Of a DNA stretch of 64,000 bases, positions 1-64,000 are shown piece by piece (within the stretch, counting starts at the first letter, position 1; every line of letters starts with the position of its first letter). The stretch is from the NCBI RefSeq assembly GCF_017353515.1, contig NZ_JAFMPY010000001.1, forward strand, positions 248,001-312,000, in the 5' to 3' direction. Position numbers and translations under genes: made by a program. Under the pieces are notes generated by a model. It was not told the DNA's origin and made no database searches. It was given only the letters and a program-made list of their open reading frames with translations. The stretch is from Jiella sonneratiae. GTDB lineage: Bacteria; Pseudomonadota; Alphaproteobacteria; Rhizobiales; Rhizobiaceae.

Positions 1-1048
1 CGGTGGCGATCAGCATGGTGCGCAGGGTCGATTCGCTCGACGAGGCGTCGAACACCGTCAGCGACTGTGCCGGGCTGGTGCTCGACGGCAGGATCACCGG
101 GAACATCGAGACGCCGACCGTCGCGACGATGCCGGCGATGCCGAGAGCCGACGCGAGGAAGGTCGCTCCCTCGCGGCGGGCCCGGAAGCCGAGCGCCGCG
201 AGAAGCGCCCCGGCGATGCCGAGCGCCGGCACGACGACCAGCCAGGGATGGGCGCCGTAATTGCCGAGCCAGGCCCGGGGCGCGGTGGCGACCGCCTTGA
301 GCAGCGGGTTGGACGGGCCGTCCAGCGCCTGCGTTCCGACCACCTCATAGCCGCCGAAGAGGCCGAGCGCGACGAGCAGTCCGCCGCCGGCAAAGAGGGC
401 CGCCGTCGCCAGCGCCAGCCGCGCGCCGAGGCGCGACGCGCGCTCCGCCACCGGCCCTTCTGCCTTGAGCGCCAGCCAGGCGGCGCCGTGCATGGCTATC
501 ATCGCCAGCGAGGCGAGGCCGCAATAGAGCGCCAAGGGGTTCAGCAGGCCGAGCAGCGTTCCCTCGTAGATCGGCCTGAGGTCGTCGGTGAAGTGGAAAG
601 GCACGCCCTGAAGCGTGTTGCCGACGGCAACGCCGAAGATCAGCGCCGGGACCGCGCCGCCGACGACGAGCGCCATGTCCCAGTTCCGCCGCCAGCGGGC
701 CTCCGGCCGCTTCGAGCGGTACTTGAACGCCACCGGGCGCAGGATCAGCGAGGCGAGGACCAGGAACATCGCGAGGTAGAAGCCCGAGAAGCTCAGCGCG
801 TAGAGCGCCGGCCAGGCGGCGAAGATCGCGCCCCCGCCGAGGATGAACCACACCTGGTTGCCCTCCCAGACCGGGCCGACGGTGTTGATGGCGACGCGGC
901 GCTCGGTGTCCGTCCCGGCGACGAAGGGCAGCAGCGCGCCGACGCCCATGTCGAAGCCGTCGGTGACGGCAAAGCCGATCAAGAGAACGCCGAGCAGCAC
1001 CCACCAGATGACCCGCAGGGCGGCGTAGTCGAAGAGAAAATCGAGCAT
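1..1048 (-). CDS. cydB: cytochrome bd quinol oxidase subunit II, 3' end outside the window
   Basis: Second subunit of the bd-type quinol oxidase, an inner-membrane complex that oxidises quinol and reduces O2 with high affinity. The visible protein (about 349 residues) begins MLDFLFDYAALRVIWW and contains GFDMGVGALLPFV and GPVWEGNQVWFILGGG, both typical of the CydB N-terminal half. Several hydrophobic segments follow. The start at 1048 follows an AAGGACAT ribosome site. The gene lies 25 bp after the cydA stop on the same strand, so the two are one transcript. The C-terminus runs off the window, so the total length and any following cydX cannot be judged. Confidence 0.95.
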   Translation of the reverse strand, partial: MLDFLFDYAALRVIWWVLLGVLLIGFAVTDGFDMGVGALLPFVAGTDTERRVAINTVGPVWEGNQVWFILGGGAIFAAWPALYALSFSGFYLAMFLVLASLILRPVAFKYRSKRPEARWRRNWDMALVVGGAVPALIFGVAVGNTLQGVPFHFTDDLRPIYEGTLLGLLNPLALYCGLASLAMIAMHGAAWLALKAEGPVAERASRLGARLALATAALFAGGGLLVALGLFGGYEVVGTQALDGPSNPLLKAVATAPRAWLGNYGAHPWLVVVPALGIAGALLAALGFRARREGATFLASALGIAGIVATVGVSMFPVILPSSTSPAQSLTVFDASSSESTLRTMLIAT

Positions 1049-1073
1049 CGGAGATGTCCTTGTTGGAGCGGTG

Positions 1074-2669
1074 TCACTCGGCCGGCGTCGCGAAGGGGCG
1101 ATAGCCCTCGATGCTCGTCCCGGTGCCGGGCAAGAGCATGCTCGGATCGCCCACGACCTGGTCCGGGCCCTTCTTCACCGCACGCACCATCAGCATCACC
1201 TCGATCACCGCGAGTGCGCCGTAGAGCGCCGTGAAGCCGGCTATGGTGACGAGGAGGTCGGGGACGCCGAGCTCCGAGGTGGCGAGGAAGGTCGGAAGCA
1301 CGCCCTCGATGATCCAGGGCTGACGGCCGAACTCGGCGACGAACCATCCGAGCTCGACGGCGATCCACGGCGCCGGCAGCGCGAGGAAGGCGAGACGGAA
1401 CAGCCAGCGGGGGGCATGGGCCTCGCGCATCGTGTAGAACAGCGCCGTGCCGAACAGGGCGATGAGGGCGAAGCCGAGCAGCGCCATGATGCGGAAGCTG
1501 GAGAACAGCGGCAGCACGGCCGGCACCGTCGAGCGGGCGGCCTGGTCGATCTCGGCATCCGTCGCCTTCGTCGGATCGTCGACGAACTGCTTCAGGAGCA
1601 GCGCATAGCCGAGATCGCCCCGTGTCCTGTCGAAGGTCGCGCGGGCGGCCTGATCGCCGCGGTCCTTCTTGATCGCCTCGAGCGCGGCGTAGGCGGTCAG
1701 GCCGTTGCGAATCCTGGTTCCGGCGCGGTCGACGAGTTCGGCGATGCCGGGCATCTTGGTGTCCAGCGAGCGGGTGCCGATGAGCCCCATCACCCAGGGG
1801 ATGCGGACGGCGTAGTCGGTCCTGCCCGCTTCGGCATTCGGCACGCCGAACAGCGTGAAGGAGGCCGGGGCGTCCTCGCTCTCCCACATCGCCTCGATGG
1901 CGGCGAGCTTCATCTTCTGATGTTCGGTCAGCGCATAGCCGCTCTCGTCGCCGAGGACGACAACCGACAGCGACGCCGCCAGGCCGAAGGCGCTGGCGAT
2001 CGCGAAGGACCGCTTGGCAAGCGCGACGTGGCGGTTCTTCAGGATGTACCAGGCGGAGATCGCCAGCACGAAGACCGCGCCCATGGTGTAGCCGGCGGCG
2101 ACGGTGTGGACGAACTTCGCCTGCGCCACCGGATTGAAGAGCACGGCATAGAAGTCGGTGACCTCCATGCGCATCGTGTCCGGATTGAACGCCGCGCCGA
2201 CGGGATTCTGCATCCAGCCGTTGGCGATCAGGATCCACAGGGCCGAAAGATTGGTGCCGAGCGCCATGAACCAGGTGACGGTCATGTGGGCGAGCGGCGT
2301 CAGCTTCGTCCAGCCGAAGAAGAACAGCCCGACGAGGGTCGCCTCGAGGAAGAAGGCCATGAGGCCCTCGATCGCCAGCGGCGCCCCGAAGATGTCGCCG
2401 ACATAGTGGGAATAGAACGCCCAGTTCATGCCGAACTGGAATTCCATGGTGAGGCCCGTGGCGACGCCGAGGGCGAAGTTGATGCCGAAGAGCAAGCCCC
2501 AGAACTTGGTCATGTCGCGCCAGATCTTGCGGCGGGTCATGACGTAGACGGTCTCCATCATCGCGACGAGGATCGAGAGGCCGAGGGTCAGGGGCACGAA
2601 GAGGAAGTGATACATCGCCGTCAGCGCGAATTGCAGGCGCGACAGCTCGACGAGCAACGGGTCGACCAT
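1074..2669 (-). CDS. cydA: cytochrome bd quinol oxidase subunit I
   Basis: Catalytic subunit of the bd oxidase, carrying hemes b558, b595 and d and the quinol-binding Q loop. The protein is 531 residues, close to the usual ~520 of long-Q-loop CydA. Visible marks are QFALTAMYHFLF near residue 13 (H21 matches the heme b595 ligand), GINFALGVATGLTMEFQFG, KLAAIEAMWES in the Q loop and GRQPWIIEGVLPT near the C-terminus. I chose ATG 2669 because AAGGAG lies at the right distance before it. A longer in-frame reading from 2750 has no such site and would run through the regulatory box. The gene is first in cydAB and divergent from cydDC, and a FixK/FNR-like box is centred 66 bp upstream of the start. 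Confidence 0.97.
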   Translation of the reverse strand: MVDPLLVELSRLQFALTAMYHFLFVPLTLGLSILVAMMETVYVMTRRKIWRDMTKFWGLLFGINFALGVATGLTMEFQFGMNWAFYSHYVGDIFGAPLAIEGLMAFFLEATLVGLFFFGWTKLTPLAHMTVTWFMALGTNLSALWILIANGWMQNPVGAAFNPDTMRMEVTDFYAVLFNPVAQAKFVHTVAAGYTMGAVFVLAISAWYILKNRHVALAKRSFAIASAFGLAASLSVVVLGDESGYALTEHQKMKLAAIEAMWESEDAPASFTLFGVPNAEAGRTDYAVRIPWVMGLIGTRSLDTKMPGIAELVDRAGTRIRNGLTAYAALEAIKKDRGDQAARATFDRTRGDLGYALLLKQFVDDPTKATDAEIDQAARSTVPAVLPLFSSFRIMALLGFALIALFGTALFYTMREAHAPRWLFRLAFLALPAPWIAVELGWFVAEFGRQPWIIEGVLPTFLATSELGVPDLLVTIAGFTALYGALAVIEVMLMVRAVKKGPDQVVGDPSMLLPGTGTSIEGYRPFATPAE

Positions 2670-2728
2670 GGTGACGAACTCCTTTCGGTCGGATCCCGCC
2701 CCGTTTAGGCGCCTCGCTGCGCCGCGCT

Positions 2729-2742
2729 TTGATCCATCGCAA
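2729..2742. promoter_or_regulatory. FixK/FNR-like box between cydAB and cydDC
   Basis: The sequence TTGATCCATCGCAA matches the FixK/FnrN dyad TTGA-N6-TCAA with one mismatch. Its centre is 2735.5. For class II activation (box at -41.5) of cydAB, transcription would begin near 2694, leaving a ~25-nt leader before the cydA ATG. A TAAAC element near 2704-2708 is suitably placed as a -10. A near-identical box lies at 6101-6114. Function is inferred from motif and position only. Confidence 0.6.
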
Positions 2743-2776
2743 TGCAGCATGACTTTTTCGGCGCTAGGCGGGAGGC

Positions 2777-4375
2777 ATGAAAGCCTCTTCTGACCGCAGC
2801 GGCGCGGCCCTGTCCCTGGCGCGAAACGCGGCCGCGCGGGACCGCCGCGTCATCACGCTCCTCGAAGGCCTGCGCACCCTCGGGCGCCTCGGCTTTGCGG
2901 CGGGGCTCGCTTTGACCGTCGGCCGGATGATCGAGGCCGGCACGCTGGAGGCCGGCGCGCTTTTCGCCGCCCTGGCGTCGATGGGGCTCGGCGCCGCGGC
3001 CGGCTGGCTCTCCGGCCGCCGCACCGCGCGGGCGGAAGCCTTCGTCGCGGATGTGATCCTGTCGAAGGCCGAGGCGGCGCTGGCTGAGATGCCGGTGCGC
3101 GACCTCGGCGCCCGGCCGCGCGGACGGCTGGTCGCCGCCCTGCAGCGCCAGCCGCAGGATCTCGCGCGGCTCGTCGTCTCGCATGCCTGTGCGCGGCAGA
3201 CGATGAGCGTCGGCCCGCTGCTTGCGGCCGCCGCCGTCGCCGCGGTGTCGTGGGAAGCGGCATGCGTGCTCCTGCTGGCGACGCCGCTGATGATCGTCTT
3301 CTTCGCCCTCGTCGGCGGCGCCATCCAGGAACGCGCCGATGCCCGCGAAGCCTCGCTCGGACGGCTCGCGGCGCAGTTCGCCGACCGGGTGCGGGCGCTG
3401 CCGACCATCCTCGCCAACCATGCCCTCGCCTCCGAGGCCTCGAAGCTGGAAGAGCGGATCGGCGCCTATGCCCGCGGCACGATGAGCGTCCTGTCGATCG
3501 CCTTCCTCAATTCCGGCATCCTCGACTTCTTCTCCTCGCTGTCGATCGCGGTCCTCGCCGTCTTCCTCGGTCTCGGCCATCTCGGCCTTCTCGACATTCC
3601 CGGCTTCGACCACCTCGCCTTGTGGCAGAGCCTCTACATCCTCGTCGTCGCGGCGGAATATTTCGCGCCGTTCCGCCGCTATGCCGAGCTCTACCATGCC
3701 AAGTCGCAGGGCGCGGCCGCCGCTGCCGCCCTCGACGAGATCCTCTTCGCGCCCGCGGCACGGAGGGTCGCTGGTCCGCTCGCTCCCGTCGATCCCGAGC
3801 GCCTCGCGGCCTCCCTGCCGAAGACCGGCCTCGTCGCGATCACCGGGCCCTCCGGCGCCGGCAAGACGACGCTGCTGCGACGTCTCGCCGGCGTCGACGG
3901 TGCCGCGCCCGCAGGCCTCGGCGCCGCCGCGCGCCCGAGCTGGATTGCGACCGACAGCTATATGCCCGCCGGCAGCCTCGCCGACGCCCTCGCCTGGAAG
4001 GTCGGCGGCGCAGGCCGCTCCAACACCGCCGTCGCCGTCTCCGCCGTCGCCGAGCAGCTCGGCCTTCTCGACGACGCGCTCCTGCCGGGGGGCATGGACG
4101 CGGCCATCGCCCCCGGCGGCGAGAACCTCTCGGGCGGCCAGCGCGTCCGGCTCGCGGTGGCGCGCATGCTGCTCGCAAACGGACCCGCCTTTTGCGACGA
4201 GCCGACCGCCAAGCTCGATGCCGGCAACGCCGCGCGGGTACGGCGGGCGCTCGCCGCGGCGGCGCTGACGCGCCTCGTCGTCGTCGCGACCCACGACGAG
4301 GCGCTCGTCGCCCTCGCCGTCCGGCGCATCGACCTCGGCGCGCCGCATTCCCTTAAGGAGCCCGCCGCAGCATGA
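2777..4375 (+). CDS. cydD: cysteine/glutathione ABC exporter subunit CydD
   Basis: One half of the CydDC heterodimeric ABC exporter, which moves reduced thiols to the periplasm and is needed to assemble bd oxidase. The 532-residue protein has an N-terminal membrane region (about residues 30-310) and a C-terminal ATPase domain. The ATPase shows Walker A GPSGAGKTTLL (about residue 356), signature LSGGQRVRLAVARML and Walker B AFCDEPTAKLD. The ATG at 2777 is preceded by a purine run ending one base before it, so the exact ribosome contact is unclear. It overlaps cydC by four bases (ATGA) and is divergent from cydAB, which is the usual context. Confidence 0.9.
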   Translation: MKASSDRSGAALSLARNAAARDRRVITLLEGLRTLGRLGFAAGLALTVGRMIEAGTLEAGALFAALASMGLGAAAGWLSGRRTARAEAFVADVILSKAEAALAEMPVRDLGARPRGRLVAALQRQPQDLARLVVSHACARQTMSVGPLLAAAAVAAVSWEAACVLLLATPLMIVFFALVGGAIQERADAREASLGRLAAQFADRVRALPTILANHALASEASKLEERIGAYARGTMSVLSIAFLNSGILDFFSSLSIAVLAVFLGLGHLGLLDIPGFDHLALWQSLYILVVAAEYFAPFRRYAELYHAKSQGAAAAAALDEILFAPAARRVAGPLAPVDPERLAASLPKTGLVAITGPSGAGKTTLLRRLAGVDGAAPAGLGAAARPSWIATDSYMPAGSLADALAWKVGGAGRSNTAVAVSAVAEQLGLLDDALLPGGMDAAIAPGGENLSGGQRVRLAVARMLLANGPAFCDEPTAKLDAGNAARVRRALAAAALTRLVVVATHDEALVALAVRRIDLGAPHSLKEPAAA

Positions 4376-6027
4376 GCACGATCGTCGACACCGCCCGCGA
4401 CGCCGGCGACGCCCGCCGCGACACCGTCATGCGCGACGATCCGCCCCGGCGCGGCTCCGCCGGGCTCTGGCGGCTTGCCCTCGCGCTCGCCGCTCTGTCG
4501 CTGACCGCCGCGATCCTCCTCACCAGCGTCTCGGTCTGGTTTCTCGGCGCGGTGGCGCTCGCCGGCGCCGGCTCGGCGGCGATCGGCTTCGACTTCCACA
4601 CGCCCGGCGCGCTGGTGCGGCTGTTCGCACTGACCCGGACCGCCGCGAAATATGGCGAGCGCCTCTCCGGACACGCCGCGGCGCTGACCGACCAGGTCGC
4701 GCTGCGCCTGACGATCTTCGAGGCGATGGCCGCAGCGCCGTCGACGACGAGCGCCGGCTGGCAGCTTTCGCGCGAGGAGCGCCTTGCCGACTGGCTGGAC
4801 GACGTCGAGGACCGCGACGACGAGCGGCTGCGGGTGGTGTTTCCGGCGGCGACACTGTCGCTCGGCCTCGTCCTCCTCGCCATCGCGACGGCCGTCGTGG
4901 CGGCCGCGGCGGCCCCGGCGATCCTCCTCCTGGCGGCGGCCGGCCTCCTCCTCATGCGCCATTCCATGCGCCGGATCGGGGCTGCCGAAACGGCGGCGCG
5001 CGCTGCCCGGCGAAAAGGTTCGGCCGGGCTCGGAGCGGCGCTGCAGGCACTCGTACCGCTCGCCGCCGAAGGGCTGCGCCGGAGCGAAACCGCCGCCGCG
5101 CTCGACCATTTCCGCAACGTGCAGTCGCTCCAGCGGGACCAGGCCGAGGCGCTCGCCGCGATCGACGTCGCGGCAGGGCTGTTCGGCCCGCTTGCAGTGA
5201 CGGCCGTGATGCTGGCCGCGTGGCAGGCCGGCGCGCGCGGCGACGCATTGCTCCCAGCCGCCTTCGTCGGCTTCGGCTGGCTCGCCCTCGGGGAAGCCGC
5301 CGGCGTCGTCTCGAAGATCGTCCTCGGGCGGGTGAAGGCGGTACGGGCGCGGGCGGGGCTCGCGGTCTGGACGGACCCGGACGAACGTCGCGCGGCGGTG
5401 TCGCCCGTTTTGGCAGGCCGGGTGACGGCGGTCTCCCTCGTCGGGCTCGGGCTTCAGGCGCCGGGCGGGCGCGCCTTCTGCAGGCGGCTCGACGCGACCT
5501 TCCTCGTCGGCCGGCCGACGGCACTCGTCGGGGTCAGCGGCTCGGGCAAGACGACCCTCCTCAAGACGATCGCCGGCTGGCTGGCGCCCGCCGGGGGCAC
5601 GATACACGTCGACGGCGAGGCGGCCAACCCCGCCGCGCGGCAAGGCCTCGTCCATCTCTGTCTGCACGACGCCGCGATCCTCTCCGACACGGTCCGCGCC
5701 AATCTCTTTGCCGGCGGCGCCTCGGATGCCGAGATCGCGGCGGCTCTCGCTTTTGTCGAACTCGGCGAGCGGGTGGCGGCCGGCGGCGGCCTCGACGCCT
5801 GGGTGACGCAGGACCGGCTGTCCCTCGGCGAGGCGCAGCGGCTCAATCTCGCCCGCGCCTTCCTGACGACGGCCCCTGTGATCCTCCTCGACGAGCCGAT
5901 GGAGCATCTTGACCCCGCGCAGGCGGTGCGGATCCTCGCCCGGCTCCGCCGCCATGCCGAGGATCGCGTCCTCGTCTACAGCGCCCATCGGCCGCCGCTC
6001 GCCGGGGACGCCGTCCTGTCGCTGTGA
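4372..6027 (+). CDS. cydC: thiol ABC exporter subunit CydC
   Basis: Partner of CydD in the thiol exporter required for cytochrome bd maturation. The protein is 551 residues: an N-terminal six-helix region (about 25-300) followed by a nucleotide-binding domain. That domain has Walker A GVSGSGKTTLLKTIAG (about residue 386), the signature variant LSLGEAQRLNLARAFL, Walker B VILLDEPMEHLD and a switch histidine in YSAHRPP. The signature has LSLGE rather than LSGGQ, a variation often seen in one half of asymmetric exporters. It is coupled to cydD by the ATGA overlap. Confidence 0.93.
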   Translation: MSTIVDTARDAGDARRDTVMRDDPPRRGSAGLWRLALALAALSLTAAILLTSVSVWFLGAVALAGAGSAAIGFDFHTPGALVRLFALTRTAAKYGERLSGHAAALTDQVALRLTIFEAMAAAPSTTSAGWQLSREERLADWLDDVEDRDDERLRVVFPAATLSLGLVLLAIATAVVAAAAAPAILLLAAAGLLLMRHSMRRIGAAETAARAARRKGSAGLGAALQALVPLAAEGLRRSETAAALDHFRNVQSLQRDQAEALAAIDVAAGLFGPLAVTAVMLAAWQAGARGDALLPAAFVGFGWLALGEAAGVVSKIVLGRVKAVRARAGLAVWTDPDERRAAVSPVLAGRVTAVSLVGLGLQAPGGRAFCRRLDATFLVGRPTALVGVSGSGKTTLLKTIAGWLAPAGGTIHVDGEAANPAARQGLVHLCLHDAAILSDTVRANLFAGGASDAEIAAALAFVELGERVAAGGGLDAWVTQDRLSLGEAQRLNLARAFLTTAPVILLDEPMEHLDPAQAVRILARLRRHAEDRVLVYSAHRPPLAGDAVLSL

Positions 6028-6100
6028 GCCCGGGCCGCCTTGTCCGCCCCTGCCCTCCACACGGGCCGCGGCCGGCTTTTCGCCAGTCCGCAGGCGCCGC

Positions 6101-6114
6101 TTGATCTATCGCAA
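6101..6114. promoter_or_regulatory. FixK/FNR-like box upstream of the universal stress protein gene
   Basis: TTGATCTATCGCAA differs from the box in front of cydAB at a single base. Its centre (6107.5) would place transcription near 6149 in class II activation. TAGCAT at 6137-6142 fits a -10 element, and the leader before the ATG at 6195 would be about 46 nt. This suggests that one oxygen-responsive regulator controls both the bd oxidase and this stress protein. Confidence 0.6.
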
Positions 6115-6194
6115 GAACGGTTCGCCGCGCTTCGCATAGCATCGTCGACACAAGCCGGCGGATCAACGCGGCCGGCGCAGCAGGAGACGCAGAC

Positions 6195-7028
6195 ATGCGC
6201 TTCAAGACCATCATGGGCGTCATCGACGCCGCGCACGGAAACGGCGACCTCGATCTCGCACGGGGCCTCTGCGAGGCCGAGGGAGCCCATCTTTCGCTGA
6301 TCGTCACGACCGTTTCGACCCCGCCGCCGATCGGCGAGAGCGCCGTCGGCTCGGACTACTGGCTGCGCGAGCAGGAGACGCAGGCCCGCCGCCTCGCCGA
6401 GCGGGTCGAAGCCGTCGAGGCGCGGCTGCAGGAGAGCGGCATTTCGGCCGACGTCGACACCGCGCATCTGGAACGCTCGCTGATCGGCCAGGCGGTGGGG
6501 CGGCGGGCGCGCTACGCCGATCTCGTCCTCGTCGGTCCGGCGATGCGAAAGGACGAGGATCTGGCGGACGTCGTCCTCGAAGGTGCGCTGTTCGATGCCG
6601 GCTGCCCTGCCCTCGTCCTGCCCGAGGGCGTCGCGCCTTCTCTGAAGCCGAAGCGGGTGGTCGTCGCCTGGTCGTCGACGCTCGAGGCGGCGCATGCGGT
6701 GCGCCAGGCGGCGGAATTCCTCGGCGCGGCCGAGGAAGTCAGGGTCGTCATGGTCGACCCGAAGGCCAACAGCTTCGAGAACGGGCCGGAGCCCGGCGCC
6801 GACATCGCCGCCTATCTGGCGCGCCACGGCGCCAGAGTAACGGTCGACCGGCTGCCCGGCGGCGGCCGCTCGGTCGAGGACGTGCTCTGCCAGCACGCCG
6901 GCGACGTCTCGGCCGAGATGATCGTGATGGGCGCCTATGGCCACTCGCGCCTGCGCGAATGGATCTTCGGCGGCGTCACGCGGTCGATGATCGACCGGCC
7001 GCCGCTGCCGCTGTTCCTCGCTCGGTGA
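6195..7028 (+). CDS. universal stress protein with two UspA domains
   Basis: Cytoplasmic stress protein of 277 residues made of two UspA-like domains in tandem (about residues 1-150 and 150-277). The second domain keeps a nucleotide-binding signature of the G-2x-G-9x-G-S/T type in GAYGHSRLREWIFGGVT near the C-terminus, followed by PLPLFLAR. Such proteins are often induced by low oxygen in Hyphomicrobiales. The FixK-like box at 6101-6114 and the position just after cydDC support an oxygen-limitation role here. The precise ligand and activity are not known. The start is preceded by GCAGGAGACGCAGAC. Confidence 0.9.
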   Translation: MRFKTIMGVIDAAHGNGDLDLARGLCEAEGAHLSLIVTTVSTPPPIGESAVGSDYWLREQETQARRLAERVEAVEARLQESGISADVDTAHLERSLIGQAVGRRARYADLVLVGPAMRKDEDLADVVLEGALFDAGCPALVLPEGVAPSLKPKRVVVAWSSTLEAAHAVRQAAEFLGAAEEVRVVMVDPKANSFENGPEPGADIAAYLARHGARVTVDRLPGGGRSVEDVLCQHAGDVSAEMIVMGAYGHSRLREWIFGGVTRSMIDRPPLPLFLAR

Positions 7029-7153
7029 AGCAAGGCATCGAACCGCCTCCGGCCGCCTGATCGGGAGGATCGCCGGGCCGGAGGTATCCCGCCGCGACGT
7101 TTCGGCGGGCGACGGGCGGCCCGGCCTCGACCCGGTCGGGCCGGGCTGCCCGG

Positions 7154-8263
7154 CTAATGCCGCAGGCGGAACCGCTCGGCATCCTGGCGCTTGAAGGTGA
7201 GGCCGAGCCCCGGTTCGCCGTTGGTCGCGACGCGCCCCGCCGCCGGGCGAGGCGCCCCGTCGAACAGCATGGCCTCGATCCGGACGTGGTCGTGAAACCA
7301 TTCCATGTGCACGGCCTTCGCCGCCGCGAGGCAGGGGTGGAGATGCAGCGCGGGGGCGCAATGCGAGGACAGCGGCACCTCGTGGAACTCCGCCAGTGCC
7401 GCCGCCTTCATGAAGCCGGTGATGCCCATGCAGCGCGTCGCGTCGGCCTGCAGCACGTCGACCGCTCCGTCCGTGAGGAGATCGCGGAAATCCCAGGGCG
7501 CGAAGGCGTATTCGCCGGTGGTGATCGCCATCCCCGCCGGGCCGCGGTCGCGGAGGAGGCGCAGACCCTCGCGGTCGTTCGACGACACCGGCTCCTCGAA
7601 CCAGGTGGCGCCGTAGCCGGAGGCCGCCGTCTCGGCAAAGGCGAGCGCCTGTTTGCGGCTGAGCGCGCCGTTGGCGTCGACGAAGAGTTCGACCTCTTTG
7701 CCGACGGCCTTGCGCGCGGTCGCCATGCGATTGGGATCCGCGCCCGGATCGCGGCCGACCTTCATCTTCACCGCAAAGAGCCCCTCCTCAGCCCAGCCGC
7801 CGAGCTGCGCGGCGAGCTGCGCGTCGTCATAGGAGGTGAAGCCCCCGGAGCCGTACACCGGGATCGAGGCTCGCGCCTTGCCGAGGAGATCGGCGACGGA
7901 AACGCCGAGGAGCCTGCCCTTCAGATCCCACAGGGCGTTGTCGACGGCGGAGATCGCCATCGCCGCGAGACCGGACTGGCCGAGGTTGCGGACGGCGCCG
8001 AGCATGTCGCGCCAGCAGCTCTCGACGTCGAAGGCGTCTCGATCCGCCAGCACGCCGGAAAGCTTGTCGGCGACGACGTCGGCCGCCGCCCGGTGCGCAT
8101 AGGTGTAGCCGGTCCCGGTCGTCCCGCCGGCCTCGACGGTGACGACGACGAGGGTCGTCGAATTCCACGCCAGCGTGCCGTCGGATTCCGGCGCGTCGGT
8201 CGGGATTTCGAAGGCCTCCGCCCCGATCGTGGCGATCGGGGCGCGGCTGTCGGTGATGGCCAT
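7154..8263 (-). CDS. mandelate racemase/muconate lactonizing-family enzyme (enolase superfamily)
   Basis: A 369-residue enolase-superfamily protein. Visible catalytic features follow the mandelate racemase subgroup: a Lys-x-Lys motif in FAVKMKVGRD, metal ligands in ELFVDANGA, TWFEEPV and TTGEYA, and the Asp/His dyad in LQADATR and LSSHCAPALHLH. It therefore probably abstracts a proton alpha to a carboxylate of an acid sugar or similar hydroxy acid. The substrate cannot be read from sequence. It lies 10 bp downstream of a ThDP-dependent enzyme on the same strand, so the two form an operon and may act on linked metabolites. It is convergent with the usp gene. Confidence 0.85.
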   Translation of the reverse strand: MAITDSRAPIATIGAEAFEIPTDAPESDGTLAWNSTTLVVVTVEAGGTTGTGYTYAHRAAADVVADKLSGVLADRDAFDVESCWRDMLGAVRNLGQSGLAAMAISAVDNALWDLKGRLLGVSVADLLGKARASIPVYGSGGFTSYDDAQLAAQLGGWAEEGLFAVKMKVGRDPGADPNRMATARKAVGKEVELFVDANGALSRKQALAFAETAASGYGATWFEEPVSSNDREGLRLLRDRGPAGMAITTGEYAFAPWDFRDLLTDGAVDVLQADATRCMGITGFMKAAALAEFHEVPLSSHCAPALHLHPCLAAAKAVHMEWFHDHVRIEAMLFDGAPRPAAGRVATNGEPGLGLTFKRQDAERFRLRH

Positions 8264-8273
8264 GGCAAGCGCC

Positions 8274-10040
8274 TCAGGAAAAGACGCGCTTGAAGGTCTG
8301 GGTCAGGATCCCCGACTCGTCGGGATCGCCCTTCACCAGCGCTTCCGCGTAGGAGCCCGCCTGCGAGAAGCTGATATGCGGCGGCAGCGACGGCGTGTCG
8401 GGATCGACATGGGCGTCGATCAGGCAGGGCCGGTCGGCGCGCAGCGCCGCATCCCAGGCCGGACCCACCTGCTCGGGGGTTTCGACCGTAATGCCCTTCA
8501 GGCCGAGAAGTTCTGCATAGTGCGCGAAGGACATCGGCGGCACGTCCTGGGTCTTCGGCACTTTCGGCGAATTCGCCATCGCGCGGAGCTCCCACGTCAC
8601 CTGGTTCAGGTCGCCGTTGGAGAGCACGCAGACGACGAAGCGCGGGTCGAGCCAGTCGCGCCAGTATTTCGAGACGGTGATGAGGTCGGTGACGCCGAGC
8701 ATCTGCATCGCGCCGTCGCCGACGAAGGCGATCGGCACCCGGTCCGGATAGGCGAATTTCGCCGCCGCCGCATAGGGAAGGCCGGGGCACATGGTGGCGA
8801 GCGTACCCGAGAGCGAGGCCTTCATCCCCGGCCGGATCTTCAAAGCGCGCGCGAACCAGTTGGCGGAAGACCCGGAGTCGGCGGTGATGATGGCGTTTTC
8901 CGGCAGCCGCGAGGAAAGCTCCCAGAACACCCGTTCGGGATTGACGGGCTTGGCGTCCTTCATCGCCCGCTCTTCTTCCTCGCGCCACCAGCGCGCGATG
9001 CGCTGCTCGATTTCGCCCCGCCAGGAGCGGTCCTCCTTCCGCTTCAGGCGCGGGATCAGCGCCTTCAGCGTCCGGGCGGAATCGCCGGCCAGCGCGACCT
9101 CCATCGGATAGCGGATCGACAGCATCGTCGGATCGAGGTCGATCTGCACGCCGCGCGCCTGGCCGGTCTCCGGCAGGAACTCCGAATAGGGAAAGCGCGA
9201 TCCGACCATCAGGAGCGTGTCGCAATGCTGCATCATCCAGTCGGAAGGCTCGGTGCCGAGGAGGCCGATCGAGCCGGTGACGAACGGCAGGTCGTCGGGA
9301 AGCGCCGCCTTGCCGAGCAGTGCCTTGGCGACCCCCGCGCCGAGGAGATCCGCAACCTTCGTCACCTCATCCGCCGCCCCGAGGGCGCCGGCGCCGATCA
9401 GGATGCCGACCTTCTTGCCGGCGTTGAGGACGTCGGCGGCGCGCTCGAGATCGACCTCCTGCGGCAGCACCGTCGCCTCGCTGTAGGCCTGGCTGGTATG
9501 GACGGTGCCGTGGGCGTGCGGCGCTTCCTCGACCGCCTTCGCCTCCTGCACGTCGTTCGGAAAGATCACGCAGGTGACCGTGCGGCGGGACTTGGCGATC
9601 CTGAAGGCCCGGTCGATGAGGTGACGCGCCTGCGACGGCGCCATGCAGGTCTCGACGTAGTCGCCGGCGACGTCCTTGAACAGCGTCTGCAGGTCCACCT
9701 CCTGCTGGTAGTTGCCGCCGAGCGCCGAGCGGCTCTGCTGGCCGACGATGGCGACGACCGGCTGGTGGTCGAGCTTGGCGTCGTAGAGGCCGTTGAGGAG
9801 GTGGATCGCGCCGGGCCCGGACGTCGCGGCGCAGACGCCCACCTCGCCGGTGAACTTGGCATGGGCGCAGGCCATGAAGGCCGCGCTCTCCTCATGCCGG
9901 GCCTGGACGAATTCGAGGTCGTCGTTGCGGCCGAGGGCGGCGACGAGCCCGCCGATGCCGTCTCCGGGATATCCGAAGAGCCGGTTCACGCCCCAGCCCT
10001 GCACCCGCTCGAGGATGAAGTCGCCGACGGTCTTTGCCAT
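8274..10040 (-). CDS. thiamine-diphosphate enzyme of the pyruvate oxidase/acetolactate synthase family
   Basis: A 588-residue ThDP enzyme, probably a decarboxylating 2-oxoacid oxidase or dehydrogenase resembling PoxB. It has the three domains of the family. The N-terminal pyrimidine domain has GYPGDGIGGL and the catalytic Glu in ARHEES (residues 48-52). A central FAD/ADP-type domain follows. The C-terminal pyrophosphate domain has the GDG...N motif VGDGAMQML...VVCVLSNGDLNQ. ATG 10040 has GGGAGACC in front of it. A longer in-frame reading has no ribosome site. It forms an operon with the downstream enolase-superfamily gene. A GGAAC-N19-TT motif about 125 bp upstream hints at general-stress control. 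Confidence 0.85.
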   Translation of the reverse strand: MAKTVGDFILERVQGWGVNRLFGYPGDGIGGLVAALGRNDDLEFVQARHEESAAFMACAHAKFTGEVGVCAATSGPGAIHLLNGLYDAKLDHQPVVAIVGQQSRSALGGNYQQEVDLQTLFKDVAGDYVETCMAPSQARHLIDRAFRIAKSRRTVTCVIFPNDVQEAKAVEEAPHAHGTVHTSQAYSEATVLPQEVDLERAADVLNAGKKVGILIGAGALGAADEVTKVADLLGAGVAKALLGKAALPDDLPFVTGSIGLLGTEPSDWMMQHCDTLLMVGSRFPYSEFLPETGQARGVQIDLDPTMLSIRYPMEVALAGDSARTLKALIPRLKRKEDRSWRGEIEQRIARWWREEEERAMKDAKPVNPERVFWELSSRLPENAIITADSGSSANWFARALKIRPGMKASLSGTLATMCPGLPYAAAAKFAYPDRVPIAFVGDGAMQMLGVTDLITVSKYWRDWLDPRFVVCVLSNGDLNQVTWELRAMANSPKVPKTQDVPPMSFAHYAELLGLKGITVETPEQVGPAWDAALRADRPCLIDAHVDPDTPSLPPHISFSQAGSYAEALVKGDPDESGILTQTFKRVFS

Positions 10041-10441
10041 GGGTGGTCTCCCTTCGTTTCGGTCCGCGGCCGGCAATCGTGCCTTCAAAGCCGAGGGAAC
10101 GGCGAAACGCTCCGATCGGCGTGGCGCTGTCGCCCGGCCGTGCATCACGGATTGTCGTGGAGCCAATCGCCGGACGGTTGCCTGCGTTCCCGCCTAAGAA
10201 GAAAGCCAATGCTTAGCCACGTCATCGAACGACCCCGTCCGCGGGAACCGACGACGGCGGAAACAACCATATTTTCAATCGGTTGCGAATATCGGATCGG
10301 ATCGTTGCGGTGGGTGTCGCCGGCAGATTTCTAAATGAGATTTAATATTCGCATCCCGAACTCACGCTGCGTCCGTGCATTGGAAAATTGGCCTGCCGGG
10401 ACGCGTGCCACCCGGCCGAGACAGCTGGAGGATGCGAGACG
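10041..10441. other. divergent intergenic region with a spaced inverted repeat
   Basis: A 401-bp spacer between two divergent operons, with no convincing coding signal. The part from about 10255 to 10360 is clearly AT-richer than its surroundings. It contains a 9-bp perfect inverted repeat, TGCGAATAT at 10284-10292 and ATATTCGCA at 10345-10353, which could be a pair of operator half-sites for the downstream plus-strand operon. No EcfG motif was found for that operon. Confidence 0.4.
10165..10190 (-). promoter_or_regulatory. candidate EcfG/RpoE2-type promoter for the ThDP enzyme operon
   Basis: On the minus strand GGAAC (10190-10186) is followed after 19 bases by TT (10166-10165). This fits the GGAAC-N18/19-TT pattern described for the alphaproteobacterial general-stress sigma factor. 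It is a short motif, lacks a good CGTT, and could occur by chance. Confidence 0.3.
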
Positions 10442-11464
10442 GTGGCGGTGCCAAGACCAGACCAGCATGCGCGGGCAAGCCGCGACATAGCCGCGCTCCA
10501 CGATGCCCGGCCGGCTTCGGTCGCCGAGCAGCCCAACATGCGGAGCGGAACGCTACTCGCCGTGACCGGGATCGGGCTCGTCGCCGCAAGCCTTGCGGGG
10601 ATCGCCGTCGCGTCGCGGGGCGGGAACCGTCCGGCGCGCGCCGCCCGGTACGCCGCCTGGGGCTCGGCCTTGCTTGCCGGCAGCGTGCTCGCCGACAGTG
10701 CGATGGAACATTACCGCGGCAATTTCCGCCGCAAGGAGATGTTCGCCGCCCCGGTCGTCGCGGCGGGTACCCTGGCGACGGCGCTCGCCACCGCAGTCAC
10801 CAGCCGCGCCACCTCCTACAAGGCCGCGCTGTTCGGCGGAACGATCGCCACGGGCCTGTTCGGCCTCGGCTTTCACCTCAGGAACATTCTCTCCCGCCCC
10901 GGCGGCCTTTCCTGGAACAACCTGTTCTACCGGGCACCCTTCGGCGCCCCCGGCGCGTTGGCGCTTGCCGGCCTCGCCGGCGTCGGGGCGGTCGCCGCCG
11001 ACCGGGCGGACCGGCGCGAACGGCTCGGGCAAAAGGGTCACGGCCGGCGGGCCGGCTACGGGCTCGGCCTGTTCACCGCCGCCGGCCTGTTCGGCCTCAC
11101 CGCCGAAGTCGGGCTCCTGCACTTCCGCGGCGCCTTCCACGACAAGCTGATGTACGCGCCGATCCTCGCATTGCCCTTCACCGGTGCGGCGATCATGGCC
11201 GCGACGGCCGACCCGCAGCCGCGGCGCCGCAGCCTGGCGCGCAAGAGCCTCGAGGCGACGGCCGGGCTCGGCCTCGTCGGGACGGGGCTCCACGCCTATG
11301 GCGTCAGCCGCAACATGGGCGGTTTCGCCAACTGGACGCAGAACCTCTTCCAGGGCCCGCCCATCGCCGCCCCGCCCAGTCTGGCGGGCCTCGCATTGAT
11401 GGGCTTTGCCGCCCTCGACCTCCTCGACCGGCATGGAAAGGACCCCTCGCATGGCCCCCGCTGA
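10442..11464 (+). CDS. unknown integral membrane protein with an internal duplication, GMC dehydrogenase partner
   Basis: I do not recognise a named family. The 340-residue product has about nine hydrophobic segments and no cleavable signal. It is built from two ~138-residue repeats. In repeat 1 the marks are H90-Y-R-G-N-F, K98/M100/P104, H145, G154-G155, W158 and N160-L-F. In repeat 2 they are H227-F-R-G-A-F, K235/M237/P240, H284, G293-G294, W298 and N301-L-F. Paired histidines at membrane edges could bind heme or sit at a quinone site; this is inference. GTG 10442 is chosen because GGAGGA lies nine bases upstream. The gene overlaps the gluconate-dehydrogenase subunit 3-like gene by 14 bp, and the GMC gene follows, so it may be the membrane anchor of that enzyme. 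Confidence 0.7.
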   Translation: MAVPRPDQHARASRDIAALHDARPASVAEQPNMRSGTLLAVTGIGLVAASLAGIAVASRGGNRPARAARYAAWGSALLAGSVLADSAMEHYRGNFRRKEMFAAPVVAAGTLATALATAVTSRATSYKAALFGGTIATGLFGLGFHLRNILSRPGGLSWNNLFYRAPFGAPGALALAGLAGVGAVAADRADRRERLGQKGHGRRAGYGLGLFTAAGLFGLTAEVGLLHFRGAFHDKLMYAPILALPFTGAAIMAATADPQPRRRSLARKSLEATAGLGLVGTGLHAYGVSRNMGGFANWTQNLFQGPPIAAPPSLAGLALMGFAALDLLDRHGKDPSHGPR

Positions 11465-12116
11465 CCCCGCCATCCGCACGACGCCGTTCGAGACGCCCTA
11501 TCCGGACTACGACGTCCTCGGCAAATGGGATTCGGTATCCTTCAACGACGCGACGCGGCGGGTCGTGGCGGACCGGCTGCAGAACGTTCCCGAGCGGCGC
11601 TTCTTCGACGAGCCGACATTCGCCCTGCTGCGCGCCGTCATCGACGTCGTCCTGCCGCAGCCGGAGCGGGCCGAGCGGGACCGCATTCCGGTCGAAGCCT
11701 GGATCGACGCGATGCTCTATGAAAACCGGAGCGACGGGACACGCTATGCCGGCGCCCCGGGCAAGCGCGCGGCCTGGACCGCCGGCCTCGCAGGCATCGA
11801 GCACGAAGCGCACCGCCGTCACGAGAAGGGATTTCGCGCGCTTTCCGCCGACGAACGCCATTTCCTCCTCGCATGCATCGACGCGGGCGAAGCCGATCCC
11901 GCCGCCTTCGACGGCATCGACGCCAAGTCGTTCTTCCGCGGCCACCTGCTGAAGGAATCGGTGAAGATCTACTACGCCCACCCCTTCGCCTGGAACGAGA
12001 TCGGCTTCGGCGGGCCTGCCGCGCCGCGCGGCTATCTGAGACTTGGGCCGGACGACCGCGATCCGTGGGAGGCACGCGAGGCGAAAATGCCGCAAAAGAT
12101 CAGGGGATTGCCATGA
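11451..12116 (+). CDS. gluconate 2-dehydrogenase subunit 3-like protein
   Basis: A 221-residue protein of the Gluconate_2-dh3 type, the small subunit that accompanies FAD-dependent GMC sugar or sugar-acid dehydrogenases. Family-like stretches are FFDEPTFALLRAVIDVVLPQ, RIPVEAWIDAMLYENRS and the C-terminal SVKIYYAHPFAWNEIGFGGP. The classical subunit carries a Tat signal, but this N-terminus (MAPADPAIRTTPFETPYP) shows neither Tat nor Sec features, so a cytoplasmic location is likely. GGAAAGGA precedes ATG 11451. The gene overlaps the membrane-protein gene before it and, by ATGA, the GMC gene after it, pointing to tightly coupled production of a three-part complex. Confidence 0.8.
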   Translation: MAPADPAIRTTPFETPYPDYDVLGKWDSVSFNDATRRVVADRLQNVPERRFFDEPTFALLRAVIDVVLPQPERAERDRIPVEAWIDAMLYENRSDGTRYAGAPGKRAAWTAGLAGIEHEAHRRHEKGFRALSADERHFLLACIDAGEADPAAFDGIDAKSFFRGHLLKESVKIYYAHPFAWNEIGFGGPAAPRGYLRLGPDDRDPWEAREAKMPQKIRGLP

Positions 12117-13768
12117 GCACGGTCGTTTCCGACGCGCAGGAGAGGATCCGCGCCACCGGCGGACGGGCGCCGAACGTCTTCCGGCGCGGCGAATGGGTGC
12201 CGATGAAGCAATATCCGGAAAACGAGGCGGTCGACTTCGTCATCGTCGGGACCGGCTGCGGTGGCAGCGTGCTCGCGGCGCAGCTCGCCGAGGCCGGCCA
12301 TTCCGTCGTCGCCTTCGATGCCGGGGCCTTCTACCGGCCCCTCGAAGACTTCGCATCCGACGAGCGGGAACAGGAAAAGCTCTACTGGCTGGACGAGCGG
12401 ATTTCCGGCGGCGACCATCCGATCGAGCTCGGCTCGAACAATTCCGGCAAGGCCGTCGGCGGCTCGACCGTGCATTTCCAGATGGTGGCCCTGCGCTTCC
12501 GGCCGGAGTGGTTCACGTCGCGCACCAGCCTCGGCTACGGCCACGACTGGCCGGTCGACTGGCGGGAGATGTGGAGCTACTACGCCAAGGCCGAGGACGC
12601 GATGAAGATCGCCGGCCCGATCCGCTATCCCTGGGGCCCGAAGCGCGGACGCTACCCCTATCGCGAGCACGAACTGTCGGCCTCGGCCCTGGTTCTCGCC
12701 AAGGGCGCCGAAGCGATGGGCGTGAAATGGTGCGGAACGCCGACCGCCTCGCTCTCGGCGCCACGCGGCGAGGCACACCCTTGCGTCTATCGCGGCTTCT
12801 GCAAGATCGGCTGCGCGACCAACGCCAAGCAGTCGATGCTCGTCACCTTCGTTTCGAAGGCCCTGAAGCACGGCGCCGAGATCCGCGACCTCGCGATGGT
12901 CGGCAGGATCGAGGTCGGCCCGGACGGGCGCGCCACCGGGGTCCATTATCACCGGGAGGGTGAGTGGCGGTTCCAGAAGGCGAGGAACGTCGTCGTTTCC
13001 GGCTATTCGATCGAGACGCCGCGGCTGCTTCTCAACTCCGCCTGCCCGGCACATCCGGACGGGCTCGCCAATTCCTCCGGCCTCGTCGGCAAGAACCTGA
13101 TGGTGCACGTCAACGACGCGGTGTGGGGGATCATGGAAGAGGAGATCCGCTGGTACAAGGGACCGCCGTCCCTCGCCGTGTGCGAGCACTGGAACTACGA
13201 GGACGAAGGCAAGGATTTCGACGGCGGCTACGCCTTCATGAGCCAGGGTCCGCTCCCGACCGACTTCGCGACGTCGCTGGTCTCCAACGAGGGCGTCTTC
13301 GGCCACGAGCTGCGCAAGTGGATGTCGCACTACAACCACATGGCCGGGCTGAAGATGGTCGGCGAGACCATGCCGCAGGAGACGAACCGGGTGGAGCTCT
13401 CGGACGAGACCGACGCGCTCGGCCTGCCGATCCCGAAGGTCAGCTTCTCCTACTGCGAGAACGACAGGAAGATGGCGAAACACGCCGAACGGTTTCAGGG
13501 GGAGATGTTGCGGGCGGCCGGCGCCAAGAGCCTCTACCACACCTCGAGCACCGCGCACCTGATGGGCGGCTGCCGGATGGGCGACGATCCGGCGTCGAGC
13601 GTCGTCGACGCGGCAGGCCGCTCTTTCGACATCGACAATCTCTTCGTCTGCGACGGATCGCTGTTTCCGACGGCCGGCGGCGTGAATCCCTCGATGACCA
13701 TCGTCGCGAACTCGCTCAGGATCGCCGATCGGATCATCGCCATGGCCCGGCGCGGCGACCTGCATTGA
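12113..13768 (+). CDS. GMC-family FAD-dependent dehydrogenase (gluconate/sugar dehydrogenase-like large subunit)
   Basis: A 551-residue flavoprotein that probably oxidises a sugar, sugar acid or polyol and passes electrons to quinone. The dinucleotide fold is VDFVIVGTGCGGS (about residues 40-52). The GMC C-terminal half shows HLMGGCRMGDDP, NLFVCDGSLFPTAGGVNPS with the catalytic His/Asn region, and SMTIVANSL. A cysteine group CVYRGFCKIGC near residue 224 resembles that of related gluconate and glucoside dehydrogenases. There is no signal peptide. It is the third gene of the membrane protein-subunit 3-GMC operon, overlapping subunit 3 by four bases. No cytochrome c subunit gene is present, unlike classical gluconate dehydrogenase. 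The substrate is unknown. Confidence 0.88.
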   Translation: MSTVVSDAQERIRATGGRAPNVFRRGEWVPMKQYPENEAVDFVIVGTGCGGSVLAAQLAEAGHSVVAFDAGAFYRPLEDFASDEREQEKLYWLDERISGGDHPIELGSNNSGKAVGGSTVHFQMVALRFRPEWFTSRTSLGYGHDWPVDWREMWSYYAKAEDAMKIAGPIRYPWGPKRGRYPYREHELSASALVLAKGAEAMGVKWCGTPTASLSAPRGEAHPCVYRGFCKIGCATNAKQSMLVTFVSKALKHGAEIRDLAMVGRIEVGPDGRATGVHYHREGEWRFQKARNVVVSGYSIETPRLLLNSACPAHPDGLANSSGLVGKNLMVHVNDAVWGIMEEEIRWYKGPPSLAVCEHWNYEDEGKDFDGGYAFMSQGPLPTDFATSLVSNEGVFGHELRKWMSHYNHMAGLKMVGETMPQETNRVELSDETDALGLPIPKVSFSYCENDRKMAKHAERFQGEMLRAAGAKSLYHTSSTAHLMGGCRMGDDPASSVVDAAGRSFDIDNLFVCDGSLFPTAGGVNPSMTIVANSLRIADRIIAMARRGDLH

Positions 13769-13839
13769 CCGGCCCGGCCGGCCGCGGAGCGCGGGACTGG
13801 CGCTTCCTGCCGGGGAAGATCCCGTCTCCGAAGGCGTCC

Positions 13840-14208
13840 TCAGGCGGAATAGGGAACGGTCGACAAAAGGGCGATGTGCGGGTCGCGGGAATCGAGCCGC
13901 GTATGCTGCAGCACGACCGGGACGTTCGACGTGATGACCGACGAAAAGGCGGTGTCGCGCGGCAGCGGCTCGGGGTCTTCGAGGTCGTTGAAGCGGAAGT
14001 GCCGGGTGCGCTCGGCCGGAACCTTCAGGCGGTACGGGCCGACAGGTTCGCGGTCGGCGAAATACAGCAGGATCTCGATCTCGGCGTCGCTCTTGCCGGC
14101 ATTGAGCACGCAGAGAGCCTCGTGCGAGACGAGATCGTGCTCTTGGCTGAAGCTTCCGCTCGGCACGTAACCTTCCGCAAGTGCCCAGGTGGTGGTTCCG
14201 ATGTCCAT
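13840..14208 (-). CDS. sensory rhodopsin transducer (ASRT) family protein
   Basis: A 122-residue soluble protein that closely follows the Anabaena sensory rhodopsin transducer pattern: TTTWALAEGYVP, HEALCVLNAG, YFADREPVGPYRLKVPA, RTRHFRFNDLEDP, SSVITSNVPVVLQHTRLDSR and ALLSTVPYS. ATG 14208 has AGGAG upstream. In Anabaena the protein partners a sensory rhodopsin, but no rhodopsin gene occurs in this window. Family members without a rhodopsin have been suggested to bind small molecules such as sugars. The neighbours here (GMC dehydrogenase, GH15) fit a carbohydrate-linked role, which is inference. It is convergent with the GMC gene and divergent from the SDR-GH15-cyo operon. Confidence 0.9.
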   Translation of the reverse strand: MDIGTTTWALAEGYVPSGSFSQEHDLVSHEALCVLNAGKSDAEIEILLYFADREPVGPYRLKVPAERTRHFRFNDLEDPEPLPRDTAFSSVITSNVPVVLQHTRLDSRDPHIALLSTVPYSA

Positions 14209-14414
14209 GACGCTCTCCTGATCTTGTCTGTTTCTTCGGGACGGCAGTTGATTCGAAGACGAACCCGAAATGTCTCCGGCGACGATGCTTTTCGGATCGA
14301 CGGATTTCGTTAGCCGTCTGAAGAAATTCTCGGCCTCGTCGCGAGCCTCGCAAGTCGATCTGTCATTCCGGAGCGCCGAAGCGAGGCAATTACAGATTTT
14401 TAATTCGATCGTAA

Positions 14415-14440
14415 GGAACGCTTGCCGATAGAGCACAGTT
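14415..14440 (+). promoter_or_regulatory. candidate EcfG/RpoE2 (general stress) promoter for the SDR-GH15-cyo operon
   Basis: GGAAC at 14415-14419 is followed after 18 bases by GTT at 14438-14440. This fits the alphaproteobacterial general-stress consensus (GGAAC-N18/19-TT, often written GGAAC-N16/17-CGTT) except for A in place of C before GTT. It lies about 100 bp ahead of the SDR start, on the correct strand, in an intergenic region. Confidence 0.45.
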
Positions 14441-14541
14441 TCACGGTCGCGTGATCGCCGCGGCATCTGCCGCGCCGTCCGCGCCCTTTCGAATGATTTT
14501 CGGCCACGCCGGCAGCGTGGCCGTGACGACGGAGGTCACCC

Positions 14542-15564
14542 ATGTCGCGAGTAGCCGTGATCACCGGGGCCGGCGCAGGCGTCGGACGTGCCGTGGCGCT
14601 GGAATTCGCCCGCAACGGTTTCGACGTCGGGCTCGTCGCCCGCAGCGCCGACCGACTCGAAGACGCCGCACGTGAAATCCGGGCGCTGGGGCGCCAGGCG
14701 CTGGCGCTGCCGGCAGACGTCGCCGACGCCGAAGCGCTCGACGGCGCGGCGTCGCGGGTCGAAGCCGAGCTCGGGCCCATCGACACCTGGGTGAACGTTG
14801 CCATGGCGACGGTGTTTTCGCCGGTCGCCAATCTCGAAGCCGGCGAGGTGCGGCGAGCGACGGAGGTCAGCTATCTCGGCCAGGTGCACGGCATGCTCTC
14901 GGCGCTGAAGCGGATGCGGGTGCGCGGCCACGGCACCATCGTCAACATCGGCTCGGCCCTCGGCTATCGCTCGGTTCCGCTGCAGGCGCCCTACTGCGCC
15001 GCCAAGGCGGCGATCCGGGCATTCTCGGATTCGCTGCGCTCCGAGCTGATCCACGACGGCCTCGACATCAATGTAGTGGTCTGCCAGCTCCCGGCGGTCA
15101 ACACGCCGCAATTCGACTGGGCGCTGAACAAGACGGACCACCGCCCCCAGCCGGTGCCGCCGATCTTCGAGCCGGAAACCGTCGCGGCGGCGATCTACGA
15201 GGCCGCGGCCAGCGGAACGCGGGAGGCGTGGATCGGCTTTTCGGCGATCAAGGCGATCGTCGGCAACATGGTCGCCCCCGGCATCCTCGACCGCTACCTC
15301 GCCAAGGCGGGCTACAGCGGCCAGCTCACCGGCGAGCGGCGCCAGGAAGACGCGCCGGTCAATCTCTACGAGCCGGCCGGCGGCCACTCCACGGCACGCG
15401 GCCGCTTCTCCCGCCGGGCCTCCAGCCGGCGCCTCGTCGTCCTCACCGAAGGACAGCGGCAGGCCGCCAAGCTCGGGGGCATCGCGCTCGGCCTGGTCGG
15501 CGCGGCCGCGCTCGTCTTCGGCGGCCGCCGCTCCTCCGGCGGACGCCGAAGGGGGTGGCGATGA
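14542..15564 (+). CDS. short-chain dehydrogenase/reductase with C-terminal membrane segment
   Basis: A 340-residue SDR. The cofactor motif is VAVITGAGAGVGRAVA (residues 4-19), and the active site is Ser in NIGSALGYRS with Tyr/Lys in APYCAAKAA. The usual NNAG is replaced by VNVAMA. After the ~270-residue catalytic core there is a basic stretch and a hydrophobic segment, KLGGIALGLVGAAALVFGG, ending in an Arg-rich tail. The enzyme is therefore probably tethered to the inner face of the membrane. The substrate is unknown. It is the first gene of the SDR-GH15-cyoABCD operon, overlaps GH15 by four bases, and has the candidate stress promoter upstream. GACGGAGGTCACCC precedes the ATG. Confidence 0.88.
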   Translation: MSRVAVITGAGAGVGRAVALEFARNGFDVGLVARSADRLEDAAREIRALGRQALALPADVADAEALDGAASRVEAELGPIDTWVNVAMATVFSPVANLEAGEVRRATEVSYLGQVHGMLSALKRMRVRGHGTIVNIGSALGYRSVPLQAPYCAAKAAIRAFSDSLRSELIHDGLDINVVVCQLPAVNTPQFDWALNKTDHRPQPVPPIFEPETVAAAIYEAAASGTREAWIGFSAIKAIVGNMVAPGILDRYLAKAGYSGQLTGERRQEDAPVNLYEPAGGHSTARGRFSRRASSRRLVVLTEGQRQAAKLGGIALGLVGAAALVFGGRRSSGGRRRGWR

Positions 15565-17339
15565 CGACGCCGCTCGAGGACTATGCGATGATCGGGGACG
15601 GCGAGACCGTCGCCCTCGTCTCGCGCCACGGGTCGATCGACTGGCTCTGCCTGCCGCGCTTCGACTCCCCCGCCTGCTGCGCCGCGCTCCTGGGCAACAC
15701 CGGCAACGGCCGGTGGAGCATCGCGTCGGCTAGCCCCTATGCCGCCTCGCGGCAGCGCTACGAGGACGACAGCCTGATCCTCGTCACGGAATTCGACTGC
15801 GAGAAGGGCTGCCTCCGCCTGACCGACCTGATGCCGGTCCGCAACGAGAATCCCCTCGTCCTTCGCATCGTCGAATGCACCGAAGGCGAGGTGGACGTGC
15901 GGAACGAGGCGGATTTCCGCTTCGACTACGGCAACATGCCGCCCTGGATCACGCTCGACGACGGCCGCATCACCTTCCATGTCGGGCCGGATGCCGTCGT
16001 GCTCGACGGGTTCGAGGACTTCGAACGACCGGACACGCTCGTCGTCGAGCAGTTCCGGCTGAAGGAGGGCGAGAAGCGGGTCTTCGCCGCGACCTATGAC
16101 GGCCGCGACGCGAAGGGCCTGTCCGGCGTCGATCCGGAGCGGCTTCTCGCCGAGACCCGCGACGCGTGGCACGGCTGGATCGGGAAATGCCGGGCCTCCA
16201 CCCGCAACGACGCGATGCTGCGCCGGTCGCTGATCACCCTGAAGGCGCTGATCCATCGCCCGACCGGCGGCCTCGTCGCCGCGCCGACCACGTCGCTCCC
16301 CGAACAGCCGGGCGGATCGATGAACTGGGATTACCGCTACTGCTGGCTCCGCGACGCGACCTTCACACTCGAGGCCCTCGCCGAATGCGGCTTCGTCGAC
16401 GAGGCGCGGGACTGGCGGGACTGGATCCTGCGGGCCGTCGCCGCCGCTCCCGACAAGCTGCAGATCATGTACCGCGTCGACGGCTCGCGGCGCCTCGACG
16501 AGGCGGAACTGCCCTGGCTTTCCGGCTACCGCTTCGCCCGTCCGGTCCGGATCGGCAATGCCGCCGCCGGCCAGTTCCAGCTCGACGTCTACGGCGAAGT
16601 CATCCAGATGCTGCACGCCTCCGAAAAGGCCGGCATGGACCGGACCGAACAGGGGCGCCAGCTCGAACACGCGCTGGTCCGGCACATCGTCGACGTCTGG
16701 CGCCAGCCGGACGCCGGCCTCTGGGAGAGCCGCGGCAAGCCGCGCCACTACACCTATTCGAAGGTGATGGCCTGGGTCGGCATCGACAGGTTTCTCGGCG
16801 GCAAGGGCGGCCGCGAGATCGACGCCCCCGCGCGCCGCCGGCTGGAAGCCACCCGCGAGGAGATCCGCGCGGTGATCCTCGAAGAGGCCTACAATCCCGG
16901 TCTGCGGGCCTTCACCTCCTATTTCGGCGGCGACGAGCTCGACGCGGCGCTGCTGCTGCTGCCCAAGCTTGGCTTCCTTCCCGCCGAGGACGAACGCATG
17001 GCCGAGACGATCGTCCTCATCGAGGAGCGGCTCGCCGGCGACGGCCTGGTGCGGCGGCACCGGATGGACACGCTGGTGCCGGAAGGCGCCTTCATCGCCT
17101 GCTCGTTCTGGCTCGCCGACGTGCAGATCCGCCAGGGCCGGCACGAGGCCGCCAGCCGGACGATCGACCAGGCGCTGGCCCGGGCGTCGTCCACCGGGCT
17201 GATGTCGGAAGAATACGACGTGACCAGCCAGCGCCTCACCGGCAACTTTCCGCAGGCCCTCAGCCACCTTGCGCTGGTCCAGGCGCTGCTTGCCGAGGCC
17301 CGCATGGGGGAGAACCCGCAGAAGGGTGCCGCGCAATGA
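15561..17339 (+). CDS. glycoside hydrolase family 15 protein (glucoamylase/trehalase-like)
   Basis: A 592-residue cytoplasmic GH15 enzyme expected to release glucose from alpha-glucosides; bacterial relatives include trehalases and glucoamylases. The N-terminal domain begins LEDYAMIGDGETVALVSRHG. The (alpha/alpha)6 domain shows NWDYRYCWLRDATFTLEAL, the general-acid region GLWESRGKPRHYTYSKVMAW, and the general-base region TGLMSEEYDVTSQRLTGNFP. There is no signal peptide, so the substrate must be intracellular, such as trehalose or glycogen fragments; this is inference. GAAGGGGG precedes the start. It overlaps the SDR before it and cyoA after it by four bases each, an unusual coupling of a glycosidase to a terminal oxidase. 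Confidence 0.92.
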   Translation: MTTPLEDYAMIGDGETVALVSRHGSIDWLCLPRFDSPACCAALLGNTGNGRWSIASASPYAASRQRYEDDSLILVTEFDCEKGCLRLTDLMPVRNENPLVLRIVECTEGEVDVRNEADFRFDYGNMPPWITLDDGRITFHVGPDAVVLDGFEDFERPDTLVVEQFRLKEGEKRVFAATYDGRDAKGLSGVDPERLLAETRDAWHGWIGKCRASTRNDAMLRRSLITLKALIHRPTGGLVAAPTTSLPEQPGGSMNWDYRYCWLRDATFTLEALAECGFVDEARDWRDWILRAVAAAPDKLQIMYRVDGSRRLDEAELPWLSGYRFARPVRIGNAAAGQFQLDVYGEVIQMLHASEKAGMDRTEQGRQLEHALVRHIVDVWRQPDAGLWESRGKPRHYTYSKVMAWVGIDRFLGGKGGREIDAPARRRLEATREEIRAVILEEAYNPGLRAFTSYFGGDELDAALLLLPKLGFLPAEDERMAETIVLIEERLAGDGLVRRHRMDTLVPEGAFIACSFWLADVQIRQGRHEAASRTIDQALARASSTGLMSEEYDVTSQRLTGNFPQALSHLALVQALLAEARMGENPQKGAAQ

Positions 17340-18355
17340 GGCCGACGCGGCGACCGACGGCGAACGGCATGGCCCTGCGGGGCCGCATCGCGGCGGTCGT
17401 AGAGGTCCGCGGCTGCGTCGTCGCGGCCTGCGCCACTGCCCTTTCCGCCATGCCGGCGGGCGCCGGAGTATCCTCCTCCTCCTTCCTGCATCCGCTCGGC
17501 CCGGTCGCCGCGGCCCAGAAGAGCCTGTTCTACGACATCAATCTCCTGATGATGATCGTCATCCTGCCGGTCTTCGTCTTCATGCCGTGGTTCGCCTGGC
17601 GCTATCGCAGGACCCGCCGCGACTCGGTCTACCGGCCGGAATGGAGCTTTTCGCTGCCGCTGGAATTCCTGGTCTGGAGCGTTCCAACCGCCGTCGTCGC
17701 CGCCCTCGCCTGGCTGATCGTCGCCCGCGAAGTCCCGCTCGGGCCCTACAGGCCGCTCGCATCCGACAAGCCGCCCCTCGAGGTCGAGGTGGTCGGCCTC
17801 GACTGGAAATGGCTGTTCGTCTACCCCGAACAGGGCATCGCCACCGTCGGCGCCTTCGCCATGCCGACCGACCGGCCGGTGGAGTTCCACCTGACCAGCG
17901 ACAGCGTGATGCAGTCGTTCTTCGTGTCGGGTCTCGGCAGCCAGATCTACGCCATGGCGGGCATGGTGACGCAGCTCAATCTCCTCGCCGACACGCCCGG
18001 CAGGACGACGGGGCGCAACACCCAGTACAACGGCAACGGCTTCCACCAGCAGCGCTTCGTCGTCGAGGCGATGGACGACGCCGATTTCGCCGCCTGGGTC
18101 GAGAAGGTCCGGGCGGACGGCGTCCCGCTGAACGACGAGAACTACCGGTCGCTCGCCGCGAAGGGCACGCTCGCCCTCGCCCGCGCCAAGCTGGCACGGC
18201 CCGGCATGCCGGCCGACAGGATCTACTTCTCCGGCGTTCCCGGCGGCTTTTTCCAGAAGATCGTCCGGAAATATGCGAGCGGCCCGATGCCGTCGTCGCT
18301 CGCCGGGCCGCAACCCGTCGCGGCCGGCATGGTCGCTGCCCATGAAGCGAGGTGA
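17336..18355 (+). CDS. cyoA: bo3-type quinol oxidase subunit II
   Basis: Subunit II of a heme-copper quinol oxidase (339 residues). The N-terminus has a signal-like segment with a possible lipobox (CVVAAC near residue 31), then two membrane helices (about 65-90 and 105-130). A periplasmic cupredoxin domain follows, with VVGLDWKWLFVYPEQGIATV and FVSGLGSQIYAMAGM. The CuA ligand set (Cys-x3-Cys and its His) is absent from the region around NTQYNGNGFHQQRFVV, so the electron donor should be quinol and not cytochrome c. The start overlaps the GH15 stop by ATGA. cyoB follows nine bases after the stop. The extended C-terminus is poorly conserved. Confidence 0.92.
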   Translation: MRPTRRPTANGMALRGRIAAVVEVRGCVVAACATALSAMPAGAGVSSSSFLHPLGPVAAAQKSLFYDINLLMMIVILPVFVFMPWFAWRYRRTRRDSVYRPEWSFSLPLEFLVWSVPTAVVAALAWLIVAREVPLGPYRPLASDKPPLEVEVVGLDWKWLFVYPEQGIATVGAFAMPTDRPVEFHLTSDSVMQSFFVSGLGSQIYAMAGMVTQLNLLADTPGRTTGRNTQYNGNGFHQQRFVVEAMDDADFAAWVEKVRADGVPLNDENYRSLAAKGTLALARAKLARPGMPADRIYFSGVPGGFFQKIVRKYASGPMPSSLAGPQPVAAGMVAAHEAR

Positions 18356-18364
18356 CAGTCAACG

Positions 18365-20422
18365 ATGGACCGGCTCTGGTTCTTCTTCTTCGGCACGCTC
18401 AACTACGACTCGCTGCCGTTCTACAGCACGATCGCGACGATCGCCGCGGGCATCGTGGTCGCGGGCGCCCTCGTCACTTTCGGCCTGATCACCTGGTACG
18501 GCAAGTGGACCGCGCTCTGGAAGAATTGGCTCACCAGCGTCGACCACAAGAAGATCGGCATCATGTACGTCGTCGTCGCCTTCGTGATGATGGCGCGGGC
18601 CGTCGTCGAGGCGTCGATGATGCGGCTGCAGCAGGCGCTGTCCTTCGACGCCCCCGGCTATCTGCCGCCGGAGCATTTCGCCCAGCTGTTCTCGACCCAC
18701 GGCACGATCATGATCTTCTTCATGGCAATGCCGTTCCTGACCGGGCTCATCAACTACGCGATGCCGCTGCAGATCGGCGCGCGCGACGTCGCATTTCCGG
18801 TGCTCAACTCGATCAGCCTGTGCCTCACCGGCGGCGGCGCCGCGCTGATGATGGTGTCGCTGGTCCTCGGCAAGTTCTCGACCGGCGGATGGAGCGGCTA
18901 TCCGCCCTATACCGAGATGGCGTTCTCGCCCGGCGTCGGCCCCGACTACTGGATCTGGGCGGTCACCCTGTCGTCGATCGGCACGACCTTCACCGGCATC
19001 AACTTCGCCGTCACCATCTACAAGAAGCGCGCGCCGGGCATGCACCTCTTCCGCATGCCGCTGTTCTGCTGGACTTCGCTCTGCACCGCCATCCTGATGA
19101 TCTTCGCGATGCCGCCGCTCACCCTCGCGACGCTCTTCCTCGCGCTCGACCGGCAGCTCGGCTTCCACTTCTTCACCAACGATGCCGGCGGCAACATGAT
19201 GAACTACGCCAACCTGTTCTGGCTGTTCGGTCATCCGGAGGTCTACATCCTCATCCTGCCGGCCTTCGGGGTCTATTCGGAGGTCATCGCCAACTTCTCG
19301 TCCAAGGTTCTCTACGGCTACCGGACGCTGGTGGTGGCGACGATGGCGATCGCCGTCCTGTCCTTCACCGTCTGGCTGCATCACTTCTTCACCATGGGCC
19401 AGAGCTCGGCGGTCAACGCCGCCTTCGGCATCGCCACCATGACCATCGGCATTCCGACGGGGGTGAAGGTCTATGACTGGCTGCTGACGATGTTCCGCGG
19501 GCGGGTGCGCTTCTCGGTGCCGATGCTCTATGCCCTCGCCTTCCTGATCCTCTTCGTGGTCGGCGGTCTCTCCGGCGTCCTGCTCGCCAATCCCGCCGTC
19601 GACTACCAGGTGCACAACAGCCTGTTTCTCGTCGCGCATTTCCACAACATGCTGATCCCCGGGCTGCTCTACGGCATGCTGGCCGGCACCCACTACTGGT
19701 TCCCGAAGGCCTTCGGCTTCCGGCTCGACGAGCTCTGGGGCAGGATCGCCTTCGTCTGCTGGGTCGTCGGCTTCCTGCTCGCCTTCATGCCGCTCTATGC
19801 GCTCGGCCTGCTCGGCATGCCGCGGCGGCTGGTCGAATATTTTGATCCCGACTACCTGCCCTACACCATCGTCGCGGCGGTCGGCGCGGGCTTCATCCTC
19901 GCCGCCTTCGCCAGCCTCGTCGTGCAGCTCGTCGTCAGCATCCGCCACCGCGACGCGTTGCGGGTCTTCGTCGGCGATCCGTGGAACGGCCGGACGCTGG
20001 AATGGTCGATCTCGGCCCCGCCGCCGGAATACAATTTCGCGGTCATTCCCGACGTCAAAGCACGCGACGCCTTCCACGACATGAAGCGGCGCGGCGTCGC
20101 CTATCGCCGGCCGAAGCACTATTCGAACATCGAGATGCCGATGAACTCGATGCTCGGCCCGGTCGTGGCGATCGCGGCGACGGCCTGCGTCTTCGGCATC
20201 GTCTGGCACATCGGCTGGATGATCGTCCTCGGCTTTCTGACGGTGTGGGGCGCGGTGATCGCCCGCAGCTTCGTGCGCCGGACGAAGCGTATCATTCCGG
20301 CCAGCGAGGTCAGGCGGACCGAGGAGCGCTGGCTCGCCGCGGTGTCGAAGGCGCCGCTGATCGCCCGCGACTACGAGACCAGCCCGGCCAATCGCGGGCT
20401 GGCGGAGGCAGCCGGAGCATGA
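18365..20422 (+). CDS. cyoB: bo3-type quinol oxidase subunit I
   Basis: Catalytic subunit (685 residues) that reduces O2 and pumps protons at the inner membrane. Heme b and heme-copper ligands are visible: H112 in STHGTIM, H and cross-linked Tyr in GHPEVYILILPAFG, the CuB pair in LHHFFTMG, and the heme ligands in VAHFHNML. The quinol-site residues of E. coli CyoB (R71, D75, H98, Q101) correspond to R78, E82, H104 and Q107, so the Asp is replaced by Glu. The D-channel entry is kept in NYAMPLQIGARDVAFP. GAGGTGACAG precedes the start. It overlaps cyoC by four bases. Confidence 0.96.
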   Translation: MDRLWFFFFGTLNYDSLPFYSTIATIAAGIVVAGALVTFGLITWYGKWTALWKNWLTSVDHKKIGIMYVVVAFVMMARAVVEASMMRLQQALSFDAPGYLPPEHFAQLFSTHGTIMIFFMAMPFLTGLINYAMPLQIGARDVAFPVLNSISLCLTGGGAALMMVSLVLGKFSTGGWSGYPPYTEMAFSPGVGPDYWIWAVTLSSIGTTFTGINFAVTIYKKRAPGMHLFRMPLFCWTSLCTAILMIFAMPPLTLATLFLALDRQLGFHFFTNDAGGNMMNYANLFWLFGHPEVYILILPAFGVYSEVIANFSSKVLYGYRTLVVATMAIAVLSFTVWLHHFFTMGQSSAVNAAFGIATMTIGIPTGVKVYDWLLTMFRGRVRFSVPMLYALAFLILFVVGGLSGVLLANPAVDYQVHNSLFLVAHFHNMLIPGLLYGMLAGTHYWFPKAFGFRLDELWGRIAFVCWVVGFLLAFMPLYALGLLGMPRRLVEYFDPDYLPYTIVAAVGAGFILAAFASLVVQLVVSIRHRDALRVFVGDPWNGRTLEWSISAPPPEYNFAVIPDVKARDAFHDMKRRGVAYRRPKHYSNIEMPMNSMLGPVVAIAATACVFGIVWHIGWMIVLGFLTVWGAVIARSFVRRTKRIIPASEVRRTEERWLAAVSKAPLIARDYETSPANRGLAEAAGA

Positions 20423-21042
20423 GCAGCATCGACAAGAAGCATCCCGGCCTCAATCTCGGCCGGTCCGACCCCGGAGCGCATCAGGACGCCGAGGAGATCG
20501 TCTTCGGCTTCTGGGTCTTCCTGATGAGCGACCTCGTCCTGTTCGCGCTGCTCTTCGCCACCTTCGCGACGATGATCGGCCGCACCGCGGACGGGCCCGG
20601 GCCGCAGGAATTCTTCGACCTGAAGAGCGTCGCCATCGAAAGCGCCCTCCTGCTGATCTCGAGCTTCACCTTCGGATATGCCTCGCTGGCGATGAAATAT
20701 CGGCCGGAGCCGATGAAGGTGGTGCGCTGGCTCGGCGTGACGCTGCTTCTCGGCATCGGCTTTCTCGGCTTCGAGGTCCACGACTTCGTGACGATGGCCG
20801 GCAAGGGCGGCACGCCGCAGACGAGCGGCTTCCTCTCGGCCTTCTTCGCGCTGGTGCCGACCCACGGCCTGCACGTTTTCGCCGGCTGCATCTGGATCGT
20901 CGTGATGATCGTCCAGACCCTCGCCTACGGCCTCGCCCGCGACGTCAAGCTGCGGATCCTCAGGCTCGGTCTGTTCTGGCACTTCCTCGACATCGTCTGG
21001 ATCGCCATCATCTCCGTCGTCTATCTGAGAGCGCTCGCATGA
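20419..21042 (+). CDS. cyoC: bo3-type quinol oxidase subunit III
   Basis: A 207-residue, five-helix subunit III of the quinol oxidase, which stabilises the core and proton uptake. Typical segments are EEIVFGFWVFLMSDLVLFALLFA, ALLLISSFTFGYASLAM, FLSAFFALVPTHGLHVFAG and LGLFWHFLDIVWIAIISVVYL. It is coupled by ATGA overlaps both to cyoB before it and to cyoD after it. Confidence 0.95.
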   Translation: MSSIDKKHPGLNLGRSDPGAHQDAEEIVFGFWVFLMSDLVLFALLFATFATMIGRTADGPGPQEFFDLKSVAIESALLLISSFTFGYASLAMKYRPEPMKVVRWLGVTLLLGIGFLGFEVHDFVTMAGKGGTPQTSGFLSAFFALVPTHGLHVFAGCIWIVVMIVQTLAYGLARDVKLRILRLGLFWHFLDIVWIAIISVVYLRALA

Positions 21043-21350
21043 AGAGCATGATGGAAGAAGAGCGTGAGGAGCGGCGCGACTATCTGATCGGGCTCGCCGC
21101 CGCCATCCTTCTCACCGCCGTTCCGTTCGCCGCCGTCGCGTTCGGCTGGTTCCCGCGCGGCGTCGACTACGCGATCATCGCGGTGGCAGGCGTTCTGCAG
21201 ATCGTCTGCCAGTTCCGCTATTTCCTGCACATCGACCTGTCCCGTTCGAAGCGCGACGACCTGCAGCTCATTCTGTTCTCCGGGCTGATCTGCCTGCTGA
21301 TGGTCGGCGGCACGATCTGGATCATCTTCAACCAGTACGCCCAGATGTGA
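21039..21350 (+). CDS. cyoD: bo3-type quinol oxidase subunit IV
   Basis: A 103-residue three-helix subunit IV that aids assembly of the CuB centre. The family stretch VLQIVCQFRYFLHIDLS is clear, followed by LILFSGLICLLMVGGTIWIIF. It is the last gene of the operon. No cyoE (heme O synthase) follows, so heme O must be supplied from elsewhere in the genome. Only five bases separate it from the convergent flavoprotein gene, and no hairpin-plus-T-run terminator is visible there. Confidence 0.94.
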   Translation: MKSMMEEEREERRDYLIGLAAAILLTAVPFAAVAFGWFPRGVDYAIIAVAGVLQIVCQFRYFLHIDLSRSKRDDLQLILFSGLICLLMVGGTIWIIFNQYAQM

Positions 21351-21355
21351 GCCCG

Positions 21356-22777
21356 TCACCGCGTCCCCGCCTCCGGCTCGGGCGGCCATTCCAGCACCTT
21401 GCCGGGATTGAGGATGCCGTTCGGATCGAGCGCCGACTTGATGCGGCGCATCAGATCGAGCTCGGAGGGCGAGCGCGTATAGGGCAGGTATTGCCGCTTC
21501 AGCGTCCCGATGCCGTGCTCGGCCGAGATCGTGCCGCCCGAAGACCGGACCGTCTCGTAGACGAAGGCCGAGATCTCGGCGCTCGGCTGTTCGGCGCCGG
21601 CCGAGGGTACGTTCGCGACGAAATGCAGGTTGCTGTCGCCGACATGACCGTAGGAAAGGGCGATCGCATCCGGCCAGCGCTGCACGGCGCCGGCTTCGAG
21701 GCGCTCCACCACCTGTCCGGTGGCATGCGCCGGCAGCCCGACGTCGAAGGCGGCGACCTTGCCGATCACCTTGGAATATTCCGACACGCTCTCGCGGATC
21801 GCCCAGAAGGCCGCGACGTCCCTGCCCGAGGCGGCGACGACGGCATCCTCGACGTCACCGGCCTCGAGCCCCTTTGCGAGCAGCGCCTCCAGCCGCTCGG
21901 CCTCGCGCTCGGCGTCGAAGCCGCTGACCTCGATCAAGACGTAGATGCCGTGCCGGCCGGCGAGCGGCTGCGGGAGAGAGGGGAGCTTCTCGCCCATGAA
22001 ATGATAAAAGCTCGGCCACATCACCTCGAAGGCGGTGAGCGACGGGCCGAGGCCCGACCGTGCCGCAGCCAGCAGCGCCATTGCGGCCGCAAAGTCGCGG
22101 CAGCCGCAGAGCGCGCAGGTCGAGAAGGTCGGGCGCGGCTGCAGGCGCAGGACGGCCCTGGTGATGACGCCGAGGGTGCCTTCCGAACCGACGAAGAGCT
22201 GTTTGGAATCGTAGCCGGCATTGTTCTTCAGCATCTTGTTCAGCGAGGTGACGACCGTGCCGTCGGCGAGCACCACCTCGACGCCGAGCACGTGTTCGCG
22301 CGCCATGCCGTAGCGGATGACGCGGTTGCCGCCGGCATTGGTGGCGAGCACGCCGCCGATCGTGCAGGAGCCGCGGGCTCCGAGATCGAGGGCGAGGAAC
22401 AGCCCGGCCGCTTCGGCCGCCGCCTGCGCCGCCTCGAGTACGACGCCCGCCCCGACCGTCATCGTCGCCATGGCCGGGTCGATCTCCTCGATCCCGTTCA
22501 TCCGCTCCAGCGACAGCGCCACGCAGCCCGCGACCGGATGGGCGCCGCCGGCAAGCCCGGTGAGCCCGCCCTGCGGCACGACCGCGAGCCTCAGTTCGTT
22601 GCAGATCCTCAGGACCGCCGACACCTCCTCGGTGCTGCGCGGCCGGATCCAGGCGAGCGGACAGACAGGCTGCTGGCCGCTCCAGTCGTGGCGGGCGCGT
22701 TCGGGAATCTCCTCTCCGACGGTGACGAGCTGGGCACCGAGGTGCTCGATCAGGAGGTGTTCCGGGCGGCTGGTCAT
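21356..22777 (-). CDS. FAD-linked D-2-hydroxyacid dehydrogenase (GlcD/D-lactate dehydrogenase type)
   Basis: A 473-residue flavoprotein of the FAD_binding_4/FAD-oxidase_C type, oxidising a D-2-hydroxy acid such as D-lactate, glycolate or 2-hydroxyglutarate. The FAD domain shows VVPQGGLTGLAGGAHP, LDLGARGSCTIGGVLATNAGG and LFVGSEGTLGVIT. The C-terminal domain shows SYGHVGDSNLHFV (metal-binding His) and SAEHGIGTLKRQYL. ATG 22777 is chosen because AGAGGA sits eight bases upstream. A second ATG two codons earlier is too close to that site. The gene is monocistronic here. The exact substrate cannot be told from sequence. Confidence 0.88.
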   Translation of the reverse strand: MTSRPEHLLIEHLGAQLVTVGEEIPERARHDWSGQQPVCPLAWIRPRSTEEVSAVLRICNELRLAVVPQGGLTGLAGGAHPVAGCVALSLERMNGIEEIDPAMATMTVGAGVVLEAAQAAAEAAGLFLALDLGARGSCTIGGVLATNAGGNRVIRYGMAREHVLGVEVVLADGTVVTSLNKMLKNNAGYDSKQLFVGSEGTLGVITRAVLRLQPRPTFSTCALCGCRDFAAAMALLAAARSGLGPSLTAFEVMWPSFYHFMGEKLPSLPQPLAGRHGIYVLIEVSGFDAEREAERLEALLAKGLEAGDVEDAVVAASGRDVAAFWAIRESVSEYSKVIGKVAAFDVGLPAHATGQVVERLEAGAVQRWPDAIALSYGHVGDSNLHFVANVPSAGAEQPSAEISAFVYETVRSSGGTISAEHGIGTLKRQYLPYTRSPSELDLMRRIKSALDPNGILNPGKVLEWPPEPEAGTR

Positions 22778-23203
22778 GCGCATTCCTCTGCCTGCAGGCA
22801 CTGGTCGACGGGCGATCATAGCCGCGTCGACGTCGCGATCGAACTCCAGTGATATGCATGAAGTTGTCCTGCAGCGGCAAATGGATCGCGCAGCCCGCGA
22901 CGCCCCTGGCCGGAGGATCCTCTGCCACGTTGCGCATACGCAGAAGGTTCGGGCGCCATGGCGGGCGCAAGATGCGGCGAGAGCCGACGTTTCGAGGCGA
23001 CGCCGTTCGGCGCAACCCCGGTTCCGCAGGACGTTTGCAAGAACCGGCCGGCGCATCGGATGGCTGAACCATCCCGCCAGCGTCGCGCCGGCCGTGTGCG
23101 ATGATGCACCATGCGAATTCCGGGACCAACCCTTTCGTCAAGGACGGCAGCCTCGGTTAGCTGCAGATCTGGACCCGCATCAGGTCCGCAGCCGACCCTT
23201 CTC
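22778..23203. other. 426-bp intergenic region, nothing recognised
   Basis: Short reading frames on both strands lack ribosome sites and plausible composition. The stretch next to 23204 is less GC-rich than the genome around it and borders the orphan BPSL0067-type gene. No terminator with a T-run, tRNA or repeat was recognised. Confidence 0.4.
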
Positions 23204-23632
23204 CTAGCCCTTCACGATTCGGATGGTGTAGAACATATCGCCATCGTTCGACGGATCGTTGTTTCCCTTTTTGAAAAATAGGGTTCTTTTGCCCCAGGGC
23301 TTCTTCGGTAGATAATATTGATCGAAGACGCGGAGGCCGTCCCGCTGCGCCTCTACGAAGATGGCAGCGTGATGAAATTTTCCGGCATTGTCGAACGACG
23401 CGATCGCAGTCCCTGCTTTGACCGCGGCATTGTTTTTCACTTGTGCCCCAGGACGCCAGTTTGCAATCACGCCGATCGGCAGGCCGGCTTCCATGAAAAC
23501 CTGCTCTACCCCGGCGGCGCATTGGCCAAGGTACTTCCCGGACCCGATGAACGTGCCGTCGTGCTTTTCGGCCGCCGTGAGATCGACGGCATAGGCGGTG
23601 ACGCCTGCCAGCGAATAGGTCTCCGTCGCCAT
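23204..23632 (-). CDS. BPSL0067-family (NlpC/P60- or Tae-like amidase fold) protein
   Basis: A 142-residue protein resembling the BPSL0067 family, whose members look like small papain-fold peptidoglycan amidases. A candidate catalytic Cys is C38 in LGQCAAG, His is H87 or H88 in KFHHAAIFV, and D104 in VFDQYYLP could complete the triad. The spacing and GTAIASF are typical of the family. There is no signal peptide. Base composition is clearly lower in GC than the neighbours, suggesting transfer. No adjacent immunity, VgrG or other secretion gene is seen. The start is uncertain: ATG 23632 is used, but GTG 23671 would add 13 residues, and neither has a strong ribosome site. Confidence 0.6.
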   Translation of the reverse strand: MATETYSLAGVTAYAVDLTAAEKHDGTFIGSGKYLGQCAAGVEQVFMEAGLPIGVIANWRPGAQVKNNAAVKAGTAIASFDNAGKFHHAAIFVEAQRDGLRVFDQYYLPKKPWGKRTLFFKKGNNDPSNDGDMFYTIRIVKG

Positions 23633-23794
23633 CCTGTCGATCCATCCGGCGCGCTTTTGATGTACAATCACAGGTATATCATTAAGGTTTCATTCCTACC
23701 AGAGGTGACGGACGTCGGGCCGACTGCGTCGAAGCTGGCCGCGCAAAGGCCGGGTCGCCTGCCTGCGCGACGCCGGTTGCGGAGGGCGCGCAAA

Positions 23795-23810
23795 ATAGTT
23801 TAAGGTTAAA
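23795..23810. promoter_or_regulatory. candidate MarR operator upstream of the SDR-marR operon
   Basis: TAGTTTAAGGTTAAAA ends 25 bases before the SDR start. Its core TTTAAGGTTAAA is an inverted repeat apart from the central pair. A copy identical at 14 of 16 positions lies at 32241-32256, just upstream of the other arm of the cluster. Two such sites at the two operon heads, with a MarR gene between them, make this a likely autoregulated operator. Confidence 0.55.
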
Positions 23811-23835
23811 AGAAATTGCCCGTGGAATCCGTCCC

Positions 23836-24600
23836 TTGCCGTCTCGTCCCGCCCCCCGCCACGTCCTGGTCACCGGCTCGTCCCGCGGCATCGGCCGGGC
23901 CATCGCGGCGGGCTTCGTCGCGACCGGCGACCGGGTGACGGTGCATGGGCGGACGGCCGAAAGCGCCGCAAGGGCGATGGGCGAGATCGGCGCGAGCCAT
24001 GCCGTCTCGGCGGACGTGACGGACGCTGCGGCGCTGGAACGGGCGATCACCGCCGCCGCCGACCGGAACGGGCCGGTCGACGTCCTCGTCAACAATGCCG
24101 GGGGCGCGGCGACGGCGCCGCTCACGCGCCTCGCCGTCGACCAGCTGCGCGAGATGATGGCGCTGAACCTCGAACCGGTGCTGACCGCCATCAAGGCCGT
24201 CGTCCCGGCGATGAAGGAAAGGGGCTGCGGCCGGATCGTCAACGTCGCCTCGACGGCGGGGCTGAAGGGCTACGCCTATGTCGGCGCCTATGCCGCAGCC
24301 AAGCATGCGGTCGTCGGCCTCACCCGCTCCCTCGCCCTGGAACTTGCCGGAAGCGGTATCACCGTCAACGCCGTCTGCCCCGGCTACACCGACACCGACC
24401 TCGTCGCCGGCGCGCTCGCCAGGCTCGAGGCGAAGACCGGCCGGGACCGCAGCGCGCTCATGCAGGATTTCACCCGGGTCAATCCGCTCGGCCGGCTGGT
24501 GCGCCCCGAGGAGGTCGCCGACTGTGCGGTCTGGCTTGCCGGCGACATGGCCGGTGCCGTCACCGGCCAGGCGATCGCGGTCGCGGGAGGCGAGATTTGA
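23836..24600 (+). CDS. SDR-family 3-hydroxyacyl-CoA/beta-keto reductase-like enzyme in the aromatic-CoA cluster
   Basis: A 254-residue classical SDR, probably a 3-hydroxyacyl-CoA dehydrogenase or related NAD(P)H enzyme. It shows VLVTGSSRGIGRAIA, NNAGGAAT, the catalytic Ser in NVASTAGLKGYA, and the Tyr/Lys motif YAAAKHAVVGL. CPGYTDTDL and the C-terminal [11 protein letters not shown] also fit the family. Upstream in-frame codons include a stop at 23806, so TTG 23836 is the best start despite a weak ribosome site. It is first in SDR-marR-ECH-ACAD, overlapping marR by four bases. The neighbours indicate degradation of an aromatic- or alicyclic-CoA intermediate. Confidence 0.8.
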   Translation: MPSRPAPRHVLVTGSSRGIGRAIAAGFVATGDRVTVHGRTAESAARAMGEIGASHAVSADVTDAAALERAITAAADRNGPVDVLVNNAGGAATAPLTRLAVDQLREMMALNLEPVLTAIKAVVPAMKERGCGRIVNVASTAGLKGYAYVGAYAAAKHAVVGLTRSLALELAGSGITVNAVCPGYTDTDLVAGALARLEAKTGRDRSALMQDFTRVNPLGRLVRPEEVADCAVWLAGDMAGAVTGQAIAVAGGEI

Positions 24601-25160
24601 GCGTGACGCGCCCGAGCCCGCGCGAGCCGGTCGACGCCGAATCGAAAGTCGGCGAGGACCTTTCCAACCACCGCGTCGAGCTCCGGCTGTGGCTGCGCCT
24701 CCTCACCTGCGCCAACCTGATCGAAGCCGAGATCCGCAGGCGGCTGCGCGAGACCTTCGACACGACGCTGCCGCGTTTCGACCTGATGGCGCAGCTCGAG
24801 CGGGCACCGGACGGCATCCTCCTCGGCGAGCTGTCGCGGCGGATGATGGTCTCCAACGGCAACGTCACCGGCCTCGTCGAGCGGCTGGTCCAGGAAGGGC
24901 TGATCGAGCGGCAGGTCTCCGAACGCGACCGGCGCGCCGCCCTCGTCCGCTTGACGGCCCGCGGCGCCGAGACCTTCGCCGCGATGGCGCGGGCCCACAG
25001 CGACTGGGTGGCGGAATTGCTGGCAGGCCTGCCGATCGAGGACCAGAAGGCCCTCTGGTCGCGGCTCGGCGATCTGAAGCTGTCGGTCCGGGGCGCCATA
25101 TCGCCCGGCGGCCCTGACGGCGTTTTGACCGACACCATCGAAGCGGAGACCAAGCCATGA
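24597..25160 (+). CDS. MarR-family transcriptional regulator
   Basis: A 187-residue MarR-type winged-helix repressor. The DNA-binding region is visible in [21 protein letters not shown] (about residues 82-102) and the wing in [17 protein letters not shown]. Relatives in aromatic-degradation clusters release DNA when they bind an acyl-CoA pathway intermediate, so a CoA-ester ligand is likely here (inference). TTG 24597 overlaps the SDR stop and has GGGAGG six bases before it; GTG 24603 is an alternative. Its gene lies between the two copies of the 16-bp motif proposed as its operator. Confidence 0.85.
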
Positions 25161-25990
25161 CGCGCCACAACGCCATCGCCGCGCCGCTGGCGGCGTTTTC
25201 GCCCGAGCATTTCCAGTTCGCGATCGAGGGCGGCATCGCCACGCTCACGCTGAACCGGCGCGAGAAGAAGAACCCGCTGACTTTCGAGAGCTATGCGGAG
25301 CTGCGCGACACATTCCACGCGCTGCGCTTCGACGACACGGTCAGGGCGGTGGTGCTCACGGGCGCCGGCGGCAACTTTTCCTCGGGCGGCGACGTCTTCG
25401 AGATCATCGAGCCGCTGACGAAGATGGGGGCGAGCGAACTCCACGCCTTCACGACGATGACCGGCGACCTCGTCAAGGAGATGCGGGCCTGCCCGCAGCC
25501 GATCGTTTCGGCGGTCGAGGGGATCTGCGCCGGCGCCGGCGCGATCATCGCCATGGCCTCCGACATGCGGGTCGGGGCAGCGGGGGCGAAGGTCGCCTTC
25601 CTGTTCAACCGCGTCGGTCTCGCCGGCTGCGACATGGGGGCCTGCGCGATCCTGCCGCGCCTCGTCGGCCAGGGCCGGGCCTCGGAGCTTCTTTACACCG
25701 GCCGCTTCATGAACGCCGAGGAAGGCGAGCGCTGGGGCTTCTTCAACCGCCTGACCGAGGCCGGCGGCGCCCTCGCCGGCGCGACGGAGCTGGCGAAGGC
25801 GCTGACCGAGGGACCGACCTACGCCAACTCGATCACCAAGAAGATGCTGCAGATGGAATGGGCGATGGGCGTCGAGGAGGCGATCGACGCGGAGGCGATC
25901 GCCCAGGCGCTGTGCATGAAGACCGGCGACTTCCGCCGCGCCTTCGAGGCCTTCGCGGCCCGGCAGAAACCGGTCTTCGAAGGAAACTGA
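25157..25990 (+). CDS. enoyl-CoA hydratase/isomerase family protein
   Basis: A 277-residue crotonase-fold enzyme. The oxyanion-hole regions are [11 protein letters not shown] and [20 protein letters not shown]. The C-terminal part has [11 protein letters not shown] and [18 protein letters not shown], common in members of aromatic-CoA pathways. It probably hydrates an unsaturated CoA ester or opens a ring by addition of water. It is coupled to marR by an ATGA overlap and is followed four bases later by the acyl-CoA dehydrogenase gene. Confidence 0.85.
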
Positions 25991-25994
25991 GGCG

Positions 25995-27149
25995 GTGGCC
26001 GACCGGAGCTTCCTCGACTGGCCGTTCTTCGAGCAGCGCCACAAAGAGCTGGCGGACGAGGCGGATGGCTGGGCCCGCGACCACGTCCCGCGCCTCGTCG
26101 ACCACCACGACGTCGACGGCAGCTGCCGGCGGCTCGTCGCGGCGATGGGCGAGGCCGGCTTCCTCGCCCATGCGGCGCCCGAGGACGGCCGCTTCGACGT
26201 CCGCAGCCTCTGCATCCTGCGCGAGACCTTCGCGCGGCACGACGGGCTCGCCGACTTCGCCTTCGCCATGCAGGGCCTCGGCACCGGCGCGCTGACGCTG
26301 TTCGGCAGCGCGGCGCTCAAGCAGGCGATCCTGCCGGACGTCAGGTCGGGAAAGACCATCGCCGCCTTCGCCCTGACCGAGCCCGAGGCCGGATCGGACG
26401 TCGCCGAAATCGCGCTGACGGCAAGGCCCGCCGGCAACGCCATGGTCCGCCTCGACGGCGAGAAGACCTGGATCTCAAACGGCGGTATCGCCGGCCACTA
26501 CGTCGTCTTCGCCCGCACCGGCGAGGCTCCGGGGGCGCGCGGCCTCTCGGCCTTTTCGGTGCCGGCCGACACGCCGGGGCTCGCCGTCGCCGAACGGCTG
26601 GAGACGATCGCGCCGCACCCGCTCGCCCGCCTGCGGTTCGAGGACTGCCGCGTGCCCGCCGTCAACCGGATCGGCGAGGCCGGCGCCGGCTTCAGGATCG
26701 CCATGGCGACGCTCGACGTCTTCCGCTCGACGGTCGGCGCCGCAGCGCTGGGCTTCGCGCGACGCGCTCTCGACGCGACGCTGGAGCGCGCCCGCAGCCG
26801 CAGGCTCTTCGGCGCACCCCTGGCGGATATGCAGCTGACCCAGACGGCACTCGCCGAGATGGCGACGGCGATCGACACCTCCGCCCTCCTCGTCTATCGC
26901 GCCGCCTGGACCCGCGACGTCGGCGCCCCCCGCATCACCCGCGAAGCGGCGATGGCGAAGCTGGTCGCCACCGAAAGCGCCCAGGAGGTGATCGACCGCG
27001 CCGTCCAGCTTCACGGCGGCGAAGGCGTGCGCGCCGGCTCGGTCCCCGAGACGCTCTACCGCGAGATCCGGGCGCTCCGCATCTACGAAGGAGCGAGCGA
27101 GGTGCAGAAGCTGATCATCGCCCGCCAGCTTCTGGCGCAGCCGGGATAG
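25995..27149 (+). CDS. acyl-CoA dehydrogenase
   Basis: A 384-residue FAD enzyme that introduces a double bond into an acyl-CoA and passes electrons to ETF. Visible features are [34 protein letters not shown], and the C-terminal QLHGGEGV and [20 protein letters not shown], which holds the usual catalytic-Glu region. GTG 25995 starts four bases after the hydratase stop. In 2-aminobenzoyl-CoA-type pathways an acyl-CoA dehydrogenase acts on the reduced ring product, which would suit this context. It is the last gene of the plus-strand arm and is convergent with 3HAD, seven bases away. Confidence 0.88.
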
Positions 27150-27156
27150 GGCGGGA

Positions 27157-28740
27157 TCAGACGAGCTGTGATCCCCCTCGGCCTTCCGGTGTCCCCAGCG
27201 ACAGGCCGAGCAGCGCCCGCCGCTTCAGCCACGGGCTCGGACGGTAGCGCGGGTCGCCGTAGAAGTCGTGCATCGCCGCCAGGATCGCGAGGACCTTCTG
27301 CGGACCGAGAGCGTCGCCCCATTCGAGCGGCCCCATGGGATAGCCGAGGGCGAGTTTCGCGCCGGTATCGATGTCGGCGGGCGCGGCGATTCGCTGCTGG
27401 GCGATGTCGCAGCCGAGATTGACGATGCCGGCGACGATCCGCTGGGCGAGGAAGCCGGGACTGTCGTTGATGACGCAGACGCCGTGCCCGCCGGCCGCGA
27501 GCAGCGCATGAGCGAGGTCGCGGCAGTCCGGCCGGGTCGCGACGCCGGTCATCAGCGTGCGGATGCGGTCGATGCCGAGCAGCATGTCGACGGCGACGGT
27601 CCGCCGCGGATCGAGTCCTTCCGCAAGCGCCGCGGTGCTCGCGTCCTCGCCGAAGGGCGTCACCATGCAGAGCGCGTCGGCCGAGGGCCGCGCGCCGGTC
27701 TCGATCGCGGCGCCGGCGCTCGCGAGCGCGTTTCTCAACGCCGCCGCCTCGGATGGATGGCGGTCGGAGATCCAGACCGGCCGGGCGGCGAGCGAAACCT
27801 CCGGCACCGCGGGCTGCGCCTGCGCGACCTGCCTTCCGTCCTCGTAGCGGTAGAAGCCGGCGCCGCTCTTGCGGCCGAGAAGGCCGCCGGCGCGGCGGAG
27901 CGCTCCGAGATGCACAGGGCGGTAGCGCGGCTCCTCGAAATACTGGTGGTAGACGGATTCGCTGACCGTCTGGACGACGTCCATCCCGACGAGGTCGATC
28001 AGCTGGAACGGGCCCATGCCGAAGCCGGCGGCCTCGACCATCACGCGGTCGACCTCCTGGTGGGAGGCGATGTTTTCGGCGACGATCCGCATGGCCTCCG
28101 ACGTGTAGGCGCGGCCGGCATGGTTGACGAGGAAGCCGGGCGTGTCGGCCGCCCGCAGCGGCCGGTGGCCCATGCGCCTGGCGAGCGCCTCCAGCGCCTC
28201 GACGACCCAAGGGGCAGTCCGCAAGCCGGCGACGACCTCGACCACCCTCATCAGCGGCACCGGATTGAAGAAGTGAAAGCCCGCGACCCGCTCCGGTCGG
28301 CGGGCGCCCGCGCCGAGTTCCGTCACCGACAAGGAGGATGTGTTGCTGGCCAGGATGCAGTCCGGCCGCACCACCGCCTCGAGCCCCGCAATGACCGCAT
28401 GCTTGACGTCGAGCCGCTCGACCACCGCCTCGACCACGGCGTCGCAGGCGCGAAGCGCCGCCCACCCTGCATCGTCGCCGACGGCGACGACGCCGATCAG
28501 ATCGAGCGCCGCGGCGGCCTCCGCCGCGTTGATCCGCCCCTTGGCGCGCCTGCGCTCCAGCATTGCGGCGACGAAGCCCCGGGCCTCCTCCGCCGCACGC
28601 GGCTCGACATCCGCCAAGAGCACCGTCACCCCGGCCTCGGCGGCGACCTGCGCGATGCCGCGGCCCATCACGCCGGCGCCGACGATACCGAGGGTCAGGG
28701 GCTGGTCGCGGCCGGAAAATCTTTCGGGCGTCTGGGTCAT
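27157..28740 (-). CDS. 3-hydroxyacyl-CoA dehydrogenase, duplicated C-terminal domain
   Basis: A 527-residue NAD-dependent enzyme. The Rossmann domain has LGIVGAGVMGRGIAQVAAEAG (residues 17-37), followed by ASNTSSLSVTELG and RVAGFHFFNPVPLMRVVEVV. The C-terminal dehydrogenase domain occurs twice: ADTPGFLVNHAGRAY with GMGPFQLIDLVGMD, then NDSPGFLAQRIVAGI with PMGPLEWGDALGPQ. This is the PaaC/PaaH-like architecture of aromatic degradation. ATG 28740 has GGGAGAA upstream. It is the last gene of the minus-strand arm, 213 bp after the second hydratase gene. Confidence 0.9.
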   Translation of the reverse strand: MTQTPERFSGRDQPLTLGIVGAGVMGRGIAQVAAEAGVTVLLADVEPRAAEEARGFVAAMLERRRAKGRINAAEAAAALDLIGVVAVGDDAGWAALRACDAVVEAVVERLDVKHAVIAGLEAVVRPDCILASNTSSLSVTELGAGARRPERVAGFHFFNPVPLMRVVEVVAGLRTAPWVVEALEALARRMGHRPLRAADTPGFLVNHAGRAYTSEAMRIVAENIASHQEVDRVMVEAAGFGMGPFQLIDLVGMDVVQTVSESVYHQYFEEPRYRPVHLGALRRAGGLLGRKSGAGFYRYEDGRQVAQAQPAVPEVSLAARPVWISDRHPSEAAALRNALASAGAAIETGARPSADALCMVTPFGEDASTAALAEGLDPRRTVAVDMLLGIDRIRTLMTGVATRPDCRDLAHALLAAGGHGVCVINDSPGFLAQRIVAGIVNLGCDIAQQRIAAPADIDTGAKLALGYPMGPLEWGDALGPQKVLAILAAMHDFYGDPRYRPSPWLKRRALLGLSLGTPEGRGGSQLV

Positions 28741-28953
28741 CTCACGTTCTTCTCCCTCGGCCCGCCGCTCGTCCCGCGCAGCGCCGATGCCGTCCGGGCA
28801 GCCGAGAAAGCCGCTCGTGACCGCCATCTTCGACCGAATGGTGAATGCAGGGATCACCCAGAAACATCCGACTGTTGTCCCGACCTGATGAAGTTTCGCA
28901 TCAACCCCGCCGGTGCATCCGAGCGTTCGGCCGTTTGGGCCGGCGACCGGCGC

Positions 28954-29724
28954 TCATCGCCCCTTGAAGTCCGGCTTGCGCTTTTCGAGGAAGGCGGCCA
29001 TCCCCTCCTTCTGGTCGGCGGTGTCGAACAGAAGCTGGAACGCCTGTCGCTCCATCAAGAGCGCCGCGTCGAGCGGCTGGTCGGCGCCGGCGAGCACCAC
29101 CTCCTTGATCTTGCGCGCCGCGAGCGGCGGCAGCGCCGCGATCGACCGCGCGAGTTCCGTCGCGTGGCCCAGCGCTTCGCCCTCGGGGACGATCTCCGAC
29201 ACGAGGCCCATCGCCTCCGCCGCCGCGGCGGTGACCGGCTCGCCGGTCAGAAGCATCCGCATCGCCTTGAACTTGCCGACCGCCCGCACCAGCCGCTGGG
29301 TGCCGCCGGAGCCGGGCATGATGCCGACCTTGATCTCCGGCTGGCCGAACCGCGCGCCCTCGCCGGCGACGATGATGTCGGCGTGCATGGCGAGTTCGCA
29401 GCCGCCGCCGAGCGCCCAGCCCTCGACGGCGGCAATCAGCGGCTGCGGCAGATTCCTGATCGATCCCCAGAAGCGTTCGCTGCCGCGTCGCATCATGTCG
29501 CTCGGCGAGGCCTCGGCCATCGTCCGGAGGTCGGCGCCGGCAGCGAAGACCTTGGTGCCGCCGGAAAGGACGACGACGCGGACGTCCGCATCCTGGGCAA
29601 GTGCCGTGAAATGCGCCGTCAGTTCCTCGCGCATGCCGGGCGAGAGAGCATTGCGCGCCTCGGGCCGGTCCAGCGTCAGGACCACGACTCCTTCCCCTCC
29701 GCGCTCCAGTCGGACCTCGCTCAT
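28954..29724 (-). CDS. enoyl-CoA hydratase (PaaF-like)
   Basis: A 256-residue crotonase with TLDRPEARNALSPGM, FAAGADLRTMAEA (oxyanion loop), GWALGGGCELAMHADIIVAGE and FGQPEIKVGIMPGSGGTQRL. The catalytic Glu of classical enoyl-CoA hydratases is in the ALGGGCELAMH segment and a second is near QPEIKVGI, so hydratase activity is well supported. GGGGAGG precedes ATG 29724. It sits between the 2-aminobenzoyl-CoA monooxygenase/reductase-like gene and the 3-hydroxyacyl-CoA dehydrogenase, giving consecutive beta-oxidation steps. Confidence 0.9.
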   Translation of the reverse strand: MSEVRLERGGEGVVVLTLDRPEARNALSPGMREELTAHFTALAQDADVRVVVLSGGTKVFAAGADLRTMAEASPSDMMRRGSERFWGSIRNLPQPLIAAVEGWALGGGCELAMHADIIVAGEGARFGQPEIKVGIMPGSGGTQRLVRAVGKFKAMRMLLTGEPVTAAAAEAMGLVSEIVPEGEALGHATELARSIAALPPLAARKIKEVVLAGADQPLDAALLMERQAFQLLFDTADQKEGMAAFLEKRKPDFKGR

Positions 29725-29833
29725 CAAATGACACCTCCCCGTCCTTTGCGTCGTTCCCGAACCGCCGGTCCCGGAAAGTTTCCAGAAGGCTTCGACGCCC
29801 TTCCGAAGCTCAGGGCCGGGCGGACGAATCCTT

Positions 29834-32212
29834 TCATTCGGCCGCTTCGCGGCGCTCGGCGGAGGGCTCGTCCAGTTCGTGCGGGCGCGGCCGTGCCTTG
29901 CGCCGCAGATCCATCTCCTGCCCGCGCTTCTTCGACAGTTCGCGATGCGCCTGGTCGCGGCCGGCGAGATACTGCTTCGGCCAATGCTGGTTGCGCGCGT
30001 CGTACCAGGCCGAAGCCTCGCGTGTGAAATACGGGTTCCACAGATGCGGGCGGCCGAGCGCCACGAGGTCGGCCCGGCGGGTATGGAGAATGGTGTTCAC
30101 CTGCGCCGCCTCGGTGATCGCGCCGACGGCCATGACGGAGAGCTTCGGGACGTTGCGGATCGCCTCGGCGAACGCGACCTGAAACATGCGGCCATAGACC
30201 GGCTTCTGCTCGGCGACCGTCTGGCCGGCGGAGACGTCGATGAGGTCGCAGCCGGCTTCTGCGAAGGCCTCGGATATGGCGATCGTATCCGCCTCGCTGA
30301 TGCCGCCCTCGGCCCAGTCGCTCGCCGAGACGCGCACCGACATCGGCTTTTCGGCCGGCCAGACCGCCCGCATCGCCGCAAACACTTCCAGAGGAAAGCG
30401 CAGCCGGTTCTCGATGGGACCGCCGTATTCATCGGTCCGCCGGTTGGTGAGCGGCGACAGGAAGGACGCCAGAAGATAGCCGTGGGCGCAGTGCAGCTCG
30501 ACCATGTCGAAGCCGGCGCGCTCGGCCCGCTCGGTCGCCTGCACGAAATCGGCCCTGATCCTGTCCATGTCTGCCCGGTCGAGCGCTTTCGGCGTGTCGC
30601 TGACGCCGGCCATGTAGGGGATGTCGGAGGCCGAGAAGAGCGGCCAGTTCTTCGCCTTGTCCTCGAGCGGGGCGTCCATCTTCTGCCAGCCGAGCTGGGT
30701 GGAGCCCTTGCGGCCGGCATGGCCGAGCTGCATCACCATCCTGGTCTTCGAATGGGCATGGACGAAATCGACGATGCGCTTGAACTGCGCTTCGTGTTCG
30801 TCGGTCCACAGGCCGGGGCAGCCGGGCGTGATGCGCGCGTCGGCCGAGGGGCAGGTCATCTCGACGAACACCATGCCGGCACCGCCGAGGGCGTGGCTCG
30901 TATAGTGGACGAAATGCCAGTCGGTGAGGTTGCCCTCCCCGTCGGCCGAGTACTGCGCCATCGGCGACATGACGACACGGTTCTCGACCACCATGTCGCG
31001 CAGCTTGAACCTCGTGAACATCGGCGTCGGCCGGGTGTTGCGGTAGTCCTCGCCGGTCTCGCGGAAGAGCCGCTCGTAGAAGGCCGTATCGACCTTTTCG
31101 ACGAAGCCGGGGTCGCGAACCATCAGATTGTCGTAGGTGATCGACTTCGCCCGGCACATCACCACCATGGCGAACTGCTCCGGCTCCATGTCCCAGGAGC
31201 GGTTCATGTGTTCGAACCAGGCGAGCGAGACGTCGGCCTTGTGCTGGATGATCTGGCAGGGCGCGCGGCGCTCGCCCTCATAGGCCGCGAAGGCCTGCTC
31301 CACGCCGGCTTCGCCATGTTCGACCACCGCGTCCGACAGCGCGATCGCGCATTCCATCGCAAGCTTGGTGCCCGAGCCGATGGAGTAATGCGCCGAGGCC
31401 TTGGCGTCGCCGAGGAGGACGATGTTCCGATGGCTCCAGTTCTGACAGAAGATCCGTGGGAACTGCCGCCAGTTCGACCGGTTGAGGAGCAGGCCGTGGC
31501 CCTGCAGCTCCCCGGCATAGAGCTGCTCCAAGAGGGCCTTCGACCGCTCCTCGTCCATCCGGTCGAAGCCGTGGCCGCGCCAGCAGCCGTCGTCCATCTC
31601 GAAGATCCAGGTCGAGCGGCCCGTCTCATACTGATAGGTATGGGCGCAGATGATGCCGTGCTCGGTCTCGCGGAAGAAGTAGTTGAACTCTTCCATCGGC
31701 CGGGTCGATCCCATCCAGCAGAAGCGGTTCGACTTGATCGCCACCTCCGGCCGAAAGCTTTCCCTGAAATGCTCGCGGATCCTGGAATTGACGCCGTCGG
31801 CGGCGACCACGACGTCGGAGCCGGCGAAGCGCGTGGCGATCTCCTCCGGCGGGACGCAGACGCCGAAATGCATCTCGACGCCCTCTTCCCGGCAGCGCTG
31901 CTGCAGGATGTTCAACAGCTTCATCCGCGAGATGCCGGCAAAGCCGTTGCCGGCACAGCGCATCTCGGTGCCCTGCTTGTGGATCGCGACGTCGTCCCAA
32001 TAGGCGAATTCGCCGCGGATGCGCTCGAAGCTCCGGCGGTCGCGCGAGAGAAATTCGTGCAGCGTCTCGTCGGAGAAGACGACGCCGAAGCCAAAGGTGT
32101 CGTCGGCAAGGTTCTGTTCGTAGACCGCGACCTGCCAGTCCGGCCGCCGCTTCCTGGTCAGGAGCGCGAAATAGAGGCCGCCCGGGCCGCCGCCGATCAC
32201 CGTGATGCGCAT
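29834..32212 (-). CDS. 2-aminobenzoyl-CoA monooxygenase/reductase (bifunctional salicylyl-CoA 5-hydroxylase-like)
   Basis: A 792-residue two-domain flavoprotein. The N-terminal part (about 1-380) is an FAD monooxygenase with ITVIGGGPGGLYFALL, VVVAADGVNSRIREHF and NIVLLGDAKASAHYSIGSG. The C-terminal part (about 400-750) is an FMN old-yellow-enzyme domain with NRVVMSPMAQYS, MVMQLGHAGRKGS, VELHCAHGYLLASFLSP and LVALGRPHLWNPYF. This fusion is the hallmark of 2-aminobenzoyl-CoA monooxygenase/reductase, which hydroxylates and then reduces the CoA-activated ring. The exact ring substituent cannot be told. AGGAGACGGCG precedes the start, and the candidate MarR operator lies 28 bp upstream. No aryl-CoA ligase gene is in the window. 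Confidence 0.88.
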   Translation of the reverse strand: MRITVIGGGPGGLYFALLTRKRRPDWQVAVYEQNLADDTFGFGVVFSDETLHEFLSRDRRSFERIRGEFAYWDDVAIHKQGTEMRCAGNGFAGISRMKLLNILQQRCREEGVEMHFGVCVPPEEIATRFAGSDVVVAADGVNSRIREHFRESFRPEVAIKSNRFCWMGSTRPMEEFNYFFRETEHGIICAHTYQYETGRSTWIFEMDDGCWRGHGFDRMDEERSKALLEQLYAGELQGHGLLLNRSNWRQFPRIFCQNWSHRNIVLLGDAKASAHYSIGSGTKLAMECAIALSDAVVEHGEAGVEQAFAAYEGERRAPCQIIQHKADVSLAWFEHMNRSWDMEPEQFAMVVMCRAKSITYDNLMVRDPGFVEKVDTAFYERLFRETGEDYRNTRPTPMFTRFKLRDMVVENRVVMSPMAQYSADGEGNLTDWHFVHYTSHALGGAGMVFVEMTCPSADARITPGCPGLWTDEHEAQFKRIVDFVHAHSKTRMVMQLGHAGRKGSTQLGWQKMDAPLEDKAKNWPLFSASDIPYMAGVSDTPKALDRADMDRIRADFVQATERAERAGFDMVELHCAHGYLLASFLSPLTNRRTDEYGGPIENRLRFPLEVFAAMRAVWPAEKPMSVRVSASDWAEGGISEADTIAISEAFAEAGCDLIDVSAGQTVAEQKPVYGRMFQVAFAEAIRNVPKLSVMAVGAITEAAQVNTILHTRRADLVALGRPHLWNPYFTREASAWYDARNQHWPKQYLAGRDQAHRELSKKRGQEMDLRRKARPRPHELDEPSAERREAAE

Positions 32213-32240
32213 CGCCGTCTCCTCTCGGGCCTCGCCAGAT

Positions 32241-32256
32241 TAGTTTAGGATTAAAA
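32241..32256. promoter_or_regulatory. candidate MarR operator upstream of the monooxygenase/reductase arm
   Basis: TAGTTTAGGATTAAAA agrees with the motif at 23795-23810 in 14 of 16 positions. It lies 28 bases before the ATG on the minus strand, where a repressor would block transcription or its start. The surrounding ~30 bp are AT-rich. Confidence 0.55.
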
Positions 32257-32376
32257 TATCTGGAGATCAATGCGCCGTCGCCAAGCCTGGCCGGCCGATG
32301 GCGAACGGGGCCGGCCGTCGACGGGCGAGCCCCGCCGCATGCTCAAATCTCGTGGCGCCGGGACGCGCGAAGGCCG

Positions 32377-33117
32377 TCAGCGGGCAGGAACCCCGGCGGC
32401 GTCCTCCGTGTGGCGGTACTCGCCCCACGCCTGGCGGAGGATCGCAACCGAGGAGGTGAGGAAGACACCCGCCATGAAGGCCGCGACGGCAAGATCCGGC
32501 CATGGCGTCGCGGTCTGCCAGACGAGGAAGGCCGCCGCCATGACGACGGTGTTGCCGATCGCGTCGTTGCGCGAACACAGCCAGACGGAGCGCACATTCG
32601 CATCGCCGTCCTTGTAGGGTCGCAGCAGCAGCACCGAGCCGAGATTGGCGGCAAGGGCCAGGAAACCGATCGCCCCCATCACCTCCGCCTGCGGCACGCC
32701 GGCCACCAGCGTCCGGTAGATCGTCGAGCCGAACACCCAGAGCGCCATGACCGAGAGCGAAACGCCCTTGGCGAGGGCGGCCGAGGCGCGCACGCGAACC
32801 CCGGCGCCGATCACGGCGAGGCTGAGGCCGTAGGTGACGGTGTCCCCGAGAAAGTCGAGCGCATCGGCGGCGAGCGCCTGCGATCCGGCGATCTGTCCCG
32901 CCACCATCTCGGTCAGGAACATCACGCCGTTGATCGCGATGACGGTCCAGAGGATGCGCTTGTATTGCGGGTCGAGGCCGTCGAAGGCCGGGACGCCGCC
33001 GCTGCAGCAACTGGCGGGCCCCTTCCCGGAGTCAAGAGTGCCTGCGCAGCACGGATCGCTCACAGGCTCCGCGCCACAGCAGGCGGCGTCGCGGCCGGAA
33101 CGACAGTGATCCGTCAT
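32377..33117 (-). CDS. cation diffusion facilitator-like transporter with Cys-rich N-terminus
   Basis: A 246-residue, six-helix cation-efflux-type protein without the usual C-terminal cytoplasmic domain. The N-terminal tail holds C5 and the pairs C13-C14, C23-C24 and C37-C38, suggesting binding of a thiophilic metal. Membrane motifs are ALAADALDFLGDT (D88/D92 as in CDF site A) and LCSRNDAIGN. In the latter the usual HxxxD is replaced by D185-x3-N189. The substrate is unknown; Hg, Cd, Zn or Co would be reasonable. GGGAGAAT precedes ATG 33117. It appears monocistronic, downstream of an 800-bp gap. Confidence 0.8.
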   Translation of the reverse strand: MTDHCRSGRDAACCGAEPVSDPCCAGTLDSGKGPASCCSGGVPAFDGLDPQYKRILWTVIAINGVMFLTEMVAGQIAGSQALAADALDFLGDTVTYGLSLAVIGAGVRVRASAALAKGVSLSVMALWVFGSTIYRTLVAGVPQAEVMGAIGFLALAANLGSVLLLRPYKDGDANVRSVWLCSRNDAIGNTVVMAAAFLVWQTATPWPDLAVAAFMAGVFLTSSVAILRQAWGEYRHTEDAAGVPAR

Positions 33118-33661
33118 CGGCAATTCTCCCTTCCATCTCGATCGGGGAACGTTTCCGGCCGGTGCAGGGGTTCCGACATCCGATTCCGTTTCGGGCGATC
33201 CCCGTTTCGGGAGACCACGCGCCGCATGCCAGGGCCCGAGGCCGACCGGGCAAATCCACGACGCCCCGTTGACGGCTGGAATCTGCCATTGGCCGACATG
33301 CGAGGTCGAGAGTGAAGTGCGGGAGTGTCGTCGGGCCGAGAACGGGCGGCGCGACGTGCCGGGTCGGATGAGCGAGCGGCGGAACGGCGCCCGCCGCCGA
33401 TTGCGCGCCCATGGCGGGTCGCCGGCGCTGCTGCCACGACGAAACGAAAAGCGCGGCCGGCAGGCGCCCCTTCCTGCCGGCACACGCCCTTCGACACGCC
33501 GGCACTCGGATGCCCCGGCGGGACGATCACGGCAAGCCCCGAGACGGGGCCCCCGCTGATGCACAACTCTGTCTCGCCGACACGAGGCTCGGCAGCCACG
33601 ACCCATCCGCCGGATCAATGCCTGGGCGGCTCAGCGCCTCGGCAGATCGGCGACTCCGCCA

Positions 33662-33695
33662 GAGAGAACCCGCTGCCGGAGAGAACCCGCTGCCG
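33662..33695. repeat. perfect 17-bp tandem duplication
   Basis: GAGAGAACCCGCTGCCG occurs twice head to tail with no mismatch (33662-33678 and 33679-33695), in non-coding DNA. It is a likely recent slippage product. Confidence 0.85.
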
Positions 33696-33824
33696 GCCCG
33701 AGGCGTCCGCCTGGACGGGCCTTCCGGCGCGCGAGCACCCATCCGCATCGCCTGCCGCGGCGCGCCGGCCGGAAGACCGGACCCTCCGCGAAACCCGCTT
33801 CGACGATCCAACCAGGCACGCGTA

Positions 33825-33841
33825 TTCCTTAACGTAAGGAA
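33825..33841. promoter_or_regulatory. perfect dyad, possible operator
   Basis: TTCCTTAACGTAAGGAA has two 7-bp arms around ACG. No T-run follows on either strand, so an operator is more likely than a terminator. It lies about 85 bp past the end of the DsbA-family gene and 700 bp before the CDF-like gene, so the target is unclear. Confidence 0.3.
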
Positions 33842-33920
33842 AGCATAATTCCCGGGTCCTGTCGAGGCGTTTTCCTGCAAATCCGCGCTTTAAGATTGCA
33901 TATTGCGGATGGCGCGGAAT

Positions 33921-34577
33921 TCAGTTGTTCCCAAGAAACCGCGCGATTTCCGCAAGGACCTGTTCCGGCGGAAGAAATCCGATCGCGATCGGGCGATACC
34001 GCCCCGCCGCCCCTGCTTCTGGCCCGGCGACGAGGGTCGGAAAGCCGGTCACGCCGGACGCCTTGGTGACGGCGAAGTCGGCGAGGGTCTCCTCCCGCGT
34101 CGCGGGATCATCGAAGGCCGCGGCGAAGGCGTCACGGTCGAGGCCCGCCCCGGCCGCGAGGTCGGCAAGGACGCCGGCGTCCGTGACGTCGCGGTTTTCG
34201 GCGTAGAAGCCGTGGGCCACCCGGCGGTTCAGCGCGAAGGCCCGCGAGGGATCGAGCCGGCGGGCGGCGACCACGGCGCGGGCTGCAGGCTCTGTGTCGT
34301 AGACGAAGCCGGTCCGGTCGAAGAACGCGTAGTCGAAGGGCTGGCCGCTCACCGCCGCGACGTGTTCCCAGTGGCTGCGGATCTCGGCCTTGGCCTGCTC
34401 GTCCATCGCCGTCGTGGTGAACGGACGCAGACCGCCGAGGACGAGCCGGATGGGCAGGTCCGGATGGCGCGCGGCGATCGCCTCGATCGCCGGGTGGAAG
34501 CCCCAGCACCACGAACACATCGGATCGGCGAAATAGACGAGATGCGGTATCACCAGCGGCCTCCCTGCGTTCGACAT
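33921..34577 (-). CDS. DsbA-family (FrnE-like) thioredoxin-fold protein
   Basis: A 218-residue DsbA-superfamily protein of the FrnE/2-hydroxychromene isomerase-like type. The active site C21-S-W-C24 is in YFADPMCSWCWGFHP near the N-terminus. The helical insert and the cis-Pro region (TGFPTLV) follow as expected. There is no signal peptide, so it is probably a cytoplasmic thiol oxidoreductase with an unknown partner. The start is uncertain: ATG 34577 matches family length, but neither it nor ATG 34619, which would add 14 residues, has a clear ribosome site. Confidence 0.85.
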   Translation of the reverse strand: MSNAGRPLVIPHLVYFADPMCSWCWGFHPAIEAIAARHPDLPIRLVLGGLRPFTTTAMDEQAKAEIRSHWEHVAAVSGQPFDYAFFDRTGFVYDTEPAARAVVAARRLDPSRAFALNRRVAHGFYAENRDVTDAGVLADLAAGAGLDRDAFAAAFDDPATREETLADFAVTKASGVTGFPTLVAGPEAGAAGRYRPIAIGFLPPEQVLAEIARFLGNN

Positions 34578-34918
34578 AAGAACGGGCGGCCCGCGGTGCA
34601 AATCCACCCGCGGTTGCATTGCCCGCTAAGATGGGTGACTATGCGTCAACCTGCCCGGTCCGGCGAAGGAGTCGACTGCGACAGAGAGGTTGTGCGCGTG
34701 CGGGGTTGCGGGCGGACCCGCAGGCCCTGCGGACGCGGCGTCGGCTTCCCCGGGGTCTCCGACGCGGCTCTGACGGAGCGCTCGGCGGGCATGGCTGAAA
34801 CGGCGCCGGCCGCAACCGGCGGAGAGTGACCGCCGGCGGACACTTGATGCCGGCGGACACCGGATGGTCGATCGAAGGGCGCGCGGCGCGCCAGGCTCCG
34901 CCGCAAGGGAGGCAAACC
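34578..34918. other. 341-bp divergent intergenic region, nothing recognised
   Basis: It separates the DsbA-family gene (minus) from the BA14K-like gene (plus). I see no EcfG or FixK motif, RNA gene or convincing small ORF apart from the purine-rich site just before 34919. Confidence 0.4.
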
Positions 34919-35344
34919 ATGGCAAGGGCGTCGAACAACAGCCTCGGCAGGCTTTCGCTCAGCACCGTCGCGGCCTGCGTCGCGCTCGTCTTCACCCCGC
35001 TTCTCGTGCCGGCGGGAACGCCGCTGCTGGGTGCCGGCGAGGCGAAGGCCGGACACCGGCACCACCATCACGACGGTTTCGACGCCGGCGCGGCGGCGGT
35101 GATCGGCGGCATCATCGGGCTCGGGCTCGGCCTGTCGGTCGGCGAGGCGCGCTACTATGACGGCCCGTACTACCGCTACCGGCCGCGCCCGCTCTACCGG
35201 GTCTACCCAGAGGTCCGATACTACGGGGGCCCGCATCCCTGGACCGGCGCCTGGTACCGCTACTGCGCGGCGAAGTACCGCTCCTTCGACGCCCGTTCCG
35301 GCACCTTTCAGCCGAATCACGGCCGGCGGCGGCTCTGCCGCTGA
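34919..35344 (+). CDS. BA14K-family secreted protein
   Basis: A 141-residue exported protein. The N-terminus is a signal peptide (STVAACVALVFTPLLVPAG region, with cleavage probably after ...GEAKA). A His cluster (HRHHHH) and a Gly-rich hydrophobic stretch (AAAVIGGIIGLGLGLSVG) come next. A Tyr/Arg/Pro-rich region leads to the family C-terminus, with WTGAWYRYCAAKYRSFD and GRRRLC. BA14K proteins of Brucella and relatives are small surface or periplasmic, lectin-like, immunoreactive proteins restricted mostly to Hyphomicrobiales. AAGGGAGG precedes ATG 34919. It is monocistronic. Confidence 0.85.
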   Translation: MARASNNSLGRLSLSTVAACVALVFTPLLVPAGTPLLGAGEAKAGHRHHHHDGFDAGAAAVIGGIIGLGLGLSVGEARYYDGPYYRYRPRPLYRVYPEVRYYGGPHPWTGAWYRYCAAKYRSFDARSGTFQPNHGRRRLCR

Positions 35345-35479
35345 GGGTTGCCGCAGGGCCACGACCGACTGCGGCCCGAAATGCCGGCCGGGCGTATGAA
35401 CATCCCGCAACGGTCCGGCCGAGCCCGGCCGGGAAGGCGGACTTGCAGGTTGCCGCGGCAGCCGGAACGCCGTTCGACC

Positions 35480-35604
35480 GGGCGTCATACGGTTTCCGGC
35501 ACATCACGTCGTGATGCCGGAAATCGTGATGCCGGAGACAAAGACGCTCATTCGCCGCGCGGGCGTGATTCGAGCCCCGCTCTCATCGAGCGGATCTCGT
35601 ATCA
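35480..35604 (-). repeat. RIME-like interspersed palindromic repeat, copy 1
   Basis: Read on the minus strand, it begins TGATACGAGATC and ends near CCGGAAACCGTATGACGCCC. It matches copy 2 (59508-59618) over its length except for a few substitutions and one extra ~15-bp internal duplication (TTTCCGGCATCACGA). It contains two hairpins, one closed by TGATACGAG/CTCGAATCA (one mismatch) and one by CCGGCATCAC/GTGATGTGCCGG-like arms. The first TGA is the stop codon of the aminopeptidase P gene. Size and two-stem structure resemble the RIME elements of rhizobia. Confidence 0.8.
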
Positions 35605-37422
35605 GACCGGCCGGGTCGCCGCCTCGAGCCAGAGCGCGTCTTCCGGCGACAGGTCGCCGGACAGCGTCTCGCGGACCCGGGCATGATAGCCGTTGAGCCA
35701 GCCCCGCTCCTCTTCGCCGAGCAGCGTGGCGTCGATCAGCCGGCGGTCGATCGGCGCGAGCGTCAGCGTCTCGAAGCCGAGCATCGGCATGTCGCCACCC
35801 GCGATCGCAGAGGCTTCGGTGACGACGACGAGATTCTCGATCCTGATGCCGAAGGCGCCCTCCCTGTAGTAGCCGGGCTCGTTGGAGAGGATCATGCCCG
35901 GCTTCAGCACCGCCATGCCGCGCCGCGAGATCGACTGCGGCCCTTCGTGCACCGCGAGGAAGGCGCCGACGCCGTGGCCGGTGCCGTGGGCATAGTCGCA
36001 GCCGGCCTTCCAGAGGGCGATGCGCGCCAGAACATCGATGTCGATGCCGCGCGTGCCTTTCGGAAACCGCGCCAGAGAGATCGCGATCATCCCCTTCAAC
36101 ACCTGCGTGAAACGCGTGCGCATCAGGGCGTCCGGTTTGCCGACCGGCACCGTGCGGGTGATGTCGGTGGTTCCGTCGAGATACTGGGCGCCCGAATCGA
36201 TCAGGAAGAGTTCCCCCGCCCCGAGCCTGCGGTTGGTCTGCCGGTTGACCCGGTAGTGGACGATGGCGCCGTTCGGCCCCGCCCCGGCGATCGTGTCGAA
36301 GGAAATGTCCATCAGCGCCATGCCTGCCGCCTCGCCGGCCTCGGCCCGGAAGGCCTCCAGCCGCTCCGCCGCGCCGATCTCGTCGGTCGAGCCGGGTGCC
36401 TGACGGTCGAGCCAGGCGAGAAAACGCGTCACCGCGAGGCCGTCGCGACGGTGGGCGGCGCGGCTTCCGGCGAGTTCGCCCTCGTTCTTCACCGCCCGCG
36501 GCAGGCGCGCGGGATCGGAAAGCGCGACGACGTCGCCCCCCGCCGCGGCGACGATGGCGGCAAGCCGCGCGGCGACGAGGTCGCGGTCGAGCCCGATCTG
36601 GCCGCCCTGCGACAGGTCGGCGAGCTCGGCTTCGAAGGCCTCCGGCGGCCGGATGTCGGCATGCGCCGCAAGCTGTGCCGCGACACCCTCGTCGAGCTTG
36701 TCCGGATCGACGTAGAGCCGCGGCCGCTCCTTCACCGGGACGATGGCGAAGGCAAGCATCAGCGGCGTGTGGGCGACGTCGGCGCCGCGGACGTTGAACG
36801 CCCAGGCGATCGACGAAGGATCGGTCAGCACCGTCAGATCGGCCCGGGCGACGGCGATCGCCGCCTGGATCTCGCCGAGCTTGGCGTCGACGCTTCTGCC
36901 GGCGAGATTGTCGCCGTGCAGGAACGCCTTGCCCTTCGGCGGCGCCGGACGGTCGGTCCAGAGCCGGTCGATCGGGTTTTCGGAAAGGGCGACGAGTTCG
37001 CCGCCGCTGCGCGCCATCACCTCTCGCAGCTTCTCCACCTCGGCGATGGTGTGGAGCCAGGGATCGTAGGCGATGCGCCGCCCGGCCGCCTCGGTCTCGA
37101 GAAAGGCGGAGAGCGGCGTCTCGATCGACGAAGCAGGCGAAAAGACCGACAGGTCGACCTGGTCGCGGACCTGCAGCGTATAGCGGCCGTCGACGAGGAT
37201 CGCCGCCTTGTCGGAAAGGACGACGGCAACGCCCGCCGAGCCGGAAAAGCCGGTCAGCCATTCGAGCCGCGCCGCCGATGCGGGGATGTATTCGCCCTGA
37301 TGCTCGTCGGCGCGCGGCACCACGAAGCCGTCGACGCCCGCCTCGCTCAGCAGCCGCCGCAGGCCTTCGACGCGCTCGGCGCTCAGCGAAAAGTCGCTGG
37401 TACCGTCGAAATTCTGAAACAT
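35602..37422 (-). CDS. pepP: Xaa-Pro aminopeptidase (M24B aminopeptidase P family)
   Basis: A 606-residue cytoplasmic metallopeptidase that removes an N-terminal residue preceding proline. It has the long form of the family: two creatinase-like N-terminal domains (about 1-310) and the C-terminal pita-bread domain. The dinuclear metal ligands are visible: Asp in LFLIDSGAQYLDG, Asp in TTDITRT, His in GTGHGVGAFL, Glu in LSNEPGYY and Glu in IRIENLVV. MFQNFDG at 37422 is chosen as the start by alignment with the family; only a weak GAGAG site precedes it. Its stop codon lies inside the interspersed repeat. Confidence 0.9.
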   Translation of the reverse strand: MFQNFDGTSDFSLSAERVEGLRRLLSEAGVDGFVVPRADEHQGEYIPASAARLEWLTGFSGSAGVAVVLSDKAAILVDGRYTLQVRDQVDLSVFSPASSIETPLSAFLETEAAGRRIAYDPWLHTIAEVEKLREVMARSGGELVALSENPIDRLWTDRPAPPKGKAFLHGDNLAGRSVDAKLGEIQAAIAVARADLTVLTDPSSIAWAFNVRGADVAHTPLMLAFAIVPVKERPRLYVDPDKLDEGVAAQLAAHADIRPPEAFEAELADLSQGGQIGLDRDLVAARLAAIVAAAGGDVVALSDPARLPRAVKNEGELAGSRAAHRRDGLAVTRFLAWLDRQAPGSTDEIGAAERLEAFRAEAGEAAGMALMDISFDTIAGAGPNGAIVHYRVNRQTNRRLGAGELFLIDSGAQYLDGTTDITRTVPVGKPDALMRTRFTQVLKGMIAISLARFPKGTRGIDIDVLARIALWKAGCDYAHGTGHGVGAFLAVHEGPQSISRRGMAVLKPGMILSNEPGYYREGAFGIRIENLVVVTEASAIAGGDMPMLGFETLTLAPIDRRLIDATLLGEEERGWLNGYHARVRETLSGDLSPEDALWLEAATRPV

Positions 37423-37675
37423 CGGATCTCTCACCCTGCCGCTTGAAGGCATTCCTCGCAGTTGTGTCCGGCATTTCGCCGGCCGCCGCAAGTTCCGCGA
37501 TCCGATGCTCCGGTCGCAAGGCGACGGATCGATGGTTCGGCCCCGGGAAGAGCCGTTATGTTGCGTTGCAATAAACGGGAGGGTCCTATGCGGCGGGCAC
37601 TCTACCGGAAAGCCGCCGAGCCGCGCATATTTCGGTGCAACGGGAGGCCGGAACCGCTTCTGAAGGAGAACGCCA

Positions 37676-37879
37676 ATGGCCAGCAACGACACCACCACGA
37701 CCCGCCCGCGCCAGCAGAGCACGGGCATCATGCGCACCGTCCTCAACCGCATGATGGAGGCCCGCGAGCGCGAGGCGCGCCGCTACATCGCCACCCATTA
37801 CGGCAAGCGCTTTGCCCCGGACGGCCTCAGCGGCGAGACTGCCTCGCATTTCGAAAGCCGCGGCCCGCAGCGCGCCTGA
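37676..37879 (+). CDS. 67-residue conserved-looking hypothetical protein
   Basis: A short basic protein (MASNDTTTTRPRQQ...) with a central amphipathic Arg/Glu-rich helix, RTVLNRMMEAREREARRYIA, and the tail HYGKRFAPDGLSGETASHF. I do not recognise its function. It is very likely real because AAGGAG lies eight bases before the ATG, codon use matches the genome, and a strong factor-independent terminator follows. The segment is flanked by inverted 13-bp copies of a TTGC/GCAA motif (37558-37570 and 37914-37926, one mismatch), which may be regulatory. Confidence 0.75.
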   Translation: MASNDTTTTRPRQQSTGIMRTVLNRMMEAREREARRYIATHYGKRFAPDGLSGETASHFESRGPQRA

Positions 37880-37938
37880 CCGGCACCGGGCAGCATAGGC
37901 CGAGCGGTCTTGCTGCAATGCAACATGAATATGGACGC

Positions 37939-37977
37939 AAGGTCCGGCAGCTCCACGCGGGCTGCCGGACCTTTTTT
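37939..37977 (+). terminator. factor-independent terminator of the 67-residue gene
   Basis: A perfect 13-bp stem AAGGTCCGGCAGC/GCTGCCGGACCTT with a 9-base loop is followed by six Ts (37972-37977). It lies 60 bases after the stop codon on the same strand. Confidence 0.92.
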
Positions 37978-38044
37978 CATGGGATGGGCTCATTGTCGCG
38001 TGAAACGGTGGCGAGGCCGGGCGAACGCCGCCGCGCCGCAGGAA

Positions 38045-38923
38045 TCACGCCGCGGCGCGGCGGAGATGCAGCGCCGCCCATTCGCCGATGACGCGCGTCT
38101 CGCGATGGACGAAGCCCTGCGCCCGGTAGGCGGCGCGCACGGCCGCCACCTGCGAGACCAGGATGCCGGACAGGATCACGTCGGCGCGCCGCGCCGCGTG
38201 GCGGCGGAATGCCGGCGCGAGGTGGATCAGCGGGCCGGCCAGGATGTTGGCGACGATCAGCTCGTAGGGCGCCCGCCGGCGCACGGCCGGAGCGGCGAAG
38301 CCATCGGCGCGAATGGTCTCGACGAAGCGCGCGACGCCGTTCGCTCGCACGTTGGCCGCGGCGACGGCGACGGCGACCGGATCGACGTCGGTGGCGAGCA
38401 CCTGCAGCCGCGCCAGCTTGGCGGCGGCGATGGCGAGGACGGCGCTGCCGGTGCCGAGATCGAGCACCCGGCCCGGACGCCGCAGCCGCACGATCTCGTC
38501 GATCATCGCGAGGCACCCGGCGGTGGTGGCGTGATGGCCGGTGCCGAAGGCGAGGCCGGCCTCGATCTCGATCGACAGCTCGTGCGCCCCGACCTTGTCC
38601 CGGTCGTGGGCGCCGTGGACGACGAAGCGGCCGGCCCGGACCGGCTTCAGCTCGGCGAGGACGGCGGCCATCCAGTCCCGGTCGGCAAGCTCCTCCCGGC
38701 CGATCTCGTCATCGGGCCGAAGGCCTGCGGCCGTTCGGAACTCTTCCGTCCGGTCGTCGCCGTCTTCCGCCGCCAGATAAGCCGCGACCTCGACGATGCC
38801 GGCGGCCTCGTCGATCTCCGTCAGGGCGAGCGGCGCACCCTCCTCCTCGAAGACGGCATCGAGCGCGGCATAGGCGGCCTCGGCCTCGGCGCGCCTGCCG
38901 CGCCAGAAATAGCGTGTCTGCAC
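38045..38923 (-). CDS. prmA: ribosomal protein L11 methyltransferase
   Basis: A 292-residue SAM-dependent methyltransferase acting on ribosomal protein L11. Diagnostic stretches are IEIEAGLAFGTGHHATTAGCL (substrate loop), VLDLGTGSAVLAIAAAKL (SAM motif I) and ELIVANILAGPLIHLAP (the N-I-L-A active region). GTG 38923 is chosen because it follows the antiporter stop by two bases, the family N-terminus QTRYFWRG starts there, and GAAGGGA lies upstream. It is translated with the antiporter gene. Confidence 0.92.
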   Translation of the reverse strand: MQTRYFWRGRRAEAEAAYAALDAVFEEEGAPLALTEIDEAAGIVEVAAYLAAEDGDDRTEEFRTAAGLRPDDEIGREELADRDWMAAVLAELKPVRAGRFVVHGAHDRDKVGAHELSIEIEAGLAFGTGHHATTAGCLAMIDEIVRLRRPGRVLDLGTGSAVLAIAAAKLARLQVLATDVDPVAVAVAAANVRANGVARFVETIRADGFAAPAVRRRAPYELIVANILAGPLIHLAPAFRRHAARRADVILSGILVSQVAAVRAAYRAQGFVHRETRVIGEWAALHLRRAAA

Positions 38924-38925
38924 CG

Positions 38926-40836
38926 TCAGTTCGTCCCTTCGGCCTGTTTCGAGACCTCCTCGGCGGTCTTGCGGGCCTTTTCCCTGCGCGCCTCGCGTTC
39001 GGTCAAGGTGCCGCGGACGATCTTTTCCTGTTCGCGCTCGGCCCGCGGCGGCCCGAAGGAGACGATGGTGTCGCCGGGCCCCGGCTCGCCCGCCCCTTCG
39101 CCGGCCGCAAAGACGATCTCCTGCGAGGGCCTGATCCAGAGGATCGGCAGCGTGCCTTCCGGCCGGGTCTCGAAGAACTGGCCGTAGCCGAACTCCGCCG
39201 TCAGCCTCGTCGCCTGGAAGGCCCAGCCGTCGATCACGTGGTCGCGCAGCTCGTTGTAACCGCGGGGGGGATCGAAGAGCGGCCGGCCGCCCAGCGAGAA
39301 GTGCATCGTGTGGCGCGCGCTCGAAGTCTGCGTGTTGGCGGCCGTCGCGCCGATCTGGAACACTTCGGAGCGGCCGATCTCGGCGCCGAAGTCGGTGCAG
39401 ACGAGAGCGTTGTAGGCGTCGTTGTCGGTGGCCGCGATCATGTGGTCGAAGCGCGACAGGTCGAGCGAGTGGTGCGCCTCTTCGGAGAGGATCTCGCCGA
39501 ACCAGACCTCCACCTCGCCGAGCCGCGCCTCGGAGACATGCGACCAGTTGGCATCGGCGATCAGCACCGGCACTTCCAGAGCCTTCAGCCGCTGCGCCAG
39601 GGCGATCGAGAAGCGCGAGGCCCCGACGACGAGGATGCCGGGCCGGTTGGTGACCCGCAGGTCGAGGAGCCGGGCGAGCGGCTTCAGGGTGAAGCCGTGG
39701 AGAAGGATCGTCGCGGCGACGACGGCGAAGGTGTAGGCGACCATCCGGTCGGCATCGGCAAGGCCGATGCGGGCGAGCGACGAGCCGAAGAGGCCCGCGA
39801 CCGCGACGGCGACGATGCCGCGCGGCGCGATCCAGCCGACGAGCAGGCGCTCGCGGAAGCCGAGCCCGGCGCCGATGGTCGAGACGAAGAGCGTCAACGG
39901 CCGGATGACGCAGAGGACGAGCACGAGAAAGGCGACCACCCGCCATTCCAGGCTGAGGATCACCTCCCGCTGCAGCGACGCCGTCAGGATGATGAACAGG
40001 CCGGAGACGAGGAGGACGGTGATCGTCTCCTTGAAGCGGCGCAGCTCGTTGAGGCTGGCCAGCCGGCTGTTCGCCATGGTGATGCCCATGACCGTCACGG
40101 TGAGCAGGCCGGCCTCCTCGAGAACGAGGTTGGTCAGGGCGTTCATGGCGACGACGACGGCGAAGAGGATCGGCGCCTTGAGATATTCCGGCGCATGGCC
40201 GCGGGCGAAGAAGACCGTCAGTCCCCGGCCGACGAGGATGCCGCCGACGACGGCGACGAGCAGTGCCGCGGCCGTCGTCACGATCAGATGTTCCGCCTCG
40301 TGGGCGCCGCGCAGGACGAGATAGGCCTCGAAGGCGACGACCGCGAAGAGCGCGCCGACGGGATCGTTGAGGATTGCCTCCCAGCGCAGGATCGAGGCGG
40401 GGCGCGAGCGCAGCCGGGCATGGCGCAGCAGCGGCATGATCACCGTCGGGCCGGTCACCACGAGCAGCGCCCCGAGAATGATCGAGACCGGCCAGGACAT
40501 CGCGCCGACATAACGGGCGGCGAGCGCCGTCAGCACCCAGACCAGCGGGCCCGACAGCAGCACGACCCGCCGCACGGCGGTCGAGGTTTCACGGATCTCG
40601 CGCAGGCGCAGCGTCAGCCCGCCCTCGAACAGGATGATCGCGACGGCGGTCGAGACCAGCGGCGTGTAGAGGTCGCCGAAATCCTTGCGCGGGTTCATCA
40701 GACCGGTCAGCGGGCCGAAGACCAGCCCGACGCCGAGCAGCATGACGATGGCGGGCACCTGCAGCCGCCAGGCAAGCCACTGCGAGGCGATGCCCGCGAC
40801 GCCGATGACGGCGAGCTGCAAGGCGAGGTCGTGCAT
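38926..40836 (-). CDS. CPA1-type cation:proton antiporter with TrkA-N domain
   Basis: A 636-residue Na+(K+)/H+ antiporter. The first ~400 residues form a 12-13-helix exchanger with FGPLTGLMNP, ALLVVTGPTVIMPLL, EAILNDPVGALFAVVAFE (Asn-Asp of the ion site) and ERLLVGWIAPRGIVAVAVAGL. Then comes a nucleotide-binding RCK/TrkA-N region (GILVVGASRFSIALAQRLKAL, IAATDNDAYNALV), which suggests gating by nucleotide. The C-terminus is a charged coiled segment. ATG 40836 is preceded by AGGA ten bases away. The gene lies just before prmA on the same strand. Confidence 0.9.
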   Translation of the reverse strand: MHDLALQLAVIGVAGIASQWLAWRLQVPAIVMLLGVGLVFGPLTGLMNPRKDFGDLYTPLVSTAVAIILFEGGLTLRLREIRETSTAVRRVVLLSGPLVWVLTALAARYVGAMSWPVSIILGALLVVTGPTVIMPLLRHARLRSRPASILRWEAILNDPVGALFAVVAFEAYLVLRGAHEAEHLIVTTAAALLVAVVGGILVGRGLTVFFARGHAPEYLKAPILFAVVVAMNALTNLVLEEAGLLTVTVMGITMANSRLASLNELRRFKETITVLLVSGLFIILTASLQREVILSLEWRVVAFLVLVLCVIRPLTLFVSTIGAGLGFRERLLVGWIAPRGIVAVAVAGLFGSSLARIGLADADRMVAYTFAVVAATILLHGFTLKPLARLLDLRVTNRPGILVVGASRFSIALAQRLKALEVPVLIADANWSHVSEARLGEVEVWFGEILSEEAHHSLDLSRFDHMIAATDNDAYNALVCTDFGAEIGRSEVFQIGATAANTQTSSARHTMHFSLGGRPLFDPPRGYNELRDHVIDGWAFQATRLTAEFGYGQFFETRPEGTLPILWIRPSQEIVFAAGEGAGEPGPGDTIVSFGPPRAEREQEKIVRGTLTEREARREKARKTAEEVSKQAEGTN

Positions 40837-41035
40837 GTGCGGAGGGTCCTGTCGGTTCCGGTCGGCGGGTCGGCCCGCCCGACCGGGATCTTGTTGCGCA
40901 AGGACATAACGCGCGGGCGCATTCGGCAAAGCCGGATCGCGCCGCTCATTCCGCCGCGCATTGCGCCGCAGTCACGCCGTCGGCGACGCGAGCCGCGTCG
41001 CGGCCGGCTGGCACCGCCAGGGCGCCGGCCGGCGA

Positions 41036-41626
41036 TCAGGCGCCGGCGAGCCGTTCCAGCTTGGCGCCCACCGTCTTCGGATCCTCGCCATAGGCGATCG
41101 TCCCGGCCAGCCTGCCGTTTTTGTCGATGAGGAAGGTGGTCGCCGTATGGTCCATCAGATAGTCGTCGCCCTCGCCGGCCTTGCGATAGAACGCGCCCCA
41201 GCCCTTCGCCGTCTTCGCGATGTCGGCCTCGTCGCCGGTCAGAGCGACGATCTTCGGCGACACCGCCTCGACATAGTCCTTCAGCACCGCGGGGGTGTCG
41301 CGGGCCGGATCGACGGTGACGAAGACGATTTTGAAATCGTGGCCCGCCTTCTCGATCTCGTTCAGATGCGAAGCGAGTTCGTAGAGCGTCGTCGGGCAGA
41401 CGTCCGGGCAGTGGGTATAGCCGAAGAATAGCGCGAAGGGCTCGCCCGCCAGCTTTTTGGAGCTGAATTCGTCGCCGTTCTGGTCGACGAGAGTGAACGG
41501 GGTGCCATAGGGCTTTTCGGCGGCGCTGCCGCCGCCCGAGAGGTTGAGATAGGTGACGACGAGGGCCCCGGCGAGAAGGGCGACGAGCGCCCAAAGTCCC
41601 GTCTGGATGATCGTACGCGTCTGCAT
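41036..41626 (-). CDS. SCO1/SenC-family copper chaperone
   Basis: A 196-residue membrane-anchored protein with a thioredoxin-like periplasmic domain, delivering copper to the CuA centre of cytochrome c oxidase. One N-terminal helix (about residues 9-30) is followed by FALFFGYTHCPDVCPTTL with the Cu ligands C73 and C77, and H160 in YLMDHTATTFLID. GGAGTGACGC precedes ATG 41626. No cytochrome c oxidase genes are adjacent, and the quinol oxidase in this window lacks CuA, so its client lies elsewhere. The small membrane protein gene upstream on the same strand may be co-transcribed. Confidence 0.92.
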   Translation of the reverse strand: MQTRTIIQTGLWALVALLAGALVVTYLNLSGGGSAAEKPYGTPFTLVDQNGDEFSSKKLAGEPFALFFGYTHCPDVCPTTLYELASHLNEIEKAGHDFKIVFVTVDPARDTPAVLKDYVEAVSPKIVALTGDEADIAKTAKGWGAFYRKAGEGDDYLMDHTATTFLIDKNGRLAGTIAYGEDPKTVGAKLERLAGA

Positions 41627-41706
41627 CTTGCGTCACTCCGGAGGTCTGGCCGGCCGGTCGCGCTCGCCACGAGCGAAAGCGGATCCGCCGACCTGCCGGG
41701 CTCGGC

Positions 41707-41907
41707 TCAGAAGCAGCTCGCCCAGGCGTCCGCCGCGAGCTTTACGAAAAGTGCCTCCCCGTGATCAAGCCACATGGCAAGACCGACACCCCCCAAGGCG
41801 ATGAGTGCGACGCCTGCCGCAACGGCGGCCGCAAGGCCGCTCCGCCCCGCCGCGACCGGCGAAGCCGCGGCAACCTCGGAAGCTCGAATTGGATTAAATC
41901 TCTTCAT
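41707..41907 (-). CDS. small single-span membrane protein upstream of sco
   Basis: A 66-residue protein with one membrane helix (LAAAVAAGVALIALGGVGLAM) and a C-terminal segment WLDHGEALFVKLAADAWASCF ending at Cys-Phe. Small proteins of this shape next to Sco genes are familiar in Hyphomicrobiales, but I know no function. The ribosome site is weak. Support comes from composition, helix pattern, position 80 bp before sco on the same strand, and an AT-rich promoter-like stretch just upstream. Confidence 0.6.
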   Translation of the reverse strand: MKRFNPIRASEVAAASPVAAGRSGLAAAVAAGVALIALGGVGLAMWLDHGEALFVKLAADAWASCF

Positions 41908-42050
41908 TTCTTTGATATACTTCCGCTATGCAAATTAACCCAACCGGAAAATTTCGAATATCTTGCAACTCTGCGATCATTCTTCCGCCCGCGCCGCTGC
42001 CGTAGCTCGGAGGCGACGACGAATCGTCGTGATCTCCGGGACGGACGCCG

Positions 42051-43253
42051 ATGTCGCGCCAACGCGAAAACCGCATCGATCTCATTCGCGGCGTGTCGCT
42101 GCTCCTGATCTTCGTCGACCACGCCAACGTCTCCTTTTCGGAGGGGCTGCAGCAGAGCCGCGGCTTCTCCGACGCCGCCGAACTCTTCGTCATGATGGCC
42201 GGCATGTCGGCCGCCCTCGCCTATCATCCGGCGACGGGGCCCGCCGACCTCGCGACGGCCGCCTCGCGCACGTTGCGCCGCGTGCTGAAGCTTTACCGCC
42301 TCCACCTTACGATGATCCTCTGCCTCGCGACAGCGGTCATCCTCGCGCCGCTGCCCAATCACCCAGAGATCGTCGCGAACTGGTCGCTCGACGTCTTCGC
42401 CGGCGAACCGGGGCGCTTCCTCCTCGAAGCCCTCAGCCTGCGCTACCTGCCCGCCGAGCTCGACATCCTGCCGCTCTACGTCGTGCTGATCGCCTCGGTG
42501 CCGCTGTGGTTCGCCCTCCTCGACCGCTCGCCGTGGCTTGCTCTGACGGTCGCGGCCGCGCTGTGGCTCGTCGCCGGGCTCTTCCGGATCAATCTCACCG
42601 ACCTCGCCCAGCCCCGCCAGCACTGGTACTTCAACCCGTTCTGCTGGCAGCTCGTCTTCGTCATCGGCCTCGCCGCGGGCCTGAGGCTCCGGCGCGGCGA
42701 GACGCCCTTCCCCTATCGCCGGCCGCTGTTCCTCGCGGCGGCGGCGATCGCCATCGTCGCGATCCCGGCGAACCTCCTGATGCATTTCGGCGCGAACCCG
42801 GCGGAGGGTCCGCTGCGGCTGCTCGTGACCAAGACCAGCGAAGGCCCGCTGCGGCTGATCAACGCCATCGCCATCGTCTACGTCATGTTCAACCTCGACG
42901 CCCTCGCGCGGCTGCCGGCGGAGGGCTGGCTGCGCCCGCTCTTTGCCGCCGGCCGCAACAGCCTGCCGGTCTTCGTCGCGGGTACGATCCTCGCCGACCT
43001 CGTCACGGTCTGCGTCATCGGTTCAGGAGGGCTGTCGCTGACGACGGAACTCGCGCTGGTGCTGTGCGGCGTCGTGCTGCAGCTGGCGCTCGCGGCGAGG
43101 CTCGATCGACGCAGGCGCAAGCCGTCGGGCGCGCCGGCCGGGTCGCTGCTGGTAGCATCGCAGGAGGATCAGGACTACGGTTCGCGCGTTTCGCCAACTC
43201 CGACCCCGATCCCGATCCCGACGAGCGATGCCGCAAGACACTCCACGACCTGA
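42051..43253 (+). CDS. OpgC-family integral membrane protein (glucan succinyltransferase-like)
   Basis: A 400-residue membrane acyltransferase of the OpgC type, which adds succinyl groups to periplasmic glucans. The start ENRIDLIRGVSLLLIFVDHA (residues 5-24) with Arg/Asp and HxN-like features, then FSDAAELFVMMAGMSAALAY, is characteristic. About ten hydrophobic helices follow, including HWYFNPFCWQLVFVIGLAAGL and RNSLPVFVAGTILA. The C-terminal tail is soluble and ends in a small Pro-Thr-Pro-Ile repeat coded by hexamer repeats. It overlaps the hexapeptide transferase gene by 26 bp. Confidence 0.88.
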   Translation: MSRQRENRIDLIRGVSLLLIFVDHANVSFSEGLQQSRGFSDAAELFVMMAGMSAALAYHPATGPADLATAASRTLRRVLKLYRLHLTMILCLATAVILAPLPNHPEIVANWSLDVFAGEPGRFLLEALSLRYLPAELDILPLYVVLIASVPLWFALLDRSPWLALTVAAALWLVAGLFRINLTDLAQPRQHWYFNPFCWQLVFVIGLAAGLRLRRGETPFPYRRPLFLAAAAIAIVAIPANLLMHFGANPAEGPLRLLVTKTSEGPLRLINAIAIVYVMFNLDALARLPAEGWLRPLFAAGRNSLPVFVAGTILADLVTVCVIGSGGLSLTTELALVLCGVVLQLALAARLDRRRRKPSGAPAGSLLVASQEDQDYGSRVSPTPTPIPIPTSDAARHSTT

Positions 43254-43911
43254 GAATTTCGAGGAGCTGCGATTCCGCGCTTCCGAGCCGCGCATCGCGA
43301 CCACTGCGGAGCTGAAGCACACCAGGCTCGGCCGCTACGTCGAGATCGGCGCGCGCGTCGTTCTGCGGGAAGTGGAGGTCGGCGACTTCTCCTATTTCGA
43401 ACGGGGCGGTGAGGCCGTCTACACGACGATCGGCAAGTTCTGCTCGATCGCGGCGAATGTGCGCGTCAACGCCCTCGACCATCCCATGGAGAGGCTGACC
43501 ACCCACAAGATCAGCTACCGGCCGAACGAATATTTCCGCTGGCTCGCCGTCGACCGAGAGGTCGCGGAGAATCGCCGGGCGAAGCACGTGACGATCGGGC
43601 ACGACGTGTGGCTCGGCCACGGGGCGATCGTCCTGCCGGGGCTGACGATCGGCAACGGCGCCGTCGTCGGCGCCGGGGCGGTCGTCACCCGCGACGTCGC
43701 GCCCTATGCGGTGGTCGCCGGGGTTCCCGCGCGCCCGCTCCGTCCCCGCTTCGGCGAAGAGGTGGCGGGACGGATCGCCGCCCTTCGCTGGTGGGACTGG
43801 CCGCTCGAGACGCTGTTCGACGCCATCCCCGACATGCAGTCGCTGCCGATCGACGCCTTCCTCGACAAATGGGAGGGTCAGTCGCCGGTGCCCTCCGCCA
43901 GCGCGAAATAA
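43228..43911 (+). CDS. hexapeptide-repeat acyltransferase of the phosphonate-cluster type
   Basis: A 227-residue left-handed beta-helix transferase. The core has LGRYVEIGARV, YTTIGKFCSIAANVRVNALDHPM, TIGHDVWLGHGAIVLPGLTIGNGAVVGAGAVVTRDVAPY and VVAGVPARPLRPRF. The C-terminal LRWWDWPLETLFDAIPDM and SLPIDAFLDKWE match the acetyltransferase usually found inside phosphonate (phn) operons. No phn gene is present here; it overlaps the OpgC-like gene and is probably co-translated, so its acceptor may be a glycan. Its last 34 bp overlap the convergent MFS gene. Confidence 0.82.
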   Translation: MPQDTPRPENFEELRFRASEPRIATTAELKHTRLGRYVEIGARVVLREVEVGDFSYFERGGEAVYTTIGKFCSIAANVRVNALDHPMERLTTHKISYRPNEYFRWLAVDREVAENRRAKHVTIGHDVWLGHGAIVLPGLTIGNGAVVGAGAVVTRDVAPYAVVAGVPARPLRPRFGEEVAGRIAALRWWDWPLETLFDAIPDMQSLPIDAFLDKWEGQSPVPSASAK

Positions 43912-45077
43912 ACCAGCGCCGCGCCCGGCAGCGCCATGCCGATCACGCAGACGCCGAGCCAGCCGAAATTCTGCAGCACCGGGCTCGCCAGCGCCGAGCC
44001 GGCCGCCCCGCCGAGGAAGAAGGTGGTCATGTAGACCGCGTTGAGGCGGTTGCGGATGTTCGGGGCGAGCCGGTAGATCTCGCGCTGGCCGAAGACGAGA
44101 TTGGCCTGGGCGCCGAGATCGATCGCGACCGCGGCGACGACCAGCGCGACGAGCGACGTTCCGAAGGTCGCGAGGAGGAAGGCGCCGATCACCATCGAGA
44201 TGGCGGCGACGGTTCCGATCCGCGCATAGCCGCGATCGGCGAGCCGGCCGGCGACCGGGGCGGCGAAGACCCCGAGCACGCCGGCAAGCGCGAAGAGGGC
44301 GACGCCGCTCGGCGAAAAGTCGAACGGATCGGCGAGGAGCACGATCGGGGCGGCCGTCCAGAACAGCGAGAAGGCCGCGAAAATGGCGGCATGGTAGAGG
44401 CCGCGCCGCCGCAGCACCGGTTCGGTCACGAACAGCCGGCCGAGCGACCGGATGAGCCCGAGATAGCCGCGTTCGCCGTCCGGCTGGCGCTGCGGCAGGA
44501 GGAAGAGCGAAACGACGCCGAGCGCCGCGATCAGCCCGGCCGAGAGCCCGAAGACGCCCCGCCAGCCGACATAGTCGGCAAGAAAGCTCGACACCGGGCG
44601 GGCGAGCAGGATGCCGCCGAGGAGCCCACTCATGACGTTGCCGACGACCGCGCCGCGCTCGGCCTCCGGGGCGAGGTTCGCCGCCAGCGGCACCAGCATC
44701 TGCGCCGCACTGGAGCTCGTCCCGACGAGCAGCATCGCCGCGAACATCGCGCCGAGACCGGGCGCCAAAGCGAGACCCGCGAGGCAGACGAGGTTGGCGC
44801 CCATCGTGACGAGGATGAGCCGGCGGTTCTCGACGATGTCGCCCAAGGGCACGAGAAGCACCAGGCCGAGGGCGTAGCCGACCTGGGCGAGCGTGACGAT
44901 CGAGCTTTCCGCCGAGACCGGCAGGCCGAGATCCGCGCCCATCAGCGACACCAGCGGCTGGGCGTAATAGAGATTGGCGGCCAGGGCGCCGCAGGACAGC
45001 GCAAAGAGAATGGTCAGTGCCGAGCCGAGGCCCTCGGCGCCGCTCCGATCGGCGGCCTTGGATGCTGCGTTGCTCAT
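43878..45077 (-). CDS. MFS transporter (drug/sugar efflux type)
   Basis: A 399-residue, 12-helix major facilitator. It begins LTILFALSCGALAANLYYAQP, typical of a bacterial efflux subgroup, with the loop 2-3 motif in PLGDIVENRRLILVTM and ARPVSSFLADYVGWRGVF. RDRG-like GRLADRGYARIG appears in the second half. The substrate is unknown. GGAGGGAAGG precedes the start. A perfect 14-bp palindrome lies 115 bp upstream. It converges with the hexapeptide transferase gene with a 34-bp overlap. Confidence 0.88.
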   Translation of the reverse strand: MSNAASKAADRSGAEGLGSALTILFALSCGALAANLYYAQPLVSLMGADLGLPVSAESSIVTLAQVGYALGLVLLVPLGDIVENRRLILVTMGANLVCLAGLALAPGLGAMFAAMLLVGTSSSAAQMLVPLAANLAPEAERGAVVGNVMSGLLGGILLARPVSSFLADYVGWRGVFGLSAGLIAALGVVSLFLLPQRQPDGERGYLGLIRSLGRLFVTEPVLRRRGLYHAAIFAAFSLFWTAAPIVLLADPFDFSPSGVALFALAGVLGVFAAPVAGRLADRGYARIGTVAAISMVIGAFLLATFGTSLVALVVAAVAIDLGAQANLVFGQREIYRLAPNIRNRLNAVYMTTFFLGGAAGSALASPVLQNFGWLGVCVIGMALPGAALVYFALAEGTGD

Positions 45078-45508
45078 GCCGGAAGCCTTCCCTCCGCGGC
45101 GGACCGCCCTCTGTGCGGGAGGGCCGTCGCGAAGCGTCTGTCAAAAGAAAGAGCGGTGGAACCGTCGTTCCGCCGCCCAAGGCGCAATCTATTCGCAGCT
45201 GCGAAACATTCCAGTCGCCCGCCGCTGCTTTGGGGCGAACGCACAGTCTCCGTCACGACAACCCCGCGACTTGCAAGCCGCGGCGTCGCGCCTATGGTTT
45301 CGGCGGCACGGTCCCGCGGCGGAACGGCGGGATGCGGCGGCGCGACAAGACGCGCCGCGAAAAGGACGACACGAAGCCGCGGCGCCCAGGCGCCACGGGA
45401 CCGCTCCGGCGGCTCACCGCGGGAGCAGAACGACATTGCGGCGGCGAGTGCGGGAGATCACGATCGCATCGCCGCCGACCGACACGGCAGAACGGACCAG
45501 GACGACGG
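45078..45508. other. 431-bp divergent intergenic region with palindromes
   Basis: No credible gene. It contains the perfect palindrome TTCGCAGCTGCGAA (45192-45205) and a GC-rich dyad around CTTGCAAG (about 45269-45289). Either could be an operator for the MFS gene on the left or the moxR gene on the right. Confidence 0.4.
45192..45205. promoter_or_regulatory. perfect 14-bp palindrome, candidate operator of the MFS gene
   Basis: TTCGCAGCTGCGAA is a perfect palindrome in non-coding DNA, 115 bp before the MFS start and about 300 bp before moxR. No regulator gene is adjacent. Confidence 0.3.
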
Positions 45509-46345
45509 ATGCGCTTTACGGGAACCGACAGCTACGTCGCCGGCAAGGACCTGATGGTCGCGGTCAACGCGGCGATCACGCTGCAGCGTCCGCTGCTCGT
45601 CAAGGGCGAGCCCGGCACCGGCAAGACCGAGCTCGCCGTGCAGATCGCCGAGGCCCTCGGCCTCAGGCTGATCCAGTGGACGGTCAAATCCACCACAAGG
45701 GCGGCGCAGGGCCTCTATGAATACGACGCCGTATCGCGGCTGCGCGACAGCCAGCTCGGCGAGGAGCGCGTCCACGACATCCGCAATTACATCCGGCCCG
45801 GCAAGCTGTGGGATGCCTTCGCCTCGCCCGAGCGGGTGGTGCTTCTGATCGACGAGATCGACAAGGCCGACATCGAGTTTCCGAACGACCTTCTGCAGGA
45901 ACTCGACAAGATGAGCTTCGACGTCGTCGAAACCGGCGACACCGTCGCGGCGACGCACCGGCCGATCGTCGTCATCACCTCCAACAACGAGAAGGAACTG
46001 CCCGACGCGTTCCTGCGCCGCTGCTTCTTCCACTATATCCAGTTTCCCGATCCCGAGACGCTGGCGAAGATCGTCGACGTCCATCATCCCGGCATCAAGC
46101 AGGATCTGGTTCGGGCCGCTCTCACCCAGTTCTACGAAATCCGCGAGCAGGCCGGCCTGAAGAAGAAGCCCTCGACCTCCGAGGCGCTCGACTGGATCCG
46201 GCTTCTCGTCGCCGAGGACGTCGAGGCGAAGGACCTTCGGGAGAGCCCGTCGAAGGTGCTGCCGAAGCTGCACGGGGCGCTCCTGAAGAACGAGCAGGAC
46301 GTCCACCTGTTCGAGCGGCTGGCCTTCCTGGCCCGGCGCGGCTGA
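45509..46345 (+). CDS. MoxR-family AAA+ ATPase
   Basis: A 278-residue AAA+ chaperone-like ATPase of the MoxR class. Walker A is KGEPGTGKTE (about residues 31-40). The region GLYEYDAVSRLRDSQLG is typical of this subgroup. Walker B is VVLLIDEIDKAD, sensor 1 is IVVITSNNEKELPDAFLRRC, and PSTSEALDWIRLL lies in the C-terminal lid. These ATPases normally work with a von Willebrand factor A protein encoded next to them, but here the next gene is exoR on the other strand, so the partner is elsewhere. ATG 45509 matches family length and has AGGA upstream. Confidence 0.9.
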   Translation: MRFTGTDSYVAGKDLMVAVNAAITLQRPLLVKGEPGTGKTELAVQIAEALGLRLIQWTVKSTTRAAQGLYEYDAVSRLRDSQLGEERVHDIRNYIRPGKLWDAFASPERVVLLIDEIDKADIEFPNDLLQELDKMSFDVVETGDTVAATHRPIVVITSNNEKELPDAFLRRCFFHYIQFPDPETLAKIVDVHHPGIKQDLVRAALTQFYEIREQAGLKKKPSTSEALDWIRLLVAEDVEAKDLRESPSKVLPKLHGALLKNEQDVHLFERLAFLARRG

Positions 46346-46362
46346 TACGCCGCCGGCACCCG

Positions 46363-47202
46363 TCAGTTGCGGGCGCTGGCGACGGTTCCCGGCACCTGTT
46401 CGGGCGGCTGATCGGCATCCGCCTGGGCCTCGCGGCGCACGTCCTCGCTGGCGACGGAGAAAGCCTCCTCCTGCAGCGGGCGGATCCATTGCTGGTCGGT
46501 CGGTCCCGCCTGCCTCAGCGCCGTGGTCAGCATGGCGAGGCCGCGCACCGGCTCCGGACGCATCGAGATCTTCTTGCCGTCGAAGAGCAGGTAGCCGAGC
46601 AGCGCCTCGGCGCCGACATGGCCCTTTTCGGCGGCAAGGTTCAGCCACCGCGCCGCCTGGCGGGGATTGGCCTTGCCGCCCTCCCCGGCGAGCAGCATGC
46701 GGCCGAGCTCGAACTGCGCCTTGGCGTCGCCGAAGAACGAGGCGGCGTGGAAATAGAACTGCCGCGCCCGCGGCAGGTCCACCGTCACCGGGCTGTTCGG
46801 AATGCCGACCTTCAGATAGTCGGCGAGCGCGACGACGGCGCTCGCGACATAGGCGGCGTTCGAATAGCTGCCGGTCTCGTCGTCCTGGTCGCGGACGATC
46901 TGCTCGAAGATCTTGAACGCCTCGTAGTCGTTCTCGGGCACGCCGTCGCCTTCGGCATACATCTTGCCGAGCTTCCAGCGGGCGCCGGGATGGCCCTTGT
47001 CGGCGGCGTAGCGCAGGGCCTCGAAGGCCTCGAGTTTCTCGCCGCGCTGATAGGCCTTGAAGCCGAAGGAGAACAGTTCGAGCGGCCCGGCATCCGGGTT
47101 GACCTGCGCCGCGGGGTCGAGCGCGAGCACGCCCTTCCCGGCGAAGAGCAACACCACGGCCGTGAGGGCAGAGATCTGCAGCTTGCGCTTAAATGTCGGC
47201 AT
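46363..47202 (-). CDS. exoR: exopolysaccharide regulator ExoR, Sel1-repeat periplasmic protein
   Basis: A 279-residue exported protein. The signal peptide covers about residues 1-28 (KLQISALTAVVLLFAGKGVLA). Sel1-like repeats follow: ALRYAADKGHPGARWKLGKMYAEGDGV, AASFFGDAKAQFELGRMLLAGEGG and RWLNLAAEKGHVGAEALLGYLLFDG. In Sinorhizobium and Agrobacterium, ExoR binds the ExoS (ChvG) sensor in the periplasm and holds down exopolysaccharide synthesis. The ribosome site is weak. The start overlaps the end of ilvD by 14 bp, so expression is probably coupled to that gene. Confidence 0.85.
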   Translation of the reverse strand: MPTFKRKLQISALTAVVLLFAGKGVLALDPAAQVNPDAGPLELFSFGFKAYQRGEKLEAFEALRYAADKGHPGARWKLGKMYAEGDGVPENDYEAFKIFEQIVRDQDDETGSYSNAAYVASAVVALADYLKVGIPNSPVTVDLPRARQFYFHAASFFGDAKAQFELGRMLLAGEGGKANPRQAARWLNLAAEKGHVGAEALLGYLLFDGKKISMRPEPVRGLAMLTTALRQAGPTDQQWIRPLQEEAFSVASEDVRREAQADADQPPEQVPGTVASARN

Positions 47203-48913
47203 AGCAGTGCTTTTCCGCAGCGCCGCCAGGATGCGTCACGGCACCCTTGCGGGCCGTTCCGACCTGTTGCGCATATTTCCAGATGGCGCCCGAGCCGTAG
47301 CTCGACCCGCGCGGGGCCCAGCCCTCGCGACGGCGGGCGAATTCCTCGTCGCTGACGTTCACCGAGATCTCGCCGGCCACCGCGTCGATGGTGATGACGT
47401 CGCCGTCCTCGACAAGCGCGATCGGGCCGCCGACCGCGGCCTCCGGGCCGACATGGCCGATGCAGAAGCCGCGCGTCGCGCCGGAGAACCGGCCGTCGGT
47501 GATCAGCGCGACCTTGTCGCCCATGCCCTGGCCGTAGAGCGCGGCGGTCGTCGCCAGCATCTCGCGCATGCCCGGGCCGCCCCGCGGACCCTCGTAGCGG
47601 ATCACCAGCACCTCGCCCTCCCGATAGGAGCGCTTCGAAACGGCCTCGAAGCAGGCCTCCTCGGTGTCGAAGCAGCGGGCGGGACCGGAGAATCTGAGGT
47701 TCTTCATGCCGGCGACCTTCACGATCGCTCCGTCCGGCGCGAGATTGCCGGCAAGGCCGACGACGCCGCCGGTGGGGGTGATCGGCGCATTGGCGGGACG
47801 CACCACGTCCTGGTCGGCGTTCCAGCGAACGTTCGCCATGTTCTCGGCGATCGTCCGGCCGGTGACCGTCAGGCAGTCGCCATGCAGGAAGCCGTGGTCG
47901 AGCAGCGTCTTCATCAGGAGCGGGATGCCGCCGGCCTCGAACATGTCCTTGGCGACGTAGCGGCCACCCGGCTTCAGGTCGGCGATGTAGGGAGTCTTCC
48001 GGAAGATCTCGGCGACGTCGAAGAGGTCGAAGTCGATACCCGCTTCATGGGCGATCGCCGGCAGGTGCAGCGCGCCGTTGGTCGAGCCGCCGGACGCGGC
48101 GACGACGGTCGCGGCGTTTTCGAGCGCCTTGCGGGTGACGATGTCGCGCGGACGGATGTTGCGGGCGAGCAGCTCCATGACGATCTCGCCGGAGGCGTAG
48201 CAGAAGCGGTCGCGGATCTCGTAGGGCGCCGGGGCGCCGCAGGCATAGGGCAGAGCGAGGCCGATCGCCTCGGCGACCGTCGCCATGGTGTTGGCGGTGT
48301 ACTGGCCGCCGCAGGAACCCGCGGACGGGCACGCCACCTGCTCGAGCTCGTCGAGCTCTTCGTCCGACATCTTGCCGACGGAGTGCAGGCCGACCGCCTC
48401 GAACAGATCCTGGACGACGACGTCGCGGCCCTTGTAGCGGCCCGGCAGGATCGAGCCGCCATAGATGAACACCGACGGCACGTTGAGCCGCACCATGGCC
48501 ATCATCATGCCCGGCAGGGACTTGTCGCAGCCGGCAAGGCCGACCAGCGCGTCGTAGGCATGGCCGCGCATGGTCAGCTCGACGGAATCGGCGATCACTT
48601 CCCGCGACACCAGCGAGGCCTTCATGCCCTCGTGGCCCATCGCGATGCCGTCGGTCACGGTGATCGTGCAGAATTCGCGCGGCGTCCCGTTCGCCGCGGC
48701 AACGCCCTTCTTGACCACCTGCGCCTGGCGCATCAGCGAGATGTTGCAGGGCGCCGCCTCGTTCCAGCAGCTAGCAACGCCGATCAGCGGCTGGTGGATT
48801 TCTCCCTTGGAGAGGCCCATGGCGTAGAGGTAGGAACGATGTGGGGCCCGCTCCGGGCCCTCGGTGACGTGACGGCTCGGCAGCCGTGACTTGTCGATCG
48901 ATTTGGCGTCCAT
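47189..48913 (-). CDS. ilvD: dihydroxy-acid dehydratase
   Basis: A 574-residue iron-sulfur enzyme of valine, isoleucine and leucine synthesis, converting 2,3-dihydroxy acids to 2-oxo acids. Family signatures are [46 protein letters not shown] and [23 protein letters not shown], with Fe-S Cys in the GCDKS and GSCGG segments. ATG 48913 is chosen because GAGGGGG precedes it and the family N-terminus follows. exoR begins 14 bp before its stop. No leucine- or valine-rich attenuator peptide was recognised in the leader. Confidence 0.95.
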
Positions 48914-49103
48914 GCAGTCCCCCTCGTCTTGCAGCCGATTCCTCCGCCGAGAACCCAGCCAGGATCGGGGTGACGGCGTTTTGTGGCGGCAACGGGGCGC
49001 CTCGACCGTCCTTGCGACTATACCCGGTGCATCCCTGCAATAGTGTTGCCTGGATGGCACAAGCGGTTTTTCGCGGGAAACCTACGGAACCTTTTGCCCG
49101 CAA

Positions 49104-49137
49104 AGAAAAAAGGGCGTGCGACAAGACACACGCCCTT
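49104..49137 (-). terminator. factor-independent terminator after the FadL-like gene
   Basis: On the minus strand the stem AAGGGCGTG/CACGCCCTT is followed by a run of Ts (49111-49105), about 52 bases after the stop of the porin gene on that strand. It also separates that gene from ilvD. Confidence 0.88.
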
Positions 49138-49188
49138 CACGAGATATGATTGCCGAAGGGGCGGCGGTAGCCGCTCCCGCAGCTGTGA

Positions 49189-50496
49189 TCAGAAGCTGAG
49201 CTTCAGCGAGGCGTTGACGCCGTAGACGAAGTCGTCGCCGACGGTGCCGTCGAAATAGGCCCCTTGCGAGACCGACTGGCTGCCGTCGGTCCAGTAGCCG
49301 ACGAGACCGCCGAAGCGCAGCTCGGCCATCTTGTTCGCCTTGAAGGAGACGCCGCCGGCGAGCGTGTAGATGTCGGTGTAGGTGGTTTCTGCCCCGGTCG
49401 AGACGCCGCGGTCGTAGCCGAGGACGACCGCGCCGGAGATCTCGTCGTTGAAGGCGTGGCCGAGGCCGAGCGTCGCCGTGTAGCCGTCGCGCCAGTGATA
49501 GGGCGCGTAGGAGGAGGAATTGATGCCGAAGGCCGCGTTGGAGATCGAGCTGACCGACATGTCGTTGGTCGACCAGTCGGTCCAGCGGAACGACCCGAGC
49601 AGCAGCCAGCCCGGCGCGATGCCGGTCTGCGCCTTCAGCTCGACGAATTGCGGGCTGGTCGCCTCGCTGAGGAAGGAGTTGACCGGCAGCACCGTGCCCG
49701 CCGGCAGCGTCGGGACCAGCGAATTCAGCACCGTGACGGTGCCGTCCCCCTCGACGTCGTCATGCTTGACTTCGGAGCGGTACATGACCTGGACGCGCAG
49801 GGCGTATTCCGGGATCTCGTAGGCGGCGCCGATCCGGAAGCCGGCCTTGTAGCCGCCGTCGCTCTCGACCTCGACGCGGGTGTTGACCGCGGCGAGCGGA
49901 AAACCCGGTGCCGCATAGGTCGTGCCGAGGCTGGTGCCCTCGAAATGGAAGTCCTCGACGAAGACGCCGCCGAGAAGGCTGTAGCGCCCGGATTCCGCCG
50001 CATAGCTCAGGCGGCAGGTCACGCCGAGTTCGCTGGAACTAAAGGAGAGCGCCTGGGTGCGCGAGACAGACGCCGTCGTCGCGCCGAAGATGTCGGTGCG
50101 CGCCGCCGTGGTGGTGCCGACCGGCTGGCCGGTCGAGAGCGAGCTGACCTGGGCCGGCAGGGCGCCGCCGGGAGAACCGCTGTAATCGGACTCGGCGGCG
50201 AAGGACTCGGTCGCGGTGCCGGCGCAGCCGACCGTGTCGTTGCCGAGCGAGATCGAATAGGTCGGGATCGTATAGTCGCCGGTATAGTCGCCGAAATCGC
50301 CGCTCTGACCATTGATCGAGGTGAAACCGCGCTGCGGATCGACATAGGTCATGCCCGCCCGCATGTTCACCGTACCGGGCTCGAAGAGGATGTCGGTGTC
50401 CGCCGTGCCGCGCTGGAAACCGCCGGCGAGCGCGGTGGTGCTCTGGGCAGCCGCGAGGACGGCCGCAGCGGCGATGATCTTTCGGGTAACCTGCAT
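49189..50496 (-). CDS. OmpP1/FadL-family outer-membrane transport protein
   Basis: A 435-residue outer-membrane beta-barrel expected to take up long-chain fatty acids or other hydrophobic compounds. The signal peptide is MQVTRKIIAAAAVLAAAQSTTALA. The mature start GGFQRGTADTDILFEPGTVNM fits the family. The barrel has alternating strands and ends ...DFVYGVNASLKLSF with the C-terminal Phe required for BAM insertion. GGGGGGAGAAT precedes ATG 50496. It is a single-gene unit closed by a clear terminator. The 5' region contains an AT-rich tract that is probably its promoter. Confidence 0.9.
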   Translation of the reverse strand: MQVTRKIIAAAAVLAAAQSTTALAGGFQRGTADTDILFEPGTVNMRAGMTYVDPQRGFTSINGQSGDFGDYTGDYTIPTYSISLGNDTVGCAGTATESFAAESDYSGSPGGALPAQVSSLSTGQPVGTTTAARTDIFGATTASVSRTQALSFSSSELGVTCRLSYAAESGRYSLLGGVFVEDFHFEGTSLGTTYAAPGFPLAAVNTRVEVESDGGYKAGFRIGAAYEIPEYALRVQVMYRSEVKHDDVEGDGTVTVLNSLVPTLPAGTVLPVNSFLSEATSPQFVELKAQTGIAPGWLLLGSFRWTDWSTNDMSVSSISNAAFGINSSSYAPYHWRDGYTATLGLGHAFNDEISGAVVLGYDRGVSTGAETTYTDIYTLAGGVSFKANKMAELRFGGLVGYWTDGSQSVSQGAYFDGTVGDDFVYGVNASLKLSF

Positions 50497-51134
50497 ATTC
50501 TCCCCCCAACCAAGTCCGGGTGTCACGGCCGCTTTCGGCTTCACGACGCCACTCAATGCCTGCAGCCTACCCTCAAACTGAATTCTTGCACATACGGCCT
50601 TTTGCAATCGGAATACTGGTTGAACGCAAGAATTTTCAGTATCTATTCGAAAAGAATTCAAAAAATCTGGAATTATTCCGGCAGACACTCAGTTCATTGC
50701 GATCGACCTTGCACAACGTCAGATGCAATTTCCAAATGGTGGGCCGGATGGTGCAGCGCATTTGCCGCACCGCGTGGCGGAAATGTGACAGATTCTGGGC
50801 CTTACGTGCACGTCAACGCAGACCACGCAAGGTTTCGTCGCAGCCCACGGAAATAAGCCCGATGGATGACGAGCGACGCTTACGTCAAAGTCATCCGGCG
50901 GCCCGTGGCGTTGCACCGTATCGCCCGCGGTCTCGCGGCGCCTGCAGAGCCGATCACGGCCGTTGCGGTCGCGGACGTCGCGTCGGCCCGGCCGACGCAG
51001 CCGCTGGCGCGGATCGCTGCGGTTCGGGGCGCGACAGGTCCCGCCGGCGCCGTGGCGCGGACCGCGTCTCCCCGGCGCTGCAAAGGTGGCATTCCGGCCG
51101 CGCCAAACGACGGGCGGTGCGGCGGCCCAAAGGC
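50497..51134. other. 638-bp intergenic region with an AT-rich tract
   Basis: Between the FadL-like gene start and the murB stop. About 50590-50700 is strikingly AT-rich for this genome and has small dyads, for example GGAATTATTCC at 50669-50679 and ATTCGAAAAGAAT near 50645. No gene or RNA was recognised. In most alphaproteobacteria ddl and ftsQAZ would be found downstream of murB, but they are absent here. Confidence 0.4.
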
Positions 51135-52085
51135 TCAGGATGCGGCGTCAGCCGCCTCGACGGAGCGGCCCGGCGCGAATCGGCCGAGGCGCTTGATCTC
51201 CCAGTCGAGCAGGATTCCCGACCTGTCCCGCACCCGCCGGCGCACCGTCTCGCCGAGCGTTTCGAGGTCGAAGGCCGTCGCCTCGCCGGTGTTGATCATG
51301 AAGTTGCAGTGGAGTTCCGACATCTGCGCCCCGCCGACGGCAAGGCCCCGGCATCCGGCAAGGTCGATCTCCTTCCAGGCCGAGGTGCCGGGCGGGTTCT
51401 TGAAGGTCGAGCCGCCGGTCTTCTCCCGGATCGGCTGGACGGTCTCGCGATGCGTCTGCACCTCGTCCATGCGGGCCCGGATCTCGTCGCGGTCGGCGGG
51501 CGTGCCCTCGAAGACGGCGCCGGTGAAGATCAGGTCGCCGGGCGCGGCCGAGTGGCGGTAGGAATAGCCCATCTCGGCATTGGACAGGACGTGGCGCCGG
51601 CCTTGCCTGTCGACCGCATGGACCTCGACGACCCGCTCGACGGTCTCGACGCCGTTGGCCCCGGCATTCATCCGGAGCGCGCCGCCGATCGCCCCGGGGA
51701 TGCCGTGATAGAAATGAAAGCCGCCGATGCCTGCCTCGTGGGCCGCCGCGGCGAGCCGCTTGTCGGGCAACGCCGCGCCGGCGCGAAGCCGGGTCTCGGA
51801 AACGCGCTCGACCGCTCCGAAACCCTTGGCCGAGAGCCTGACGACCACGCCTTCGATGCCGCCGTCGCGCACGAGAAGATTCGAGCCGACGCCGACGACG
51901 AGCACCGGGATCTCCTCGGGCAGCCGTTCGAGGAAGAGGGCGAGGTCCTCCTCGTCGGCCGGCTGGAACAGAAGGTCGGCCGGGCCGCCGACCTGGAACC
52001 AGGTGAGCTTGGCCATTTCGGCCCCGGCCTTGAGTCGTCCGCGGACGCCCGAGAGCCTGTCGCCGAGGCGATCTTGAAGCGTCAC
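51135..52085 (-). CDS. murB: UDP-N-acetylenolpyruvoylglucosamine reductase
   Basis: A 316-residue FAD enzyme reducing UDP-GlcNAc-enolpyruvate to UDP-MurNAc in peptidoglycan synthesis. Type I MurB marks are [53 protein letters not shown] and [11 protein letters not shown] (catalytic Ser), with Glu near TGEATA. GTG 52085 overlaps the murC stop (GTGA). It is the last gene of murG-murC-murB. Confidence 0.95.
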
Positions 52086-53515
52086 GACGCGGCTCCCGCC
52101 TCGCCACCCCCGAGGCCGAGCTTCTCGAGCTCCTTCGGCAGCGCGTAGGCCCACCCCGTAATCGAGCCGGCTCCGAGGAAGACCACCATGTCGCCGGGAT
52201 CGGCAAGCTGCCTGACCAGCGGCGCGATCTCCTCCGGCCCGTCGACGAGCCGGGCGTCGCGGTGGCCGCCGAGCTTCAGCCGCTCGACCAGAAGGTCGGA
52301 GCTTACCAGCGGGATCGGCTCCTCGCCCGCCGCATAGACCGGCGCGATGACGACCGTGTCGGCATCGTTGAAGCAGGAGGCGAAATCGGAGAACAGCGAC
52401 TGCAGCCGGCTGTAGCGATGCGGCTGGACGATGGCGATCACCCGGCCGGTCGCGGAAGAGCGGGCGGCGGCGAGGACGGCGCGGATCTCCACCGGGTGGT
52501 GCCCGTAATCGTCGTAGACCGAGACGCCGCCGACGACGCCGGTGAGCGTGAAGCGCCGCTTCACGCCGCCGAAACCGCCGAGCCCGGCGCGGATCGCGTC
52601 GGCGGGGATGCCGAGCCGGTGGGCGACGGCGACCGCGGCGGTGGCATTGGAGACGTTGTGGCGGCCCGGCATCGGCAGCGCCAGATCGGCGATCCGCTCG
52701 CTCTTGCCGGTGACGCGGTCGCGCAGGGTGACGTCGAACAGCGACTTGCCCGGCTCGAAGCGGACGTTTTCGAAGCGCACGTCCGCCTGCAGGTTCTCGC
52801 CATAGGTGATGACCCGGCGGTCCTCGATCTCGCCGACGAGCGTCTGCACCTCGGGATGGTCGAGGCACATCACGGCGAAGCCGTAGAAGGGCACGTTCTC
52901 GACGAAGGCGCGGAAGGCGGCGCGGACCGCCTCGAAGGTCCCGTAATGGTCGAGATGCTCGGGATCGATGTTGGTGACGACGGCGACGTCGGCGGGAAGC
53001 TTCAGGAAGGTGCCGTCGCTCTCGTCGGCCTCGACCACCATCCAGTCGCCCTCGCCCATCCGGGCATTGGTGCCGTAGGCATTGATGATGCCGCCGTTGA
53101 CGACGGTCGGATCGAAGCCGCCGGCGTCGAGCAGCGTCGCGACCATCGAGGTGGTGGTGGTCTTGCCGTGGGTGCCGCCGATGGCGATCGCCTGGCGGAA
53201 ACGCATCAGCTCGGCCAGCATCTCGGCCCGGCGGACGATCGGCAGCAGGCGCTCCCGCGCCGCCGAGAGCTCCGGGTTGCTGCGCCGGATGGCCGTCGAG
53301 ACGACGACCACCTCGGCCTTGCCGAGATTCTCGGCCTGGTGGCCGATATGGACCGTCACGCCCTTCTCGCGCAGGCGCTGAACGTTGGCGTTCTCGCTCT
53401 GGTCGGAGCCCTGGACGGTATAGCCGAGATTGACGAGGACCTCGGCGATGCCGCTCATGCCGATGCCCCCGATCCCGATGAAATGGACCGGCCCGATATT
53501 CGGCGGCATCTTCAT
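52082..53515 (-). CDS. murC: UDP-N-acetylmuramate--L-alanine ligase
   Basis: A 477-residue cytoplasmic ATP-dependent ligase adding L-Ala to UDP-MurNAc. Features are [17 protein letters not shown] (UDP-binding), [19 protein letters not shown] (P-loop), [31 protein letters not shown] and [15 protein letters not shown] 53515 has GGGGGAA upstream; a second Met two codons later is possible. It lies 28 bp after murG and overlaps murB. Confidence 0.96.
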
Positions 53516-53543
53516 GACGGTTCCCCCAGAGCGCGTTGGTGCT

Positions 53544-54644
53544 TCAGCGATTTCCACCGACACCGGGCATAGAGGCAACGAGGTCGGCGAGCAAGGCGGC
53601 GGCGTTCGGCACGCCGGTGGCCCGCGCCGCAGCGGCCATCGTCGCGGCGCGCGCCGGATCCGCGGCGATATCCTCGATCAGCCCGGCGAGCCGCTCCGGA
53701 GAGAGTTCGGCCTGTGCGGCGACGATCGCGCCGCCCCTCGCCTCGATCTTGGCGGCATTGGCGGCCTGGTCGTGGTCGAGCGCATAGGGGAACGGCACGA
53801 GAATGGCCGGGCGGCCGATCACCGCGATCTCCGAGACGGTCGAGGCGCCCGAACGGCTGACGACGAGCTGCGCGGCGCCGATTCGCGCCGCCATGTCGGT
53901 GAAGAAAGGCGAGACCTCCGCGGCGATGCCGCGCTCGGCATAGAAGGCGCGGACCCGCGCCTCGTCTTCCGCCCGCGCCTGCTGCGTCACCTTGAGACGC
54001 CCGCGGAGGTCCTCCGGCAGACGGTCGATCGCCTGCGGAATGGCGTCGGAGAAGAACGCCGCACCCTGGCTGCCGCCGAAGACCACGAGCTCGAAAGTCT
54101 CGCCCGGACCGGCAGGCCGATAGGGTATCGCGGCGGCCTGAAGCACCGCCGGGCGGACCGGATTGCCGGTCACGCTGGTCTTGGCAGCGATCGTCGGCTC
54201 GGCCGCTTCCTGGGCGATGCCGGCGGCGATCTTGTCGACGCGCGGGGCGAGGAAGCGATTCGCCCGGCCCATGACGGCGTTCTGCTCGTGGATGATCGTC
54301 GGCCGGCCGGCCCTGACCGCGGCCATCAGCGGCGGCACCGTCGGATAGCCGCCGAATCCGACGACGACGGCGGGCCGCAGCCGGCGCACCAGCGCCCCCG
54401 CCTCGCGGAAGCCGCGCCACAGCGTCAGGAGCGAGGTCGCGACGGCGACGGGGTTCTTCGACGCGAAGGTCGCCGAGCGGACGCGGTGGATCTCCTTCAC
54501 CGGAAAGCGCTCGGCGAACCGCCCTGCCCGCTCGTCGGTCACGAGTTCGACGGTGAAGCCCCGGGCGATCAGCTCGTGGGCGAGCGCCTCGGCGGGAAAC
54601 AGGTGGCCGCCGGTGCCGCCGGCAGCAAGAAGTATCGTGGTCAT
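53544..54644 (-). CDS. murG: UDP-GlcNAc:lipid I GlcNAc transferase
   Basis: A 366-residue peripheral membrane glycosyltransferase making lipid II. The two Rossmann domains show [78 protein letters not shown] and [26 protein letters not shown]. The start at 54644 begins exactly at the family motif; the ribosome site is weak. In most relatives ftsW and murD precede it, but here a ~590-bp non-coding stretch does. Confidence 0.96.
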
Positions 54645-55232
54645 GAAGGCTCTTGGACAGGTCGTTCGGGCGCGAGAACCCTCGTTACCGCAAAATGCGG
54701 CGAAACGGCATCGCCGCCGCCGCAAAGACGGCGGCCGCGCCCGCGAGAACGGCAGCAGCCGACGGGCAGCGTCCGGAGCCGACCGCACCGAGGATGAGCT
54801 TGGAAGGGATTGCGCGAGGAATCCGGCGGCCGGTCACCGGCTGCCTCCACCGATGGCGCCTCGGCAACGCGCGCGCGGCAACGGGTGCGCCTCGCAGCGG
54901 GCGGTCCGCCGGGTATCCGGGGCTGTCTTCGGCAGGGAGGAAAAGCGGCCGGCCGGCATCCGCACGACGGTACGAGGAAACCGCCCTTGCGCGGCGCCGG
55001 CCGACCCCCCACGGGACCCAGGAGATGCGGCGGACCTGAGCATTCCATGGGGTTGTCTGAGGGTCCACGACTGGCAGCGGCCCCTCCAATTCCCTGGGGG
55101 AACACTTGCCCAGAACCGATTCAAATGCAACTTCGCCACCGCCGAGAAGGGCGAACTTTTAGCAGCAAGGTTAAGATACGGGCAACCAATACTCCCGGGG
55201 CCGCGCGGTTGTCCACAGCATCCGTTCTCGCC
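54645..55232. other. 588-bp intergenic region upstream of murG, no gene recognised
   Basis: Frames of about 100-130 codons on both strands are Arg/Gly/Ala-rich and lack ribosome sites. The region must carry the promoter of murGCB. It may be the scar left when this block was separated from the rest of the dcw cluster. A lower-GC patch at about 55125-55190 is the only compositional change. Confidence 0.4.
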
Positions 55233-56582
55233 TCACGCGGCGCGGGCGGTGCCGATGCGGTTGCGGCCGGCGCGCTTTGCCTCGTAGAGCGCGGTGTCGG
55301 CGCGCTTCAGGATGCCGGCGGCGCCTTCCGCCGGACCTTCCGCCACGGCGACACCGGCGCTCACGGTGACGGCGAGGCCCTCGCCGTCGACGGGAAAGGC
55401 CGCGTCGGAAACGGCGAGCCGGATCCGCTCGGCGACGCCCGCCGCCGTCGCCGCGTCGGCGCCCGGCATCAGCACCGCGAACTCCTCGCCGCCGAATCGG
55501 CAGGCCAGGTCGCTCGCCCGCGTCTCGGCCTTCAGCCGGCGGGCGAATTCCCTCAGCACGGCGTCGCCCGCGTCGTGGCCGAAGCCGTCGTTGATTCGCT
55601 TGAAGTGGTCGATGTCGAAGAGAGCGAGGGCGAAGCCGCCGCCGGAGGCAGCGGCGCGGCCGAGATGGATGTCCAGGAAGCGGCGGTTGTGCAGGCCGGT
55701 CAACGGGTCGGTGACCGCGAGTTCGATGGTCTGCTGCAGCGACTGGCGCAGGCCCTCGTCGTAGCGCTTGCGCCGCAGCTGCGTCCTGAGGCGCGCGGCG
55801 AGCTCGTTGCGGTCGATCGGCCGCGGCACGTAGTCGTTGGCGCCGAGCTCGAGGGCGCGCGCGGCGCGCGCCTCGTCGCCGGGCTCGGCGAGCGCCAGAA
55901 TCGGCAAGAGCCGCGTCGCCTCGGCCGAGCGCAGCTGCGAAATCAGCCGCAGCGGGTCGGCGTCGCGCGCCTCAAGGTCGACGAGCACGACGTCGGCTTC
56001 TGGAGCCGCGGCGAGGACCGCATCGGCGGAGGCGAGGACGGTGAGATCGGTTTCGCCGCGCAGGCGCCGCGCGATGCTGCGGCCCTCCGCCTCGGCCTCG
56101 ACGAAGGCGAGCGTGCGCGAGCGGCCGGTGGCGAGCTGGCGCAGCATCTCGATCTCGCCGCCGACCAGCTGCATCGCCGTTTCCGCACGGCTGCGCAGCT
56201 CGTCGGTGATCCGCTTCAGCCGGGTCAGGCTGCGCAGCCGCGACATCAGCGCGAGGTCGCCGACCGGCTTGGTCAGGAAGTCGTCGGCGCCGGCCTCGAG
56301 CCCGGCCAGCCGGTCCTGCGGCTGGTCGAGCGCGGTGACCAGCACCACCGGCACATGCATGAGGCGCGGCGTCGCCTTGATCCGGCGGCAGACCTCGAAA
56401 CCATCGAGCCCCGGCATCATCACGTCGAGAAGAACGAGGTCGATCGGCTGGCTGGCGAGCGCCGCGAGCGCCGCCTCGCCGCTGTCGGCGGCGACGACCT
56501 CGTAATATTCCGCCGCGAGCCGCGCCGAGAGGAGGCGAAGGTTCACCTCCACGTCGTCGACGACGAGAATGCGCGCGGTCAT
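55233..56582 (-). CDS. pleD: PleD-type response regulator/diguanylate cyclase
   Basis: A 449-residue protein with two receiver domains and a GGDEF domain, making cyclic di-GMP when phosphorylated. The first receiver (about 4-120) has the phosphorylation site D53 in LVLLDVMMPG and the K of LTKPVG. The second (about 155-275) is degenerate, with VLVDLEA and YVPRPID. The catalytic domain has TDPLTGLHNRRFLD, the inhibitory I-site R-A-S-D and FGGEEF. PleD controls polar development in alphaproteobacteria. It lies eight bases after divK, as in Caulobacter, where the DivJ/PleC kinases act on both. Confidence 0.94.
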   Translation of the reverse strand: MTARILVVDDVEVNLRLLSARLAAEYYEVVAADSGEAALAALASQPIDLVLLDVMMPGLDGFEVCRRIKATPRLMHVPVVLVTALDQPQDRLAGLEAGADDFLTKPVGDLALMSRLRSLTRLKRITDELRSRAETAMQLVGGEIEMLRQLATGRSRTLAFVEAEAEGRSIARRLRGETDLTVLASADAVLAAAPEADVVLVDLEARDADPLRLISQLRSAEATRLLPILALAEPGDEARAARALELGANDYVPRPIDRNELAARLRTQLRRKRYDEGLRQSLQQTIELAVTDPLTGLHNRRFLDIHLGRAAASGGGFALALFDIDHFKRINDGFGHDAGDAVLREFARRLKAETRASDLACRFGGEEFAVLMPGADAATAAGVAERIRLAVSDAAFPVDGEGLAVTVSAGVAVAEGPAEGAAGILKRADTALYEAKRAGRNRIGTARAA

Positions 56583-56590
56583 CGCCCGCC

Positions 56591-56962
56591 TCAGGCGTCG
56601 CCGAGGAAGGAACGCACCACTTCCATGAAGCGGTTCACCGAGATCGGTTTGGAGATGTAGGCCTCGCAGCCGCCCTGGCGGATGCGTTCCTCGTCGCCCT
56701 TCATGGCGAAGGCGGTGACGGCGACGATGGGGATCTTGAAGAGTTCGGGATCGGCCTTGAGCTGGCGCGTCACGTCGAGGCCGGAGATCTCGGGCAGCTG
56801 GATGTCCATGAGAATCAGGTCCGGCCGATTGGCGCGGGCGAGATCCACCGCCTCGAGGCCGCTGCGCGTCTGCACGGTGTCGTAGCCGTGCGCCGCAAGG
56901 AGATCGCGGAACAGCTTCATGTTCAGCTCATTGTCTTCGACGATCATGACCTTCTTTGCCAT
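56591..56962 (-). CDS. divK: single-domain response regulator DivK
   Basis: A 123-residue stand-alone receiver, essential for cell-cycle signalling to CtrA in alphaproteobacteria. It shows [17 protein letters not shown], phosphorylation site D53 in [25 protein letters not shown] and the conserved Lys in YISKPIS. AAGGAG eight bases before ATG 56962 decides the start; a GTG three codons earlier is less likely. It forms an operon with pleD. The upstream spacer contains the dyad TTCTTTAAGAA (57026-57036), but I see no full CtrA site. Confidence 0.95.
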
Positions 56963-57060
56963 CGTCGACACTCCTTGCCTCGACCGGGCCGAAAAATTCG
57001 ACTACCTTGCCTTATGTAAGCGAACTTCTTTAAGAATCGGGAACCGCCGGCTTGAGCTCG

Positions 57061-57375
57061 ATGCACGATCCCCGGGCCGCCCGATCGCGTCCTGCCAGAA
57101 ATGGCATCGCGGATGCGGACGAAGCGGAGGCGATCGCCATCCGCGGCCTCACCTTCATAGCATCAGACCCCGTTCTCTTCCCTCGGTTTCTTGCGTTGAC
57201 CGGTCTCGATCCCCAGGGATTGCGGCGCGCCGCCGAAGAGCGTGGCTTTCTGCCCGGCGTTCTCGAGTTCATCCTCGGGCACGAGCCGACGCTGATCGCC
57301 TTCTGCGAGGCCGCCGAACTCGACCCCGCCCGCGTGTCGTCCGCCTGGCAGGCGATGGCCGGCCCGCGAGAATGA
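57061..57375 (+). CDS. DUF3572-family protein
   Basis: A 104-residue protein of the DUF3572 type, common in Hyphomicrobiales and of unknown function. Family-like stretches are AIAIRGLTFIASDPVLFPRFLALTG, GLRRAAEERGFLPGVLEFILGHEPTLIAFC and the C-terminal AWQAMAGPRE. It is mostly helical with no membrane or signal segment. ATG 57061 is used; TTG 57052 three codons earlier is possible, and neither has a strong ribosome site. It is divergent from divK. Confidence 0.78.
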   Translation: MHDPRAARSRPARNGIADADEAEAIAIRGLTFIASDPVLFPRFLALTGLDPQGLRRAAEERGFLPGVLEFILGHEPTLIAFCEAAELDPARVSSAWQAMAGPRE

Positions 57376-57439
57376 GCGGCAGGCCCCTATCCCGGCCGCC
57401 CTCCTGCGGCGCGGCCTCGGGCGATCCGCGGAGCGGCCG

Positions 57440-58096
57440 ATGAACCGGCGGTCCGAGAGCCGTGGACCGTCGCCGGCCACAATACCTCAACGCAAACATG
57501 GGCTTCTGGTTCTCGACGTCGACGAGGTCGTGCTCGAATTCATCGAACCCTTCTGCCGGCTTCTCGAGGATCACGGGGCGCGGCTGCACCCCGAGAATTT
57601 CCGCCTCACCGGCAACGTGCGCTCGATTTCGACCGGCGCCGCGCTGTCGGGGTCGCGGCTCGCGGAGATCACCGAACAGCTCTATCTGGAGCAGGAAACC
57701 CGGCAGACACTGGTCCCCGGCGTCGCTGCCGCGACCGCCCGCCTTTCCGCCCGCGCCGACATCGTTTTCCTGACGGCCATGACGCCGAGCCACTACGAGC
57801 GCCGGCGACGCCTCCTCGACGCGAGCGGCCTCGACTTCCCGATGATCGCGACGGAGCGGTCCAAGGGCGCCGTGGTCTCCGAACTTGCCGATCGCCGGTA
57901 CGGTCCGGTGATCTTCGTCGACGACCTGCCGCCGAATCTCACGGCCGTCGGGCGCAGCGCCCCGACCGCCCGGCTGCTCCACGTGATGGCGAACGAGGTC
58001 TTCCGGCAGCACCTGCCGCCGCTCCCGGCCGGCTGCGCCAGCGCCCGCGACTGGAGCGAGGCCGAGGCGATCATCACAGGCTGGCTCGACGCATGA
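57440..58096 (+). CDS. HAD-superfamily-like hydrolase
   Basis: A 218-residue protein with HAD-fold marks: motif I LLVLDVDEVVLEF (Asp-x-Asp), motif II Thr in DIVFLTAMTPSHYERR and the motif IV-like acid pair in PVIFVDDLPPNL. Lys near ERSKGAVV could be motif III. It therefore probably acts on a phosphorylated small molecule, but the substrate is unknown. GGAG precedes the ATG. It lies 64 bp after the DUF3572 gene and 67 bp before dinB, all on one strand. Confidence 0.75.
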   Translation: MNRRSESRGPSPATIPQRKHGLLVLDVDEVVLEFIEPFCRLLEDHGARLHPENFRLTGNVRSISTGAALSGSRLAEITEQLYLEQETRQTLVPGVAAATARLSARADIVFLTAMTPSHYERRRRLLDASGLDFPMIATERSKGAVVSELADRRYGPVIFVDDLPPNLTAVGRSAPTARLLHVMANEVFRQHLPPLPAGCASARDWSEAEAIITGWLDA

Positions 58097-58163
58097 ACCG
58101 GCCGGCGCCGCGACTCGTCAGCCGGTGCGCCGTCGCCTATGATGGGCGCCCCAACCGAGCGCG

Positions 58164-59510
58164 ATGGTCATGGCCGTTCCGAACACCGAGAGCTTTTGCC
58201 GCGACTGCTTCGCCACGGCGGCGACGGCGACGCGCCGCTGCAGAGCCTGCGGCAGCCCGAGGCTGGTCGACCACCCGGAAGCATTCCGGCTGTCGATCGC
58301 CCATCTCGACTGCGACGCCTTCTATGCCAGCATCGAAAAACGCGACCGGCCGGAGCTCGCCGACAAGCCGGTGATCATCGGCGGCGGCCACCGCGGGGTG
58401 GTGTCGACGGCCTGCTACATCGCGCGCATCCGCGGCGTCCGCTCGGCGATGCCGATGTTCAAGGCGCTGAAACTCTGTCCGGATGCGATCGTGCTGCGGC
58501 CCGACATGGCGAAATATGCCGAAGTCGGGCGCGCGGTCCGTGCCCTGATGGGCGAGATCACGCCCCTCGTCGAGCCGCTTTCGATCGACGAGGCGTTTCT
58601 CGATCTGTCCGGGACCGAGGCGCTGCACGGCGAGCCGAGCAGCCTGACCCTCGCACGGCTCGCCAGCCGCATCGAATCGGAGCTCGGCATCACCGTCTCC
58701 ATCGGTCTCTCGCACAACAAGTTCCTCGCCAAGGTGGCCAGCGACCTCGAAAAGCCGCGCGGCTTCTCGATCATCGGCGATGCCGAGACGCTCACCTTCC
58801 TCACGCCGCGGCCGATCGGGCTGATATGGGGCGTCGGCAAGGCTCTCGAAGAGCGGCTGGCGCGCGACGGCCTCCACCGGATCGGCCAGCTCCAGACCAT
58901 GGATCAGGGCGAGCTGATGAAGCGCTACGGCGAGATGGGCGGGCGGCTGTGGCGCCTGTCGCGCGGCATCGACGCACGGCGCGTCAATCCGCGCGGCGAG
59001 GCGAAGAGCATCTCGGCCGAGACGACCTTCAATACCGACATCGACAGCCTCGACGCGCTGCTGCCGATCCTGCGCGACCTTTCCGAGACCGTCGCCGGCC
59101 GGCTGAAGAAGACCGACCTCGCCGCCGCGACGATCGTCCTGAAGCTGAAGACCGCCGACTTCCGGCTGCGCACGCGCAACCGCAAGCTCGCCGCCCCCAC
59201 CCGCCTCGCCGACCGGATCTTCGCCGCGGGCCGTGCGCTGCTGCAGAAAGAGGTGGACGGGACGCGCTTCCGGCTGATCGGCATCGGCTGCGCCGATTTT
59301 ACGCCGGCAAGACAAGCCGATCCCGTCGATCTGGTCGATCCGGCAGCCGAACGGCGGGCCCGCGCGGAGGCGGCGCTCGACAGCCTGCGCGGCAAGTTCG
59401 GCAGGAGCGCGATCGAGACCGGCATCACCTTCGGCAGGCTGCGCCGCTCGGCCCGCGCGGCGGCACGAGCCGGCAACTCCCCGCGACCGCCCGAGGCGGC
59501 CGGCGACTGA
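58164..59510 (+). CDS. dinB: DNA polymerase IV with N-terminal zinc-ribbon-like extension
   Basis: A 448-residue Y-family translesion polymerase. The N-terminal ~35 residues carry two Cys pairs, FCRDC and CRACGSPRL, like a small zinc ribbon, before the catalytic start [18 protein letters not shown]. Active-site acids are in AHLDCDAF and [11 protein letters not shown]. The little-finger domain follows (about 255-380). The ATG at 58164 is used; 58170 is an equal alternative. No LexA box was found upstream. The stop codon TGA (59508-59510) is the first triplet of the interspersed repeat, so the C-terminus ends at the element. Confidence 0.92.
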
Positions 59511-59618
59511 TACGAGATCTGCTCGATCAGAGCGGGGCTCGTATCAAGCCCGCGCGGCGAATGAGCGTCTTTGTTTCCGGCATCACGAAGTGATCTGCCG
59601 GAAACCGTATGATCGCCC
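59508..59618 (+). repeat. RIME-like interspersed palindromic repeat, copy 2
   Basis: A 111-bp element starting TGATACGAGATC and ending near GGAAACCGTATGATCGCCC, closely matching copy 1 (35480-35604, opposite strand). Hairpin 1 is closed by a perfect 9-bp pair TGATACGAG/CTCGTATCA and has an inner GCTC/GAGC stem. Hairpin 2 has CCGGCATCAC with GTGATCTGCCGG. The initial TGA is the dinB stop codon. The two hairpins at a gene end could limit read-through or stabilise the mRNA. Confidence 0.8.
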
Positions 59619-59687
59619 AAGACCGACCGCCAAAGACTGACCGCCCTTCGCGGCGAAGGCGGAGCGCGAGGCCGGCCCGTCCGGGTG

Positions 59688-62600
59688 CTACAGGAGTTCC
59701 ACTTCGAGAACGCCGGGCGCGGCCTTCACCGCGCTCGCGACCTGCGGCGAGACGCGATAGCGCCCCGGCAGGGTGATCTCGACTTCCCGCTCGCCGCCGT
59801 CGCGGACGAGCACCAGCGAGACCTCGCTGTCTCCCTCTGCCGAAAGCTGGCTGCGGAACGCAGCCAGCGGCCGTGCGTCGCGCATGAAGACGCGCAGCGC
59901 CTTCTGGGTGCGGACCGCCTCGTCCTCCAGCGACTGGACGTGCTGGGCGCGCAGCGAGACACCCTCCGGCCGCTCCTCGGCGGAGACGGTGACGATCACC
60001 GACGCACCCGGCTCGAGCACGTCGCGATAGGCAAACAGCGCCTCGGAGAAGAGCACCACCTCGTACTGGCCGCTCGCATCCGACATCTGCACGATGCCGA
60101 TCTTGCCGCCGGTGCGGGTCTTGCGTTCCTGGCGCGAGGTCACCGTGCCGGCGAGCCGACCCGCCGTCGCCCCGCGTTTCACCGCGCTGACCACCTCGAC
60201 ATGGGACTGGACCCTGAGGCGCTTCAGGACGTCCCTGTATTCGTCGAGCGGATGGGCCGAGAGATAGAATCCCACCGCCTGAAATTCCTTCATCAGCTTC
60301 TCCGACGCCGTCCAGAGCTGCGCCGGATTGAGCGCCAGCGGTTCTGGCGCGCCCCCCGCCGCCGAGCCGAACATGTCGTGCTGGCCGGAACTCCGGCCTT
60401 CCGAGGCGCGCAGGGCATAGGCCATCAGCCGTTCGACATTGGCGTGGAGCAGCGAACGATCGTGGCCGAAGCAGTCCAGCGCACCGGCGGCGACCAGAAA
60501 TTCCAGCGTGCGCTTGTTGACGATCTTCGGATCGATGCGGGTGCAGAAATCCTCGAGCGAGGCGAAGGGCGCCTCGCCGCGCCGCTCGACGATGTGCTCG
60601 ACGGCCTGCTCGCCGACCCCCTTGATCGCCGCGAGCGCGTAGAAGATCCGATTCTCGCCGACTTCGAACGCCTTGTGGGAGGTCTGGACCGAGGGCGGAA
60701 CCACCTCGATGCCGAGCCGCCGCGCGTCCGAGCGGAAGTCGTTCAGCTTGTCGGTGTTGCCGGTGTCCAGCGTCATCGACGCCGCCAGGAACTCGACCGG
60801 ATGATTGGCCTTCAGATAGGCCGTCTGATAGGCGACGAGCGCGTAGCAGGCGGCGTGCGACTTGTTGAAGCCGTAATCGGCGAATTTCGCCAGAAGGTCG
60901 AAGATCGTGTTCGCCTGGGTCTTCGAGATGCCGTTCTTCACCGCCCCGTCGACGAAGCGCACCCGCTGCTTGTCCATCTCGGCGCGGATCTTCTTGCCCA
61001 TCGCCCGGCGCAGCAGGTCTGCCTCGCCGAGCGAATAGCCCGACAGCACCTGGGCGATCTGCATCACCTGTTCCTGATAGATGATGACGCCCTGGGTCTC
61101 CTTGAGGATCGGCTCGATCATCGGGTGGAGGAAGTCCGGCTCCTCCTCCTTGTGCTTGCGGGCGTTGTAGGTCGGGATGTTCTCCATCGGGCCGGGGCGA
61201 TAGAGCGCGACCAGCGCGATGATGTCTTCCAGACAGTCGGGCCGCATGCCGATCAGCGCCTTGCGCATGCCGACCGATTCCACCTGGAACACGCCGACCG
61301 TCTCGCCGCGGGTCAGCATGTCGTAGGTCTTGGCGTCGTCGAGCGGCAGCGCCGACAGGTCGATCGCGACGTCCTTGCGGGCGATCAGGTCGACCGCGGT
61401 CTTCAGGGTGGTGAGGGTCTTCAGCCCGAGGAAGTCGAACTTCACCAGCCCGGCCGGTTCGACCCACTTCATGTTGAACTGCGTGACCGGCATGTCGGAG
61501 CGCGGATCGCGGTACATCGGCACGAGCTTCGACAGCGGCCGGTCGCCGATGACGATGCCCGCCGCATGGGTCGAGGCGTGGCGGTAGAGGCCTTCGAGCT
61601 TCAGCGCGATTGAAATCAGCCGGTCGACGACATCCTCGGCCTTGCGCGCCTCGGCGAGCCGCGGCTCCTCCTCCAGCGCCTTGGCGAGGGTGACCGGATT
61701 GGCCGGGTTCTGCGGCACGAGCTTGCACAGCTTGTCGACCTGGCCGTAGGACATTTCGAGCACCCGGCCGACGTCGCGCAGCACGGCGCGCGCCTGCAGC
61801 GTGCCGAAGGTGATGATCTGGCCCACCTGCTCGCGACCGTACTTCTCCTGGACGTAACGGATCACCTCCTCCCGCCGGTCCTGGCAGAAGTCGATGTCGA
61901 AATCCGGCATCGACACGCGCTCCGGATTGAGGAAGCGCTCGAACAGCAGCGAGAAGCGCAGCGGATCGAGATCGGTGATGGTCAGCGAATAGGCGACGAG
62001 CGACCCGGCGCCGGAACCGCGCCCCGGCCCGACCGGAATGTCGTGGGACTTCGCCCATTTGATGAAGTCCGAAACGATCAGAAAGTAGCCGGGAAACTTC
62101 ATCCGCTCGATGATGCCGAGCTCGAATTCCAGCCGCTCGCGATACGCCTCCTCGGAGACGCCCGGCGCGCAGCCGAGCTTCGACAACCGGCTGGCCAGCC
62201 CCTCGAAGGCCTGCCGCCTGAGCTCCGCCGCCTCGGCGGCCTCGGCGGCGACGGGATCGGCGTCGGCGCCGGCAAAGCGCGGCAGGATCGGCGCGCGGGT
62301 GCGCGGGCGGTAGGAGCAGCGGCGGGCGATCTCGACGGTGTTTTCCAGCGCCTCGGGCAGATCGGCGAAGAGCGCCGCCATCTCCTCCTTGGTCTTCAGG
62401 CAGTGATCGCGGGTCAGCCGTCGGCGGTCCTCGTGGCTGACCAGCCGGTTGCCGGCGACGGCGAGCAGCGCGTCATGGGCTTCGAAGTCGTCGGGGCAGG
62501 AGAAGTAGGGCTCGTTCGTCGCGACCAGCGGCAAAAGGAGGTCGTAGGCGAGCGCAACGGTCTCGGCCTCGACCCGCGCGCTGAAGCCGGACTGGCGCTG

Positions 62601-63185
62601 CAGTTCGACGTAGAGCCGGTCGCCGAACACCGCCGCCAGCCGTTCGAGACGCCCCCTGGCGATCGCCGGCCGGTCGGCGGCGATCGCCGCGCCGACGGCA
62701 CCCAGCGGCCCGCCGGTCAGCCCGATGACCCCCGCGCTCCGCTCTTCCAGCCACTCCGCCTTGACGACCGGCCGGTGGTTCTCGGGATCGCCGAGATAGG
62801 CAAGCGAGACGATCTCGACGAGATTGGCGTAGCCGCCGGCGTCGGCGGCGATCAGCACCAGCTGGCCGAGCGGCGACAGGCCGCGGTCGGCGCGTCCGGG
62901 ACGGGTGTCGACCTCGGAATCGGCGAAGTCGACCTCGATCTGGCAACCGACGATCGGCTGGATTCCCGCCTTCGAGGCCTTCTCGGAAAATTCCAGCGCG
63001 CCGAAGAGGTTGTTGGTGTCCGCGATGCCGATCGCCGGCGCCGCGTCGGCGGCGGCGAACTTGATGATCTGATCGAGCCGAAGCGCGCCTTCGAGCAGCG
63101 AGAAGGAGCTGTGGACGCGCAGGTGCACGAAGGGAAGAGCCGCCATGCCGCCCGGCCCGGCCGGGGTGTCCGTCGATTGTGTCAT
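59688..63185 (-). CDS. dnaE: DNA polymerase III alpha subunit
   Basis: A 1165-residue replicative polymerase. The N-terminal PHP domain begins FVHLRVHSSFSLLEGALR. The palm holds the catalytic acids in PDFDIDFCQDRREEVI. IPVGPGRGSGAGSLVAY and the helix-hairpin-helix and OB regions complete the usual DnaE1 order. ATG 63185 has GAGGA seven bases before it, whereas upstream ATGs have no site. It lies between dinB (convergent) and the SOS-boxed peptide gene. dnaE next to lolD is a common arrangement in the order. Confidence 0.96.
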   Translation of the reverse strand: MTQSTDTPAGPGGMAALPFVHLRVHSSFSLLEGALRLDQIIKFAAADAAPAIGIADTNNLFGALEFSEKASKAGIQPIVGCQIEVDFADSEVDTRPGRADRGLSPLGQLVLIAADAGGYANLVEIVSLAYLGDPENHRPVVKAEWLEERSAGVIGLTGGPLGAVGAAIAADRPAIARGRLERLAAVFGDRLYVELQRQSGFSARVEAETVALAYDLLLPLVATNEPYFSCPDDFEAHDALLAVAGNRLVSHEDRRRLTRDHCLKTKEEMAALFADLPEALENTVEIARRCSYRPRTRAPILPRFAGADADPVAAEAAEAAELRRQAFEGLASRLSKLGCAPGVSEEAYRERLEFELGIIERMKFPGYFLIVSDFIKWAKSHDIPVGPGRGSGAGSLVAYSLTITDLDPLRFSLLFERFLNPERVSMPDFDIDFCQDRREEVIRYVQEKYGREQVGQIITFGTLQARAVLRDVGRVLEMSYGQVDKLCKLVPQNPANPVTLAKALEEEPRLAEARKAEDVVDRLISIALKLEGLYRHASTHAAGIVIGDRPLSKLVPMYRDPRSDMPVTQFNMKWVEPAGLVKFDFLGLKTLTTLKTAVDLIARKDVAIDLSALPLDDAKTYDMLTRGETVGVFQVESVGMRKALIGMRPDCLEDIIALVALYRPGPMENIPTYNARKHKEEEPDFLHPMIEPILKETQGVIIYQEQVMQIAQVLSGYSLGEADLLRRAMGKKIRAEMDKQRVRFVDGAVKNGISKTQANTIFDLLAKFADYGFNKSHAACYALVAYQTAYLKANHPVEFLAASMTLDTGNTDKLNDFRSDARRLGIEVVPPSVQTSHKAFEVGENRIFYALAAIKGVGEQAVEHIVERRGEAPFASLEDFCTRIDPKIVNKRTLEFLVAAGALDCFGHDRSLLHANVERLMAYALRASEGRSSGQHDMFGSAAGGAPEPLALNPAQLWTASEKLMKEFQAVGFYLSAHPLDEYRDVLKRLRVQSHVEVVSAVKRGATAGRLAGTVTSRQERKTRTGGKIGIVQMSDASGQYEVVLFSEALFAYRDVLEPGASVIVTVSAEERPEGVSLRAQHVQSLEDEAVRTQKALRVFMRDARPLAAFRSQLSAEGDSEVSLVLVRDGGEREVEITLPGRYRVSPQVASAVKAAPGVLEVELL

Positions 63186-63398
63186 CGCAAGTCCTCGCAT
63201 GCCGGCATCTGCCGCAGGAACGCACGGCCGGCCTTTCGCGAGCATCGAAGATGCCGGGGGCCGGAAGCCATGCCCTGCGCCGATTACGGGTAAGAGGCGG
63301 AACCGCCCGAGGGAAGGACCGGCCGGGCTGCGTCCCCAGGAAAGGCGGCTTCGTCCACCGGCCCGAGGCCGAGCCGGCGGGCGGACGGCGGAGCCCCG

Positions 63399-63485
63399 TC
63401 AGACGGCCTGGATGACGACGCCGAGGGCGAAGAGGAAGGAGGAAATGGCGAGAAGCGACAGGACGTCCTTGGTGACGGCGAGCAT
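63399..63485 (-). CDS. 28-residue single-span membrane peptide with SOS box (SidA-like candidate)
   Basis: A short gene coding for 28 residues: MLAVTKDVLSLLAISS then FLFALGVVIQAV, essentially one membrane helix with a charged Lys-Asp at its N-side. AAGGGAGATC lies at the right spacing before ATG 63485. Upstream are TTGACG (63555-63550) and, after 17 bases, ACAAAT (63532-63527), with a perfect alphaproteobacterial LexA box in the spacer. Caulobacter SidA is a 29-residue SOS-induced inner-membrane peptide that stops division. Size, topology and regulation agree, but sequence similarity to SidA was not tested. Confidence 0.6.
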   Translation of the reverse strand: MLAVTKDVLSLLAISSFLFALGVVIQAV

Positions 63486-63526
63486 GGCGGATCTCCCTTC
63501 GGATCGGTGTTTTTGCTAACGTCCCC

Positions 63527-63555
63527 ATTTGTTCTTTTTTTGTTCTGTCCGTCAA
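63527..63555 (-). promoter_or_regulatory. promoter with LexA (SOS) box for the 28-residue peptide
   Basis: GTTC (63531-63534), seven Ts, GTTC (63542-63545) is an exact match to the alphaproteobacterial LexA consensus GTTC-N7-GTTC. It lies between a minus-strand -35 TTGACG (63555-63550) and a weak -10 ACAAAT (63532-63527), overlapping the latter, so LexA would block RNA polymerase. The predicted leader is about 35 nt. Confidence 0.6.
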
Positions 63556-63709
63556 GCGCGTACAGCCATACCGTCCCACGATTTACGTAGCTGGCTACAT
63601 ATAGTTTCGATGAGCGATTCGACCCGACGCATCGACGCGGTTCGAGCCGCAAGGTGCCGGTCGTCGCCGCGCGCCGCGCCGCGGCACGAGGGCCGGCAGC
63701 GCCCGTCGA

Positions 63710-64000
63710 TCAGGTCATGTCGAGGGGAACGATCTTGCCGGCTTCGAGGGTGATCACGTGATCCATGCGGCGCGCGAGATCGTGATTGTGGGTGGCGATC
63801 AGCGCCGCGACGCCGGACTGCCGCACCAGGGCGGTCAGGGCGTCGAAGACGTAGCCCGAGGTCGTCGGGTCGAGATTGCCCGTCGGCTCGTCGGCGAGCA
63901 GGAGATGCGGCGAGTTGGCGACGGCGCGGGCGATGGCGACGCGCTGCTGCTCGCCGCCGGAGAGCTCGGCCGGGCGGTGCTCGGAGCGGGCGCCGATGCG
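63710..64000 (-). CDS. lolD: lipoprotein-releasing ABC transporter ATP-binding protein, 5' part outside the window
   Basis: The last 96 residues of an ABC ATPase are visible: the signature [18 protein letters not shown], Walker [14 protein letters not shown], the switch His in [14 protein letters not shown], and the end AGKIVPLDM. The LolD/MacB-like form of these motifs and the position next to dnaE fit lolD of the LolCDE system, which moves lipoproteins from the inner membrane. The N-terminal half with Walker A lies beyond the window. Confidence 0.88.

Follow-up and report, generated by a model that had tools for sequence, protein, structure and literature searches.

The window, a 64,000-nucleotide stretch of the genome of Jiella sonneratiae, ends in the 3' part of lolD and raises the question of whether the very small frame between lolD and dnaE is a real gene and, if so, what it encodes. 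In the sequence-only reading it was described as an SOS-boxed membrane peptide and a possible division inhibitor of SidA type. The gene has 28 codons, MLAVTKDVLSLLAISSFLFALGVVIQAV, begins with ATG and lies at 63399..63485 on the minus strand; from its frame, homology and conservation it is annotated here as a very probable sidA ortholog. Its downstream neighbour in the same direction is dnaE, coding for the replicative DNA polymerase III alpha subunit (59688..63245, minus strand), and its upstream neighbour in the same direction is lolD, of which the 3' end (63710..64000, minus strand) is present before the gene runs off the window. A Shine-Dalgarno-like AAGGGAG (63493..63499, minus strand) stands 7 nt 5' of the ATG, and an SD-like motif is found in 102/108 family members. 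The peptide has a single predicted membrane helix, its best 17-residue hydrophobic stretch reaching a mean of 2.52 on the Kyte-Doolittle scale. The place of the gene, its good ribosome site and its one helix were thus all as described before. When 20 members of the peptide family were searched in Pfam and NCBIfam, no model scored better than E 0.01, and annotation easily overlooks so short a gene. On the plus strand, tail to tail with dnaE, a frame at 58164..59510 resembles a Y-family polymerase (DinB) by eye.

A perfect GTTC-N7-GTTC LexA box, GTTCTTTTTTTGTTC on the plus strand and GAACAAAAAAAGAAC on the coding strand, is present at 63531..63545, that is 60 to 46 bases 5' of the ATG. It is a predicted site, recognized from its pattern and from its conservation in the family. 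Directly 5' of the box, and 70 bases 5' of the ATG, is TTGACG (63550..63555, minus strand), a putative -35 element; TTGAC occurs at -90..-45 in 85/108 family members. A possible weak -10, ACAAAT (63527..63532, minus strand), follows at 17-nt spacing and is overlapped by the box. A sigma-70 consensus scan reported no promoter, and so, of the earlier statement that the box is placed inside the -35/-10 promoter, the part on the -35 holds, while the weak -10 is plausible. In the window, the box pattern was matched once, with 1.63 matches expected, and 78/100 shuffles held at least one match. The perfect box by itself is therefore a chance-level match and proves nothing; it is the conservation in the family that raises it far above chance.

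The complete genome has 97 matches to the box and 52 to a control pattern. Fourteen of the 97 were inspected, chosen by eye mostly for AT-rich spacers, and five of these adjoin lexA, uvrA/ssb, imuA, ruvA, and a gene of YifB type, all SOS genes in other bacteria; the other nine do not adjoin known SOS genes. Because the five are next to the genes expected of an SOS regulon, LexA in this genome most likely uses the GTTC-N7-GTTC box. Two AT-rich LexA-like boxes of the same genome (L404:1502-1516 and L405:1504-1518) have as neighbours a radical SAM gene of the PA0069 family in one case and, close to a contig end, an unnamed 274-aa frame in the other; both are possible further SOS genes.

Relatives in the same family (f1) were collected by peptide similarity alone, and the box played no part in their selection. 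With the window peptide as query, 21/199 family genomes were matched at E 1; the 22 places found are all 28- or 29-aa ATG frames, and 21 of them have a perfect box, the remaining one running off its contig. Profile A1, built from 20 members, matched 170/199 genomes at the same threshold of E 1; among the weakest of these hits, some are short stretches within long frames and look like chance. The 125 family loci were reduced to 108 genomes by collapsing 17 extra loci of the same genomes, and the weak class-wide matches L046-L074 were excluded from the family count. With the start of the box allowed between -100 and -15 relative to the ATG, these first 108 genomes have a perfect box in 97 cases, a box with a single mismatch in six, and none in five, one of which carries a boxed second copy (L471). 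The remainder of the same loci holds 7 boxes in 386,201 bp, which gives 0.0016 expected per 86-bp window. Twenty further loci, mostly weaker matches, have a perfect box in 14 cases. Altogether, a perfect box just upstream of the homologous peptide was found in 110/124 genomes examined at locus level, out of 199 searched.

The frame itself is conserved as a coding sequence. Its length is exactly 28 aa in 100/108 family members, and ATG is the start in 107/108. Purifying selection is indicated by pN/pS of 0.21 over 42 independent pairs, and the mean entropies at the three codon positions are 1.21, 0.59, and 1.49. Among four sampled members of the genus, compared pairwise, 31 to 59% of synonymous sites and 16 to 24% of other sites differ. 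When 1055 small TM ORFs of the loci were scored with the family model, those scoring at least 20, a group that includes the model's own training rows, had a perfect box in 195/249 cases and a box with no or one mismatch in 244/249, versus a perfect box in 9/595 of those scoring below zero. The gene order was compared over a stretch of mostly 1.5-2 kb per side, cut shorter in 3/108: lolD and dnaE are both present in 34 genomes, lolD only in 44, dnaE only in 10, and neither in 20. The sequence-only reading had proposed looking in relatives for the same peptide with its upstream box at this junction, and had named lack of conservation of frame or box as the result that would speak against it; both proved conserved in the family.

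Some members of the family differ in the number of boxes. Two overlapping boxes 11 bp apart (GAAC-N7-GAAC-N7-GAAC, near -48 and -37) are found in 19/108 genomes, and two boxes 18-19 bp apart in 6/108; loci with overlapping or paired boxes include L035, L037, L041, L075, L077, and L101, and the window has a single box. The arrangement looks as if LexA were bound in tandem. Boxless second copies occur in L109, L472, and L473 (genus g17, 32-33 aa) and in L139 and L140 (G008 and G142, 28 aa). The genomes concerned also carry a boxed copy, and the second copies are possibly paralogs that escaped from SOS control.

For comparison with SidA, Caulobacteraceae were located among 67 genomes via CtrA (best identity 94%); genome G772 is presumably Caulobacter according to its CtrA, genus code, and gene order. 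The dnaE upstream region was inspected in 30 of the 60 genomes searched in this family, and 26 of the 30 have a one-helix frame of 29-31 aa that follows a box with no more than one mismatch. A DnaE scan of named genomes gave 80 loci, nearly all from Caulobacteraceae or their order by title. The motif scan recognized the peptide in 63 of them, with 29 aa in 43, 30 aa in 6, and 31 aa in 14, and a perfect box in 51. Named carriers include Caulobacter, Phenylobacterium, and Brevundimonas; Caulobacter segnis FS (L261) has the 30-aa form. In the genus of G667, 72/75 genomes match, two of the 72 weakly.

SidA of Caulobacter crescentus is described as a 29-aa inner-membrane inhibitor of FtsW (PMC4211646), and its gene bears the tag CCNA_02004 (PMC11034885). 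Caulobacter dnaE1 is listed in a table as CC1926 (PMC1839093), and CCNA_02005 as an inosine-uridine nucleoside hydrolase (PMC3667746). From the numbering, and from the gene order of locus L366, we infer that CC1926 adjoins CCNA_02004. L366, from a Caulobacter-genus genome, contains lolC, lolD, a nucleoside hydrolase gene (PF01156), a 29-aa peptide with a perfect box and no Pfam match, and dnaE. As this order agrees with the published Caulobacter tags, the 29-aa frame is taken to be SidA by its position, length, box, and neighbours. The SEDS protein of the same genome (L422) has A31, F145, and A246 all at the published FtsW numbers, counted from the chosen Met.

Aligned in hhalign, the rhizobial profile A1 and the Caulobacteraceae profile A2 gave a probability of 94.9% and E 4e-8; the 21 aligned columns start at Met1 and contain no gap. 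In the column-shuffle control, 0/200 reached 94% or the observed score, two exceeded 50%, and the best had 79%; the reversed profile gave 0.4%. Identity between the two families is 24% over the 21 aligned columns, and many positions differ. Their conservation profiles correlate weakly (r 0.29, p 0.07), and a conserved helical face has a permutation p of 0.037 in the rhizobial family and 0.25 in Caulobacteraceae, which is weak support. The window peptide and SidA are alike in size (28 and 29 aa), in having one membrane helix and a promoter with the same kind of LexA box, and in lying upstream of dnaE or dnaE1 and near lolD. They share D/E7, A/S10, L11, F17, and, in the window copy, a basic residue 6. 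Unlike SidA, the window peptide is one residue shorter and has no WM at positions 19-20, which is a feature of the Caulobacteraceae form; the usual rhizobial C-terminus is hydrophobic-G/H-A-hydrophobic. Synteny, length, LexA box, and profile-profile homology together point to an ortholog and not just a functional parallel, and the gene is almost certainly the Hyphomicrobiales ortholog of Caulobacter sidA. The cautious earlier wording of a possible SidA-type peptide can to this extent be strengthened.

The most probable reading of the locus, with a probability of about 0.8, is that this ortholog would be induced in the SOS response and inhibit division through FtsW. LexA on its box would block the promoter of the peptide gene. 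After DNA damage, RecA would be activated and LexA cleaved, and a short unstructured mRNA would be made. The 28-aa peptide would then insert as one helix into the inner membrane and, by analogy with SidA, bind the late division complex, FtsW foremost. With FtsW, FtsI, and FtsN held inactive, septation would be delayed until repair was complete. SidA itself, induced by DNA damage, binds FtsW and FtsN and prevents constriction while the Z-ring stays intact.

The FtsW protein of the genome is 48% identical to L422 and has kept A31 and A246, with Leu at position 145. In Caulobacter, exchange of FtsW A31 for Lys relieves the action of SidA and not that of DidA, and F145L relieves both (PMC4211646). 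Three of the four sampled genomes of the window's genus have Leu at position 145. Because this is the residue that confers resistance in Caulobacter, lower sensitivity is possible, and the action of SidA type may be weaker or altered in this genus. Position 31 is Ala in 24/24 sampled own-family genomes with the peptide, and Val or Thr in four family genomes without a peptide match (G061, G085, G071, and G045). In the FtsW tree, G120, a peptide carrier, falls into one clade with these four, which leaves one independent pair; in this tree, the rows G049 and G192 have implausible branch lengths, for which faulty trimming is the probable cause. G120 carries the peptide gene though the search scored it at E 0.1. 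With peptide absences unreliable and all cases in one clade, no conclusion on co-variation of residue 31 is drawn.

The alternative that survives best is a SidA-family inhibitor whose main partner in Hyphomicrobiales is another one, such as FtsN, FtsI or a further late protein, or which also slows polar growth. FtsN is a further contact of SidA, and DidA brings about the same state of the FtsW/I/N complex by way of FtsN (PMC4211646); the Leu at FtsW residue 145 points the same way. In addition, FtsW is the sole SEDS protein found, with no RodA, in 28/28 own-family genomes (1/1, 3/3, and 24/24; L417:1429-2595), and G559, from another family of the order, has a single SEDS protein as well. Two SEDS proteins above the cut-off are found in the Caulobacter genome and in three genomes of families f12, f123, and f7. 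The target landscape thus differs from that of Caulobacter. Against a change of partner stands A31, the suppressor site specific to SidA, which is Ala here and in all of the sampled peptide-bearing family genomes, and we hold this alternative to be unlikely.

Still less likely is a type I toxin under SOS control, whose helix would lower the proton motive force and slow growth and which would be restrained by an antisense RNA or leader. Such a toxin would be of the same size class, with a single helix and under LexA control. TisB of E. coli, a tiny SOS-induced membrane toxin with antisense control and an amphipathic, positively charged helix, illustrates that peptides of this kind evolve under LexA. 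DinQ, also of E. coli, is a second case, a tiny SOS-induced toxic peptide of the inner membrane with antisense control (PMC3567139). SidA is therefore not the only close functional parallel, as had been supposed. The likeness to both ends at size and at the predicted location and induction, as the window peptide has no structured leader and a non-amphipathic helix. The predicted leader is short, and leader and gene together are unstructured (fold z +1.53, with 191/200 shuffles folding at least as well); no Rfam match was found near the peptide gene. The core helix is strongly hydrophobic and non-amphipathic, with a mean H of 0.83, a moment of 0.07, and one K/R, versus a mean H of 0.70 and a moment of 0.20 for TisB. 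The score of TisB is negative with each of the three family models, and the gene is kept with its neighbours across families and is not sporadic. On the unstructured leader and the helix moment, the toxin was rejected as a candidate.

The small frame could also serve as a uORF, or encode a leader peptide, for tuning the translation of dnaE, with the SOS box serving dnaE. It ends 153 bp short of the longest dnaE frame, which runs in the same direction; a simple scan found no terminator between the two, and in S. meliloti ribosome profiling detected a translated sORF25 in the dnaE1 5' UTR, one of the sORFs proposed as possible uORFs (PMC10117765). The conserved amino-acid sequence and exact length argue against such a role, as do the 64/108 family copies that show no dnaE within the stretch covered, so that it is very improbable as an explanation; read-through from the SOS promoter into dnaE may occur as well. 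A chance ORF with a chance box, for which the 1.63 boxes expected per window would speak, is refuted by the conservation of peptide and box (97/108 and 110/124 boxed, 195/249 versus 9/595, pN/pS 0.21), and its probability is practically nil.

With the SidA ortholog acting on FtsW as the preferred reading, other known inhibitors can be compared. SulA, YneA, and SosA are likewise SOS-induced division inhibitors; they are larger proteins than the window peptide. A search of the complete genome for SulA (PF03846) gave no match at E 0.01, and the ImuA of this genome reaches SulA models only with scores under their cut-off. DidA of Caulobacter is, like SidA, a small one-helix inhibitor of the FtsW/I/N complex; unlike the window peptide it has 71 aa, is SOS-independent, and binds FtsN (PMC4211646). 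The titles and abstract openings of the literature searched contained no rhizobial SidA and named no SOS division inhibitor of rhizobia or their relatives; the original SidA paper of 2011 may hold a remark on it. SidA is not mentioned in a Dinoroseobacter LexA paper. Besides sORF25, which shares the site upstream of dnaE1 with the window gene, the S. meliloti data include SEP6, with fewer than 30 aa, a predicted helix, a location mainly in the membrane-containing pellet, and conservation in Hyphomicrobiales (PMC10117765). SEP6 shares size, helix, and membrane fraction with the window peptide; both are likened to it by description only, and either could be this gene.

The distribution outside the family was followed in 70 dnaE-upstream regions, 68 of them from other families. 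A perfect box is present in 18 and absent from 52; in the latter, the gene is absent, elsewhere or diverged, and a few of the regions are short. Sixteen of the 18 boxed regions have a one-helix frame of 28-47 aa 3' of the box on the dnaE strand. The families with boxed peptides upstream of dnaE are the own family, f2, f3, f7, f12, f44, and f123. With a combined profile, support was obtained for the peptides of f12, f123, f3, and one of the two f2 genomes, with scores of 9.9 to 28.2; those of f7, f44, and the other f2 genome (L188) have no score with the profile and are position matches only. Three unboxed ORFs that had been fetched for their similarity (L046, L054, and L063) score 12 to 16, a sign that chance extends into the lower end of this range. 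As the scores of other families overlap with these, the box and the position carry part of the argument. A class-wide search with the rhizobial profile gave no convincing full-length match outside the family, and the links came through synteny; one weak partial match of that search (G570, L047) carries a perfect box.

In Caulobacter SidA is known; what is new is that an apparently local inhibitor would become old and widespread. The balance is somewhat in favour of SidA being an ancestral SOS division checkpoint across much of Alphaproteobacteria, a LexA-boxed peptide of 28-47 aa upstream of dnaE that predates the split of the families. It would then supply the SOS division inhibitor that is missing in Hyphomicrobiales, with FtsW as its target and helix 1 (A31) as a possible docking site. 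If so, one small family would explain the block of division after DNA damage across much of a bacterial class, and could be tested in common laboratory strains. The more than 120 distinct sequences (87 rhizobial and 37 from Caulobacteraceae) would then also form a natural set for mapping how a one-helix peptide shuts down FtsW. As for a mobile or phage gene, tblastn with the peptide of one relative, a short query of low power, gave no match in phage and plasmid collections at E 10, and this origin was rejected. In family f12 (L163 and L184-L187), the junction peptide has 44-47 aa, with a longer polar N-terminus before the membrane helix.
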